Position numbers and translations under genes: made by a program. Source: an uncultured Rhodospirillales bacterium (lineage in GTDB: Bacteria > Pseudomonadota > Alphaproteobacteria > Acetobacterales > Acetobacteraceae). From it: a DNA stretch of 47,752 nt. The notes beneath the pieces are model-generated. The model searched no databases. It was not told the origin of the DNA and worked only from the letters and a program-made list of their open reading frames with translations. Location: NCBI GenBank assembly GCA_945957135.1, contig CAMFLK010000004.1, forward strand, positions 1 to 47,752. The letters are read 5' to 3'. Positions 1 to 47,752 of the stretch are shown in pieces (positions within the stretch are counted from its first letter, which is position 1; every line of letters starts with the position of its first letter).

Positions 1-147
1 GTGCAAGCCGGGGAAGATGCCACCAGCCTTTTGCGACGCCTTGATGTCGCAAATGCAACCTTCGATGCCCCGGTGAGCGCGGCCGATGTCGGCGACATCG
101 CGATATGGGCGGCCCGCACCGCGTCAGGGGACCGCCTGCATGGATGA
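1..147 (+). CDS. 3' end of an unidentified prophage gene (5' end outside window)
   Basis: The first reading frame is open from the first base to a TGA at 145-147 and encodes the last 48 residues of a protein whose start lies outside the window. I do not recognise the fragment. Its stop overlaps the preferred ATG of the next gene (140) in the arrangement ATGGATGA, the usual sign of translational coupling in a phage operon. This overlap is the main reason for treating the frame as real. In related prophages the gene before the RepA-like ATPase is often a primase or another small replication protein, but nothing in these residues proves that. Confidence 0.45.
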   Translation: MQAGEDATSLLRRLDVANATFDAPVSAADVGDIAIWAARTASGDRLHG

Positions 148-1333
148 TGGGTACCGTGATGACGACGACTATATCGACAAGTTGGTGGACGAGGGTCTGC
201 GCCGCGCGAAGCTCGCATACGAGAAGCCCAAAGAGACGGAGGATCCCCGCCCCGCCTTCTCCATCATCGACCCCACCGGATACGAAGGACTGCATATTCC
301 GGAGCGTCGCTGGATCGTGCCGGACTGGCTGCCGGTGGGCCATGTGACGCTGAACTATGGCGACGGCGGCACCGGCAAGACGCTGCTCACCCAGCAGCTG
401 ATGACGAGCTGCGCCACCGCCAAGCCATGGTGTGGCCTGGCAGTTGAACCGTGCCGCGCGTTCGCGCTTTTCTGTGAAGACGACGAGGACGAGCTGCACC
501 GACGCCAAGCCGACATCTGTGATGCCTACGGCATCAGCTTCTCCGACCTGGGCGACATGCGCTGGGTGTCCGCCGTCGGTGCCGACAACTTGCTCGTCAC
601 ATTCGACGCCGATAGCCGGCCCTACCCCACCGAGCGCTTCACCCAGCTACGCGAAGCCGTCACGACCTTCGGTGCCCGGCTGGTGATTCTCGACACGGCG
701 GCGGACACGTTCGGCGGCAACGAGAACGACCGGGCGCAGGTCCGCCAGTTCATCGGCAACATTCTCACCGGCTTGGCGCGTGACATCGACGGCGCCGTGA
801 TTCTCAATGCCCACCCCAGCCGCTCCGGGTTGTCGGCATCCGGTGATCTCGACGGCGGCAGCACCGGCTGGTCGAACTCCGCACGCTCACGCTGGGGCCT
901 CGCCCGCCCCGCCGGGGAAGACGTGCCGGCTGACACGCCAGAACGCGTCCTGAGCCGCCGGAAGGCCAACTACGCCTCCAAGGGCACCGAAATACGGCTG
1001 CGGTGGCAGCAGGGCGTCCTGGCGCCCCAGGAGCGGCCACACGGGCTTGCCGCAGCAGCCAGCCACGCCGAATGCGAAAGGGTGTTCCTCGACCTATTGG
1101 CGCGCTGCGACAGCGCGAACCTACCCGTCTCCGCCAGCCACAACGCCGGCAACTATGCGCCGAAGACCTTCGGTCGGCGGTCCGACCGCTGCGGCTACGA
1201 GCGTAGGGATTTCGAGGCTGCGATGTCCCGGCTGCTGTCCGCGGGGGCGATCGTCCTGGTGAACTATGGGCGCTCAGGCGACGAGCGCCGGCGCATCGCC
1301 GCCGCGCCACAGGCCGGGGAGTCAGCGGCATGA
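140..1333 (+). CDS. RepA/DnaB-like AAA family ATPase (prophage replication helicase-type)
   Basis: A 397-residue RecA-fold P-loop ATPase of the kind found as replicative helicase or helicase-loader in plasmids and temperate phages (RepA of RSF1010, AAA_25-type proteins). Walker A is GDGGTGKT at residues 74-81 with Lys80. Walker B is the hydrophobic strand ending in Asp185 (LVILDTAAD). A motif ending in NAHPS near residue 220 fits the sensor region of this family. The C-terminal 120 residues look like a separate winged-helix-type tail. I chose the ATG at 140 rather than the upstream in-frame ATG at 86, because 140 has AGGGGA about eight bases upstream and overlaps the stop of the preceding gene. 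It is probably cytoplasmic and acts in replication of the element. Family assignment is good; the precise role is inferred. Confidence 0.75.
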   Translation: MDDGYRDDDDYIDKLVDEGLRRAKLAYEKPKETEDPRPAFSIIDPTGYEGLHIPERRWIVPDWLPVGHVTLNYGDGGTGKTLLTQQLMTSCATAKPWCGLAVEPCRAFALFCEDDEDELHRRQADICDAYGISFSDLGDMRWVSAVGADNLLVTFDADSRPYPTERFTQLREAVTTFGARLVILDTAADTFGGNENDRAQVRQFIGNILTGLARDIDGAVILNAHPSRSGLSASGDLDGGSTGWSNSARSRWGLARPAGEDVPADTPERVLSRRKANYASKGTEIRLRWQQGVLAPQERPHGLAAAASHAECERVFLDLLARCDSANLPVSASHNAGNYAPKTFGRRSDRCGYERRDFEAAMSRLLSAGAIVLVNYGRSGDERRRIAAAPQAGESAA

Positions 1334-1351
1334 CGGCGCTGAACTCGTTCC

Positions 1352-1485
1352 TGCGGCGGTCCAAATTGATCGCTCGTAACTCGTTGAAATCATTGGTGCG
1401 GCGGTCCCTGCGGCGGTCGGCTGCGGCGGTCTGCGCCGGTTCCGCTAAGCCATTGAATTTGGCTGTGCGGCGGTGCTGCGGCGGT
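1352..1485 (+). repeat. Iteron-like array of TGCGGCGGT
   Basis: Six exact copies of TGCGGCGGT lie at 1352, 1397, 1409, 1422, 1466 and 1477, with a one-mismatch copy (TGCGCCGGT) at 1432. Spacings between neighbours are irregular but several are 10-13 bp, about one helical turn. The array starts just after the replication-type ATPase gene and sits in a 380-bp stretch (1334-1713) with no convincing gene, so it could be an origin or protein-binding region. GC-rich codon bias alone could make some copies, so function is inference. Confidence 0.5.
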
Positions 1486-1489
1486 TGCG

Positions 1490-1515
1490 GTGTAGGTCTC
1501 CCCATACCCCTACAC
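1490..1515 (+). other. Hairpin GTGTAGG/CCTACAC next to the repeat field
   Basis: Perfect 7-bp arms GTGTAGG (1490-1496) and CCTACAC (1509-1515) around a 12-base loop follow the TGCGGCGGT array directly. No T-run follows, so a rho-independent terminator is not indicated. It may be a structural part of an origin or simply an RNA hairpin in the leader of the next gene. The rest of the gap to 1713 is GC-rich, with no gene I can support. Confidence 0.4.
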
Positions 1516-1713
1516 GCACCGCCGCGCCGCTTGAGGCGGGCGCGGGTGCGTAACGAAAGGGCTTCGAGGCGCTGCGGCAGGGCCCTCCCCGACCACCCCA
1601 CCCCGACAGCCCCTCCCCCCATAGGGGGTGTCCAGGTCAGCGAAGTGACCCGGGGAATACCGTGCCCCAAACGATTTTACGCATCCCCAAAACCACGTTT
1701 TCAGGAACCCGGA

Positions 1714-2100
1714 ATGGCCCGCCCGCGAAAGCCCGCCGAGCTGCTGAGCCTGAGCGGCAGCTTCAAGAAAAATCCGAGCCGGTTTCGGCCGCCTGGCCCG
1801 AAGTCGGCGCGACCGCTGGGAAGCCCGCCGGCTTTCCTCGACAAGAGCGAGGCGGCGGCCTGGAAGGAAATCGCTGGGCAAGCCGCGCCGGGACTGTTGG
1901 CGGCGTCAGACCGGGTCATCGTTGAGTTCACGGCCCGGCTGCTGGCGCGGATGCGGCAACGCTGGCTCACGGGCGCCGAGATGACGCAGCTCCGGGCGGC
2001 GCTCAATTCCCTCGGCCTGTCACCCTCGGGGCGATCGTACGTCACCGCCCTGCCCGACGAGCCCAGCGAGGACTCGTCGTGGTCCGAGTTCACCGACTGA
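1714..2100 (+). CDS. Phage terminase small subunit-like protein
   Basis: A 128-residue basic, helix-rich protein. The layout is an N-terminal Arg/Lys/Pro-rich tail (MARPRKPAEL), a stretch ending in PPAFLDKSE, a helix with AAWKEIA, and a closing segment LNSLGLSPSGRS. This is the pattern of the terminase small-subunit-related proteins (P27/Terminase_4-like) encoded in many alphaproteobacterial prophages, which recognise packaging sites on phage DNA. The start at 1714 is preceded by AGGAACCC. The frame extends upstream to 1330, but that part is low-complexity Arg/Cys-rich translation of the GC repeats and is rejected. No large terminase subunit follows, so the packaging machine is incomplete here. 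The family match is from memory of motif order and is moderate. Confidence 0.6.
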   Translation: MARPRKPAELLSLSGSFKKNPSRFRPPGPKSARPLGSPPAFLDKSEAAAWKEIAGQAAPGLLAASDRVIVEFTARLLARMRQRWLTGAEMTQLRAALNSLGLSPSGRSYVTALPDEPSEDSSWSEFTD

Positions 2101-2498
2101 CCCGCCCCCTCGCCATCGCTGAGTCCGCCTCCAGCGCGGCCGAGCTGCTGCGCACCGCCGGCCACCACGTCCTGGCGGAGGCCATCAGCTTGTGGCTGGC
2201 CGGGGCCAGTCTCGATGACGCGCTCAACCTTGCACCGGGCTGGAGGCAGCACGTCCGGGACAAGGCCCGCACCACTGCCCTGCGGCGGCTGGCCGGCCTA
2301 TTGCCGGCGGGCAGTGCCCGAGCCACCGCCCAGGCAGCCGCCACCCTTATTGCCCGCTACGAGGCCACCGCCTGGCGCCGCGACCGTGCTGCTGGGCGGC
2401 GCCCCGCCGGGGTGCCTGGGGCCGCTTATGACGTGCTGGCGGCCGGCCCCGCCCCGTCGGCGGCCACGATCCGGCGCGTGCTGCGCCCCACCGGTTAA
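2079..2498 (+). CDS. Conserved-type prophage hypothetical protein
   Basis: A 139-residue Ala/Arg-rich, mostly helical protein without recognisable catalytic motifs. The GTG start at 2079 has GAGGA (2068-2072) upstream and lies inside the last 22 bases of the terminase-like gene, so translation is probably coupled. Proteins of this size with a GWR segment near residue 50 and a C-terminal IRRVL motif occur after terminase-like genes in prophages; I cannot name a function. The stop at 2496-2498 is directly followed by a promoterless, start-less ParB-like reading frame, which suggests a deletion junction just downstream. Confidence 0.5.
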   Translation: MVRVHRLTRPLAIAESASSAAELLRTAGHHVLAEAISLWLAGASLDDALNLAPGWRQHVRDKARTTALRRLAGLLPAGSARATAQAAATLIARYEATAWRRDRAAGRRPAGVPGAAYDVLAAGPAPSAATIRRVLRPTG

Positions 2499-3077
2499 GG
2501 CGCATGGCATCCGCGAGCCCATCGTGCTGCACGAGGGGGCCATTCTCGACGGGCGCAATCGCTACAGGGCGTCGCGGGTGGTGGGCGTGGATGCGCCGCT
2601 GACGCAGTTCGATGGGGCCGATCCGCTGGCGTTCGTGGTGTCGCTGAATCTTCGCAGGCGGCATCTGGATGAGAGCCAGCGGGCGATGGTGGCGGCGAAA
2701 CTGGCGACGATGAAGGTGGGGGGTGATAGGCGTTCGGATCATTCTGCCAATTGGCAGAATGATCGGGCGCAGCTCTCCGACTTGCTCATCCGCGCTCCGG
2801 CTGGCGCCCCGAAATCACCACCGTCACCGGCGCCAATTTCCGTTTCCGCTGCCGCCGACATGCTGAACGTTGCCCACGCAGCGTCCATCGCGCGCGGGAG
2901 GTGATTGAGAAGGGCGTCCCGTCCCTCAAATCCGCCGTGGAGTCCGGCGAAATAGCCGTTTCCGCCGCTGCCGCTATCGCGCGGGAACCGCCGGAGGAGC
3001 AACCGGCGCTCATGGAGGCCCACAATCATCGCGCGCGGTCTTCGATTCTTTATCGCAATGGCTCACCGAGACGCTAG
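2499..3077 (+). pseudogene. ParB/Srx-type nuclease-domain protein, 5'-truncated and frameshifted
   Basis: Translation of 2499-2904 gives the middle of a ParB N-terminal domain: HGIREPIVLHEG, the box ILDGRNRYRA, then SLNLRRRHLDESQRA. The residues that normally precede HGI in this family are missing, and no start codon or ribosome site lies in front. Near 2864-2873 the frame is lost. The first frame reads AADMLNV and soon stops at 2902-2904, while the +2 frame from 2874 continues the family pattern (PRSVHRAREVIEKGVPSL, then a helical tail) to TAG at 3075-3077. One extra base around AACGTTGCCC would explain this. Proteins of this type regulate or nick DNA in phages and plasmids; this copy should be inactive. 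Confidence 0.75.
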
Positions 3078-3086
3078 CGGTGAGCC
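3060..3086 (+). terminator. Stem-loop overlapping end of ParB remnant
   Basis: Perfect 9-bp arms GGCTCACCG (3060-3068) and CGGTGAGCC (3078-3086) enclose a 9-base loop that contains the TAG of the ParB remnant. There is no clear T-run after it, only ACTTTGG. It could slow or end transcription between the early-type and late-type genes, or be a protein-binding palindrome. The structure is certain; the role is inferred. Confidence 0.5.
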
Positions 3087-3131
3087 ACTTTGGCGCCGAC
3101 TTTGGGCATGCCGCCGATTCGGGAATCCTCA

Positions 3132-3866
3132 ATGCCGCTTCCTTCCTCCTTCCGCCGCCGCTCCGCGCCACCGTCACCCGACAGCGGGTTGCTGGATACC
3201 AACGGCTCGCCCCGGCCGATCGCCGAGCATCCGAAATTCGTTGCCATGCGGGAGCCATCTGCCGCCCTGGCCCGGGCTCACCGCGTCGCCACCTTGCAGA
3301 CCCGGTTGCTGGAACACGAAGTCTATTTCCGCCGTAACGGCAAGACCCCTCCGGCGCACGTGCGCGAAGGCATTGCCGCGGCCCGGCGTGAGCTTGCAGC
3401 GCTTGCCCCTGAGCCTTCAGGCCCGGAAGCCGGGGTTCCCGAGGAAGTGGCCGCGGCGTTCGCACTTATCGCGGGTGAGAAGGTTGAACCCGCATCGACC
3501 CCGGAGACGAAGCTGCAAAACGCTCGGCGAGCGGTGGAGATTTTGGATAAGGCCACGTTCACGCAGGACGGCCTCTTCTACGAAATGAAGGCGGAGTTGT
3601 CGGCGGAAGTCGCCCAGGCGCTGGCGCCGCGGCATCAGGAAATTCTGAGGACGATGCTGGAGGCCGCGCGCGCACTTTCTGCCGTCGTCATGGCGGAGCG
3701 GCAGCTTATCGCCGAAATGATCGTCGCCGGCTTCGACCTGCGCGCCGATATCCTCCGCAGACCCACCATCGTCCTGCCGGCCGCTTACGAAATCGGGACG
3801 GAGAGCGACACGAACTCTCAGCTGCACCGGTTCCGCGAAGTGCTAGAGAATTGGGGGATTATCTGA
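3132..3866 (+). CDS. Prophage hypothetical protein, helical
   Basis: A 244-residue protein that I cannot assign to a family. After a short Pro/Ser-rich N-terminus it is largely alpha-helical, with an Ala/Pro-rich hinge around residues 95-110 and long amphipathic helices after it. No membrane segment, signal peptide or Cys cluster is seen. In-frame ATGs at 3090, 3108 and 3132 are all possible. I prefer 3132 because GGGAA lies about seven bases upstream and the earlier codons overlap the hairpin region, but this is uncertain. Its TGA shares a base with the ATG of the next gene (TGATG), so the two are coupled. Position before the prohead protease suggests a structural or assembly protein. Confidence 0.5.
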   Translation: MPLPSSFRRRSAPPSPDSGLLDTNGSPRPIAEHPKFVAMREPSAALARAHRVATLQTRLLEHEVYFRRNGKTPPAHVREGIAAARRELAALAPEPSGPEAGVPEEVAAAFALIAGEKVEPASTPETKLQNARRAVEILDKATFTQDGLFYEMKAELSAEVAQALAPRHQEILRTMLEAARALSAVVMAERQLIAEMIVAGFDLRADILRRPTIVLPAAYEIGTESDTNSQLHRFREVLENWGII

Positions 3867-4354
3867 TGGTGGACATGACACTTGCCGCCTGGCGGGCCGA
3901 GATCGCCGAAGAGATGGCAACAGCCCAAGCCGAATCTCAGAAAGCACGCGCGGAGCTCGCCATCGCCGAGGAGGCGAGAGCCCAGGCTGCCGCCTATCAC
4001 CGCCAGCTCGCCCATCTCGTGGGGCGCATGTCCCGAACCGGGCACGTGGCGGCAGCCATCTGCGTTCGCCTGGAAGTTTTGACCATAGACCTTCGAGACT
4101 CCGTGGGGCGCGTGACCTCCGCGAAGTCACGCTGCGAAAACGCGCGCCACAGAATTATCGACCTCGACCTTGCCCTTGCACAGATCGACGCGGTGGCCAA
4201 CAGCGATTTGCCTGTCGCGACTAATGGCGAGCATCCCTTGAGCACGGGATGGACGAACTTGGCCCAGCGCCCGGAAGGCGCGCGGGGCCCGGGCGATCGG
4301 CCGGCGGGAGGTGGGCCCCCGCCGGCCGATCAGCCGGAGGAAGCGCTGGCATGA
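3866..4354 (+). CDS. Prophage hypothetical protein with coiled-coil N-terminus
   Basis: A 162-residue protein. Residues 5-50 are a charged Ala/Glu-rich helix of coiled-coil type, and a second helical block spans about 60-115. The last 40 residues are Pro/Gly-rich and probably disordered. I do not recognise the family. The ATG at 3866 overlaps the stop of the upstream gene, with GGGGGA about seven bases upstream. Its own TGA overlaps the start of the prohead protease (ATGA). The coupling to a capsid-maturation protease makes a head-assembly role such as scaffold or chaperone conceivable, but there is no direct evidence. Confidence 0.5.
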   Translation: MVDMTLAAWRAEIAEEMATAQAESQKARAELAIAEEARAQAAAYHRQLAHLVGRMSRTGHVAAAICVRLEVLTIDLRDSVGRVTSAKSRCENARHRIIDLDLALAQIDAVANSDLPVATNGEHPLSTGWTNLAQRPEGARGPGDRPAGGGPPPADQPEEALA

Positions 4355-5010
4355 ATCGTTCGCATCGCCCTTACACCATCAAGCTTGCCGGACGGGAGAC
4401 AGAGTCCCGCCAGATCACCGTCATCGCCACCGACGCGACGCCCGATCGCGTGGGCGATATCGTCGAACCCACCGGCGCGGACCTCAGCCAGTACCGTCGA
4501 AATCCCGTTGTTCTGTTCAACCACGACACCGAAAAGCCGATCGCCAAGTGCAGCAGCATCACTCAAAACGCAATCAACATCACGGCAACGATCCAGTTCC
4601 CCGCCGCGGGCATTTCGACGCTCAGCGATGATATCCTGTCGCTGGTGCAAGCCGGCATTCTGAGCGCGGTCTCCATCGGCTTCCGCCCAATCAAGTGGAA
4701 GTACCTTTCGGAGACCGGCTTCGGAATGCGATTCACGGAGTGGGAGCTGCTGGAAATCTCCGTCGTCAGCGTGCCCGCGAATCCCTCGGCACTGGTTTCC
4801 GAGCGGGCCATCCAGCGCAGTCGGAGCGCCGCCGCCATGGCAACGAGCTCGCCGGCATTCGGCATGGCGACAGGTGTTCTTGCTCATGCGAAGTCCAATC
4901 CAGTCCGGGCGAGAGACGCAGATCTCCATCGTCTCATGGCCCAACGTGAAAATGCGGATTTCCGCCGCCGCATCATCCACGCCCAGCAAATCCGCCGATC
5001 AACCTGGTAG
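4351..5010 (+). CDS. HK97-family phage prohead protease
   Basis: A 219-residue serine protease of the HK97 gp4/U35 type, which cuts the capsid delta domain during head maturation. The expected elements are in order: VTV-type strand and DRVGDIVEP (residues 32-40), the His strand VVLFNHD with His58, the Ser strand AVSIGFRP with Ser108, and the ELLEISVVSVPANP block containing Glu135. The catalytic His and Ser are thus intact. The ATG at 4351 has GGAGGAAG nine bases upstream and overlaps the previous stop. A longer frame starting at 4249 adds only a Gly/Pro/Arg-rich tail and is rejected. No capsid protein or portal gene adjoins it, which is abnormal: the next gene, 12 bases on, is a tail protein. 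Confidence 0.85.
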   Translation: MNRSHRPYTIKLAGRETESRQITVIATDATPDRVGDIVEPTGADLSQYRRNPVVLFNHDTEKPIAKCSSITQNAINITATIQFPAAGISTLSDDILSLVQAGILSAVSIGFRPIKWKYLSETGFGMRFTEWELLEISVVSVPANPSALVSERAIQRSRSAAAMATSSPAFGMATGVLAHAKSNPVRARDADLHRLMAQRENADFRRRIIHAQQIRRSTW

Positions 5011-5022
5011 GGGTTTCCAAAC

Positions 5023-6888
5023 ATGACGGCCGGCTTCAGCGTCACCATCAGCGCGGTGGACCGTGCGACCGAAACGTTGAACGCGGTCAATAAGCGCATG
5101 ATGGCGTTGACCGCCCCGGCGGAGCGGTTCAACAAGGCGCTTTCGAAATTCGGAGATGTGTCGGGCATCCGGCGCCTGAGCGCCGGCATCGGCGATCTGG
5201 GGCGCGGTGCGATGGCCACCGCCGAGCGCATGTCCCGCATCCTGGCACCGCTCAGCGCCATCACCGGTGCTCTTTCGCTGGCCGGGCTGGTGCGGCTGAC
5301 CGATCAGTGGTCCGTCTTCGGCCAGCAGCTCGGCTTCAGCGCCGCCCGCATCGGCATTTCCGCGAGCCGGCTGCAATCCCTCCAGGGTGCGGCCCGCATG
5401 GCCGGCGCCTCGGCCGGCTCGCTGACCTCAGGCCTGCAATCCCTCCAGGACACACTCACCAATGCCGCCGCCGGGCGCGATGCCGAGGCGGTGGTGATGT
5501 TCCGCCAACTTGGTATCGAGTTTCGTGGCCTCACTGCGGCGGACGCGTTGCCGAAGCTTGCCGACCGTATCGCGGCGATCCGCAATCCGACGCTCCAGGC
5601 CATGGTGGCCACGAAGCTGTTCGGAGCGGCCGGGGAGGAGTTGCTGCCGTTCCTGCGTCGGGGCTCGGCCGGCATGCGGGAATACGAGGATGCCGCCCGC
5701 CGGCATGGGCTGATCAACGAAAAAGGCGTGAAGGCGGCAGGCGACTTCCAGCGGGCGCAGACCAATCTGAAGATGGCGGTCGAGGGGCTGGGCTATGCCG
5801 TCGCCGAACGGTTGGCGCCGGTTCTGCTGCCGATGCTCAACGATCTCGCGGGTTGGATCGACCGTCATCGCACCGACATCGCCGAGACGATCGGCCGTAT
5901 CGCGGATGCGTTCAAGTCGTGGATCGACGGCGGCGGCCTGGATCGCCTGACGGAGCAGATCGGTCATCTGATCGAGCGTGTGGATGCGATCGCGCAGGCC
6001 TTCGGCGGCTGGAAGGTGGCCGCGATCGCCCTCGGCGCGGTGCTGACGGCCAAGGTGTTGGCGCCCGTCCTGAGGCTGTCGGGTCTGCTTGTCCGCATGG
6101 GAAGCGTCATCGGCTGGGCTCGGCTGCTGACCGGTGGCCTGTGGGGCGCGGTGACCCAGCTGCATGGCGATACCGACCCCAACGCCACGCCGGATGGGGT
6201 CTATCCCGGCTTTAAGCCGGACATGGACGGCAGCGTCCATAATTTCCGCAACGATGTCTGGAACCCGCTGAGGCGGGCGGCAGGCTGGGTTGGCGACAAG
6301 CTCGGTATCACCGGTGGCAATGCGAGTGCCGGCGGCGTGATGCAGCAGTTGCAGGCCCTCGGATGGTCGCCGGAGGCAGCCGCCGGCCTCGCGGCGAACT
6401 TCCAGGCGGAATCGGGTTTCAATCCGGCTTTGGTCGGCGACAACGGCCAGGCCTACGGCATCGGCCAGTGGCACCCGGATCGGCAGGCTGAGTTCCAGCG
6501 CCTGTTCGGCCGCCCCATCCAGGGCAGCAGTCTCGCGCAGCAGCTCGCCTTCGCGGATTGGGAGTTGCGCGCCGGGAAGGAGCAGCGTGCCGGCCGGATG
6601 CTGATGGGCGCCAAAACGGCGACCGAGGCCGGACAGATCGGCTCGCTGTTCTACGAGCGACCACGCGACCGCTGGGGCCAGGCGCAAGCCCGCGGCAGGC
6701 TGGCGCAGGACATCTATCGCGCCGGCGGCGCCTCTGTCGCGGGGCCCGGTGCCCCCGGCGGCGGCACCGCGACCGTCAACGTCGTCATTCGCGGCGCCCC
6801 GGCTGGCACGACGGCCACCACCACCTCCAGCGGCAACCTCGCCACCACCGCGCGCATCGAGCGGCCCAGCCTCGGCACCGTGCCGTAG
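5023..6888 (+). CDS. Tail tape-measure protein with C-terminal tail lysozyme domain
   Basis: A 621-residue tail protein. Residues 1-330 have the Ala-rich helical repeats of tape-measure proteins, with a hydrophobic segment near 83-98 and a longer one near 332-368 that may insert in the membrane during DNA entry. Residues about 437-565 match the phage tail lysozyme fold: GWSPEAAAGLAANFQAESG, followed by QAYGIGQWHPDR and a closing FYERP segment. The Glu in the AESG motif is the likely catalytic acid for peptidoglycan cleavage. The C-terminal 50 residues are Gly/Thr/Pro-rich. The start at 5023 is preceded by AGGGG. The protein is shorter than most siphophage tape measures, so the tail would be short or the gene is internally reduced. 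Confidence 0.8.
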   Translation: MTAGFSVTISAVDRATETLNAVNKRMMALTAPAERFNKALSKFGDVSGIRRLSAGIGDLGRGAMATAERMSRILAPLSAITGALSLAGLVRLTDQWSVFGQQLGFSAARIGISASRLQSLQGAARMAGASAGSLTSGLQSLQDTLTNAAAGRDAEAVVMFRQLGIEFRGLTAADALPKLADRIAAIRNPTLQAMVATKLFGAAGEELLPFLRRGSAGMREYEDAARRHGLINEKGVKAAGDFQRAQTNLKMAVEGLGYAVAERLAPVLLPMLNDLAGWIDRHRTDIAETIGRIADAFKSWIDGGGLDRLTEQIGHLIERVDAIAQAFGGWKVAAIALGAVLTAKVLAPVLRLSGLLVRMGSVIGWARLLTGGLWGAVTQLHGDTDPNATPDGVYPGFKPDMDGSVHNFRNDVWNPLRRAAGWVGDKLGITGGNASAGGVMQQLQALGWSPEAAAGLAANFQAESGFNPALVGDNGQAYGIGQWHPDRQAEFQRLFGRPIQGSSLAQQLAFADWELRAGKEQRAGRMLMGAKTATEAGQIGSLFYERPRDRWGQAQARGRLAQDIYRAGGASVAGPGAPGGGTATVNVVIRGAPAGTTATTTSSGNLATTARIERPSLGTVP

Positions 6889-6907
6889 ACATTCCAGGAG
6901 AAAGCCC

Positions 6908-7141
6908 ATGACCACCCCGATCGGAACCAGCGTGACGTACTACTCCGCCCACGCAGACGGCTATGACGAAGCACCGTTGCCGGGGCTTTTTCTCGCGCCG
7001 TCCGAGGCGGGCGCCGATGACAACGCCCGGCTGCTGGTGTTCGGGCTCGATGGCCGGTCGTTCATCGTGACCCCGCCGACGCGGGCCACGTACCAGGCCA
7101 TCGGCGGGGCTCACGGCGGGTTCTGGTGCCTGCCGGGATAA
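6908..7141 (+). CDS. Small phage protein, tail-region
   Basis: A 77-residue protein, beta-rich with many aromatic residues, without signal peptide or membrane segment. I do not recognise it. AGGAG lies seven bases before the ATG at 6908, and it follows the tape-measure gene by 19 bases, so it belongs to the same transcript. It may be a minor tail or tail-completion protein. The frame extends upstream to 6749, but that section overlaps the tape-measure coding sequence and is not needed. Confidence 0.5.
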   Translation: MTTPIGTSVTYYSAHADGYDEAPLPGLFLAPSEAGADDNARLLVFGLDGRSFIVTPPTRATYQAIGGAHGGFWCLPG

Positions 7142-7223
7142 GCGGCATCGCAGCGATGGGGGGAGCGCCAGGCTGGACGGCACGCGCCACGACGAGCTGG
7201 TGGCCGCTGCGCTGACCGCTGGG

Positions 7224-7358
7224 ATGCTCGACCCGGAGACGACACCCAAGGAGGCCATCCAGCGCTGGCAGGACGTGCTGATGGAATTAGGCGTCGGGGG
7301 ATTTGACGTCAGCCTCTATGGCGGACAACTTCATGCTGATGTCTCGCAACGAGTCTGA
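7224..7358 (+). pseudogene. Possible small phage gene cut by the AT-rich cargo block
   Basis: One frame reads LDGTRHDELVAAALTAGML from 7173 and then PKEAIQRWQDVLMELG before running into the 3' end of the opposing membrane-protein gene and stopping at 7356-7358. The first part has the codon use of the surrounding phage genes; the last 20 residues do not. The only ATG in frame is at 7224, and no ribosome site is evident. I read this as a small helical phage gene whose 3' part was replaced when the AT-rich block entered near 7285. This is a weak call. Confidence 0.25.
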
Positions 7359-7766
7359 CGATTTGTACCATAAGTGGGCAAATATTGCGACTGCGGGCAC
7401 GGTGCTAAGCCCCACGATCAATAGTCCAACGAAGGTCGAAATTTTCACTTCTGCAAAAAACGACATCAACACCAACATCAAAGTAAGCAAACAACCGAAT
7501 CCGAACGTCCAATGAACCGAACCTCTGTAAAGACGGTCGTAATTAGAGCGAAAAACGCTAAGGTCAATTTTTATTAAATTCAACTTATCTTCTATTTCTT
7601 CCAATTGAAATCCTCTATCTTTTTCCTCACGAAGCCATTCTTTTATATTCGCTACTTTCTTTTCGACGGGCGCCACCCCTAATTCACCCGATATTTGCAA
7701 TATGGCCGTGCCCGCGTGGATGCCGACTCCCAACTGGACAATGCTGTAGAAGTCTTGCACATTCAT
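7287..7766 (-). CDS. Two-helix membrane protein of unknown function in AT-rich cargo
   Basis: A 159-residue protein with a soluble N-terminal half (residues 1-80, containing a charged helical stretch KEWLREEKDRGFQLEEIEDK) and two closely spaced membrane helices at about 86-105 and 111-132. A short charged C-terminal tail follows. There is no signal peptide. I cannot assign a family. Base composition is clearly lower in G+C than the flanking phage genes. It is transcribed divergently from the ImmA-type gene, with only 27 bases between the two starts, so they probably share control. A soluble sensor domain joined to a two-helix membrane part is a common layout for phage exclusion or abortive-infection effectors, but that is inference from layout only. 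Confidence 0.55.
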   Translation of the reverse strand: MNVQDFYSIVQLGVGIHAGTAILQISGELGVAPVEKKVANIKEWLREEKDRGFQLEEIEDKLNLIKIDLSVFRSNYDRLYRGSVHWTFGFGCLLTLMLVLMSFFAEVKISTFVGLLIVGLSTVPAVAIFAHLWYKSSDSLRDISMKLSAIEADVKSPDA

Positions 7767-7773
7767 TGCGATA

Positions 7774-7782
7774 CTCTAAGAG
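7774..7782. promoter_or_regulatory. Palindrome in 27-bp divergent intergenic region
   Basis: CTCTAAGAG is a symmetric 4+1+4 site midway between the starts of the membrane-protein gene (7766, minus) and the XRE/ImmA gene (7794, plus). The HTH domain of the ImmA-type protein could bind here and repress both genes. The site is short and could occur by chance. Confidence 0.3.
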
Positions 7783-7793
7783 ATTCGGGCTTT

Positions 7794-8936
7794 ATGGAAA
7801 CGTTCAACCAAGCAGTTTTCGCGTCGATCCTGGCAGCTCGGCATCTAACGTTGAAGGGGGTGTCTGAGCGGATCGGCGTTTCCGAATCCGCTCTCAAAGC
7901 AACGATAGCAGACAATCCGCCTCCGAACCAAAGTCTCGTTTCACAGTTGTCGGTTCAGCTGTCGGTGCCAGCGTTTGTCTTCTATATGGATCATGCACCC
8001 GAGCTGGGTGGCGCTGTGGTTGATTTCCGTGAGTTGAAACCGAGCGCGACGCCGAAGCTCCCGAAGACCGTTAGGGCCATTGATCTGGCGGAGCGTCTTC
8101 AGGAAGAGGCCGAAAGCCTGGGACACAGAGATAGCCTTCCGCGTCATGTCTCCATTGATGATATCAAACGCCGCGAATACGCTCAAGAGATTAGAGATTA
8201 TCTTGGCATTACTGAAAAACAGCAAATAGAATCGCGCGACGCTCGCCAATTTTATTCCGTTTGCCGATCTGCAGTTGAGTCTAAAGGCGTCTTTGTGATG
8301 CATGATAACTTTCCATCAGACGATGGAAGCGGGTTCTGTTTGGCTGATAGCAGCGCCAGAGTCATCGTTATCAACACGGAGAACCAAAATCACGGGCGGC
8401 GGAACTTCACATTGTTCCATGAGCTCGCCCACGCGCTGATGAGCAGCTCTGGGATTTCTGATCCCTTTGTCGTTCGGAACACGGTGGAACGAGTTTGCAA
8501 CCGATTTTCTGCACGGGTATTGGCACCGGTTGCCCTGACAAAGTGGGCATTCGGTCGCGCCCGTGTTTCGAATGTGCCGACACTCGATGAAATTAGAAGG
8601 TGCGCCCGGTTTCTCAATATTAGCCAGCAAGCGACAGTCGTCCGTCTAGAGCAGCTAGGGCTGGTGAGCGAAGGCTCTCACACGGCTTGGCTGAGAGAAG
8701 TCAAAACTTTGGGAAACCCCGATTTTACCAGCGGAACAGGCGGCGGAAAAGTCGCGCAGGAACGCGTCAAACTGGCCCAGTATGGCTATACCTTTGCCCG
8801 TGTCTTTGGTCGTGCCGTAAAACAGGAAAAGATATCTCCCCTCGATCTTTACCGAATGTCGGGTTTGAAGCCAAAATATCAGCGCGCGTACTTCGATTTT
8901 GCTGCCACGGCCGGTGCCGACGATGCCGACGACTGA
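7794..8936 (+). CDS. XRE-HTH / ImmA-IrrE (COG2856) metallopeptidase
   Basis: A 380-residue two-domain protein. Residues 5-62 form a helix-turn-helix of the XRE type, including a GVSERIGVSESALKA segment. Residues about 150-300 carry a zinc peptidase of the ImmA/IrrE class with His209-Glu-Leu-Ala-His213 inside a LFHELAHAL motif. A C-terminal helical part follows. Family members such as ImmA of ICEBs1 cleave a cognate repressor, and HTH-COG2856 fusions are also proposed antitoxins. I start at 7794, where the HTH begins; the frame is open further upstream to 7695, but that part would overlap the divergent membrane-protein gene. The 3' end overlaps the PIN-like gene by 14 bases, implying coupling. 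AT-rich compared with the prophage genes, so probably acquired separately. Confidence 0.8.
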   Translation: METFNQAVFASILAARHLTLKGVSERIGVSESALKATIADNPPPNQSLVSQLSVQLSVPAFVFYMDHAPELGGAVVDFRELKPSATPKLPKTVRAIDLAERLQEEAESLGHRDSLPRHVSIDDIKRREYAQEIRDYLGITEKQQIESRDARQFYSVCRSAVESKGVFVMHDNFPSDDGSGFCLADSSARVIVINTENQNHGRRNFTLFHELAHALMSSSGISDPFVVRNTVERVCNRFSARVLAPVALTKWAFGRARVSNVPTLDEIRRCARFLNISQQATVVRLEQLGLVSEGSHTAWLREVKTLGNPDFTSGTGGGKVAQERVKLAQYGYTFARVFGRAVKQEKISPLDLYRMSGLKPKYQRAYFDFAATAGADDADD

Positions 8937-9351
8937 CGGCGCGCCAGTTTATGTTGTGGATTGCGACGGCCTCGTCACCATTGCACAGACAAAAAACAAC
9001 GCCCTTCGCTCAGCGGCGCTTCAGTTGCTTGAGAAAGGCAAAATGTGCGTCCCGACTGGAGTGTTAAGCGAGCTTAAAAACGCTTATGAAGCCGAACACA
9101 AGATCCTTGCTTCACATATAGCGAAAAAAATACGGGTCAAACCAGCACATTCTTTGAAGACCGCCGCTCTTGCAAGTAAGGCGAACTCCGGATTTAAAAT
9201 TGAGCCCTACGGTAATGCAGACTGGCACGCGGCTGCAGTAGCGGCATGCGAAGATTACGTTCTCGTTACAACAAAAAAGCGTAGACCCTTCTATAAGGAA
9301 ATTCTTGACTGCAGCATCATCATTGTTGATGACCTTGCCGTTCCCGATTAG
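8923..9351 (+). CDS. PIN-like (DUF4411-type) putative ribonuclease toxin
   Basis: A 142-residue protein with the layout of a PIN-fold nuclease. The layout is a first strand YVVDCDGL with Asp13 and Asp15, a helix starting VPTGVLSELK with a conserved-type Glu, a later NADWHAAAVA helix with an Asp, and a strand VLVTT followed by the final IIIVDDLA strand. DUF4411 proteins coupled to XRE/COG2856 genes are a recurrent toxin-antitoxin-like pair in bacterial genomes, and this gene overlaps the ImmA-type gene. The alternative start at 8899 is possible; neither start has a strong ribosome site, which fits translational coupling. It would act on RNA in the cytoplasm. Fold and role are inferred from motif order and context. 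Confidence 0.55.
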   Translation: MPTTDGAPVYVVDCDGLVTIAQTKNNALRSAALQLLEKGKMCVPTGVLSELKNAYEAEHKILASHIAKKIRVKPAHSLKTAALASKANSGFKIEPYGNADWHAAAVAACEDYVLVTTKKRRPFYKEILDCSIIIVDDLAVPD

Positions 9352-9393
9352 ATAGTTCTGTCTCGACTAGCGTACAGTCGCTCTCGACAAACA

Positions 9394-9603
9394 TTAGCGG
9401 TCCAGCCGTGGTATTGGGTTCGCCGCCACTAGGCCGAGAGCAAGAAGACGTCGGATGGCTTCTGAACGTGAGACGCCCTCTGCTTTAGCCCATCGATCAA
9501 CTTGTTCCACAGATTCCGAGGATAGCCGGACCCCAATTAGCGGGTCCCTGCCAGTTGCGGGGCGTCCTCTCTTTTTTGGTTTAACCGATATTGACGAATT
9601 CAT
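9394..9603 (-). CDS. Ribbon-helix-helix (CopG-type) regulator
   Basis: A 69-residue protein with a basic N-terminal tail (KPKKRGRPATGRD) and then an RHH fold: a strand LIGVRLSSE and the two helices VEQVDRWAKAEG and SRSEAIRRLLALGL. The SRSEAIRRLL pattern is diagnostic for the CopG/MetJ-like DNA-binding family. I start at 9603; an upstream ATG at 9666 adds residues not needed for the fold. The gene diverges from the small-gene operon that begins at 9691, and its start lies inside a sigma70-like promoter, so it may repress that operon and itself. It could alternatively be an antitoxin for the PIN-like gene, which it faces convergently across 42 bases. Confidence 0.7.
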   Translation of the reverse strand: MNSSISVKPKKRGRPATGRDPLIGVRLSSESVEQVDRWAKAEGVSRSEAIRRLLALGLVAANPIPRLDR

Positions 9604-9617
9604 AAAAACGGTATAAC
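9591..9617 (+). promoter_or_regulatory. Sigma70-like promoter for the small-gene operon
   Basis: TTGACG (9591-9596) and TATAAC (9612-9617) are separated by 15 bases, somewhat shorter than optimal. The site lies over the start of the divergent RHH gene and about 75 bases before the first + strand gene at 9691. Binding of the RHH protein here would allow autoregulation. Sequence match is good but spacing is imperfect. Confidence 0.5.
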
Positions 9618-9690
9618 AGAAATTCGGCCGAACGGGAAGCTGCAACTCCCCGCCCGGCCTGACCAACCCAAGCTGCTGAGGAGCTCAGGA

Positions 9691-9765
9691 ATGGCTGATT
9701 CCGAGAATACCCGAACTTTGCCCGCCGCGCGCCAGGCGCCCCACCCGCATCGGGGGACGCCATGA
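9691..9765 (+). CDS. Possible 24-residue leader-type peptide
   Basis: A short frame (MADSENTRTLPAARQ at its start) begins at an ATG preceded by CAGGA and a nearby GAGGAG. It ends at TGA 9763-9765, which overlaps the ATG of the next small gene. No family is known to me. Support comes only from the ribosome site and the overlap chain, so it may be a coupling leader rather than a functional protein. Confidence 0.35.
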   Translation: MADSENTRTLPAARQAPHPHRGTP

Positions 9766-9896
9766 TGTGCGCCGATTGGAACGATGACGACGACCGGCCG
9801 CCGTCTCGCCGCGACCGCATCGTGGTCTGGTGCGTCGTTGTCGCTGGCGCGGTGGTGTTCGGCCTGACGCTGGCCCGTGCGCTGGGGGTGGTGTGA
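9762..9896 (+). CDS. 44-residue single-pass membrane microprotein
   Basis: An acidic N-terminus (ADWNDDDDRPP) and a basic patch (SRRDR) precede one membrane helix, IVVWCVVVAGAVVFGLTLA. By the positive-inside rule the N-terminus would be cytoplasmic. Both ends overlap neighbouring small genes (ATGATG at the start, TGATGG at the stop). I do not recognise it. Small membrane proteins in this position of phages can be holin-like or exclusion proteins, but one helix and no lysis gene nearby make that only a possibility. Confidence 0.45.
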   Translation: MMCADWNDDDDRPPSRRDRIVVWCVVVAGAVVFGLTLARALGVV

Positions 9897-10021
9897 TGGC
9901 GCATCCATTCCCTGAGCGCGTCCGCCGCTGGCCGGCGCCCGAGACTGTCCGCGGCGCCCCTGTCCCGGTGCTACCGCCGCCCACCTATGAGCCGCCGCCC
10001 AGGCCGCCCAAGGGCCGCTGA
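9896..10021 (+). CDS. 41-residue proline-rich small protein
   Basis: The ATG at 9896 shares a base with the stop of the membrane microprotein. The product is rich in Pro and Arg, with a PVLPPPTYEPPPRPP segment, and is probably unstructured. No family is recognised. Its reality rests on the start/stop overlap and on the continuous phage-like base composition. Confidence 0.35.
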   Translation: MAHPFPERVRRWPAPETVRGAPVPVLPPPTYEPPPRPPKGR

Positions 10022-10088
10022 TCACCACCCTCCCCCGTCTGAATTGCGCCGGCCGATGCCGGCCCCCTCCAAGATGGAGACCACCACC

Positions 10089-10340
10089 ATGTCCACCACC
10101 GTTCGCGAACCGGAGACGGCACGGCCACCCTCCGTGTTCGACCTGCAATTCCCGACATCCAACCTGCGGTGCCTGGCGGAACTCACCCGCAATCTGGGCA
10201 TGCTGGACCACGAGATACCGCCCACGGCCCTGCATCCCATCGCCGACCACATGGAGGCGCAGGTGGCGGAACTGGAACGGCTGACGCTGGCGCTGATGGC
10301 CCGAGAGCGCGCCATTGCCGCGAAGGAGGCCGCGCCATGA
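10089..10340 (+). CDS. Small prophage-type hypothetical protein
   Basis: An 83-residue protein: after a polar N-terminus, residues 20-45 read FPTSNLRCLAELTRNLGMLD, and the C-terminal half is an amphipathic helix suited to dimerisation (VAELERLTLALMARERAIAAKE). GGAGA lies nine bases before the ATG at 10089, which I therefore prefer to the ATG at 10074. The stop overlaps the next ATG (ATGA). I do not know the family. Confidence 0.5.
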   Translation: MSTTVREPETARPPSVFDLQFPTSNLRCLAELTRNLGMLDHEIPPTALHPIADHMEAQVAELERLTLALMARERAIAAKEAAP

Positions 10341-11023
10341 CCGTCTCCCGTCGCACCCTACTGGGCGCCACCACCGCCGTCCTGGCCTTTCCTGGGGCGC
10401 CTGGGGTGGCTGGTCGGGGCCAGCCGGCGCCCCACCCTGATGCCGCGCTCATCGAGCTGTGCCGGCAGCACCCCCTGAACATGGACGCCTACAACACGTC
10501 GCCGGCTGAAATCGAGGATGCCGACGATAACCCGTTCTGGATCGCCTACTCGGAGACGCGCGACGGTATCGGCGACGCTCAGCCGGCAACCATGGCCGGC
10601 ATCCTGGCGAAATGCCGTGCGGCCAAGGCCGAGGCCGGCCCTGATGGGGATGAGGACCCCGACGGCACCCCAGCCGCCGACTGGGCCTGGGACATCGTGA
10701 ACGACCTGCTCAGGCTCTACGGCGGGGGGGGCGCAGTCATGAGCGCCCCGGAGACCCCTGCCCTGCCGGTCGCCATTGAGTTTGTGGAGCGCATGGCGAC
10801 CCACCTCGACGAGTCGTTGTGCACCCTCCGCATCGTGGTGGAGTCGGCGTGCGCGATCCTCGACGTTGACCACTGCGTCGAGGGAGGGGCATTGCGCAGT
10901 GTGGAGCGCGATCTGGCTGCCCAGGTGGCCGACATGTACGACGACATCCGGGAGTTCAAGGCCCAGCCGGAACTCTACTTCGCCGTCGCCGCCCGCAGCG
11001 CGACGAAGCCCTGCGCCAGCTAA
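10337..11023 (+). CDS. Hypothetical protein, apparent fusion of two coupled genes across a G8 run
   Basis: As sequenced the frame gives 228 residues. The first part (about 130 residues) starts MTVSRRTLLGATTAVLAF, which looks like a Tat signal, and continues with an acidic region. The second part begins at Met135 (ATG 10739) with MSAPETPALPV and has its own helical fold. Between them is a run of eight G at 10724-10731. If the run had seven G, the first protein would end at a TGA overlapping that ATG as ATGA, exactly the coupling used by every neighbouring gene. So two separate genes (10337-10742 and 10739-11023) joined by a +1 slip, or a sequencing error, are likely. No function is recognised for either part. 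Confidence 0.5.
   Translation: MTVSRRTLLGATTAVLAFPGAPGVAGRGQPAPHPDAALIELCRQHPLNMDAYNTSPAEIEDADDNPFWIAYSETRDGIGDAQPATMAGILAKCRAAKAEAGPDGDEDPDGTPAADWAWDIVNDLLRLYGGGGAVMSAPETPALPVAIEFVERMATHLDESLCTLRIVVESACAILDVDHCVEGGALRSVERDLAAQVADMYDDIREFKAQPELYFAVAARSATKPCAS
10724..10731 (+). repeat. Homopolymer G8 at a gene junction
   Basis: Eight consecutive G lie just before a second ATG (10739). The length of this run decides whether the upstream frame stops at an ATGA overlap (seven G) or reads through into the next gene (eight G). It could be a slippage site or a base-calling error. Confidence 0.6.
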
Positions 11024-11028
11024 TCACT

Positions 11029-11064
11029 GCATGGCAGGCCGGGCAAATCACCGGCCTGCCATGC
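11029..11064 (+). terminator. Strong hairpin ending the prophage small-gene operon
   Basis: Perfect 14-bp arms GCATGGCAGGCCGG (11029-11042) and CCGGCCTGCCATGC (11051-11064) with an 8-base loop, starting 5 bases after the stop at 11023. No T-run follows, but the stem is very stable and sits where termination of the + strand operon would be expected, before the oppositely oriented tRNA-Thr. A role at the element boundary, such as a recombinase-binding site, is an alternative. Between it and the tRNA (11065-11155) I see no gene. Confidence 0.65.
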
Positions 11065-11155
11065 CCGATTCGCGGACACCCTGCGGACATTTTCGGAGCG
11101 AATTTCCGGATATCTCCGCGTTCGTCCGATAAGATGCTGAATTATAAGGGAAATA

Positions 11156-11230
<75 letters not shown>

Positions 11231-11294
11231 ACGAAGGCGGCCATATACGCCGCCCGCCCGCCCCCCGCAACCGCGCCCCCTGTTTCACCCCCTC

Positions 11295-11323
11295 TTGCCA
11301 GCCCCCTTATTTCCGCCTAGAAC
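11295..11323 (+). promoter_or_regulatory. Promoter for tRNA-Gly
   Basis: TTGCCA (11295-11300) and TAGAAC (11318-11323) are separated by exactly 17 bases, about 30 bases before the mature 5' end of tRNA-Gly. It lies in the 122-bp gap between the two divergent tRNAs. Confidence 0.55.
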
Positions 11324-11352
11324 CCGCGCCTCGCCGCACGGCGGCACGGAGC

Positions 11353-11427
11353 GCGGGCGTAGCTCAGGGGTAGAGCACAACCTTGCCAAGGTTGGGGTCG
11401 AGGGTTCGAATCCCTTCGCCCGCTCCA
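11353..11427 (+). tRNA. tRNA-Gly(GCC)
   Basis: Acceptor GCGGGCG pairs with CGCCCGC. The D arm is GCTCAGGGGTAGAGC. The anticodon stem CAACC/GGTTG carries loop TTGCCAA with anticodon GCC, and the T arm is GAGGG TTCGAAT CCCTT. The discriminator is T followed by an encoded CCA (11425-11427). It reads GGC and GGT. A lower-GC kinase cassette begins 160 bases downstream; the gap (11428-11587) holds the small inverted repeat TTGGC..GCCAA at 11490-11505 and a run of six T at 11519-11524. Confidence 0.95.
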
Positions 11428-11587
11428 GATTTTTCGAAGACAATGCCCGTCGGGTTTGCGAGTTTGACTACGGTAGTCCCGGTTCATACTTGGCAACGTA
11501 GCCAACGCATAAGCATCGTTTTTTCTCCCGTCCTTTCACGCAAGTTGGCCCCGTTGTATAGGGTTGCCCAATAACAGGGGGACATAA

Positions 11588-12064
11588 ATGGCACAGCGTT
11601 GGCTGGGGCTTACCGCGTCAAAGGACTCAGTGGTAGTGGTCGATGCCGAAATACCCGACGAGTTCGATGAGCCAATCATCATCAGATCGGACGATACATG
11701 GCGAGTGCAGACAGGCGACCGGGCAGCCGCATACAGTGTCCTTCATAAGCAGTGCGCCGACTATATTCAAGAGAACCGCATCGACGCGGTTCTGGTGAAG
11801 GCAAGCGCAGTGACGGGAAGGGGTGCCGCTACCGTTGGCTTTCTGCTCAGCGCAGAAGTCCGTGGCATCGTAATCGCGGCAGCTGCGTCGCGTTGCCCTG
11901 TCAAGACGCTATCTAAGGCAGTCATCAGTAAGACATATGGCGACAGGAAGGTAGATGAATACGTCGCCGATGACGCTTTCTGGACGGATAAGACGACGGG
12001 GGGGACTCTTCGCAGGCTTAGCCGAGAGACGGCAATGTTGCTTATCGCGGCGAGGCACGCCTAA
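11588..12064 (+). CDS. Putative RNase H/RuvC-fold protein (DUF3010-like), kinase-coupled
   Basis: A 158-residue cytoplasmic protein. The order of elements resembles small RuvC-like (RNase H-fold) proteins. A first strand pair is WLGLTASKDSVVVVDAE (5-21), then a helix with LHKQCADYIQENR (52-64) and a buried strand IDAVLVKAS (65-73). After that come a GRGAATVGF turn-helix and a strand IVIAAAA followed by a Lys-rich helix VKTLSKAVISKTYG. The acidic residues expected for nuclease activity on strands one and four are absent (GLTASK and VKAS), so it may be a non-catalytic sensor. The start is preceded by AGGGGGA. Its TAA shares a base with the kinase ATG (TAATG). G+C is lower than in the flanking chromosome. 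The fold assignment is my inference and needs structural comparison. Confidence 0.5.
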   Translation: MAQRWLGLTASKDSVVVVDAEIPDEFDEPIIIRSDDTWRVQTGDRAAAYSVLHKQCADYIQENRIDAVLVKASAVTGRGAATVGFLLSAEVRGIVIAAAASRCPVKTLSKAVISKTYGDRKVDEYVADDAFWTDKTTGGTLRRLSRETAMLLIAARHA

Positions 12065-13095
12065 TGGCTGACTACGTCTCCGGCTTGAAGGTCGGCGCGA
12101 AGCTTGGTAATGGCGCATTCGGCGAAGTCTTTCGAGGCGAGGATCCTGCACACGGCGAGGTCGCGGTGAAGGTACTCAAGCGGGCGAGGTTTCAGGACGA
12201 CGCCACTTGGCCCATTTACAAGGCCGGGTATCTTGCCGAAGCGAAGAACTTAGCCAAGGCAACTCACCCCAATGTGGTGAAGGTCCATCATGTGGTTGAG
12301 GCGCCGGACGGGGACAGTGTGGTCATTTGCATGGCGTTTTGTCCCGGCGGTTCACTTCAAGCGATCTTCGAGAATGGGCCGATGACGCTGTCGGCAGTAC
12401 GAAAGGTCGCTACAGATATCCTCATGGGATTAGGGGCTATGCACGCCCGCGGGATGGTTCATCGCGACATCAAGCCAGCGAACATTCTGCTGAATGGAAA
12501 GGCGGAGGCCCAAATTAGTGATTTCGGACTCGTAACCGACGACTTGGTGCTGGGATACGCATCGCAGGCTGGCTACAACGACCACATCGCCTACGAGATC
12601 TGGAACGGGAAGGGAACGAGCGCCAAGTCGGATATATGGGCTCTCGGGATGACACTTTACCGACTCCTGCATGGGCAGGCGTGGTATGAAGAGGCGCCCA
12701 ACCCGCAGGATATAGTCAAGGGCGGTGGCTTCGCCGATACGCTACGATGGCTCCCTCATATACCCAAAGGATGGCGCCGCGCGATCCGCAAAATGCTGAA
12801 CGACGACAGCTCTGCCCGCTGCCAGAACTCGGCGCAGGCTTTGAATGCGCTTGCTCGTCTGCCCGTCTCGCCTAAATGGGATGTCGCCGTCACTCGGGAC
12901 CTGATCAGCTGGAAGATGTTCAGGGGCACTCGGCGCATAATCGTTGAATGGAAGCGCCACTCCGCCCGCAAGCATGAGTGGGAGGCATGGAGCGAGCCGG
13001 CCGGAACGGGGCGAAGCAAACGCCTCGATGATTCCGGCGGAGTCGTGGGCCGGGCCGAGGCGGTGAAGGGCCTTGAGGCTTTCTTCGAAGTCTAA
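12064..13095 (+). CDS. Hanks-type serine/threonine protein kinase
   Basis: A 343-residue soluble eukaryotic-like kinase that would phosphorylate Ser/Thr on partner proteins. All main motifs are seen: Gly loop GNGAFGEV (15-22), Lys36 in VAVKVLK, Glu59 of helix C, the catalytic loop HRDIKPAN (133-140) with Asp135, DFG at 153-155, an AYE in place of APE (176-178), and DIWALG with Asp190. It should be active. Residues about 268-343 form an extra domain rich in Trp and basic residues (VEWKRHSARKHEWEAW), unlike PASTA or other common sensor tails, and there is no membrane helix. It is translationally coupled to the RNase H-like gene upstream and converges with a zinc-ribbon gene with a 4-base overlap. 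Context and base composition suggest horizontal acquisition. Confidence 0.88.
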   Translation: MADYVSGLKVGAKLGNGAFGEVFRGEDPAHGEVAVKVLKRARFQDDATWPIYKAGYLAEAKNLAKATHPNVVKVHHVVEAPDGDSVVICMAFCPGGSLQAIFENGPMTLSAVRKVATDILMGLGAMHARGMVHRDIKPANILLNGKAEAQISDFGLVTDDLVLGYASQAGYNDHIAYEIWNGKGTSAKSDIWALGMTLYRLLHGQAWYEEAPNPQDIVKGGGFADTLRWLPHIPKGWRRAIRKMLNDDSSARCQNSAQALNALARLPVSPKWDVAVTRDLISWKMFRGTRRIIVEWKRHSARKHEWEAWSEPAGTGRSKRLDDSGGVVGRAEAVKGLEAFFEV

Positions 13096-13313
13096 CTAGA
13101 TCTGAAACGGCGCTGTAACAAATAGTGCTCAGTCAGATCGGTTACGGTAATTTGATTGAGCCCAAGCTTGGAGGTAGCCACCGCTTGCCGCTCCTCCGTA
13201 CACTTCTTGCAGTAGGCGGCATCCGCGACGACGCCTTGCGCGGGCCGCCAATGACGATTGCAGTTACGACACCGAGGCAGCGTCAGACTCAGGTTAGGCG
13301 ACTTTCGCCACAT
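13092..13313 (-). CDS. Small zinc-ribbon protein
   Basis: A 73-residue basic protein with two Cys pairs, CRNC near residue 15 and CKKC near residue 36, spaced as in a zinc ribbon. The N-terminus is MWRKSPNLSLTLPRC. GGGAGG lies ten bases before the ATG, supporting a real gene. It overlaps the 3' end of the kinase gene by four bases in tail-to-tail orientation. No family name can be given; it might bind nucleic acid or a protein partner, and could be part of the kinase cassette or merely adjacent. Confidence 0.6.
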   Translation of the reverse strand: MWRKSPNLSLTLPRCRNCNRHWRPAQGVVADAAYCKKCTEERQAVATSKLGLNQITVTDLTEHYLLQRRFRSS

Positions 13314-13373
13314 TGGCTCTTCGCCTCCCTCATGTGAGTCGAATTTCGAACAAAAAGTGAACTATATAATCTC

Positions 13374-13451
13374 GGTAGTCAACTACCATTCACTGTAATG
13401 TATTGGTGTTCGTATGCGAAATTTGTCAGTCTGTTGGCATTGTTCTGACAA
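13374..13451. promoter_or_regulatory. Two inverted repeats in an AT-rich gene-free gap
   Basis: Between the zinc-ribbon gene (start 13313) and the dehydrogenase stop (13523) no gene is supported. The gap contains TATATAAT at 13363-13370, a palindrome GGTAGTCAACTACC at 13374-13387, and a spaced repeat TTGTCAG (13423-13429) with CTGACAA (13445-13451). These could be the promoter and operator of the minus-strand zinc-ribbon gene; the second repeat might end transcription coming from it or from outside. Roles are inferred. Confidence 0.4.
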
Positions 13452-13522
13452 TACTTCCCGAGACAACGCATAGCGGATAAGCCCGGATCGGCGCCACTGC
13501 TCTGATTCGAGCGGCGTGCCGA

Positions 13523-14308
13523 TCAGTGCCATGCCGCCGGATCGCGAAAATCCTTGCTCTCCGGCAGGATCTGCCCGCCATCCACCACGATGCTGGTGCC
13601 GGTGATGTAGGCCGCGTCGTCGGAAGCGAGGAAGGAAACGGCGCCGGCGATGTCGGCGGGGGTGCCGAGGCGGCCCATCGGGATCGAGTTCTCCATGCCG
13701 GCGATGAATTGCGGCGAGCGGCCGGCCTGGAGGCCCTCGGTGAGGATGTTGCCGGGCTCCACCGCGTTCACCGTGATGCCCGCGCCGGCGAATTCGAGCG
13801 CGGCAGCCCTGATGAAGCCGTTGATGCCGGCCTTGGTGGCGGCGTAGGCGGCCAGGCCGTGGCTGACCACGCGCGGGCCGGTGATGGAGGAGGTGAAGAT
13901 CATCCGGCCATGGCCGCGCGCCGTCATCGAGGGCGCGCAGGCGCGGGTGGCGAGGAAGGCACCGCGCAGGTTCACCGACAGCACGTGCTCCCACTGCGCC
14001 AGGCTGGTGTCCACGATCAGCGAGAACGGATAGATGCCGGCATTGTGCACCAGAATGTCCACCTGGCCGAACAGGGCGTGGGCGCGGGCCACCAGCGCCT
14101 CCACATCGGCCTCGCGCGCGGTGTCCACTTCAAGCACCTGCTCCGCGGACAGGCCCAGTTCGCCGGCGGCCTGTTGGGCGCGGGGCAGGTTGATGTCGCC
14201 CAGCACCAGCCGCGCGCCGTCGGCCACCAGCCGGTTGGCGATGCCGCGGCCGATGCCCTCGGCGCCCCCGATCAGTACCGCCACTCGTCCATCCAGCCGC
14301 GTGCCCAT
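13523..14308 (-). CDS. Short-chain dehydrogenase/reductase (SDR, classical)
   Basis: A 261-residue NAD(P)-dependent oxidoreductase. The Rossmann motif is GGAEGIGRG near residues 14-22, with Asp38 at the end of strand 2 favouring NAD(H). The family HNAG motif is at 88-91, Asn113 is present, and the catalytic set is Ser140/141, Tyr155 and Lys159. The C-terminal GGQILPE follows the usual VVDGG. SDRs of this type oxidise or reduce sugar alcohols, 3-oxoacyl groups or hydroxy acids; the substrate is not readable here. The gene lies downstream of the LacI-type regulator on the same strand, with a candidate operator in the 72-base gap between them. Confidence 0.85.
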   Translation of the reverse strand: MGTRLDGRVAVLIGGAEGIGRGIANRLVADGARLVLGDINLPRAQQAAGELGLSAEQVLEVDTAREADVEALVARAHALFGQVDILVHNAGIYPFSLIVDTSLAQWEHVLSVNLRGAFLATRACAPSMTARGHGRMIFTSSITGPRVVSHGLAAYAATKAGINGFIRAAALEFAGAGITVNAVEPGNILTEGLQAGRSPQFIAGMENSIPMGRLGTPADIAGAVSFLASDDAAYITGTSIVVDGGQILPESKDFRDPAAWH

Positions 14309-14361
14309 GTCCGTCTCCGTCGCAGAACGGCCGCAGGCTGACGCGGGGACGCAGGCAATGC

Positions 14362-14384
14362 AACCGATTTAGGTAATCGGTTAC
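14362..14384. promoter_or_regulatory. LacI-type operator before the SDR gene
   Basis: AACCGATT (14362-14369) and AATCGGTT (14375-14382) form a perfect inverted repeat with a 5-base spacer. Overlapping it, GTAATCGGTTAC (14373-14384) has the GTAA-x-CG-x-TTAC form typical of LacI-family operators. It lies upstream of the SDR gene and overlaps the end of the regulator gene. The same octamer recurs at 15503 and 15516. Confidence 0.6.
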
Positions 14385-15415
14385 GTGACCTCGGCCGGAT
14401 GCAGGGCGCGCACGCTGTCGCGCCGGATCAGCTTCGCGTCCAGCAGACCGCCGCCGGCCTCGGGCGGCGTGCCGGCGAGGCGGCGGAGCAGCCGGTCGGC
14501 GGCGAGGAAGCCCATCTCCTGGCCGGGATTGGCGATGGCGGTGAGGCGGGGCGTGGTGACGCAGTACCAATCCTGGTCGTCGAAGGCGATCAGCGACACG
14601 TCGCGCGGCACGCGCAGGCCCAGCCCGGCCAGTCCCACCAGGAAACCGAGCGTCATCATGTTGTTGGTGACGAACACGGCGCTGGGTGGCGCCGGGCCGG
14701 CCATCAGGCTGCGCGCTGCCGCCTCGCCGCCGCCGGCTTCCAGGTCCGCGCCGGCCACCACCAGTTCCGCCCCGTGCGCGGTGAAGGCGGCGATGGCGGT
14801 CTGGGCGCCCTCCAGGCGCTGCTGGTCGAACATCGCCTCCAGCGGGCCGGTGACGATACCGATGCGTCGGTGCCCGCTTTCCAGCAGGTGGCGCACGCCC
14901 GCCTCGGCCGCGCCGCGATTGTCGATGGTCACGCTGTCCAAACCGCTGCCCGGCAGGTCGGAATCCACCAGCACCACGCCGATGCCGGCCTGCTGCACTT
15001 CCAGCAAGTGGTCGCTGGCGGCAGCGGAGGGGGCGGCGATCAGCCCGTCGATCTGCTTCTCGATCAGCACCCGAGCCAGATGGCGCTCGCGCGCCGGCGA
15101 GTTGCCGGTGTTGCCGAGGATCACGCTGTAGCCGGTCTGCGACAGCCGCGCCTCCACCCCCTTGGCGATGCCGCCGAAGAACGGGTTGGAGACGTCGGCC
15201 ACCAGCAGGCCGATCGTGTAGGTCTGGCGGCTACGCAGGCTGGCGGCGAGCGCGTTGACCACATAGCCCAGCCGGCGCGCGGTGGCGCGCACGACCTCCG
15301 CCGTGGCCGCCGAGCAGCCGCCCTCCACGCCCGCGAGCACGCGCGAGACGGTGGCCTTCGACACGCCGGAGGCGCGGGCGACATCGTCCATCGTCGGTCG
15401 TCTCTGGCGGGTCAT
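14381..15415 (-). CDS. LacI-family transcriptional regulator
   Basis: A 344-residue repressor. Residues about 9-55 are the HTH: TMDDVARASGVSKATVSRVL, followed by a hinge helix near NALAASLRSR. Residues about 65-340 are the periplasmic-binding-protein-like effector domain with the usual IGLLVADVSNPFF start and a DDQDW motif near 270. The ATG at 15415 is used; ATG 15391 is possible. The gene sits between the SDR gene and the divergent lyase-oxidase-transport operon, with matching operator octamers on both sides, so it probably controls both. The ligand is unknown, probably the imported compound or a breakdown product. Confidence 0.88.
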   Translation of the reverse strand: MTRQRRPTMDDVARASGVSKATVSRVLAGVEGGCSAATAEVVRATARRLGYVVNALAASLRSRQTYTIGLLVADVSNPFFGGIAKGVEARLSQTGYSVILGNTGNSPARERHLARVLIEKQIDGLIAAPSAAASDHLLEVQQAGIGVVLVDSDLPGSGLDSVTIDNRGAAEAGVRHLLESGHRRIGIVTGPLEAMFDQQRLEGAQTAIAAFTAHGAELVVAGADLEAGGGEAAARSLMAGPAPPSAVFVTNNMMTLGFLVGLAGLGLRVPRDVSLIAFDDQDWYCVTTPRLTAIANPGQEMGFLAADRLLRRLAGTPPEAGGGLLDAKLIRRDSVRALHPAEVT

Positions 15416-15500
15416 CGGCAGTCCTCCGTCGTCCGGCCATCTGCGGCAGGATGGAGCGGTCCTGTCACAAAAGACTTGACCATCCTAGCGCAAGCGAAGA

Positions 15501-15526
15501 GTAATCGGTTTACGAAATCGGTTGCG
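15501..15526. promoter_or_regulatory. Tandem LacI-type operator half-sites before the lyase operon
   Basis: Two direct copies of AATCGGTT at 15503-15510 and 15516-15523, the first inside GTAATCGGTTTAC (15501-15513). They lie in the 168-bp divergent gap between the LacI gene and the lyase gene, just downstream of a TTGACC at 15476-15481 that could be a -35 box. They match the octamer at 14362-14384, which ties both promoters to the LacI regulator. Confidence 0.6.
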
Positions 15527-15583
15527 TTGTTTGCTCCCGCGTTGTTGCATTGCGGCCCTGCCGCCCGGACATTGGACGCCCTC

Positions 15584-17092
15584 GTGAACGCTCCCGCCGC
15601 CCACCGCCTGGCAGAAGGTCCGATCGCCGAAATACGCGAGTTGATCTATCGGCCAAGCATCGACCGCATGACCGACGCCGATTTCGCCGCGATGAGCGCG
15701 ATGAACCAGGCGCATCTGGTCATGCTCGCCGAGCAGGGCATCCTGAAGCCGGCCGTGGCCGCGGCGATCGCGCGGGCAACCCAGAGCATGGCGCGCGAGG
15801 GGCGCGCGGCGCTGCCGGCGGATACCGCGATCGAGGACCCGTATTTCGCCTACGAGACGCGGCTGACCGAGCTGGTCGGCGCGGATATCGCGGGGCGGTT
15901 GCATGCCGGGCGCAGCCGCAACGACATCGGCGCCACGCTGGACCAGATCGCCGCGCGCGGCCACTGCCTGGCGATACTCGACGCGCTGGCCACGCTGCGC
16001 GCGGCGGTGCTCGATCTCGCGGCCGCCCATACCGCGACGGTGGTGCCCGGCCATACCCATCTGCAACCGGCCCAGCCGATCACCTTCGGCTTCTACCTCG
16101 TCTCCATCGCCGCCGCCCTGCAACGCGACGCGGACCGGCTGCTCGCCGCCTTCGCGCATATCGACGCGTGCAGCCTCGGCGGGGCGGCGATGGCCGGCAC
16201 GTCGTTTCCCATCGACCGCGCGCGCGCGGCGGAGCTGCTCGGATTCTCCGCCATCGCCACGCCCTGCCTCGATGCCGTCGCGGCGCGCGATTTCGCCTGC
16301 GAGCTGCTGTTCGCGGCCACCCAGCTCGGCGTGACCTGGAATCGCGTGGTGCAGGATTTCCATGTGTATTTCAGCCACGAATTCTCGGCCATCGCGCTGC
16401 CGGACCGCGTCGCCGGCACGTCGAGCATCATGCCGCAGAAGAAGAATCCACTGGTGCTGGAGTTCCTGCGCGCCGAATCCGCGCGGCTGATCGGCACGCT
16501 GACCACCAGCCTCACCGCCATCCGCTCCACCAATTTCTCCATCGCCATCGACGCGCAGCGCGAAGGGCTGATCGACCTGTGGGCGGCGCTGCGCCGCGTG
16601 CCCGACAATCTGCGCATGCTGACGCGGGTGATCGAGAGCGTGCAGCCGCGCGCGGAGCTGCTGCTGGAACGCTGCCGCACCAATTTCTCCACCGCCACCG
16701 ACCTCGCGGACGGGCTGGTGCAGCGTGCCGACCTGCCGTTCCGCGACGCGCATCACGTGGTGGGCGGCGTGGTACGCGCGGCCATCGAGGCCGGGCTGCC
16801 GGCCGATGCGATCGACGCGGAGATGGTGGAGCGCGTGGCCGAGGCCGAACTCGGCCGCCGCCTGGGCCTGGACGACGCATTCGTGCGCGCCTGCCTCGAC
16901 CCGGTGCGCGCGGTGGAGCGGCGCACAACGCCGGGCGGCACGGCGCAGGCCGAGGTGGTGCGGATGATCGGCGCCGCGCGCGCGGTGCTCGCGCGCCAGG
17001 TGGACGAGGCCGCCCGGCTGCGCCGGCGCGTGGATGACGCGACAGACCGGCTGGCGGCCTGCGTGGACGAGCTGGCAAGGGCAAAGCCATGA
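15584..17092 (+). CDS. Argininosuccinate lyase-family C-N lyase
   Basis: A 502-residue member of the fumarase/aspartase superfamily, closest in motif to argininosuccinate lyase, which releases fumarate from N-substituted aspartates. Motifs in order: LHAGRSRND, GHTHLQPAQP, and the signature GTSSIMPQKKNP with the mobile-loop Ser. The typical N-terminal WGGRF of ArgH is missing, and the usual DVHMNIE is replaced by EDPYFAYE, so the amine part of the substrate may differ from arginine. The GTG at 15584 is my preferred start; TTG at 15572 is possible and neither has a strong ribosome site. It overlaps the FAD oxidase gene (ATGA) and heads an amino-acid transport operon. That suggests catabolism of an imported N-succinyl-type compound rather than arginine synthesis. 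Confidence 0.75.
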   Translation: MNAPAAHRLAEGPIAEIRELIYRPSIDRMTDADFAAMSAMNQAHLVMLAEQGILKPAVAAAIARATQSMAREGRAALPADTAIEDPYFAYETRLTELVGADIAGRLHAGRSRNDIGATLDQIAARGHCLAILDALATLRAAVLDLAAAHTATVVPGHTHLQPAQPITFGFYLVSIAAALQRDADRLLAAFAHIDACSLGGAAMAGTSFPIDRARAAELLGFSAIATPCLDAVAARDFACELLFAATQLGVTWNRVVQDFHVYFSHEFSAIALPDRVAGTSSIMPQKKNPLVLEFLRAESARLIGTLTTSLTAIRSTNFSIAIDAQREGLIDLWAALRRVPDNLRMLTRVIESVQPRAELLLERCRTNFSTATDLADGLVQRADLPFRDAHHVVGGVVRAAIEAGLPADAIDAEMVERVAEAELGRRLGLDDAFVRACLDPVRAVERRTTPGGTAQAEVVRMIGAARAVLARQVDEAARLRRRVDDATDRLAACVDELARAKP

Positions 17093-18423
17093 TTCTCACA
17101 CCGGATTTCACCACCAACCCCTATTGGTGGGACGCCGCGCCGCCGGACGGCACCCCCACCGATCCGCTGCCGGAACAGGTGGATGTGGCGATCATCGGCA
17201 GCGGCTTCTGCGGCCTGGCCGCGGCGTTGGAACTGGCCCGGGGCGGGTTGCGCACCGCGGTGCTGGAAGCCGGGCCGCTGGGCATCGGTGCCTCCAGCCG
17301 CTCCGGCGGCATGGTCAGCAGCGGCCAGAAGCTGGTGCTGACTGACGTGCTGAAGGACTTCGACGACGGCGAGCAGGCCCGCGCGCTGGAGGATTCCGCC
17401 GAGACCTTCGATTTTCTGAAATCGCTGATCTGGCGCGAGAAGCTGGACGCCGACCTGCAACTCACCGGCCGCTTCTTCGGCGCCTGGACGCCGAAGCATT
17501 TCGAGACGCTGCAGAAACATGCCGAGCTGCTCGCGCGGCGCACCGGTGTCACCACCCGCATCGTCACCAAGTCGCAGCAGCACGACGAGATCGGCAGCGA
17601 TTTCTACCACGGCGGCATGGTGGTGGAGGAATATGGCGGCGTTCACCCCGCCAAATACAACCGCGCGCTGCGCGAGGCGGCGCGCCAGGCCGGCGCGGGG
17701 CTCTACGCCTTCGCCGCCGTGCAGGGCTGGACCCAGCAGGGTGACGGGCTCGCGGTGCGCACGGCGCGCGGCGTGGTGCAGGCGAAGAACCTCATCGTTG
17801 CCACCAACGGCTATACGACGGCCGAGGCGCTGCCCTGGCACCGTCGCCGGGTGATTCCGGTCACGGCGTTCATCGTCGCGACAGAGCCGCTCGCACCCAC
17901 GGTGATGGACGAGATCATGCCGAGGCGACGCATGATCTCCGATACGCGCAAGGAACTCAGCTTCTTCCGCCCCTCGCCCGACGGCACGCGCGTGCTGTTC
18001 GGCGGCCGGCCGGATGCGTTCCACAACGACGAGCGCAGTGCGGCCATCGGGCTGCGCGCGCGCATGGTGCAGGTCTTCCCGCAGCTGGCCGGCGTCCGGC
18101 TGAGCCATGCCTGGCGCGGCAATGTGTGCATGACCTTCGACAAGCTGCCCCATCTTGGCCAGGAGCAGGGCGTGCACTACGCACTCGGCTGCAACGGCAA
18201 CGGTGTCGCGCTGATGAGCTGGATGGGCCAGCAGACGGCGTTGGCCATTCTCGGCCGGCAGAACCGCGCGCCGGTGTTCCAGCAGCGCCCCTTCCCCACC
18301 GCCATCGGATACAAGGACCGCACCTGGTTCCTGCCGCTGGTCAGTGCCGGCTACCACTTCCGCGACTTCCTCGATCGGCCCGGCGCGGTGCTGGCCGAGC
18401 GCATGTCGCGCAAATCCGCCTAG
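17089..18423 (+). CDS. FAD-dependent amine/amino-acid oxidase (DAO family)
   Basis: A 444-residue flavoprotein. The dinucleotide-binding motif VAIIGSGFCGLAAALELA is at about residues 28-45, followed by EAGPLGIGASSRSGG, which is typical of the gamma-glutamylputrescine/glycine oxidase branch of DAO proteins. A C-terminal GCNGNGVALMSW closes the FAD site. It would oxidise a C-N bond using oxygen or another acceptor, giving an imine that hydrolyses to aldehyde or keto acid. It starts inside the stop of the lyase gene (ATGA) and is followed after 22 bases by the binding protein of an importer, so it probably acts on the same imported compound or the amine released by the lyase. Confidence 0.82.
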   Translation: MILTPDFTTNPYWWDAAPPDGTPTDPLPEQVDVAIIGSGFCGLAAALELARGGLRTAVLEAGPLGIGASSRSGGMVSSGQKLVLTDVLKDFDDGEQARALEDSAETFDFLKSLIWREKLDADLQLTGRFFGAWTPKHFETLQKHAELLARRTGVTTRIVTKSQQHDEIGSDFYHGGMVVEEYGGVHPAKYNRALREAARQAGAGLYAFAAVQGWTQQGDGLAVRTARGVVQAKNLIVATNGYTTAEALPWHRRRVIPVTAFIVATEPLAPTVMDEIMPRRRMISDTRKELSFFRPSPDGTRVLFGGRPDAFHNDERSAAIGLRARMVQVFPQLAGVRLSHAWRGNVCMTFDKLPHLGQEQGVHYALGCNGNGVALMSWMGQQTALAILGRQNRAPVFQQRPFPTAIGYKDRTWFLPLVSAGYHFRDFLDRPGAVLAERMSRKSA

Positions 18424-18445
18424 AATTTTCAGCAGGAGAGACAAG

Positions 18446-19273
18446 ATGCACCGTCGCGCCTTACTGCTTTGCGGGCTGTTCTTCGCCGCCGCCTTCCCCG
18501 CCGCCGCACAGGACCTGCCCAAGCTGCCCGAGGCGATCGCCAAGGTCGGCGCGCTGCGCATCGGTGTGCGCTGCGACCAGCCGCCCTACGGGTTCCAGGA
18601 CAAGACCGGCCAATTTGCCGGCATCGAGGTGGAGATCGCCAAGCAGCTCGCCACCAACGCGTTCGGCAGCCCGGACAAGGCGGAGATGATCTGCGTCACC
18701 GCGGAGAACCGCATTCCCCAGCTCGTCGCAGGAAAAGTCGATGTTCTCGTCGCGACCCTTGGCAAGACGCCCGAGCGCGCCCGGGTGATCGACTATTCCA
18801 TCCCCTACAACTGGGGCGGAAGCGACATCCTCGTGATGAAGGATTCTCCGCTGAAGAAGCTTGCCGATATCGGCTCGGCCGCCCCGGTGGCGATGCTGAA
18901 GGGCACCACCCAGGCCGCCTGGTTCGATGCCAACATGCCGAATGTCGAGACGCTGCGCCTGAACTCCGTATCCGACGCCTTGCAGGCGCTGAAGCAGGGC
19001 CGCGCCAAATCCATGGCCGCGGACATGGCCACGCTGGTGGTGATCGGCGAGAAGGACCCGACCGTTCGCCGGCTGGATGAGCTGTTCGCCGTCGCCTATG
19101 CCGGGGTGGGTGTGCGCAAGAACGAGCCGGAATGGCTCGCCTACGTCAACGCCTCGCTGGAGAAGATGGCGAAGGACGACATGTACACCAAGTGGATCGC
19201 CAAATGGGTGCCGGAGGAGAAGCAGTCCTTCTACAAGACCCAGTTCCCGCCCACCAAAGTCCCGACTCTCTGA
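18446..19273 (+). CDS. Polar amino acid ABC transporter, substrate-binding protein
   Basis: A 275-residue periplasmic binding protein (SBP_bac_3 type). Residues 1-24 are a signal peptide (RRALLLCGLFFAAAF, then cleavage after AAAQ-like residues). The mature part opens with GALRIGVRCDQPPYGF and has the family sequences GIEVEIAKQLA and RARVIDYSIPY. AGGAG lies before the ATG. It feeds the two permeases and the ATPase directly downstream. The family binds amino acids and opine-like compounds; the ligand cannot be read from sequence. Confidence 0.9.
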   Translation: MHRRALLLCGLFFAAAFPAAAQDLPKLPEAIAKVGALRIGVRCDQPPYGFQDKTGQFAGIEVEIAKQLATNAFGSPDKAEMICVTAENRIPQLVAGKVDVLVATLGKTPERARVIDYSIPYNWGGSDILVMKDSPLKKLADIGSAAPVAMLKGTTQAAWFDANMPNVETLRLNSVSDALQALKQGRAKSMAADMATLVVIGEKDPTVRRLDELFAVAYAGVGVRKNEPEWLAYVNASLEKMAKDDMYTKWIAKWVPEEKQSFYKTQFPPTKVPTL

Positions 19274-19297
19274 CGACGCCCAGGCGCGGAACCGGCG

Positions 19298-19960
19298 ATG
19301 GAGTTCGATCCGCACTACCTCTTCACCTACCTGCCCGCCCTTATGCGCGGGCTGCTGGTGACGATCGAGGTGAGTGCGGTGGCGCTTGTTCTGGCGCTGG
19401 GCCTGGGTCTGGCCGGCGCGGCGATCCGCTATCTCGCCGTGCCGGTGCTCTCGCCGCTGGTGGCGGTGTATGTGGAGTTCATCCGCAACACGCCGCTGCT
19501 GGTGCAGATCTTCTTCGTCTATTTCGGCTTCCCGGCCGTGGGCATCCGCATGTCGCTGTTCTGGTCGGGGGTTTTCACGCTGGCGGTGTGGGCGGCGGCC
19601 TTCCATGTGGAAAGCATCCGCGGCGCCTGCGCCGGCGTGTCCAAGGGATTGTCGGAAGCGGGCGCCGCGCTGGGGCTGCATCGCTGGCAGGTGCTACGGG
19701 CGGTGGTGCTGCCCATGGCGCTGCGCGCCTGCGTGCCCAGCCTGCTCAACACCTCCATATCCCTGGTCAAGAACAGCGCGTTCCTCCAGGCCGTCGGGCT
19801 GGCGGAGCTCACCTTCGTCGCGGTCGATCGCATCTCCGCCGATTTCCGCATGCTGGAAATGTTCAGCGTGCTTCTGGTGATCTACGTGCTGCTCGTCTTC
19901 CTGCTCTCATATGCCGCAGCAAGGATTGAGAGCGTGCTGGCCCGGCCCTTCCGCGCATGA
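19298..19960 (+). CDS. Polar amino acid ABC transporter permease 1
   Basis: A 220-residue inner-membrane permease of the HisM/GlnP family with about five membrane helices. The cytoplasmic EAA loop that docks the ATPase is SEAGAALGLHRWQVLRAVVLP near residues 127-147, and the N-terminal IRNTPLLVQ motif is the family hallmark. It overlaps the next permease gene by four bases (ATGA), and the pair should form a heterodimer. Confidence 0.9.
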   Translation: MEFDPHYLFTYLPALMRGLLVTIEVSAVALVLALGLGLAGAAIRYLAVPVLSPLVAVYVEFIRNTPLLVQIFFVYFGFPAVGIRMSLFWSGVFTLAVWAAAFHVESIRGACAGVSKGLSEAGAALGLHRWQVLRAVVLPMALRACVPSLLNTSISLVKNSAFLQAVGLAELTFVAVDRISADFRMLEMFSVLLVIYVLLVFLLSYAAARIESVLARPFRA

Positions 19961-20679
19961 ACCTGCTCTACGACAACCGCACCCTGCTGCTTGCGGGCCT
20001 CGGCACCACCTTGCAGATCGCGGTGGTCACACTGATCGCCTCCATCGTCATCGGCGTCACCCTGGGCGTGATCATCGGCATGACCGAAGGGCATTGGGTG
20101 CGCCGGCCCATTCGCGGCGCGGTGGAGCTGCTGCGCGCGGTGCCGCTGATCGTGAACGTCTATTTCGTGTTCTTCGTAGCCCCCCAGCTCGGCATCGCGC
20201 TCAGCCCCTACATGGCCGCGGTGGTCAGCCTGTCGCTGTGGGGTGGGGCCAACGCCACGGAGATCGTGCGCGGCGGCCTTCAGGCGGTGCCGCGCCACCA
20301 GCGCCGCAGCGCGCGGGCGTTGGGGCTGCAGGAGTGGGAGGTGTTCCTGCTCATCCTGCTGCCTCAGGCGATGCGCAGCGTTCTGCCGGCGCTGGCCGGG
20401 CTGATGACGCTGCTGATCCAGTCCACCGCCACCGCCTCGCTGGTCGGCGTTCCCGAGTTCTTGCAGATCAGCCGGCTGATCGTGGAACGCACCACGGTTA
20501 TGGATGGCATCGATCCCTCCTTCGGCGTGTATGGGTTCGTGCTGCTGATCTACTTCGTGCTGTGCAGTCCCCTCACCGCCCTGTCGCGCGCGCTGGAACG
20601 GCGCCTCGCCCGCCAGGCCGGCCGGCCGGTCGCCGAGGATGCGGCGCAGCAGGCCGCCGCCCTTCCGGCACTGTCGTGA
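19957..20679 (+). CDS. Polar amino acid ABC transporter permease 2
   Basis: A 240-residue partner permease with the same architecture: a first helix around 10-35, the AVPLIVNVYF version of the family motif, and the EAA loop RSARALGLQEWEVFLLILLP. The C-terminus has an extra Ala/Arg-rich tail of about 25 residues. Its stop overlaps the GTG start of the ATPase gene. Confidence 0.9.
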   Translation: MNLLYDNRTLLLAGLGTTLQIAVVTLIASIVIGVTLGVIIGMTEGHWVRRPIRGAVELLRAVPLIVNVYFVFFVAPQLGIALSPYMAAVVSLSLWGGANATEIVRGGLQAVPRHQRRSARALGLQEWEVFLLILLPQAMRSVLPALAGLMTLLIQSTATASLVGVPEFLQISRLIVERTTVMDGIDPSFGVYGFVLLIYFVLCSPLTALSRALERRLARQAGRPVAEDAAQQAAALPALS

Positions 20680-21425
20680 CAGAGGCGCCCGCCATCTCCG
20701 CCCGCGGGTTGCGCCGTGTGTTCGGCAATGGCGTGGTGGCACTCGACGATGTGGATTTCGACCTGCATCGTGGCGAGGTGGTCAGCATTGTCGGCCCCTC
20801 CGGCTCCGGCAAGAGCACGCTGATCGCCTCGCTCAACGGGCTGGAGACCCCCGATGCCGGCGAGATCACCATCGCGGGCGAGCGCATTCCGCTGGGGCGC
20901 GAGCGGGTGTGGCGCCGGGTACGCCAGGAAGTCGGCATGGTGTTCCAGGACTACGCGCTGTTCCCGCATCTGAGCGTGCTGCAGAACATGACCCTGGCCC
21001 CCGTGCGGCGCGGCCGGATGCGCCGCGCCGAGGCGGACGGGCTGGCGATGGACCTGCTCGCACGCGTCGGACTTGCCGCCAAGGCACATGCCCGCCCGAT
21101 CGAACTCTCCGGCGGCCAGCAGCAGCGCGTGGCCATCGTGCGGGCGCTGGCGATGCGCCCGAAAGTACTGCTGTTCGACGAGCCGACCTCGGCGCTCGAC
21201 CCCGAGACGATCCGCGACGTGCTGGAGGTGATGCAATCCGTGGCGCGCGACGGCATGACCATGGCGGTGGTGACGCACGAGCTCGGCTTCGCCCGCGAGA
21301 TCGCCGACCGGCTGGTGTTCATGGCGGATGGGCGGGTGATCGAGGAGGGTCGGCCGGCCGCGCTGCTGGACAATCCCCGTACGCAGCGACTTGCCGATTT
21401 TCTCCGTCATTTGCTGCATCGTTGA
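20676..21425 (+). CDS. Polar amino acid ABC transporter ATP-binding protein
   Basis: A 249-residue ATPase of the GlnQ/HisP type. Walker A is GPSGSGKST, the Q-loop is MVFQDYALFPH, the signature LSGGQQQR, and Walker [14 protein letters not shown], with a switch His in VVTHELGFA. I use the GTG at 20676, which lies in the previous stop (GTGA). With the preceding three genes it makes a complete importer. Confidence 0.92.
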   Translation: MTEAPAISARGLRRVFGNGVVALDDVDFDLHRGEVVSIVGPSGSGKSTLIASLNGLETPDAGEITIAGERIPLGRERVWRRVRQEVGMVFQDYALFPHLSVLQNMTLAPVRRGRMRRAEADGLAMDLLARVGLAAKAHARPIELSGGQQQRVAIVRALAMRPKVLLFDEPTSALDPETIRDVLEVMQSVARDGMTMAVVTHELGFAREIADRLVFMADGRVIEEGRPAALLDNPRTQRLADFLRHLLHR

Positions 21426-21440
21426 CAATAGAGCGAGGGC

Positions 21441-22613
21441 ATGATGGCGGATGTGGTGGTGATCGGTGCAGGCATCAGCGGGGCGGCCACCGCCTATCAG
21501 CTGGCGCGCGACGGGCTGGGCGTGACGCTGGTCGATTGCTTCGGCCCCGCCGCCATGGCCTCCGGCTGGACGCTGGCCGGGGTGCGCCAGTCCGGCCGGC
21601 ACCCGGCGGAACTGCCCCTGGCCCGGGCCGCAGTGGCGATGTGGAGTACGCTCGCCGAGGAGCTCGGCGCACCCACGCACTATCGCCGCTCCGGCAATCT
21701 GCGCGTGGCCCGTGATGCGCAGGAGATGGAGATCGTCCGCGGCGTGGTGCGCGAGCAGGCGGCGGCAGGACTGGACATCACCCTGCTGCCCGACAACCAG
21801 GCAGTGCGCGCGGTGGCGCCGGCGCTGTCGGAGAAGGTGCTGCTCGCCTCCTACTGCACCAGCGACGGCAGCGCCGATCCCCTCGCCACCGTCACCGCCT
21901 TCGTCGCCGCCGCCGAACGCCTCGGCGCCATCACGCGATTCGGCGAGCGGGTGCTTCGCGTGGAGCACGCGAACGGTCGGGTGACCGGCGTGGTCACCGA
22001 CAAGGGCACCATCGCCGCCGGCCGCGTGGTGATCGCCGCGGGCATCTTCGGCAACGCCCTTCTCGCCCCCTTCGGCATCGCCATTCCGCTGGACATCCCG
22101 ATGGTCACGGTGCTGCGTTCCGCCCCGGCCGAGCGCGTGGTGGAACAGGTGATCAGCACCGCCACGGCCAACTGCACCGGCCGCCAGCAGCATGACGGGC
22201 GCTGGCGCGTGACCAACGGCGCGGAGCCCTGGCATGGCGTGCTGAACGAAACGGACGAAGGCGGCCGCAAGCGCCCGCATGTGCGCCCCACCGCAGCGAT
22301 GGTGGCGGACGTGGTCAACCGCTACGGCGCCCTGGTCCCTGCCTTCCGCGATGCGCAGATCGAGGAAAGCTGGGCCGGGTTGCTCGATCTCACGCCCGAC
22401 GCGCTGCCGGTGCTCGACCACGTGCCGGGCTGCGAGGGGGTGGTGCTGGCAATCGGCTTTTCCGGCCACGGCTTCTGCCTCGGCCCCGTCACCGGCCGTA
22501 TCCTGGCCGATCTCGCGCAGGGCAAGCCATCCCCCTTCCCGCTCGACCCGTTCCAGATCGGCCGCTTCCAGAACCTGCGGCCAGGCCGGGAGGCCGCCAC
22601 GCTGCACGGCTGA
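21441..22613 (+). CDS. FAD-dependent oxidoreductase (DAO family), sarcosine oxidase-like
   Basis: A 390-residue flavoprotein with N-terminal VVVIGAGISGAATAYQLA and the acidic end of strand 2 in LVDC. The closing motif GFSGHGFCLGPVTGRILAD near residue 350 is typical of sarcosine/glycine/D-amino-acid oxidase-like proteins. It follows the first ABC ATPase by 15 bases and precedes a second amino-acid importer, so the regulon has two oxidases and two transporters. It is only distantly similar to the oxidase at 17089, as judged by motif and length, so they likely act on different C-N bonds. Confidence 0.82.
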   Translation: MMADVVVIGAGISGAATAYQLARDGLGVTLVDCFGPAAMASGWTLAGVRQSGRHPAELPLARAAVAMWSTLAEELGAPTHYRRSGNLRVARDAQEMEIVRGVVREQAAAGLDITLLPDNQAVRAVAPALSEKVLLASYCTSDGSADPLATVTAFVAAAERLGAITRFGERVLRVEHANGRVTGVVTDKGTIAAGRVVIAAGIFGNALLAPFGIAIPLDIPMVTVLRSAPAERVVEQVISTATANCTGRQQHDGRWRVTNGAEPWHGVLNETDEGGRKRPHVRPTAAMVADVVNRYGALVPAFRDAQIEESWAGLLDLTPDALPVLDHVPGCEGVVLAIGFSGHGFCLGPVTGRILADLAQGKPSPFPLDPFQIGRFQNLRPGREAATLHG

Positions 22614-22687
22614 GTGCGGGATTCGGCTCGCGGGAAAGTCGGCATGCCGGTATGATTCTTCCCAACATTGCGCGAAGGGATCATGCC

Positions 22688-23578
22688 ATGACTCGTGCTT
22701 TCCTCCACCTCGGCGCAATCTGCGCAATGCTGCTTCTGGGTGCCGGTGCCTTCGCGCAGGACGCCATGCCGAAGAACGGCGTGAACGAGGCGTTGCGCGC
22801 CCGGCTGCCGGAGAACATCCGCAAGGCCGGGCGCATGGTCTCCGTCAACAGCGGTTCCTTCCCGCCCTACGAGATCGTCACGGGCACCGAGCTCACCGGC
22901 GCCACCGCCGACCTGATGGCCGAGATCGGCAAGCTGCTGGGCGTGGAGATCGGACACGAAACGGTCGCGGGCCTGCCGGCGCTGCTGGCGGGGGTGAATT
23001 CGGGCCGCTACCAGTTCGCCTTCGGCCCCGTCGGCGACTACAAGGATCGCGAAGGGGCGAACGACTTCGTGGACTGGGTGAAGGAATATGTCGTCTTCGC
23101 CGTGCAGAAGGGCAACCCTAAGGGCATCACCTCGCTCGATACCGCCTGCGGCCAGCGCATCGCTGTGATGGCCGGCGGGTCAGCCGAGCGGGTGATCAAG
23201 GCGCAATCCGACTACTGCAAAAAGCAGGGCAAGAGCCCGATCGAGGTGCAGTCCTTCACCGATCAGCCCAGCTCGATCCTCGCCGTTCGCTCCCGCCGGT
23301 CGGACGCATTCTTCTCCTCCCAGGCGCCGCTGGTCTATTTCGTGCAGCAGTCCCAGGGCCAGCTCGAACTCGCCGCTGTCGGCCAGCCCAACGGGTTCGA
23401 GGACATCTTCCAGGGGGCGGTGGTGGCCAAGGCTTCGCCGCTCGGCCCGCTGCTGAAGGACGCGATGGAGGTGCTGATGAAGAACGGCACCTATGCCGCG
23501 ATCATGAGGAAATGGGGCCTGGAAAACAACATGCTCAAGGAACCCGGCCTGAACTACGGCGGCATGCTGCCGAAATGA
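22688..23578 (+). CDS. Amino acid ABC transporter, substrate-binding protein (second system)
   Basis: A 296-residue SBP_bac_3-type protein with a signal peptide (FLHLGAICAMLLLGAGAFA) cleaved near residue 23. The mature part shows GRMVSVNSGSFPPYEI, TADLMAEIGKLLGVE and the ligand-binding RDREG-like loop. AAGGGA precedes the ATG at 22688. The gene overlaps the permease start (ATGA). It differs from the binding protein at 18446 in size and motif wording, so it may collect a related but different ligand. Confidence 0.88.
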   Translation: MTRAFLHLGAICAMLLLGAGAFAQDAMPKNGVNEALRARLPENIRKAGRMVSVNSGSFPPYEIVTGTELTGATADLMAEIGKLLGVEIGHETVAGLPALLAGVNSGRYQFAFGPVGDYKDREGANDFVDWVKEYVVFAVQKGNPKGITSLDTACGQRIAVMAGGSAERVIKAQSDYCKKQGKSPIEVQSFTDQPSSILAVRSRRSDAFFSSQAPLVYFVQQSQGQLELAAVGQPNGFEDIFQGAVVAKASPLGPLLKDAMEVLMKNGTYAAIMRKWGLENNMLKEPGLNYGGMLPK

Positions 23579-24443
23579 CGGCCACACCGGACGCGGGCCC
23601 GCACGACGTCGCCCGCGCCCATCGCCCCTTCCCCACCGGCAAGCTGCTGCTCTGGGCGTTGGTGGTGGTGGTGGCGGCGGATTTCGCGACGGCCGTGGCG
23701 CGCAACCCGAATTTCGGCTGGCCGGTGATCGGCGCCTATCTGTTCGATGCCACCGTGCTGCGCGGCCTGTCCGTCTCGCTCAGCCTGACCGTGGTGGCGA
23801 TGACGCTGGGCATCGCGCTGGGCCTGCTGCTCGCCATCGCGCGGCTGTCTCAGGACCGGCTGGCGCGGGGGCTGTCCGGCCTGTTCATCTGGTTCTTCCG
23901 CGGCACGCCGCTGCTGGTGCAGCTGATCTTCTGGTACAACCTCTCCACCCTGTTCCCGGAATTGACGCTGGCCATTCCGTTCGGCCCGGTACTGGCGCAT
24001 TACGACACCAACACGGTGATCACGCCCATCACGGCGGCCATCGTCGGCCTTGCGCTGAACGAGGCGGCGTATATGGCGGAGATCATCCGCGGCGGATTGC
24101 TGTCGGTGGACCGGGGGCAGGCCGAGACGGCGGAAGCGTTCGGCATGACGCGGCTTTACGCCCTGCGCCGCATCATCCTGCCGCAGGCGATGCGCGCCAT
24201 CGTGCCGCCCACCGGCAACCAGCTCATCAGCATGATCAAGGCCACCTCGCTGGTCAGCGTCATCGCCATGGCCGATCTGCTCTATTCCGTGCAGTCCATC
24301 TACAACCGCACCTTCGAGATCGTGCCGATGCTGCTGGTGGCGGTGATCTGGTACCTGTTCGTCACCTCGCTGCTGAATGTCGGGCAGGCTTATATCGAGC
24401 GCTACTACGCGCGCGGCGAGCGCAAGATCGCCCAGGCCGCTTC

Positions 24444-24447
<4 letters not shown>
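23575..24447 (+). CDS. Amino acid ABC transporter permease (second system)
   Basis: A 290-residue HisM-family permease. It has an additional N-terminal helix (LLLWALVVVVAADFA), a cytoplasmic loop and then the core helices with the motif FRGTPLLVQLIFWY, ending in the EAA loop ETAEAFGMTRLYALRRIILP. Only one permease gene is present, so it should act as a homodimer, as in several GltK/OccQ-like systems with longer permeases. The start at 23575 overlaps the stop of the binding protein. Confidence 0.88.
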
Positions 24448-25209
<762 letters not shown>

Positions 25210-25217
<8 letters not shown>

Positions 25218-26031
25218 TGTCCGCCGGCAGATCGGCGCGGTCCGCCCATTCGTGCCAGGAGCCGACGAAGACGCGTACATGCGCGAACCCCGCAAGGCGC
25301 AGCGCGTAGGCCGCGGTGGCGGCGCGCGCGCCGCGATGGCAATAGGCGATGATGTCCCGCTCCGGCGACAAGCCTGCCGCTTGGGCGCGGGCAGAGATAT
25401 CCTCGGGCGCGCGATAGGCGCCGTTCTCCAGCAGGTCTTCCCAGAACAGGAATCTCGAACCAGGAATTCGGCCAGGCCTGGCGCAGCAGGGATGAACGAA
25501 GCTGCCATCATGCTCGCTCCGGCGGCGGACATCGAGAATGTCGGTGCGCGCCGGGTCGTGCCCGCGCACCTCATCGATCGTGGCGAACACGGCGGCGTTG
25601 AAAATCCCTTCGCCGGACGGCGCGCCGGACCGAATCGCCGCCGGCGCGCTCTGCCCTGGCGCCACCGGTCCGCCAACCGCGCGCCACGCCGCGAAGCCGC
25701 CATCGAGCACGAGGCCGCCGCGCAGCCCGGCATAGTGGTGGAACCACAGCCCGCGCGGCGAGATCATGCCGGTCTGTTCCTCGAAATAGACCGTGGTGGT
25801 CGCGCGATCCGCGCCGACCGCGTTCAGCCCGGCCCGCACCGCCGCCTGCATGTCCGCCACCCCCGCCGGTCCGCTGTCGGGAATGAAGTAGTCGTACACT
25901 TGAAGACTGGCCGCGCCGGGAATGGTCGCCTGTCGCCATACGGATTCCTCGCGCGTGTCCACGACCAGCAGGCCGGGTTCGCCGAGGTGGACCAGCAGCT
26001 GCGCCGGGTCGATGGTGGGGGAGTTGGTCAT
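25210..26031 (-). CDS. Two-domain sulfurtransferase (rhodanese / mercaptopyruvate type)
   Basis: A 273-residue tandem rhodanese. The N-terminal domain begins LLVVDTREESVWRQATIPGA and is inactive. The C-terminal domain has the active loop with Cys231 in YCHRGARA. Such enzymes move sulfane sulfur from thiosulfate or 3-mercaptopyruvate to an acceptor. The CHRGAR loop differs from both textbook loops (CRKGVT for rhodanese, CGSGVT for mercaptopyruvate sulfurtransferase), so the donor is open. It is the last gene of the minus operon after the mu-crystallin-family reductase (11-base gap). That context favours breakdown of a sulfur-containing amino acid or peptide. Confidence 0.82.
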
Positions 26032-26042
26032 GGGATTTCCTT

Positions 26043-27026
26043 TCACGCCCAATCTCCGCCGGCAAGCGGCAGGACGGTGCCGATGCCGCTGGCGGCGGCT
26101 TGGCGCAGCACGCGCGCGGCCAGGGCGATATCGAACAGGTTGAGGCCAAAGGTCGAGATATACAGCCGCGAATCCGGGGAAGCACGCCAACCGTCCAGCA
26201 TCACCGCCGCGAGGTCGGCCGCCACGCGCTCTGGCGGGAAGCGGCCGGCGCGATACATGCGGAACAGGCTCTTGGCACTGGTCTCGCAGAACGGGCCCCA
26301 CAGATCGACCACCACCGCATCCGAGGCGGCGATCGCGGCGAAGGACACCTCGTTGTAGCCGACCTGCACAATGGTCCGGCCAGGTCGCACCGCGCCCTCA
26401 TCCAGTATGGGCGTGGCGGCGGAGGTGCAGCACAGAACGACATCCGCGCCTTCCAAGGCCGCATCGATATTCGTGGCGACCGCGACGGTACTTTCAAAAT
26501 CCGCGATATGTGCCGGCGTGCGGTTCCATATCGTCACCCGTTCCAGCGCCGGATACAGCGCCGCGAGCATGCGCAGGTGCGCGCGGGCCTGCACGCCCGC
26601 GCCGATCACCGCCACGCGGCGTGGCGGCTGGGACAGGCAGGCCAGCGCGGCGGCGGTGGTACCGGCGGTGCGGATCGCGGTCAGCAGGGCGCTCTCCACC
26701 ACGGCGACGGGACGGCCGCTCGCCAGATCGTTGAGCAGGGTCAGCGCGAGGGCGCGCGGTGCGCCGTCCGCCAAATCCGGCCGGTGGGCCGTCCATTTCA
26801 CGCCGACCACACCGATCGCGCCGGCCAGCCGGGCCGGCAGCGCATAGGCACGCGCCTGGACCGCTTTGGTGCCGATCGGAACGGAAATCTCCGACGGCAT
26901 CTCAGCCTGGCCGGCCCGCAGCAGCGCGAGCGTGTCACGCAGGTCCTGCACCGCGAGTTGCATATCCGCACCGCCGGCAGCCAACACGTCGGCGCGAGAG
27001 AGATAGCGGATGGGCACCTCAGCCAT
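26043..27026 (-). CDS. Ornithine cyclodeaminase / mu-crystallin family protein
   Basis: A 327-residue NAD(P)-binding protein. The N-terminal dimerisation part carries KWTAHRP, with the Lys typical of the family. The Rossmann motif VAVIGAGVQARAHLRML is near residues 140-156, and NRTPAHIADF follows strand 2. The family includes ornithine cyclodeaminase, alanine dehydrogenases, SbnB-type opine enzymes and ketimine reductases (mu-crystallin); the sequence alone does not decide. It overlaps the M20 hydrolase gene by eight bases. A ketimine or pyrroline-carboxylate reductase role would fit an operon that handles peptides or cyclic imino acids. Confidence 0.82.
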   Translation of the reverse strand: MAEVPIRYLSRADVLAAGGADMQLAVQDLRDTLALLRAGQAEMPSEISVPIGTKAVQARAYALPARLAGAIGVVGVKWTAHRPDLADGAPRALALTLLNDLASGRPVAVVESALLTAIRTAGTTAAALACLSQPPRRVAVIGAGVQARAHLRMLAALYPALERVTIWNRTPAHIADFESTVAVATNIDAALEGADVVLCCTSAATPILDEGAVRPGRTIVQVGYNEVSFAAIAASDAVVVDLWGPFCETSAKSLFRMYRAGRFPPERVAADLAAVMLDGWRASPDSRLYISTFGLNLFDIALAARVLRQAAASGIGTVLPLAGGDWA

Positions 27027-28332
27027 GCCGCAGCGCCTCGACCGTGGCGGGTAGCCAGTGCAGCAGCGAGGTCACGAACCGGTCGATGCCCTCGAGTGTC
27101 ACGAACTCGTCCCGCGCGTGCGCGTTGCCGCCGCGCCCCAAGCCGCCGATGAGGAACACGTCGGCGACCCGCGCGAAGGCATAGGCGGGCATGGCGCCGA
27201 TCGCCCATGGCCATATTTGCGATGGCGCGCCGAGTGCCCGGTAGGTGCGGTCCAGCGCCCGGACGGCAGGATGGTCCGGCGGAAAAGCATGGCCGGGATA
27301 GGCGTCTTCCACCGTCAGCACCGCCTCCGTGCCATCGAGCACGGCCTGCATGGCGGCGAGCAGCGCGCGCGGATCGATACCGGGCGGCGTGCGCAGATCG
27401 AAGCGCGCCTCGGCGGCGGCCGGAATGATGGCGCGCCCACCCGCCGGATCGGTGCGCAGTTCGGCGACGTTCAAGCTGACAGCGGCAAGCACGTCTGTCA
27501 GCAGCGCCACGCCATCGCCCGAAACGCAAAAGCGCTCGCTTGCGCGAAAACGAAGCTCGGCGTCGGGATCGAAGGACTCGGCCAGCGTCGCGACGAGCGC
27601 ACGGACCGGCGCGGAGAGAGCAATGCGCTGCCTCAGCTCAGGCAGAGCATCCAGCCGCGCAAGTCCCTCCACCAGCAAGACGGCGGGATTGGCGATCCAC
27701 GGTGCATTGCTGGAATGGATCGCCGCGGCCGGGCCGGTGGCGCGGATGCGCCCGTGCGCGATGCCCTTCGATCCGCAATAGAGGCGCGGCGGGCCGCCGC
27801 CATATTCGCAGAAGGACGGAAACAGCGCCGCCCCGCTGCGCCGCACTGGCGTATTGTCCGCCAGCAGATAGTCGCGCAGGGCCGTGCTTCCGCTTTCCTC
27901 CTGTCCCTCGATGAGAATTTCGAGATTGGCCTCCAGCCCGCCCGCCAGCAGCGCCTCCAGCGCCACGATCATCCCGGCGAGCGGACCCTTGTTGTTCTCC
28001 GCGCCGCGCCCGACGAAGCACGGGCCGAACGACGCCAGCGTGGTCACCCCGCCGGTGAAGGGCGGCACGACCCAGCTCTCGGGATCTGCGGGCATGACGT
28101 CGTACATGTTGTAGAGCAGCAGCGTCACGGCCGCGCCGCGATCGATGCGCGCATGCACGATCGATGGCGAAGCCCGCGCCCCAGCCTCGACGATGTCCGC
28201 CCCCAGCCGCGCGCGCAAATCGTCCGCCACGCGCGTGGCCATGCGCGCGAGGCCCGGTGCGTTCCCTACTACGGAGGGAATGGCGGTGTAGTCCGTCAGA
28301 AGATCGAGCACCCGCCTGCGATAATCCGTCAC
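27019..28332 (-). CDS. M20-fold metallohydrolase with altered metal-site residues
   Basis: A 437-residue protein of the M20 peptidase/deacylase family, with catalytic and lid domains. The Asp of the first motif is kept (Asp78), but the usual GHxDxxP is NMYDVMP, putting Met76 where the first metal-ligand His should be. The bridging Asp of the GRGxxDxKG motif is Asn113 (GRGAENNKG). The catalytic Glu145 and its neighbour Glu146 are present (EGQEESGS), and a late His is in GNAHARDE. The start is GTG 28332, overlapping the permease stop (GTGA). It probably acts in the cytoplasm on the compound imported by the adjacent dipeptide-type transporter. It might be a mononuclear or unusual-metal enzyme. 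Confidence 0.82.
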   Translation of the reverse strand: MTDYRRRVLDLLTDYTAIPSVVGNAPGLARMATRVADDLRARLGADIVEAGARASPSIVHARIDRGAAVTLLLYNMYDVMPADPESWVVPPFTGGVTTLASFGPCFVGRGAENNKGPLAGMIVALEALLAGGLEANLEILIEGQEESGSTALRDYLLADNTPVRRSGAALFPSFCEYGGGPPRLYCGSKGIAHGRIRATGPAAAIHSSNAPWIANPAVLLVEGLARLDALPELRQRIALSAPVRALVATLAESFDPDAELRFRASERFCVSGDGVALLTDVLAAVSLNVAELRTDPAGGRAIIPAAAEARFDLRTPPGIDPRALLAAMQAVLDGTEAVLTVEDAYPGHAFPPDHPAVRALDRTYRALGAPSQIWPWAIGAMPAYAFARVADVFLIGGLGRGGNAHARDEFVTLEGIDRFVTSLLHWLPATVEALRHG

Positions 28333-29243
28333 AGCCGCACCCGCGGGTTGAGCACTGCGTAAGCGATGTCGGTCAACAAATTTATCGCCACGAACACGCA
28401 GGCGGACAGCAGTACCACCGCCTGCACCAGCGGGAAATCGCGGTTCTGGATGGCCTGCACCGCCAGTCGGCCGATGCCCGGCCAGGCGAAGATGATCTCC
28501 GTCACCAGCGCGCCGCCCAGCAGCGAGGCGAACTGCATCGCCTGCACCGTCACCACCGGCACCAGCGCGTTGCGCAGGGCGTGCCGCAGCACCACGCGCG
28601 ATGACGACAGTCCCTTGGCCCGCGCGGTGCGCACGTAATCCTGCCCCAGCGCCTCGATCAAGCTGACCCGCACCAGCCGCGTCACCGCACTCATGTAGTA
28701 GGCGCCGAGCGCGACGGCCGGCAGCACGAGATGGCGGGCCTCGCCATAACCCCCGGTGGGCAGCATGCGCCAACGCAGCGCGAACAGCAGCAACAGCAAC
28801 AATCCAAGCCAGAACACCGGAATCGCCTGGCCGGACAGCGCAACCAGCCGCACCAGCAGGTCCCACGCCGTGCCCCGCGTCACCGCCGCCGCCACGCCGA
28901 GCGCCAGCCCCAGCGCCGTGCTCCAGGTCAGCGCGGTGACCGCGAGCAGCGCGGTCGCGGGCAGGCGCTCGGCGATCAACCCGGTCACCGGCAGGCCGAA
29001 ACGCAGGGAGGTACCGAGATCGCCCGTGACGGCATGGGCGAGGTAACGAAAATATTGCAGCAGCACCGGGTCGTCGAACCCCATGGCGTGGCGATAGGCG
29101 TCGATCTCCGCCCGACTCGCCGTCGGCGGCAACATCAGCGCCGCGGGATCGCCATTGAGGAACAGCGCGAAGAACACGATGGCGGAGACGCCGAGCAGTA
29201 CGATCACCGACAGGCCGAGCCGCTGGACCAGGAAGCGGATCAT
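28329..29243 (-). CDS. Dipeptide/oligopeptide-type ABC permease (DppB-like)
   Basis: A 304-residue inner-membrane permease with six helices. It begins IRFLVQRLGLSVIVLLGVSAIVFF and shows the periplasmic LGTSLRFGLPV loop and the EAA motif RTARAKGLSSSRVVLRHALRNALVPVV (read in two parts), typical of DppB. It forms the pore with the downstream DppC-like protein. The stop overlaps the M20 start, and the start overlaps the second permease stop. Confidence 0.9.
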   Translation of the reverse strand: MIRFLVQRLGLSVIVLLGVSAIVFFALFLNGDPAALMLPPTASRAEIDAYRHAMGFDDPVLLQYFRYLAHAVTGDLGTSLRFGLPVTGLIAERLPATALLAVTALTWSTALGLALGVAAAVTRGTAWDLLVRLVALSGQAIPVFWLGLLLLLLFALRWRMLPTGGYGEARHLVLPAVALGAYYMSAVTRLVRVSLIEALGQDYVRTARAKGLSSSRVVLRHALRNALVPVVTVQAMQFASLLGGALVTEIIFAWPGIGRLAVQAIQNRDFPLVQAVVLLSACVFVAINLLTDIAYAVLNPRVRL

Positions 29244-30079
29244 CGCGCCCGCGCGTCCATCCGCCGCACCAGCCCGTCGCCCAGCAGGTTGAACCCCACC
29301 ACCAGCGCCGCGATCACCAAGCCGGGATACAGCACCAGCCAGGGCGCCACGAGCAGAAAAGCCCTGCCATCGCCGATGAGATTGCCAAGCGTTGGAGTCG
29401 GCGGTTGCACGCCGAGGCCGAGGAATCCCACAGAGGCTTCCAGCACGATCAGCCGCGGGAAATCCAGCGTCAGCAGCACGATCTGCGGGGCCATGATATT
29501 CGGCAGCAGATGCCGGCCGAGCATGCGCGGCAGCGACACGCCGATGGCCCGCGCCGCCTCCACGAACTCCTGCTCGCGCAGTTCCAGCACCCGCGCCCGC
29601 GCCGTGCGCGCATACACCGCCCAGCCGGTCACGCCGAGCACGACGACGAGATTGACGATCCCCGGCCCCACCACGGCCATCACCAGAAGGATGAGCAGGA
29701 TGAAGGGAATGGCCAGTTGGATGTCCACCAGCCGCATGATCACCGCATCCGCCACCCCGCCGGCATAGCCCGCCACGAGTCCCAGAAGCGTGCCGAGCAC
29801 CGCGCCGAGCACACCCGCGACGAGTACGATGGCAAGCGATATCTGCGTGCCCCGCACGATGCGCGCCAGCAGGTCGCGCCCGATCTGGTCGGTGCCGAGC
29901 GGATGCACCGCCCCCACCGCCGCGCTACCCGGCGCCTTCAGCGTGGCGAGCAGCGAACCCGCCATCGGGTCGGCCGGCCAGGCGAGCGGCCCGGCGATCG
30001 CGAAAAGCGCCGCTGTTGCCAGCAGGAATCCGCCGATCAGCAGATCGGCGGCCGCCACCACACGGCCGGGCGCGATCAA
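29240..30079 (-). CDS. Dipeptide/oligopeptide-type ABC permease (DppC-like)
   Basis: A 279-residue partner permease with an N-terminal helix (ADLLIGGFLLATAALFAIA), the HPLGTDQIGRDLLARIV motif that marks DppC proteins, and the EAA loop EAARAIGVSLPRMLGRHLLP. It overlaps the binding-protein stop by four bases. No ATPase gene is present in this operon. Confidence 0.9.
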   Translation of the reverse strand: MIAPGRVVAAADLLIGGFLLATAALFAIAGPLAWPADPMAGSLLATLKAPGSAAVGAVHPLGTDQIGRDLLARIVRGTQISLAIVLVAGVLGAVLGTLLGLVAGYAGGVADAVIMRLVDIQLAIPFILLILLVMAVVGPGIVNLVVVLGVTGWAVYARTARARVLELREQEFVEAARAIGVSLPRMLGRHLLPNIMAPQIVLLTLDFPRLIVLEASVGFLGLGVQPPTPTLGNLIGDGRAFLLVAPWLVLYPGLVIAALVVGFNLLGDGLVRRMDARAR

Positions 30080-31569
30080 TTGCCGATGCGGATGTCGAAC
30101 ACCGGAATGCGCGCGTCCGCCCGCCCCTTGAACTCCACGCTCTTGCGCTTTCCGTAGAGCGTGTCTTCCTGATACAGCGTCAGCGCCGGCACCTGGGTCG
30201 CCGCGAGGTCCTGCGCGCGGGCCAGCACCGCGGCGCGCGCGGCGGGGTCGATGGTGCGGCGGCTCTCATCCAGCAGCTTGTCCATCTCGGGGTTGGAATA
30301 GGTGGAGTAAGGCTCGCCGCTACGGAAGATCGGGTAGATCGCCGCATCCGCATCCAGCGTCTGGGTCGAGCCCCAGGCGAGCATGTAGATCGGCGCCTGC
30401 TTGCCCGCCGGCACCATCTGCGCATAGACGGGCCAGTCCGGCACTTCCAGCTCCGCTTTCACGCCGATGGCCGCGAATTCCTGCGCGATCACCTGGCCGA
30501 CATCCGCACTGTTGATGTAGCGGCGCGGCACCTGCATCTTTATCGAAAGCCCGTTCGGATAGCCCGCCTCCGCCAGCAGCGCCTTGGCCTTCGCGGGGTC
30601 GTAGGCAGGAACCGGCTCGTCCTTGTAGCCGAAATCGAACACGCCCACCTGCGTGCCGGTCAGGCTGGCATTGTTCCTCAGCACCTCGGCCACGATGGTC
30701 TTGCGGTCGATGGCCAGCGACAGGGCCTGGCGCACCCGCGCGTCATCCAGCGGCTTCTCGCCGGATTTCAGGCCGAGATAGATGATCAGCCCGCCATTCT
30801 TCACGCGCAGCAGCGAGGTTTCCGGATTGTCGTCCAGCGTCTTGCCCAGCTCGACCGGCACCGCCTCGATCAGCCCGACCTCGCCGGTCATCAGCGCCGT
30901 CACCCGCGCCGTCGCGTCGGGAATGGCGCGCCAGATCACCGTGTCGATCGCCGGCTTGCCGCGCCAGTACGCCGCATTGGCCTTCATCGTCACATGGTCG
31001 TCAGGCACGAACTCGCCCACCACGTAAGGGCCCGTGCCCACCGGCTTGCGCGCGAACTGCTCAGGTCCCACCTGCTTCACATAGCCGGGCGGCACGATAT
31101 AGGCGGGGTAGCGGCTCATGCGCGTGGGCAGCAGCGGGTCCGGCCCGTTGGTACGGACCCGCACGGTGAGCGGATCGACCACATCCACCCCCGCGATCGT
31201 GCGGATATAGCTGATGGTCGGCGATTTCGCGGCGGGGTCCAGCACCCGCTCCAGCGAGAACTTCACGGCATCCGCCGTGAACTTCTCGCCATTGTGGAAG
31301 GTCACATCCGGCCGCAGGGTGAATTCCCAGGTGGTGTCGTCGATCGCTTTCCACGCGGTGGCCAGGCCCGGCACCAGCTTCATCGCCGCGTCGCGCATCA
31401 CCAGCGTGTCGAAGACGTTGTCCACCACCGTGGCGGGCTCGCGCAGAAAGCCAGGGTCCATCGCACCTACCGAGGCGGCGCGGCCGATCACCAGCTCGCC
31501 AGCCCGCGCGCCGCCCGCCAGAAGCAACGCCGCCAGCATGCCCGTCACAAGCGAAGGAACAAGCCGCAT
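30076..31569 (-). CDS. ABC transporter substrate-binding protein, family 5 (peptide-type)
   Basis: A 497-residue extracytoplasmic binding protein. It has a signal peptide (LVPSLVTGMLAALLLAGGARA) and the SBP_bac_5 order VPGLATAWKAIDD, FTLRPDVTFHNGEKFTADAV, then RQALSLAIDRK. I choose the ATG at 31569, since GGGGAG is six bases upstream; the ATG at 31575 directly abuts that site. It heads the operon and diverges from a GntR gene across 120 bases with an AT-rich near-palindrome. Ligand: a small peptide or peptide-like compound, judging by the M20 hydrolase downstream. Confidence 0.9.
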   Translation of the reverse strand: MRLVPSLVTGMLAALLLAGGARAGELVIGRAASVGAMDPGFLREPATVVDNVFDTLVMRDAAMKLVPGLATAWKAIDDTTWEFTLRPDVTFHNGEKFTADAVKFSLERVLDPAAKSPTISYIRTIAGVDVVDPLTVRVRTNGPDPLLPTRMSRYPAYIVPPGYVKQVGPEQFARKPVGTGPYVVGEFVPDDHVTMKANAAYWRGKPAIDTVIWRAIPDATARVTALMTGEVGLIEAVPVELGKTLDDNPETSLLRVKNGGLIIYLGLKSGEKPLDDARVRQALSLAIDRKTIVAEVLRNNASLTGTQVGVFDFGYKDEPVPAYDPAKAKALLAEAGYPNGLSIKMQVPRRYINSADVGQVIAQEFAAIGVKAELEVPDWPVYAQMVPAGKQAPIYMLAWGSTQTLDADAAIYPIFRSGEPYSTYSNPEMDKLLDESRRTIDPAARAAVLARAQDLAATQVPALTLYQEDTLYGKRKSVEFKGRADARIPVFDIRIGN

Positions 31570-31613
31570 GCGCATCTCCCCATCGCGATCCTCGCGCCCA
31601 ATGCGCGAAGTGG

Positions 31614-31626
31614 ATATATGATATAT
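31614..31626. promoter_or_regulatory. Likely GntR operator between divergent genes
   Basis: ATATATGATATAT, two copies of ATATAT around a central G, stands out in a GC-rich gap between the binding-protein gene (start 31569) and the GntR gene (start 31690). FCD-type GntR regulators bind short AT-rich palindromes of this kind. It could also contain the -10 box of either gene. Confidence 0.5.
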
Positions 31627-31689
31627 TCTCCGGCGGGCTTCCCCCTGTCCAGCATCTTCGCGCCGCGGCGCAAACACGAAGGACCCGCG

Positions 31690-32367
31690 ATGACACTTGC
31701 CGAGGCGGACGGCTACGCGCCCGCGCCGAAAGGTGGCCTCGCCGGCCACGCCGAACGCGCGCTGAAACGCCGACTGATCGAGGGCATGCTGCGCCCCGGC
31801 GAACGGCTGATCACCCGCGACATCGCCGCCCAGCTCGGCACCAGCATCACCCCGGTGCGCGAGGCGCTGCTGAAACTGGTGGCGGCCGGTGTGCTGCACG
31901 CCGCCCCCTCGCAATCTTTCCAGGTGCCGGTGTTACGCGCCGACGAATATCTCGAAATCGCCGACATCCGTCGCGAGGTGGAGGGCCTGGCCGCCGAACG
32001 CGCCGCCGCGTGCATTGACAGCGCGGGCATCGCCCGCCTGCGCGCCGCCAACACCGCGTTCCAATCGGCCAAGCGCCGTGGCGACGTGCCCGCCTCCCTC
32101 GCCGCCAACCGGGCCTTCCGCTTCGGCCTCTACGAGGCCGCCGGCATGCCCCATCTGCTCGCCATCATCGAACGTCTCTGGTTGCAGATCGGCCCCACCC
32201 TGAACCACCTCTACCCACAGCCAACCCGCGCGGACAGCCCGCACAACTACGACCGCGTCCTCGACGCGCTGAGCCAGCGCGACGGCCCCGGCGTGCGCCG
32301 CGCCATCGAACGCGCCATCACCGCGGGCAACGAAATCCTGCTGGCCAATCTGGAGGCCGCGGGGTGA
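31690..32367 (+). CDS. GntR-family regulator (FadR/FCD subgroup)
   Basis: A 225-residue regulator. Residues about 20-80 are the winged helix: LKRRLIEGMLRPGERL, then TRDIAAQLGTSITPVREALLKL. Residues about 85-220 are the helical FCD effector domain with the family Asp/His ligand pattern around EIADIRREVEGLAAERAA. It diverges from the dipeptide-type operon and is presumed to control it. The frame is open far upstream, but the HTH and the ATG at 31690 fix the start. It converges with the enolase-family gene across 23 bases. Confidence 0.88.
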   Translation: MTLAEADGYAPAPKGGLAGHAERALKRRLIEGMLRPGERLITRDIAAQLGTSITPVREALLKLVAAGVLHAAPSQSFQVPVLRADEYLEIADIRREVEGLAAERAAACIDSAGIARLRAANTAFQSAKRRGDVPASLAANRAFRFGLYEAAGMPHLLAIIERLWLQIGPTLNHLYPQPTRADSPHNYDRVLDALSQRDGPGVRRAIERAITAGNEILLANLEAAG

Positions 32368-32390
32368 AGCCGAGCGCCGGCCGGTCGGTA

Positions 32391-33566
32391 TCAGGCGGTT
32401 TTGGCAGTCACGAACGGCACGGCGCCCTCGGGGCGGTTCGATCCGCGATTGGGATCGAATTGGCGGATCGGATGGCGGACATAGGGGTGGCGCGCGCAAG
32501 CTTCCTCGTCGAGTTCAAGTCCCAGCCCGGGAAGAGCGGGAATCCTGATCTCGCTATTCGTGAACTCCAGCGATTCACGCACGATCTCCCGGCGCCAGGG
32601 CACGTCCACCGCGATCGTCTCGAGGATGCAGAAATTGGGGATCGTCGCCGCGAGCTGAAGCGTCATCGCGTTCACCACCGGCCCGGTGGGGTTGTGCGGC
32701 GCCACCGGCAGGAAGCGGGCATGGCCCATGGCGGCGATCTTCTGCGCCTCCAGCATGCCGCCGACATGCCCCACATCCGGCTGCAGGATGTCCACGGCGC
32801 GCTTGTGGATCAGCTCCATGAACCGCTCCGGCTCGAAATACCGCTCGCCGGTGGCGATGGGGATCGGGCTGGCGGCGCGCACGTCGGCCAGCGCGTCGAT
32901 GCTTTCCGGCGGCACCGGCTCCTCGAACCAGCGGGGCTCGAATTTCGCCAGCGCCCGCGCCATGGCGATCGCCGTCGGCACGTTCAGGCGCCCATGCACC
33001 TCGATCATCAGGTCGATATCCGGCCCGACCGCGGCGCGCACCGCCTCGACGATCTCGATGGTGCGGTTGCGGGCGGGCTTGTCCATTTCCAGGTAGGCGG
33101 CGCCGAACGGGTCCCATTTGAGGCCCTTGAAGCCCATCGCGACCGCCTCCTTCGCCTTTTGCGCGAATTCCTCCGCGGTCCGGGCGCCGGCGAACCAGCC
33201 GTTGCCGTAGCACGAGACGCTGTCGCGGTGCTTGCCGCCCAGCAGCTCGTACACCGGCACGCCGAGCGCCTTGCCCTTGATGTCCAGCAGCGCGGCCTCC
33301 ATGCCGCTGAGCGCGCTGCGCAGCACGACGCCGGTGCGCCAGTAGGAATTGCGGTGCATCAACGAAATCAGATAGTCGGTCGCGAACGGATCCTTGCCGA
33401 TCAGGAACTCGCCCAGCTCCTCCAGCGCCGCCACCACGGCCTTCTCGTTCCACTCCACGGTGGATTCGCCGAGCCCCTCGATGCCCGAATCGGTCTGCAG
33501 CTTGACGAAGATGTAGTTGGCGCGGTGCGCGTCCACGAGGAAGGTCTTGTAGCCGGTGATCTTCAT
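32391..33566 (-). CDS. Enolase-superfamily dehydratase (mandelate racemase type), galactonate dehydratase-like
   Basis: A 391-residue protein with an alpha+beta cap and a TIM barrel. Metal ligands fit Glu189 (in IEVHGRL), Glu215 (WFEEP) and Glu241 (GERYFEP). The acid/base set is His191 plus the Asp264-His291 pair (QPDVGHVGG and VAPHNPTGP). This is the galactonate-dehydratase layout, which removes water from a C2-C3 position of a sugar acid to give a 2-keto-3-deoxy acid. The first metal ligand is Glu rather than the usual Asp. It is the last gene of the Opp-type operon (ATGA overlap with the ATPase gene), so its substrate is probably the imported sugar acid. Confidence 0.82.
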   Translation of the reverse strand: MKITGYKTFLVDAHRANYIFVKLQTDSGIEGLGESTVEWNEKAVVAALEELGEFLIGKDPFATDYLISLMHRNSYWRTGVVLRSALSGMEAALLDIKGKALGVPVYELLGGKHRDSVSCYGNGWFAGARTAEEFAQKAKEAVAMGFKGLKWDPFGAAYLEMDKPARNRTIEIVEAVRAAVGPDIDLMIEVHGRLNVPTAIAMARALAKFEPRWFEEPVPPESIDALADVRAASPIPIATGERYFEPERFMELIHKRAVDILQPDVGHVGGMLEAQKIAAMGHARFLPVAPHNPTGPVVNAMTLQLAATIPNFCILETIAVDVPWRREIVRESLEFTNSEIRIPALPGLGLELDEEACARHPYVRHPIRQFDPNRGSNRPEGAVPFVTAKTA

Positions 33567-34477
33567 GGTGTCGTTTCCTGGATTTTCGAGGTGGTCGCGG
33601 CGTCGCGGCCCGCGCCGCGCAGATCGGCGTCGCCCCATCTTCGGTCGAGGTCGGGCCAGGGAATGGAGGACACCAGCAGCCGCGTGTAGTCATGCGCGGG
33701 ATTGCCGATCACGTCAGCGGCCTCGCCCCGCTCCACCACCACGCCGCGATGCAGCACCAGCACCTCGTCGGCGACGTGGTAGGCGGTGACGATGTCGTGC
33801 GTGATGTAGACGATGGCGATGCCGTGGGTGCGGTTCAGCGTGACGATGTTGCCGAGGATGGTCGCGCGCAGCGACGCATCGACCATCGACACCGGCTCGT
33901 CCGCCACCAGCACCCGCGGGCGCAGCAGCAGCGCCCTTGCCACCATCAGCCGCTGGCGCTGGCCGCCGCTGAGCTGGTGCGGGTAGCGCCCCAGCGTGTC
34001 CGCCGGATTAAGCCCGACGCTGTCGCAGGCTGCCGCCGCCAGCTCCATCGCCTGGGCGTGGCGCCTGGCCAGGCCGAACTCGCGCAGCGGCACGGTCAGC
34101 GCGTGGTCCACCGTGTAGAACGGGTTGTAGGCGGAGAACGGATCCTGCGTGATGGCCTGCACGTCGCGCCGGAAGCCGCGCCGCGCGGCCCGGCCGAGCG
34201 ACCAGACGTCCTGCCCCTCGAAGCGGATGCTGCCGGTGTCCGGCGCGATCAGCCCCAGCAGGATGTTGCCCAGCGTGGTCTTGCCGCTGCCGCTCTCGCC
34301 GACCACGGCGATGACCGGCGGCTGTTCTCCGTCCACCACCAGATCGAGCGGTTGCAGCGCGGGCACCGTGTTGCGATGGAACAGGCCGCCGCCATAGGTC
34401 TTGCCGGCGCCCGCCAGCGCCAGCAGCGGGGGCCGCGCGTCAGGCCGTGCGTCAGGCGGGCGGGGCAAGCGGAACAT
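33563..34477 (-). CDS. Oligopeptide/sugar-type ABC ATPase (OppF-like)
   Basis: A 304-residue ATPase: Walker A GESGSGKTT, Q-loop AITQDPFSAYNPF, signature LSGGQRQR, Walker B VLVADEPVSMVD, switch His in YITHDIV. It overlaps the OppD-like gene by 26 bases and the enolase-family gene by four. In related systems OppD and OppF form a heterodimer. Confidence 0.9.
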   Translation of the reverse strand: MFRLPRPPDARPDARPPLLALAGAGKTYGGGLFHRNTVPALQPLDLVVDGEQPPVIAVVGESGSGKTTLGNILLGLIAPDTGSIRFEGQDVWSLGRAARRGFRRDVQAITQDPFSAYNPFYTVDHALTVPLREFGLARRHAQAMELAAAACDSVGLNPADTLGRYPHQLSGGQRQRLMVARALLLRPRVLVADEPVSMVDASLRATILGNIVTLNRTHGIAIVYITHDIVTAYHVADEVLVLHRGVVVERGEAADVIGNPAHDYTRLLVSSIPWPDLDRRWGDADLRGAGRDAATTSKIQETTP

Positions 34478-35432
34478 CCTCCAGATGGCAGGCCACGGAG
34501 CGGCCGGGCGCCACTTCGCGCGAGGGCGGCACCACCTGCCGGCACAGCTCCATGGCGAAGCGGCAGCGCGGCGCGAAGGCGCAGCCCGGCGGCAGGCGCG
34601 CCAGCGACGGGGTGGTGCCGGGAATGCCGACGAAATGGCCGCGATTCTCGAAGGTCGGCACGGAATCGATGAGCATGCGCGTGTAGGGATGGCGCGGCGC
34701 CGCGAACACCTCCTCGATGCCGCCCAGCTCCACCAGCCGGCCGGCGTACATCACGGCCAGCCGGTCCACGAACTGCACCATCAGCCCCATGTCGTGGCCG
34801 ATCAGGATCAGGCAGGCGCCGGTTTCCGTCTGCAACCGCCCCAGCGTGCCCATCACCTGGCGCTGGGTCACCACGTCCAGCGCGCTGGTCGGTTCGTCCG
34901 CGATGATCAGCTGCGGGCGCAGCAGCATGCCGATGGCGATGCACACGCGCTGCTTCATGCCGCCGCTGAGCTGGTGCGGGAACAGCCGCGCCGTGCCGGC
35001 GGGCAGGTCCACGCCTTCCAGCGCCCGGGCAATGGCGTCGGGCGCGACCCGCTCGCCATGGTCGAGGATGGCGTCGCGCATCTGGGCCGCGACGGTCTTG
35101 ACGGGGTTGAGCGAGTTCATCGCGCCTTGCGGGATGTAGCTGACCACCCGCAGCCGGGCGGCGCGCATGCCCGCCTCGTCCAGCCCGCGCAGGTCGGTGC
35201 CGTTGAGCATCACGCGGCCGCCGGCGATGCGGCCGGGCGGACGGATCAGCCGCAGCAGCGCGAGGGCGGTGGTGGACTTGCCCGAACCGGATTCGCCCAC
35301 CACCCCCAGCCGCTCGCCGGGGCGCACGGTGAAGGAGACGCCGTCGACCCCCAGCACGGTCGCGGTGGCGAGCGGATAGGCGACGGTGAGATTTTCGACG
35401 ACCAGCCCCCCCGTCTTGGCAGGCGCGCTCAT
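34452..35432 (-). CDS. Oligopeptide/sugar-type ABC ATPase (OppD-like)
   Basis: A 326-residue ATPase: Walker [11 protein letters not shown]-loop [13 protein letters not shown], signature LSGGMKQR, Walker [13 protein letters not shown], switch His in LIGHDMG. The C-terminal oligo_HPY-type tail has [15 protein letters not shown], whose Cys residues hold a 4Fe-4S cluster in some homologues. The start at 35432 overlaps the permease stop. Confidence 0.9.
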
Positions 35433-36283
35433 GAGCTGCGCTGCCGCAGCCGGGGATTGGCGAAGGCGTCCAGCCCCTGGCTGATGAGGTAGAGGGCCAC
35501 GAACAGGATCACCAGCATGACGATCGGCGCGGTGATCCACCACCACAGCCCGCGCATGAAGGCGGTGTAGTAGAGCATCCAGTACACGGTCATGCCGAGC
35601 GTCGGCTCGTCCATCGGCCCCAGCCCGAGCGCCTCCAGCCCGACGGAGGACAGGATCGCCGCCGAACAGGCCAGCACCAGGGCCGCCATCAGGAACGGCA
35701 GCAGGTTGGGCAGCATCTCCAGAAAGATGATCTTGGCGCCGCTGCGGCCGGACAGCCGCGCCGTCAGCACGTAGCCGGACTGGCGGATGACCAGCGCCTG
35801 CGCGCGAATCTGCCGTGCCGGGCCGAACCAGGACAGCATGCCGATGATCAGCGCCATGCCGGTGGAATCCAGGTGCCCGCGCAGGCCGGAGGCGATGATG
35901 ATGAGCAGCAGCAGCGGCGGGATCGTCAGCCCCACATCGATCAGCCAGCGCAGGGCGAGATCGACGGCGCCGCCGCAATAGGCCGCGACCAGCCCGGCGG
36001 CGGTGCCGAGGGTGATGCCCATCGCACCCGCCAGCAGCCCCACCTTCACCGTCAGCCAGGTGCCGAGCACCAGCACCGCCAGCAGGTCGCGCCCCTGGCT
36101 GTCGCTGCCGAACGGCGTTTCCCACGAGGGCGGCTGGTTCGGCGTGACCGATAGCGGGTCGGCAAGGCTGGTGTCGATCGCCAGCCGGCCCGCCACGGTG
36201 AACAGCAGCAGGGCCACGAGCATGGCCATGCCGCCGAGAAACGGCAGGCTGCGGCCGAGATAACCCAGGCGCAGGCTACGCAT
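35429..36283 (-). CDS. ABC permease (DppC/OppC-like)
   Basis: A 284-residue inner-membrane permease with an N-terminal helix (LPFLGGMAMLVALLLFTVA), the WETPFGSDSQGRDLLAVLV motif and about five further helices. The coupling loop includes LTARLSGRSGAKIIFLEMLP. It overlaps the other permease gene by eight bases. Confidence 0.88.
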   Translation of the reverse strand: MRSLRLGYLGRSLPFLGGMAMLVALLLFTVAGRLAIDTSLADPLSVTPNQPPSWETPFGSDSQGRDLLAVLVLGTWLTVKVGLLAGAMGITLGTAAGLVAAYCGGAVDLALRWLIDVGLTIPPLLLLIIIASGLRGHLDSTGMALIIGMLSWFGPARQIRAQALVIRQSGYVLTARLSGRSGAKIIFLEMLPNLLPFLMAALVLACSAAILSSVGLEALGLGPMDEPTLGMTVYWMLYYTAFMRGLWWWITAPIVMLVILFVALYLISQGLDAFANPRLRQRSS

Positions 36284-37277
36284 GGGTGATCCCTGCGCGC
36301 GGATCGAGCAGCGGATAGAGCAGATCGACCACGATCATCGACAGGCCGGTGGCCAGGACCAGCACGAGCACGCAGCCATAGATCGTGAAGTAGTCGGAGA
36401 GCTTGATGGATTCGAACAGCAGCGTGCCGATGCCGGGATAGGCGAACACCATCTCCACCAGCACGGAACCGGTGATGATCCGCCCGAGCGACAGCGCCAG
36501 CGCCGTGACCTGCGGCAGGATCGCATTGCGCATGCCGTAGGCGAAGAAGATGCGGCGCGGGCGCAGCCCCTTGGCATCCGCGAACATCATGTAGTCCTCG
36601 CCCTGCACGCTCACCATCATGCCGCGCATGCCCAGCGCCCAGAAGCCGATGGAGGCGATGACGATGGAAAAGGCCGGCAGCAGGGAGTGGTAGAGAACGT
36701 CGCCGGCATAGGCCCAGCTGAATCCGGCGATCGCGGTCAGTTCGCTGCCGCCGCCGCTGGGAAACCAGTTGAGGCGGAAGGCGAGGAAATAGACCAGCAC
36801 GAGGCCGACCAGATAGAACGGGATCGCCGACAGCACCATGAACAGCGGCAGCACGTTGCGGAAGAACCGCGGCGCGCGCGGCCACGCCGCGAGTGCCCCC
36901 AGCAGCGTGCCGCAGACGAAGGCGATGATGGTCGCCGTGCCGAGCAGCCCGATCGTCCAGGGCAGCGCGTAGGCGATCTGGTCGGCCACCCGCGTCGGGT
37001 AGTTGGCGATGGAATAGCCGAAATCGAGCCGCGCGATGCTGCCGAGATAGTCCACGTACTGCGTCCACAGCGAGCGATCGAGGCCGAACCGCTCCTGGTA
37101 GGACTTCACCATGTCCTGAATGCCCGCCAGCGATCCGCCGCCCTGGGAGGCGATCTGGGTCAGGCGTTCAGCGATCGGGTCGCGATCGCTGAGGCGCGGC
37201 ATGATGAAGTTCACCGTGCCCGCCGTCCACACCATGGCGACCAGCAGCAGCACGCGCGCCGCTATCGTGCGCAGCAT
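36276..37277 (-). CDS. ABC permease (DppB/OppB-like)
   Basis: A 333-residue permease starting MLRTIAARVLLLVAMVW. It contains the ERFGLDRSLWTQYVDYLG segment and LDFGYSI loop, and the EAA loop DAKGLRPRRIFFAYGMRNAILP. It is five bases downstream of the binding-protein stop. The frame is open further upstream, but that region is inside the binding-protein gene. Confidence 0.9.
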   Translation of the reverse strand: MLRTIAARVLLLVAMVWTAGTVNFIMPRLSDRDPIAERLTQIASQGGGSLAGIQDMVKSYQERFGLDRSLWTQYVDYLGSIARLDFGYSIANYPTRVADQIAYALPWTIGLLGTATIIAFVCGTLLGALAAWPRAPRFFRNVLPLFMVLSAIPFYLVGLVLVYFLAFRLNWFPSGGGSELTAIAGFSWAYAGDVLYHSLLPAFSIVIASIGFWALGMRGMMVSVQGEDYMMFADAKGLRPRRIFFAYGMRNAILPQVTALALSLGRIITGSVLVEMVFAYPGIGTLLFESIKLSDYFTIYGCVLVLVLATGLSMIVVDLLYPLLDPRAGITHA

Positions 37278-37282
37278 CGGCG

Positions 37283-39055
37283 TCAACCCGCCGGTTCCAC
37301 CATATGCGCGATATAGACCGAGGTGCTGACGTGGTTGGGCGCCGGCGGCATGTAGGGATTTTCGGTGCCCGGCCAGTTCTTCCAATAGGTCTGGTTCATC
37401 GGCAGGCGGTGATAATATTGTTGGATCGGAATTTCCGGGACCAGCCGGTACCAGATCTCCATCGCCTTGCGCACCAGCGGCATGATCGCGGGATCGCCCG
37501 GCTTCAGCCCGTAGATCGCATCCACCGCCGCGTCGAATTCCGGGTTGCGCATGCGCGCGTAGTAGAAGGAAGGGCTGCCCACCGGCGCGAAATTCTTGCT
37601 GTGGAACGCTTCCAGCGTGGCCAGCGGATCGAAGATGCTGCTGCCGGAATGCCCTGACAACATCATGGAACATTGGGCATTGGCCATGATGCGGCTGGAA
37701 TCCGGCGTGGAGTAGAACGTCACGTCGAACCCGCCGCGGCGCAGCTGCTGCTGCACCAGCGGGCCGATCTGGTTGACGATGGAGATGCCCTGGATGTCGC
37801 CGCCGGCGCGCTTGCCGTCCTTGGCCCAGAACTTCGCCGAGTCACGCTCGTACCCCGCCTCCTTCATCAGCCGCTCGCTCTCCGCGAGATCGAAGACGCC
37901 GACGCGGTTCTTCTCGACGATGTCGTCGAAGCTCCGGATGTACGGCAGCAGCGGCGGGAAGTTGGGGAAGGGCGTGCGGCTGACATCGGAGGCGCCGCCC
38001 GAGGCGACGTCCACGATCTGCTTGACGTTCATCGCGAAGCCCATGGCGCGGCGGACGCGCACGTCGTTCCAGCGCTCATCGGTGCTGTTGAAGAACAGCG
38101 AGATCGGCCACCAGTCGAGATTGCCGAAGGGCGGCTTGGCGCCGGAGAAGGTGGTGAGCTTCGGGTTCCGCCGCATGATCTCCTGCAGCAGGCTGACATC
38201 CTGCATGTCCGTGGAGATGTCGATGGCGTTGGAGACGGCCATCTGGGCGATGCGGTCGCGCGAGATGCTCGGCACCGTGATGATGCGCTCCGGCGCGGGC
38301 AGCTTGCGGAATCCGGTCTTCGCACCCCACCAATCCTCGCGCCGGTCGCAGATGATCTGGGTGGGCGCCGTGCTCACCACCTTCCAGGCCGACGTGGTCA
38401 GCGGCCAGCCCTTCTCGAGATCGAGGAAGGTGAAGCCCGCCTTGTCTTCCACCGTGCTCCACACATGCTCGGGCACCCACATCGGCCCGTAGGCGAAATA
38501 ATTGGTGGTGACGGCGAAGACATGCCGCGGGTCGGGCCGGGTGAAGACGATGCGCACGGTGAGGTCGTCGATCACCTCGGCGCGCTTGGCGCGGTCGGCG
38601 AACAGCGCGGCCTGGCGCAGGTTGCGCTTGGTGGTCCCGTTCTCGATGAGCATGTTGTAGGTGTAGGCGACGTCGCGGGCGGTGAACGGATGCCCGTCGC
38701 TCCAGGCCGCACCGGGCCGCAGCTTGATGGTCATGGCGGTGAAGTCGTCGTTGTACGCGTAGCTTTCGGCGAGCCAGGGGATGTGCTCGTCCTTGAAGAA
38801 ATTGTACCAGAACAGCGGCTCGGTCGCGTACATCAGCCCGTTGCGCAGATCGACGCCCGGCGCGTAGAAATTGGCGTTGTTCACGTTGGTCAGCACCGGC
38901 CCGTCCACCGTGCTGGCGACGATGTAGGTGCGGTTGCGCGGCACCTCCTTCAGCCCCGCGCCCACGCCCTGGGCCTCGGCCTGGCGCGCGAGCCCGGTCA
39001 GCGTGGCGGCCCCCGCGAGAAGGGTGCGGCGCTTGATGCTGCCGTTCCGGTCCAT
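37283..39055 (-). CDS. ABC transporter substrate-binding protein, family 5, Tat-type signal
   Basis: A 590-residue binding protein with a twin-Arg leader (IKRRTLLAGAATLTGLA) cleaved near residue 28. The mature body has LAESYAYNDDFTAMTIKLRP, WSDGHPFTARDVAYTYNML and RRAMGFAMNVKQIV, the SBP_bac_5 layout of the larger subgroup that often binds oligosaccharides or sugar acids rather than peptides. It heads the operon with two permeases and two ATPases and follows a GntR regulator by 33 bases. The dehydratases on both sides of the operon favour a sugar-acid-containing ligand. Confidence 0.88.
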   Translation of the reverse strand: MDRNGSIKRRTLLAGAATLTGLARQAEAQGVGAGLKEVPRNRTYIVASTVDGPVLTNVNNANFYAPGVDLRNGLMYATEPLFWYNFFKDEHIPWLAESYAYNDDFTAMTIKLRPGAAWSDGHPFTARDVAYTYNMLIENGTTKRNLRQAALFADRAKRAEVIDDLTVRIVFTRPDPRHVFAVTTNYFAYGPMWVPEHVWSTVEDKAGFTFLDLEKGWPLTTSAWKVVSTAPTQIICDRREDWWGAKTGFRKLPAPERIITVPSISRDRIAQMAVSNAIDISTDMQDVSLLQEIMRRNPKLTTFSGAKPPFGNLDWWPISLFFNSTDERWNDVRVRRAMGFAMNVKQIVDVASGGASDVSRTPFPNFPPLLPYIRSFDDIVEKNRVGVFDLAESERLMKEAGYERDSAKFWAKDGKRAGGDIQGISIVNQIGPLVQQQLRRGGFDVTFYSTPDSSRIMANAQCSMMLSGHSGSSIFDPLATLEAFHSKNFAPVGSPSFYYARMRNPEFDAAVDAIYGLKPGDPAIMPLVRKAMEIWYRLVPEIPIQQYYHRLPMNQTYWKNWPGTENPYMPPAPNHVSTSVYIAHMVEPAG

Positions 39056-39088
39056 TGTTGTTTCCTCCCGTATCCGCCAAGCGGTTGG

Positions 39089-39781
39089 CTAGGTGTTCCT
39101 GAGCAGCGGCCCCAATCGTTCGACCAGGTCGTCGCGCGACGAGCGGACATGCAGGGCGGAGAGCCGCCCGGCCAGCGCCTCGTCGCCGCGCGCGATGGCC
39201 GCGATGAGCGCGTGGTGCTCCTCACGCGCCGCGCGCAGCCGCACCGGCGAGAACCCGCATTCCCGCCGCAGCGCCCGGGTCAGCCGGGCACCGCGGCTGA
39301 TCACCTCGGTCGCTTCCGGGTTTCGCGCCGCGCCGTTGATGAACTGGTGAAAGCGGCTGTTCACGGCGGCCGTGCCGGTGCCGTCGCCGCCATGCGTGGC
39401 CGCGTCGTGCTCGATCTGCATGGCCCGAAGCATGGCGACCTGGTGCGGCGACGCGGTGGCGGCGAAGCGCGCGGTCAGGAACGACTCGACCGCTTCCCGC
39501 ACGTCGAAGATGTTGATCAGCAGCTGCGCGTCGATCGGCCGCACCCGGGTGCCGCAATTATGTTCCTGCACCACCAGCCCCTCGCCTTGCAGCTGCTGCA
39601 GGGCCTCGCGCACCGGGGCGGTGCTGACGCCGTAATGCGCCGCGAGGTCGCGCGTGCGCAGCCGCCCGTCGTCGCGCCACATCCCCTCGACAATGTCGGT
39701 TCGCAGGCGATCGACGAGCCGGGTGGACCGCGCGGTCGCGCCGGTATCGTGCTCGTCCAACAGGGATTGTCTGCCGTCCAC
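39089..39781 (-). CDS. GntR-family regulator (FCD subgroup) of the sugar-acid regulon
   Basis: A 230-residue regulator with a winged helix at about 20-80 (LVDRLRTDIVEGMW, then TRDLAAHYGVSTAPVREALQQL) and an FCD domain (FDVREAVESFLTARFA, FHQFINGAARNPEA). Regulators of this branch respond to sugar acids or their keto products. It diverges from the second enolase-family gene, with 72 bases between the starts, and is followed on its own strand by the importer, so it probably governs both directions. Confidence 0.88.
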   Translation of the reverse strand: MDGRQSLLDEHDTGATARSTRLVDRLRTDIVEGMWRDDGRLRTRDLAAHYGVSTAPVREALQQLQGEGLVVQEHNCGTRVRPIDAQLLINIFDVREAVESFLTARFAATASPHQVAMLRAMQIEHDAATHGGDGTGTAAVNSRFHQFINGAARNPEATEVISRGARLTRALRRECGFSPVRLRAAREEHHALIAAIARGDEALAGRLSALHVRSSRDDLVERLGPLLRNT

Positions 39782-39853
39782 AAAAATGATCTACCAAATT
39801 GCCTGACAGTCGATCAATAGGGTAAATGGTCGGCCAGCGGGAGAGGAACAGTT
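39782..39853. promoter_or_regulatory. Divergent regulatory gap of the sugar-acid regulon
   Basis: This 72-base, relatively AT-rich gap lies between the GntR gene and the second enolase-family gene. It contains ACCAAATT at 39792-39799 and AAATGGT at 39825-39831, an imperfect inverted pair that might bind the GntR protein. GGGAGAGGA just before the ATG at 39854 is a strong ribosome site. Confidence 0.35.
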
Positions 39854-41023
39854 ATGAAGATCACGAGCATCACCCCGGTTCCGGTCTGGATCGGCAACCG
39901 CACGCAGCTGCTGGTGCAGGTGAAGACCGATTCCGGCCTGCATGGCTGGGGCGAGTCCGGGCTGACCAGCCGGGAAGGCGCGGTGGCCGCCGCCGTGCGG
40001 CACTATGCCGGCTGGCTGGTCGGGCGCGACGCGATGAATATCGGCGCGCTGTGGCAGGAGATGTACCGCAGCCAGTATTTCGAGGGCGGCCGCGTCCTCA
40101 CCGCCGCCATCTCGGCGATCGACATCGCCCTGCACGACATCAAGGGCAAGGCGCTCGGCGTTCCCGTCTGGCAGCTGCTCGGCGGCAAGCACCGCGACCA
40201 TGTCGATACGTTCGCCTCCGTGCGCAATCAGGACATCGGCCGGATCGTCGAGCTGACCCACAAGCTGCTGGATGCCGGATGGCGCTGCATCCGCCTGCCC
40301 CGCAAGGACGGCACCCCGCATCCCGACGGTGCCCACACGGTCTATGAGCCCTGGGATTCACTGGCGGTCACGGCGGAATGGATGGCCGAAGTGCGCGCGT
40401 CCGTGCGGGGCCGCGCCATCCTCGGCATCGACTACCATCACCGGCTTTCGGTGGCCGAGGCGGCGTCGTTCTGCCAGCGCATGCCCCCGGGTACGCTCGA
40501 CTGGATCGAGGAGCCGATCCGCGACGAGACGCCCGAGGCCTATGAAGCGCTGCGCCGGATGACCCCCATCCCCTTCGCGCTCGGCGAGGAATTCGCCTCC
40601 AAATGGCAGTTCCTGCCCTATGTCGAGCGCGACATCGCCCAATACGCCCGCATCGACATCTGCAATGTCGGCGGCTTCACCGAGGCGATGAAGGTGGCCG
40701 GGTGGTGCGAGGCGCATTACGTGGACCTGATGCCGCACAACCCGCTCGGCCCGGTCTGCACCGCGGCGACCGTGCATCTGGCGGCCGCCGTTCCGAACTT
40801 CGCCTGGGCCGAGTGCCGCGAGACGCCCGGCGAGGACGACGCGCGCCAGGATTCACCGATCTTCGTCAACCGGCCCATGCTCGACGGCGCGCGCTATCCG
40901 GTGCCGACGGCGCCGGGCCTCGGCATCGACATCGACGAATCCAAGCTCGCCGAAGCCGCGCCATCGGGCCTGTTCGAGTTTCCCCGGCTTCGTCGCGCGG
41001 ACGGCTCTCACACGAACTGGTAG
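39854..41023 (+). CDS. Second enolase-superfamily dehydratase (mandelate racemase type)
   Basis: A 389-residue cap-plus-barrel enzyme. Likely metal ligands are Asp193 (GIDYHHR), Glu219/220 (WIEEP) and Glu245/246 (LGEEF). The Asp268-His295 pair is in RIDICNVGG and LMPHNPLGP, and His195 or His196 is a candidate acid. This resembles mannonate- or galactonate-dehydratase-like proteins (RspA branch). It is only partly similar to the enzyme at 32391, with Asp in place of Glu at the first ligand, so the two may act on different epimers of a sugar acid. It is transcribed alone from the gap shared with the GntR gene. Confidence 0.82.
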   Translation: MKITSITPVPVWIGNRTQLLVQVKTDSGLHGWGESGLTSREGAVAAAVRHYAGWLVGRDAMNIGALWQEMYRSQYFEGGRVLTAAISAIDIALHDIKGKALGVPVWQLLGGKHRDHVDTFASVRNQDIGRIVELTHKLLDAGWRCIRLPRKDGTPHPDGAHTVYEPWDSLAVTAEWMAEVRASVRGRAILGIDYHHRLSVAEAASFCQRMPPGTLDWIEEPIRDETPEAYEALRRMTPIPFALGEEFASKWQFLPYVERDIAQYARIDICNVGGFTEAMKVAGWCEAHYVDLMPHNPLGPVCTAATVHLAAAVPNFAWAECRETPGEDDARQDSPIFVNRPMLDGARYPVPTAPGLGIDIDESKLAEAAPSGLFEFPRLRRADGSHTNW

Positions 41024-41066
41024 GGTGGGTTCCGCCCCGGGCCGGCGCGCCGGCACCGCAGCGGGC

Positions 41067-41858
41067 TCACAGCGCCATCCTGTCCCGCGCGCGTTCCGCC
41101 GCCTGCCGCGCCGCGACCAGCACCGGCTGGCGGCGGGCGAGCACGTCCACCACCAGGGCCGGGCCCGCGCCTTCGGGCTCGCCGGCGTCGAAGGGCGGTT
41201 GCGGGGCGTATTCGAGCACGAGCTGGACGCGCCGCGCCTCCGCTTCGCCGCGCAGCCGCGCGGCCAGGGTGAGGCCGAAATCGAGCCCGGCGGTGACGCC
41301 GCCCGCGGTGACGCGGTTGCCGTCCACCACCACGCGCCCGGCCGTCGGCGTGGCGCCGAACAGGGGCAGCAGGTCGCGCACGTACCAATGGGTGGTGGCG
41401 CGATGGCCGCGCAGCAGCCCCGCGGCGCCCAGCACCAGCGCCCCGGTGCACACGCTGGTGACGAAGCGCGCCTGCACCCCGCGCTGGGCCAGGAAGGCGG
41501 TGGTCGCCGCGTCGTCCATCGCCGCGATCGAGCCGCCCAGGCCACCGGGGACGAACAGCACGTCCGGCGCGGCCGGGGCGGAGGCGAAATCGTCCCGCGG
41601 TGCCACGGGAATGCCGATATCGGTGGGCACGGCCGCGCGGTCGCGGGCGGTGAGATGGATGTCCGCGCCGAGCAGGGCGAACACGGTCAGCGGCCCGGCG
41701 AGGTCGAGCAGGATCATGCCGGGATGGATCAGCATCACCACCACCGGCCCGCCGCCGCCCGGCGGGGCCGGCTGGGCGTTGGCGGTGCCGGACAGCACGG
41801 CCAGCCCGGCCGCGAGGGCAAGCAGGTCGCGCCGGCTGGCGCCATGATCGCTGGTCAT
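41067..41858 (-). CDS. DJ-1/PfpI-family protein with Tat-type signal, isonitrile hydratase-like
   Basis: A 263-residue protein. Residues 1-30 look like a Tat signal (ASRRDLLALAAGLAVLSGTANA). The mature domain shows VVVMLIHPGMILLDLAGP at the start, FVPGGLGG near the middle and the nucleophile elbow with Cys in SVCTGALVLGAAGLL. It lacks the AraC-type HTH of GlxA regulators. Isonitrile hydratases and related glutamine-amidotransferase-like proteins share these motifs, but an exported member is unusual. It is the last gene of the metal-uptake cluster, 16 bases after the DUF1636 gene. Confidence 0.75.
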   Translation of the reverse strand: MTSDHGASRRDLLALAAGLAVLSGTANAQPAPPGGGGPVVVMLIHPGMILLDLAGPLTVFALLGADIHLTARDRAAVPTDIGIPVAPRDDFASAPAAPDVLFVPGGLGGSIAAMDDAATTAFLAQRGVQARFVTSVCTGALVLGAAGLLRGHRATTHWYVRDLLPLFGATPTAGRVVVDGNRVTAGGVTAGLDFGLTLAARLRGEAEARRVQLVLEYAPQPPFDAGEPEGAGPALVVDVLARRQPVLVAARQAAERARDRMAL

Positions 41859-41874
41859 CGCCTGGTCTCCCGGG

Positions 41875-42216
41875 TCATGCCGAGGGCGGCAGCCGCCCCA
41901 CGGCCTTGCGCATCAGTACCGCCGGTCGCGCGGCCTTGGGCGGCACGCCGTCCGGCGCCGCGCGCCAGGCGGCGAGGAAGGCGAGGAACGGTTCCAGCTC
42001 GTCCTCCGCGCCCAGCCCCTCGAACAGCCAGCCCCAGCGGCCGGGGCCGGTGACGGCCAGGCGCACGCCCTTGCCGCACGGGCCGAAACAGGGCTGGCGG
42101 CCGAGGGCGATGACGGAGGAGTCCAGCCGCGCCGCGAGCGCCGTGAAGATATCGGCCTCGCCCAGACGGCCGGTGCAGCTGGCGCAGACATGCACGGTGC
42201 CGACGCCCGCCGTCAT
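41875..42216 (-). CDS. DUF1636-type Cys-motif (2Fe-2S ferredoxin-like) protein
   Basis: A 113-residue protein with Cys11-x2-Cys14 and Cys43-x3-Cys47 (VHVCASCTGR and QPCFGPCGKG). That is the spacing of the thioredoxin-like 2Fe-2S or metal-binding DUF1636 family, often encoded with FecBCDE-type importers. The start overlaps the ATPase stop (ATGA). It might help reduce or unload the imported metal complex; this is inferred from context. Confidence 0.7.
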   Translation of the reverse strand: MTAGVGTVHVCASCTGRLGEADIFTALAARLDSSVIALGRQPCFGPCGKGVRLAVTGPGRWGWLFEGLGAEDELEPFLAFLAAWRAAPDGVPPKAARPAVLMRKAVGRLPPSA

Positions 42217-42965
42217 GGCCCGCGCGCCCGCAGCGGCAGCACCACCGGATGCCCGTCCGATCCGGCGTCCACCGCCACCTCCACGTGGAAGGCCGGCCCG
42301 ATGGTCAGCGGCCGCAGGATGTCGGCGGGCTCGCCGATGCCGACCAGCCGCCCCTCGCTCATCAGCGCCACCCGGTCGGCGAAGCGGGCGGCGGCGTTGA
42401 GGTCGTGCAGCACCGCGAGCGTGGTCAGCCCGCGCGCCCGCGTCACCGTGCGCAGCAGCGCCAGAACGTGCAGCTGGTGGGCGATGTCGAGCGCGCTGGT
42501 GGGTTCGTCGAGCAGCAGGGCGCGCGGATTGGCGGCGAGCACCTGGGCGATCAGCACCATCTGCCGCTGCCCGCCGCTGAGCTCGCCGATGCGCCGGCCG
42601 GCGAGATGGGCCACGCCCAGCTCCGCCATCGCCGCCTCGGCCGCCGCCAGGTCCGCCGCGTCCACCCGCAGGGTGAGCGTGCCCATGCGGCCGAGCAGCA
42701 CCACCTCGAAGGCCGTCAGCGCCACGCGGGTGTTGCCGTCCTGGGGCATGTAGCCGATGGCGCCGGGCGGGGGATGCCCGCCCTCCCAGGCGATCACCCC
42801 GCCATGGCGGTGCAGCCCGGCGAGGGCGCGCAGCAGCGAGGACTTGCCCGAGCCGTTGGCCCCCACCAGCGCCACGATCTGCCCCGGCGCGGCGGCGAGG
42901 CTGACCTCGCGCACCGCGACCCGCTGGCCGTATCGTACCGAGACGTTGTTTGCCTCCAGTCTCAT
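42213..42965 (-). CDS. FecE/BtuD-type ABC ATPase
   Basis: A 250-residue ATPase of the iron-siderophore/cobalamin class. Walker A is GANGSGKSS, the Q-loop IGYMPQDGNT, signature LSGGQRQM, Walker [12 protein letters not shown], switch His in VLHDLNAA. It overlaps the permease gene (ATGA). It powers import through the FecCD-type permease from one or both adjacent binding proteins. Confidence 0.9.
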   Translation of the reverse strand: MRLEANNVSVRYGQRVAVREVSLAAAPGQIVALVGANGSGKSSLLRALAGLHRHGGVIAWEGGHPPPGAIGYMPQDGNTRVALTAFEVVLLGRMGTLTLRVDAADLAAAEAAMAELGVAHLAGRRIGELSGGQRQMVLIAQVLAANPRALLLDEPTSALDIAHQLHVLALLRTVTRARGLTTLAVLHDLNAAARFADRVALMSEGRLVGIGEPADILRPLTIGPAFHVEVAVDAGSDGHPVVLPLRARGP

Positions 42966-44035
42966 GCCGCCCTCACCGCGCCGCGGATCAGCCAGCCGAA
43001 GAACGGCACGCCGATCAGCGCGGTGACGATGCCGATGGGGAACACCGTGCCGGGCATGATCAGCTTGCTCGCCACCGAGGCGCAGGACAGCAGCAGCGCG
43101 CCGAACACCGCCGAGGCCGGCAGCATGTGCCGCTGGTCCTCGCCCACCAGCATGCGCGCGACATGCGGCGCGACCAGCCCGACGAAGCCGATCGTGCCGA
43201 CGAAGGCCACCGCCGCGCCGGTGAGCAGCGAGACGATGACGAAGGCGCGCAGCCGCAGCCGGTCCACCCGCACGCCCAGCGCCCGCGCCCGCTCATCGCC
43301 GAGCTTCAGCGCGGTCAGCCGCCAGGCATCGGCCATCAGCACCGGCAAGGTGAGGGCCAGCACCAGCGCCACCACGCCCACCTTGCCCAGCGAGGCGCGC
43401 AGCAGGCTGCCGAACAGCCAGAACACGATCTGCTGCAACGCCTCGGGCGAGGCGAGGAATTGCAGCAGCGACAGCAGCGCCTGGAACAGGAACAGGCAGG
43501 CGATGCCGGCGAGGATCAACAGCTCCGGCGTGGCGCCGCGCATCTGCCCCACCCCGGCGACCAGGGCGCAGGCCAGGCCCGCGAACAGGAAGGCGGCGAG
43601 CGGAATGGCCCAGGCATCGGGCAGCGGCAGGAGACCGCCGACCATGATCGCCAGCGCCGCGCCGAAGCCCGCGCCCGCGGAAATGCCCAGCGTGTAGCTG
43701 CTGGCCAGCGGGTTGTTCAGGATGGTCTGCATCACCGCCCCGGACACGCCCAGCGCCGCGCCCACCACCAGCGCCATCAGCCCGATGGGCAGGCGCAGGT
43801 TGCGCACGATGGCGTCGATCATCGGATCGGCCTGCAACCCGGCGAGCGCCCGGAGCACCGCGCCGATCGGCAGCAGCGCCGGGCCGGTGGCGAGGTCGGC
43901 GGCGAAGCTGATCGCGGCCAGCCCTGCCGCCGCCAGGCAGATCGCCCCGCGCCGCGCATTGGCCGCCCGCCAGCCGGCGATCGCGCCGACCGAGGATGGA
44001 CCGGCGGAGGGCGGGCCGGAGGCCGCCGCGCTCAT
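42962..44035 (-). CDS. FecCD-type ABC permease
   Basis: A 357-residue permease with about ten membrane helices. Family motifs include RLPIGLMALVVGAALGVSGAV near residue 95, NPLASSYTLGISAGAG, and the closing GTIGFVGLVAPHVARMLVG block. Only one permease gene is present, so a homodimer is expected. I use the ATG at 44035, which overlaps the binding-protein stop. Confidence 0.9.
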   Translation of the reverse strand: MSAAASGPPSAGPSSVGAIAGWRAANARRGAICLAAAGLAAISFAADLATGPALLPIGAVLRALAGLQADPMIDAIVRNLRLPIGLMALVVGAALGVSGAVMQTILNNPLASSYTLGISAGAGFGAALAIMVGGLLPLPDAWAIPLAAFLFAGLACALVAGVGQMRGATPELLILAGIACLFLFQALLSLLQFLASPEALQQIVFWLFGSLLRASLGKVGVVALVLALTLPVLMADAWRLTALKLGDERARALGVRVDRLRLRAFVIVSLLTGAAVAFVGTIGFVGLVAPHVARMLVGEDQRHMLPASAVFGALLLSCASVASKLIMPGTVFPIGIVTALIGVPFFGWLIRGAVRAA

Positions 44036-45144
44036 GCCTTGCCCGACCCCGCGCGGGCCATCCAGCTGCCCTCGAAGGCGATGGGCAGGAACCGCGCGTG
44101 GTAGCTGGCCAGCTCGGCCACCGGATCGCTGTCGGCGAACCGGTCGGGATGCAGCTGCTTGGCCATGTAGAGCGTGCCGATCCAGTCCCACAGGCTGCGC
44201 GCCAGGCTGGTCTCGATGGCGTGCAGCTCACCCGCGCGAATGGCGGGCAGCTCGCTCCATCCCGGCCGCCCGGCATAGGGCAGCAGGGTGCGCCGCGTCG
44301 TGGCGATGTCGTAATCATAGCCGGCGCGCACGGCGTTGGGCGCGTTGGCCCAGGACGAGGCGGTGATGAACACGTATTCCGGCGCCGCCGCCAGCACGTA
44401 TTCCGGCGACATCGGCGCCCAGCCGGCGGGGATGCGGCCGGCGGCGATATTGGCGCCGCCGGCGAAGCCGATCATGCGGCCCCACATCGCGTCGTTGTAG
44501 GTGTTGCCCACCACGCCCGGCCCACCATAGCCCAGCTCCACATAGCAGCGCGGCTGGGCCAGCCCCTCGGTGCGCCGGCGGATCTCCTTCAGCTTGCCGG
44601 TGTAGAGGTCGGCGAGCGCGTGGGCGCGGTCCTCGTTGCCGGTGGCGCGGCCCAGCGCCAGCGTGCCGGCCACGTGCTTCTCCGGCACCTGCGCGTTGTA
44701 GTCCACCACCAGGATCGGCACGCCCGCCGCCTCGATCTGCTGCATCAGCGGCGCCCGCGCCGCGTAGCCGGCGGCGAGGGTGATGAGCAGGTCGGGCCGC
44801 AGGCTGAGCACGCGCTCGACGCTGAAGGTGCCGGTCTCGGTGTCGCCGATATCGGCCAGCGTCTGCAAGCGCGGGATGGCCGCGACGTAGCGCGTCCAGC
44901 TCGCGCGCCGGTTGTTCTCCCATTGCGCGCGGTCGATCCCCACCACCCGGTCCCAGCCCGAGGGGCCGGCGACGGCGGCGAACTCCTCGAAGTTGAAGCC
45001 GACCAGGATGCGCTGGGGCTGGCCGGGCAGCGTCACCGTCCGGCCCAGCGCGTCGGTGAAGCTGCGTGGCTGGGCGCGGGCACGGGCGGGCAAGGCAACG
45101 GCGAGCGGCAGGACCAGGGCGGCCCGGCGGCTGATCTTGGCCAT
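44032..45144 (-). CDS. FecB/BtuF-type substrate-binding protein, copy 2 (Tat-type signal)
   Basis: A 370-residue metal-complex-binding protein. A twin-Arg leader (ISRRAALVLPLAVALPARA) precedes the mature start FTDALGRTVTLPGQPQRILV. The GFNFEEF, RVLSLRPDLLITLAAG and YNAQVPEKH segments also occur in nearly the same wording in the neighbouring copy at 45157, so the two genes are tandem paralogues. The long helix between lobes is typical of this class. It overlaps the permease gene by four bases. Confidence 0.88.
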   Translation of the reverse strand: MAKISRRAALVLPLAVALPARARAQPRSFTDALGRTVTLPGQPQRILVGFNFEEFAAVAGPSGWDRVVGIDRAQWENNRRASWTRYVAAIPRLQTLADIGDTETGTFSVERVLSLRPDLLITLAAGYAARAPLMQQIEAAGVPILVVDYNAQVPEKHVAGTLALGRATGNEDRAHALADLYTGKLKEIRRRTEGLAQPRCYVELGYGGPGVVGNTYNDAMWGRMIGFAGGANIAAGRIPAGWAPMSPEYVLAAAPEYVFITASSWANAPNAVRAGYDYDIATTRRTLLPYAGRPGWSELPAIRAGELHAIETSLARSLWDWIGTLYMAKQLHPDRFADSDPVAELASYHARFLPIAFEGSWMARAGSGKA

Positions 45145-45156
45145 GGCGGCTCTCCC

Positions 45157-46293
45157 TCACGCCGTCCGATCGGTCAGCCGGGTCATCCAGCTGCCCTCGA
45201 GCTTCACCGGCAGCCATTGCTCGTGGTAGCGGCGCAGCTCGTCCATCGGGTCGGTATCGGCGAACGGGGCGGGCCACAGCGATTTCGCCAGGAACATCAT
45301 CGCGGTGTAGTCCCACAGCGCGCGGGACAGGCCGTGCTCGATGGCGAAGAGCTGACCGTTGCGGATCGCCGCCAGCCCGTCCCAGCCCGGCCGTTTCGCA
45401 TAGGGCGCGAGGCGGGCACGGGTGGTGGCCACGTCCACGTCGAATCCCGTGAGCACCGCGTTCGGCCGGTTCACCCAGGAGGAGGCGGCGATGAAGATCG
45501 CATCCGGATTGGCGGCGATCACGTATTCCGGGTTGAGCGGCCCCCAATTGCCGGCGCCGGGCAGCCGGCCCGCGGCGATGTTGTCGGCGCCGATCAGGTC
45601 GAACATGCGGCCCCACATGGTCTTCCAGTAGGTGTTGCCGATCACGTCCGGCCCGCCCTGGCCGAGCTCGACATACACTTTGGGCCTGGCGGCGCCGGGA
45701 ACCGCGGCCTGGGCGGCGCGGCGCTGGATGTCCGCCACCTTCTCCCCATAGAGCCGGGCGAGCGCCTCGCCCCGCTCGGGCTGGCCGGTGACGATGCCCA
45801 GCGCGCGGGTGCTCGCCATATGCTGGCCGGGCACCTGGGCGTTGTAGTCGATGATCACGTAGGGGATGCCGACCGCGTCGAGCTGGCCCATCTGGTCCTT
45901 CAGCGCCTCGTACCCCCATTGCGAGAGCAGCAGCACGTCCGGCCGCAGCGCGATCACCTTCTCCATGCTGAACGAGCCGTCCTCGGTCTGGCCGATATCG
46001 GTCAGCGTGGCGAGCTGCGGCAGCGGCTGCAGGTAGCGGCGGAACCAGCTCGGCCGCCAATCCGCCCACAAGGCGCGGGAGAACCCGACAACCTTCTGCC
46101 AGGCGGCGGTGCCGCCCACCGCGGTGAACTCCTCGAAGTTGAAGTTGACGACGATGCGCTCGGGCGGCGCCTTCAGCGTCACCACCCGGCCCAGCGCGTC
46201 GGTGACGGTCAGCGGCGCGGCCTTCGCGACATGCGGCATCGCCAGGGCAAGGGGCAGCGCCAGCGCGGCGCGGCGGGAGAGGCGCGGGGTCAT
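45157..46293 (-). CDS. FecB/BtuF-type substrate-binding protein, copy 1 (Tat-type signal)
   Basis: A 378-residue paralogue of the protein at 44032. Its leader is LSRRAALALPLALAMPHVAKA, followed by VTDALGRVVTLKAPPERIVV, NFNFEEF, KVIALRPDVLLLSQWG and DYNAQVPGQH. It lies 12 bases upstream of copy 2 and overlaps the copper-chaperone gene (ATGA). Two binding proteins with one permease imply either two ligands or one for the free and one for the metal-bound form. Confidence 0.88.
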   Translation of the reverse strand: MTPRLSRRAALALPLALAMPHVAKAAPLTVTDALGRVVTLKAPPERIVVNFNFEEFTAVGGTAAWQKVVGFSRALWADWRPSWFRRYLQPLPQLATLTDIGQTEDGSFSMEKVIALRPDVLLLSQWGYEALKDQMGQLDAVGIPYVIIDYNAQVPGQHMASTRALGIVTGQPERGEALARLYGEKVADIQRRAAQAAVPGAARPKVYVELGQGGPDVIGNTYWKTMWGRMFDLIGADNIAAGRLPGAGNWGPLNPEYVIAANPDAIFIAASSWVNRPNAVLTGFDVDVATTRARLAPYAKRPGWDGLAAIRNGQLFAIEHGLSRALWDYTAMMFLAKSLWPAPFADTDPMDELRRYHEQWLPVKLEGSWMTRLTDRTA

Positions 46294-46733
46294 GGCGCGG
46301 TCGCGCCCGGCCCGGCGATCTTCGCCTGCACCGTCACCGGGGCCGCATGGGCGAAGGTGAAGGTGATGGGGAAGCTCTCGCCCTGCTTCAGCGGCTGCTT
46401 CAGGTGCATCAGCATGACGTGATAGCCGCCGGGGCTCAGCACCAGCGGCTTGCCCGGCTCGATGGCCAGCGGCCCCGTCGGGCGCATCTGCATCACGCCG
46501 TTGGCCTGGATGGTCTGGTGCAGTTCCACCATGCCGGCCACCGGCGTGCTGGCGCCGGTGAGCGTGTCGGCGGTGCCGCTGGCCGAGAGCGTGGCATAGG
46601 CCGCGCCGTTCATGGCCGAGGCGGCGGTGGCGCGGGCCCAGGGCGCGGTGACGGAGACGTTGGCCGGCGTCTGGGCATGCAGGGTGGCGGGCGCTGCGGC
46701 GAGCAGGGCCAGGGTCAGGATCAGGCGGCGCAT
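46290..46733 (-). CDS. PCu(A)C-type periplasmic copper chaperone
   Basis: A 147-residue secreted protein with a signal peptide (RLILTLALLAAAPATLHA). The copper site is exact: His72-x10-Met83-x21-His105-x-Met107, with HQT, MRP and HVML in the expected strands. This family carries Cu(I) in the periplasm, for example to cytochrome oxidase. It starts the overlap chain with the FecB-like genes, which links copper handling to the importer. The ATG at 46733 begins at the signal peptide; the longer open frame upstream is unsupported. Confidence 0.85.
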   Translation of the reverse strand: MRRLILTLALLAAAPATLHAQTPANVSVTAPWARATAASAMNGAAYATLSASGTADTLTGASTPVAGMVELHQTIQANGVMQMRPTGPLAIEPGKPLVLSPGGYHVMLMHLKQPLKQGESFPITFTFAHAAPVTVQAKIAGPGATAP

Positions 46734-46882
46734 GGAATGCGGTCCTCGCTGCGGCCGGGGCGCGACGCGATCCCGATGGGGAAGCCGCGCGCTATCCGGC
46801 GGTGATGGGATGGCGAAAGCAGCAGGGGACGCCGGCCCGCCGTTCCGCCGCCCCAATGCGGGCGCGGGAACGCGGCGCGGCG

Positions 46883-47296
46883 TCAGGCCATCAGCGGGGG
46901 CGCGCGGGAGGTATAGGGTTCGAACCGGCGCAGACGCACCGGCGGGCCGATCGCCGGCTGGCCGGGGCGGACGAGGAACGCCCGCACCAGCAGCAGCGCG
47001 AAGAAGGCGATGACGGGCGCGAGCGGCAGGCCATGCGCGTGGCACAGCAGGCAGCGCTCATGTCCGTGGTCGGCGTCGGCGGGAAGCTGCTGATGCGCCG
47101 TTCCGCCATCGGAGAAGGCGCTGCAGATCGGCACGTCCCCAGCCAGCGGATCGGCGGCCAGCGCCATCCGCACGGCGAGCGGGAAGGCGAAGGCCATCTG
47201 CATCAGCAGCGCCACCGTGGCCAGCATCGCGGCCGCGCGCCGGACCGGGCTCGAATGCCCCCCGGTCATCGCCCCGCCATGCCGCCACATCTGCAT
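46883..47296 (-). CDS. DUF2946-type membrane/periplasmic protein
   Basis: A 137-residue protein (from the ATG at 47296) with a hydrophobic N-terminal segment AAAMLATVALLMQMAFAF, a polar stretch with PICSAFSDGG, and the family-type ERCLLCHAHGLPL before a second hydrophobic helix. Starts at 47377 and 47269 are also possible; none has a strong ribosome site. DUF2946 genes often accompany copper-related genes, which fits the PCu(A)C gene 149 bases downstream. The gap 46734-46882 shows no gene I can support. Confidence 0.65.
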   Translation of the reverse strand: MQMWRHGGAMTGGHSSPVRRAAAMLATVALLMQMAFAFPLAVRMALAADPLAGDVPICSAFSDGGTAHQQLPADADHGHERCLLCHAHGLPLAPVIAFFALLLVRAFLVRPGQPAIGPPVRLRRFEPYTSRAPPLMA

Positions 47297-47507
47297 GCGC
47301 CCATCATACACGGTGGCGCGCGCCGCGCCATGGCCGGCGCTGGCGCTTGCGCGGGGCCGGCCGGTATGATGATTCATACGAAACAGCTTACGGCGCAGCG
47401 CCGCGCGCCCGGCTGTCCCCGCGCCCTGACCCGGGGCGTGCATGACGATTTCTGGATGAGCGCGAGGCGGCCCGGCTGACCCGCCCGGCCCGGATGTGGA
47501 GAGGTCG

Positions 47508-47752
47508 CATGGGTTTGTTCCGCCTGCCGATGGCCCGAAGCGGCCTCGCCGCCCTCGCGCTGGCCGCCGGCCTCGCCGCCCCGGCCCGGGCGGAGGAACC
47601 GGCCCTGCGCATCGCCGCCCCTTGGGATGTCCGCGGCCTCGACCCCGCGCGCGGCGGCTTCGTCTTCCAGCGCCTGTCGGTCACCGAGAACCTGGTCGCG
47701 CCCGACCGCCAGGGGCGCCTGCTGCCCGCGCTGTCGGCGCCGTGGAGCGTCG
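47508..47752 (+). CDS. 5' part of a peptide/nickel-type ABC substrate-binding protein
   Basis: The first 81 residues of a protein cut by the window end. A signal peptide (LAALALAAGLAAPARA) precedes a mature start LRIAAPWDVRGLDPARGGF and then VTENLVAPDRQGRLLPAL, the opening of SBP_bac_5 proteins of the NikA/peptide type. GGAGAGG precedes the ATG at 47508. It is divergent from the copper/FecB cluster; the 211-base gap (47297-47507) holds no other gene I can support. A metal-complex ligand would fit the neighbourhood. Confidence 0.8.

What the first reader, a model, noticed from the sequence alone, without database searches (positions are those of the whole stretch)
11588..13313. RNase H-like protein + Hanks kinase + zinc ribbon: candidate new defence or signalling cassette
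Seen: a lower-GC block next to a tRNA with a 158-residue protein whose stop overlaps the start of a complete Ser/Thr kinase (TAATG), and a zinc-ribbon gene ending inside the kinase gene from the other strand. The kinase has all catalytic residues, no membrane helix and an unusual Trp/Arg-rich C-terminal domain. Known: kinase-based phage defences exist (for example Stk2, and PglW in BREX), but I do not know this gene set. Inference: the first protein is a sensor or substrate and the kinase the effector or switch.
Basis: partly seen in the sequence, partly recalled or inferred. Interest (0 to 1): 0.8.

Follow-up and report, generated by a model that had tools for sequence, protein, structure and literature searches.

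The report
Kinase with a dead-RuvC partner gene
A small mobile gene cassette pairs a protein kinase with a protein shaped like the DNA-recombination enzyme RuvC but lacking its cutting site; the same pair turns up in bacterial defence islands, restriction operons and phages (including the Shiga-phage kinase known to block another phage), so it is very probably an anti-phage switch whose sensing half has been overlooked.

Summary
In detail: 158-aa A, 343-aa Hanks kinase B (TAATG overlap) and convergent zinc ribbon C lie in a lower-GC patch beside tRNA-Gly. They are a conserved unit. All 25 genome loci found through A carry B directly downstream with overlapping genes; at least 22 also carry C. 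A is a RuvC-fold protein (AlphaFold pLDDT 91; Z 17 to RuvC). RuvC's catalytic D7 and E66 are replaced, E66 always by Lys or Arg, so A should be a non-cleaving RuvC.

The pair is not restricted to this lineage. Working from the kinase, I found the same layout in 933W-type Shiga phages (stk, reported to exclude phage HK97), in Bacillus SPbeta-like phages, and inside type I restriction operons. These kinases form one clade (100/100) apart from 16 others. Ten of 25 loci lie within 8 kb of PADLOC-recognised defence genes.

Best reading: an anti-phage module in which dead-RuvC A senses phage DNA processing and switches on B, ending in abortive infection. Shown: conservation, fold, missing catalytic residues, context, kinship with Stk. 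Inferred: sensing role, trigger, outcome, C's role. No held paper describes the RuvC partner. Novelty: new variant of a known kind.

The parts
11353..11427 (+). tRNA-Gly(GCC), probable integration site of the island that carries the cassette
   Evidence: ARAGORN. In Sphingomonas gilva (L009) the same tRNA-Gly lies upstream of A; a 49-bp copy of its 3' part recurs 4.26 kb downstream, beyond a tyrosine-integrase-like ORF, i.e. att repeats of a small island. No second copy was found in this window.
11533..11560 (+). promoter-like element upstream of A: CTTnCAC, 15 nt, TGTATa
   Evidence: CTT and TGTA/TGTAT blocks line up in all or nearly all of 10 loci whose remaining upstream DNA is unalike. By eye; not experimentally mapped.
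11588..12064 (+). gene A, 158 aa, RuvC-fold protein without the RuvC catalytic acids D7 and E66
   Evidence: AF2 model pLDDT 91.3; best PDB matches are RuvC; RuvC D7 position is T/S/V/G/A and E66 position is K in 26/26
12064..13095 (+). gene B, 343 aa, Hanks-type protein kinase (domain about residues 7-266)
   Evidence: Pfam Pkinase 7.9e-42; catalytic residues invariant; same clade as phage Stk
12853..13092 (+). Trp/Arg-rich C-terminal domain of the kinase (residues about 264-343), predicted five strands plus a helix
   Evidence: AF2 pLDDT 89.8; four Trp and an Arg invariant in 25 relatives; no PDB match below E 0.001
13092..13313 (-). gene C, 73 aa, four-cysteine zinc ribbon, convergent to B and overlapping its 3' end by 4 nt
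   Evidence: conserved beside B in at least 22 of 25 loci, 23 with a diverged copy in L032; CxxC...CxxC in 20 of 23

Best explanation
The cassette is a mobile anti-phage module of the prophage Stk (933W-type) kinase family. A is a RuvC-fold protein that has lost nuclease catalysis and acts as the sensor, most likely of phage recombination or replication: branched DNA, or a phage recombination protein bound to it. Translational coupling keeps A and B in a fixed ratio; A holds B inactive, or recruits it, until the signal appears. B is then activated, phosphorylates itself and cell targets, and stops phage production at the cost of the cell (abortive infection). C, found only in this branch, is probably an accessory regulator. 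Shown here: the conserved gene unit, A's fold and lost catalytic acids, B's intact active site, kinship with Stk, mobile and defence context. Inferred: that A senses, what it senses, how it controls B, the abortive outcome, and C's role.
For: Conserved unit: 25/25 genome loci with A-B gene overlap of 1, 4 or 8 nt; 43/43 viral contigs of the phage branch have the kinase after A, two of them with a truncated kinase ORF. Kinase-first hits each led to an A-type gene: two genomes of the same order, one more, an S. meliloti plasmid, SPbetaL7, JLK-2012 and two type I RM operons. The kinase clade of the three branches has support 100/100 against 16 others. A is a RuvC fold; the E66 position is K in 26/26 and R/K in 23/23 phage proteins, and the two RM-branch proteins align with a Lys there. 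Defence neighbours: RT_UG6 plus nitrilase, dCTP deaminase (twice), ShosTA (twice), HEC-05, type I and II RM, retron I-C, LmuB (twice). [quoted passage not shown] PMC6356687); stk is expressed from pRM in stable lysogens (PMC3430580). Lead: from memory, HK97 orf41 is the trigger of Stk; in the HK97 record the gene next to Gp40 is erf, an ssDNA-annealing recombination protein, which by order would be gene 41.
Against: No functional data for any non-phage member. The A proteins of this branch and of the phage branch share fold and gene position but no detectable direct sequence similarity. The match of A's residues to RuvC's active site rests on sequence alignment guided by the fold, not on superposed coordinates that I could inspect. 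Several acids of A are invariant (D35, E90, D123, D128, E147), so a different active site cannot be excluded. Neighbours were chosen by eye before the PADLOC scan and no background rate was computed. The primary papers on Stk were not available; the HK97 orf41 trigger is from memory.
Confidence: 0.6

Rival explanations
1. A is an active nuclease or resolvase with a shifted active site, and B controls it by phosphorylation; cleavage of phage DNA is the effector step.
For: Invariant acids D35, E90, D123, D128 and E147 in 26 A proteins; RuvC-like fold; A sits inside type I restriction operons in two plasmids.
Against: The two core RuvC metal ligands D7 and E66 are absent in all three branches, E66 being replaced by a base; most acids conserved in this branch have no counterpart in the phage branch in the alignment.
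Confidence: 0.15
2. A toxin-antitoxin-like addiction module of mobile elements: B is a toxic kinase, A (or C) its restraining partner, and defence is a side effect.
For: Tight A-B overlap; mobile context; the KKP kinase module is described as TA-based and defensive (PMC11341870).
Against: S. meliloti pHRB800 keeps a long kinase ORF although A is broken by an IS element, though the kinase's start is probably damaged too. The TA and defence readings overlap.
Confidence: 0.15
3. A lysogeny or element-maintenance switch: the kinase phosphorylates element repressors in response to DNA damage, with no role against incoming phage.
For: In 933W-type phages the pair lies downstream of cI in the immunity region.
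Against: Many bacterial loci lie beside defence systems and show no phage repressor by eye; Stk is reported to be involved in exclusion of HK97.
Confidence: 0.07

Closest known systems
Prophage kinase Stk of 933W/phi24B-type phages (phrog_2361) with its upstream gene (phrog_3875, annotated 'RuvC-like Holliday junction resolvase')
   Same: Two overlapping genes in the same order; kinase of the same length and colinear over about 300 columns (E 1e-45), same clade; RuvC-like upstream protein lacking D7 and E66; mobile.
   Different: No zinc-ribbon gene C downstream; lies in a phage immunity region after cI; the A proteins are too diverged for a direct sequence match; reported as a tyrosine kinase.
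RuvC Holliday junction resolvase (PF02075)
   Same: Whole-length fold match, Z 17.2, rmsd 2.5 over 150 residues.
   Different: Catalytic D7 and E66 missing; no Pfam RuvC match; the genome has its own ordinary RuvC.
Kinase-based defences PD-T4-6, Stk2, KKP, MADS and BREX kinases
   Same: A Hanks-type kinase is the core enzyme.
   Different: I found no report of a RuvC-fold partner for any of them; MAD6-like kinases lie outside the clade; PADLOC's PD-T4-6 and mad6 models match ordinary kinases better than this one.

Membership tests
933W-type Stk exclusion module | kinase in the same clade as Stk | tested here: met
   Clade of the three branches 100/100 against 16 other kinases including two MAD6-like; 99/95 with another outgroup set. 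A run with mis-framed outgroup rows gave 81/54.
933W-type Stk exclusion module | overlapping upstream RuvC-fold gene | tested here: met
   A model is a RuvC fold; phage partner is phrog_3875 and its profile matches RuvC, E 1.8e-4
933W-type Stk exclusion module | upstream proteins recognisably homologous by sequence | tested here: inconclusive
   hhalign found no significant match between the two A branches; shared fold and position only
933W-type Stk exclusion module | kinase activated by an infecting phage, causing exclusion | not testable with these tools
   needs phage challenge and a phosphorylation assay
RuvC resolvase | RuvC fold | tested here: met
RuvC resolvase | catalytic acids D7 and E66 | tested here: not met
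   T/S/V/G/A and K respectively in 26/26 relatives; alignment with true RuvC
PD-T4-6 / MAD6 | specific model match | tested here: inconclusive
   mad6 183 bits, PD-T4-6 135 bits, but another kinase of the same genome scores 252 and 341 bits, and both models ring in B. subtilis and C. glutamicum, so the models are not specific
MADS | kinase clusters with MAD6 | tested here: not met
   two full-length mad6 matches fall outside the clade

The most novel reading that the evidence does not exclude
Bacteria and temperate phages use a nuclease-dead RuvC as a recognition protein for phage recombination intermediates or recombination proteins (such as the Erf-type annealing protein of HK97) and couple it to a eukaryote-like kinase: an innate immune sensor of DNA structure that signals by phosphorylation, spread over Proteobacteria and phages of Bacillus and enterobacteria, and even built into type I restriction operons.
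Probability: 0.35. Interest if true: 0.88.

Novelty: new variant of a known kind. Interest (0 to 1): 0.72.

Why it matters
How the prophage kinase Stk notices a foreign phage is, as far as I could find, unexplained. If its constant neighbour is a dead RuvC that reads recombination intermediates, the sensing step becomes directly testable, and a scattered set of kinases in phages, islands and restriction operons becomes one defence family. It would also be a clean case of a DNA-repair fold reused as an immune sensor that signals by phosphorylation.

Tried and rejected
Direct tblastn of A in plasmids, phages and viral contigs: nothing; only the kinase-first route and an alignment-based scan worked. 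Pfam, PADLOC, NCBIfam and PHROGs give no name to A; weak DUF3010, Capsid-VNN and HypA matches were treated as noise. PD-T4-6 and MAD6 as identity of B: not accepted, because the models prefer ordinary kinases. KKP and Stk2: no phosphatase or second kinase in the cassette, so not pursued as identity. The first enlarged tree contained wrongly framed outgroup rows and is superseded. The C-terminal kinase domain gave no PDB match; a known fold is not excluded. Empty site in relatives: the flanking short-chain dehydrogenase gene has no close match in 24 relatives, so the test was not possible. No second att copy found in the window. P0006-type A genes were not seen in 142 genomes of the class, which shows little. 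Literature searches for a RuvC partner of defence kinases found none; the library lacks most subscription papers, including the two primary Stk papers.

Full report
WHAT IS THERE. The window is contig C4 of a 4.4-Mb draft genome. Gene A (11588-12064, 158 aa) ends in TAATG, whose ATG starts kinase B (12064-13095, 343 aa); C (13092-13313, minus strand, 73 aa) runs towards B and overlaps its end by 4 nt. The patch has 58-59% GC against about 65-72% in most of the window.

CONSERVED UNIT. A is too diverged for simple searches. A kinase search of 299 genomes of the same order found two close relatives (63% and 53% identity), and both carry the complete A-B-C set in the same geometry. An alignment of four A proteins, scanned against one genome per species, gave 25 loci in Alpha-, Beta- and Gammaproteobacteria and one Acidobacteriota MAG. 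All 25 have B directly after A with overlapping genes (4 nt in 15, 1 nt in 9, 8 nt in 1); 22 have a detectable C, and a diverged C is visible in a 23rd (L032); of the other two, L009 has a kinase cut short and L025 ends just after the B stop. A, B and C are under purifying selection. A CTTnCAC-15-TGTAT-like element lies before A in ten otherwise unalike upstream regions, which suggests one promoter for A-B.

WHAT A IS. AlphaFold2 on 26 sequences gives pLDDT 91.3. Foldseek's best PDB matches are all RuvC resolvases (E 4e-8; TM up to about 0.77); the structural second look gives Z 17.2, rmsd 2.5 over 150 of 158 residues to Thermus RuvC, with a clear drop to about 12 for other relatives. Aligned to RuvC proteins of 14 related genomes, A has T/S/V/G/A where RuvC has the catalytic Asp7 and an invariant Lys where RuvC has Glu66. 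I infer that A is not a RuvC-type nuclease. Some acids of A are invariant, so another activity remains possible.

WHAT B IS. A Hanks-type kinase with all catalytic residues invariant in 25 relatives and a Trp/Arg-rich C-terminal domain, predicted confidently as five strands and a helix (pLDDT 89.8), without a PDB match at E below 0.001. PADLOC's mad6 and PD-T4-6 models match it, but match ordinary kinases better, so they do not identify it.

THE LINK TO PHAGE EXCLUSION. The kinase-first search led to an SPbeta-like Bacillus phage and to 933W-type Shiga phages. In both, a 150-170-aa gene overlaps the kinase start. That gene belongs to phrog_3875, annotated RuvC-like Holliday junction resolvase, and its profile matches RuvC, with Arg at the D7 and Arg/Lys at the E66 position in all 23 distinct sequences. 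All 43 viral contigs found with it have the kinase next (in two the kinase ORF is truncated); 223 of 5,426 E. coli genomes have a match to the pair, 221 of them over most of its length. Two plasmids carry a third branch inside type I restriction operons, between hsdS and hsdR; that A matches both RuvC (E 2.5e-5) and the phage A (E 4e-5). The kinases of the three branches form one clade, 100/100, against 16 others including MAD6-like ones. Stk is reported to be activated on HK97 infection and to be involved in phage exclusion (PMC3681748), and to be expressed from pRM in stable lysogens (PMC3430580). The present cassette is thus a relative of a working exclusion kinase.

CONTEXT. In Sphingomonas gilva the genes (kinase truncated) lie in a 4.3-kb element at the same tRNA-Gly, bounded by a 49-bp repeat of the tRNA end and containing an integrase-like ORF. 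One relative lies between tail genes of a prophage. Ten of the 25 genome loci, and the S. meliloti plasmid, have PADLOC-recognised defence genes within about 8 kb: RT_UG6 with nitrilase, dCTP deaminase (two loci), ShosTA (L033 and the plasmid), HEC-05, type I and II restriction-modification genes, a retron I-C RT, LmuB (two loci). From general knowledge of a handful of defence systems per genome, about one such locus in 25 would be expected; I did not measure the background, and candidates were picked by eye.

HOW IT PROBABLY WORKS. A non-cleaving RuvC fold constantly coupled to a kinase suggests a sensor of branched DNA or of phage recombination proteins that releases or activates B; B then blocks phage growth, probably at the cell's expense, as described for Stk (PMC6356687). 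A lead: from memory, orf41 of HK97 is the trigger of Stk; in the HK97 record the gene beside Gp40 in the early left operon is erf, an ssDNA-annealing recombination protein. This would fit a recombination sensor, but the gene number is my reading of the map order, and the claim about orf41 was not verified. C may regulate the pair; it is absent downstream of stk, where a 54-aa ORF without cysteines follows.

VERDICT. Observation confirmed; interpretation partly supported. The kind (Stk-type phage-exclusion kinase) is known; the RuvC-fold partner as a defining component, the zinc-ribbon third gene, the spread through defence islands and the restriction-operon form are, as far as the held literature shows, new.

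Noticed in passing
window 7695-9351: HTH plus ImmA/IrrE-like metallopeptidase gene (7695-8936) overlapping a 150-aa ORF with only a weak VapC/PIN match (8899-9351), lower GC, modest RmrA matches in PADLOC: a possible second small defence or toxin-antitoxin unit.
   Followed up: partly
window 5023-6888: Tail length tape-measure protein (phrog_9570, E 1e-82): prophage or prophage remnant left of tRNA-Thr (11156-11230, minus), so two possible integration sites lie back to back.
   Followed up: partly
L009 7754-12086: 4.3-kb integrative element at tRNA-Gly with 49-bp repeats; kinase cut to 278 aa and C missing, so this copy looks decayed.
   Followed up: yes
L006 6788-8000: S. meliloti pHRB800: gene A interrupted by an ISRm4-type transposase and the kinase start probably damaged, next to a ShosTA-like pair and a HAD hydrolase; the same neighbours occur in L033.
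   Followed up: yes
L096 1468-3005 and L097 1468-3008: Type I restriction operons with an A-B pair inserted between hsdS and hsdR; an unexplained joining of a kinase module with restriction genes.
   Followed up: partly
L008 2074-2415: DUF3024 protein between cI and the RuvC-like gene in the 933W-type immunity region; Trp-containing, role unknown.
   Followed up: no
window 12853-13092: Kinase C-terminal domain with a confident predicted fold (five strands plus helix) and no PDB match at E below 0.001.
   Followed up: partly
L018 and L024: In two genomes the cassette sits beside the dnaA-dnaN-gyrB region, possibly an insertion hot spot.
   Followed up: no
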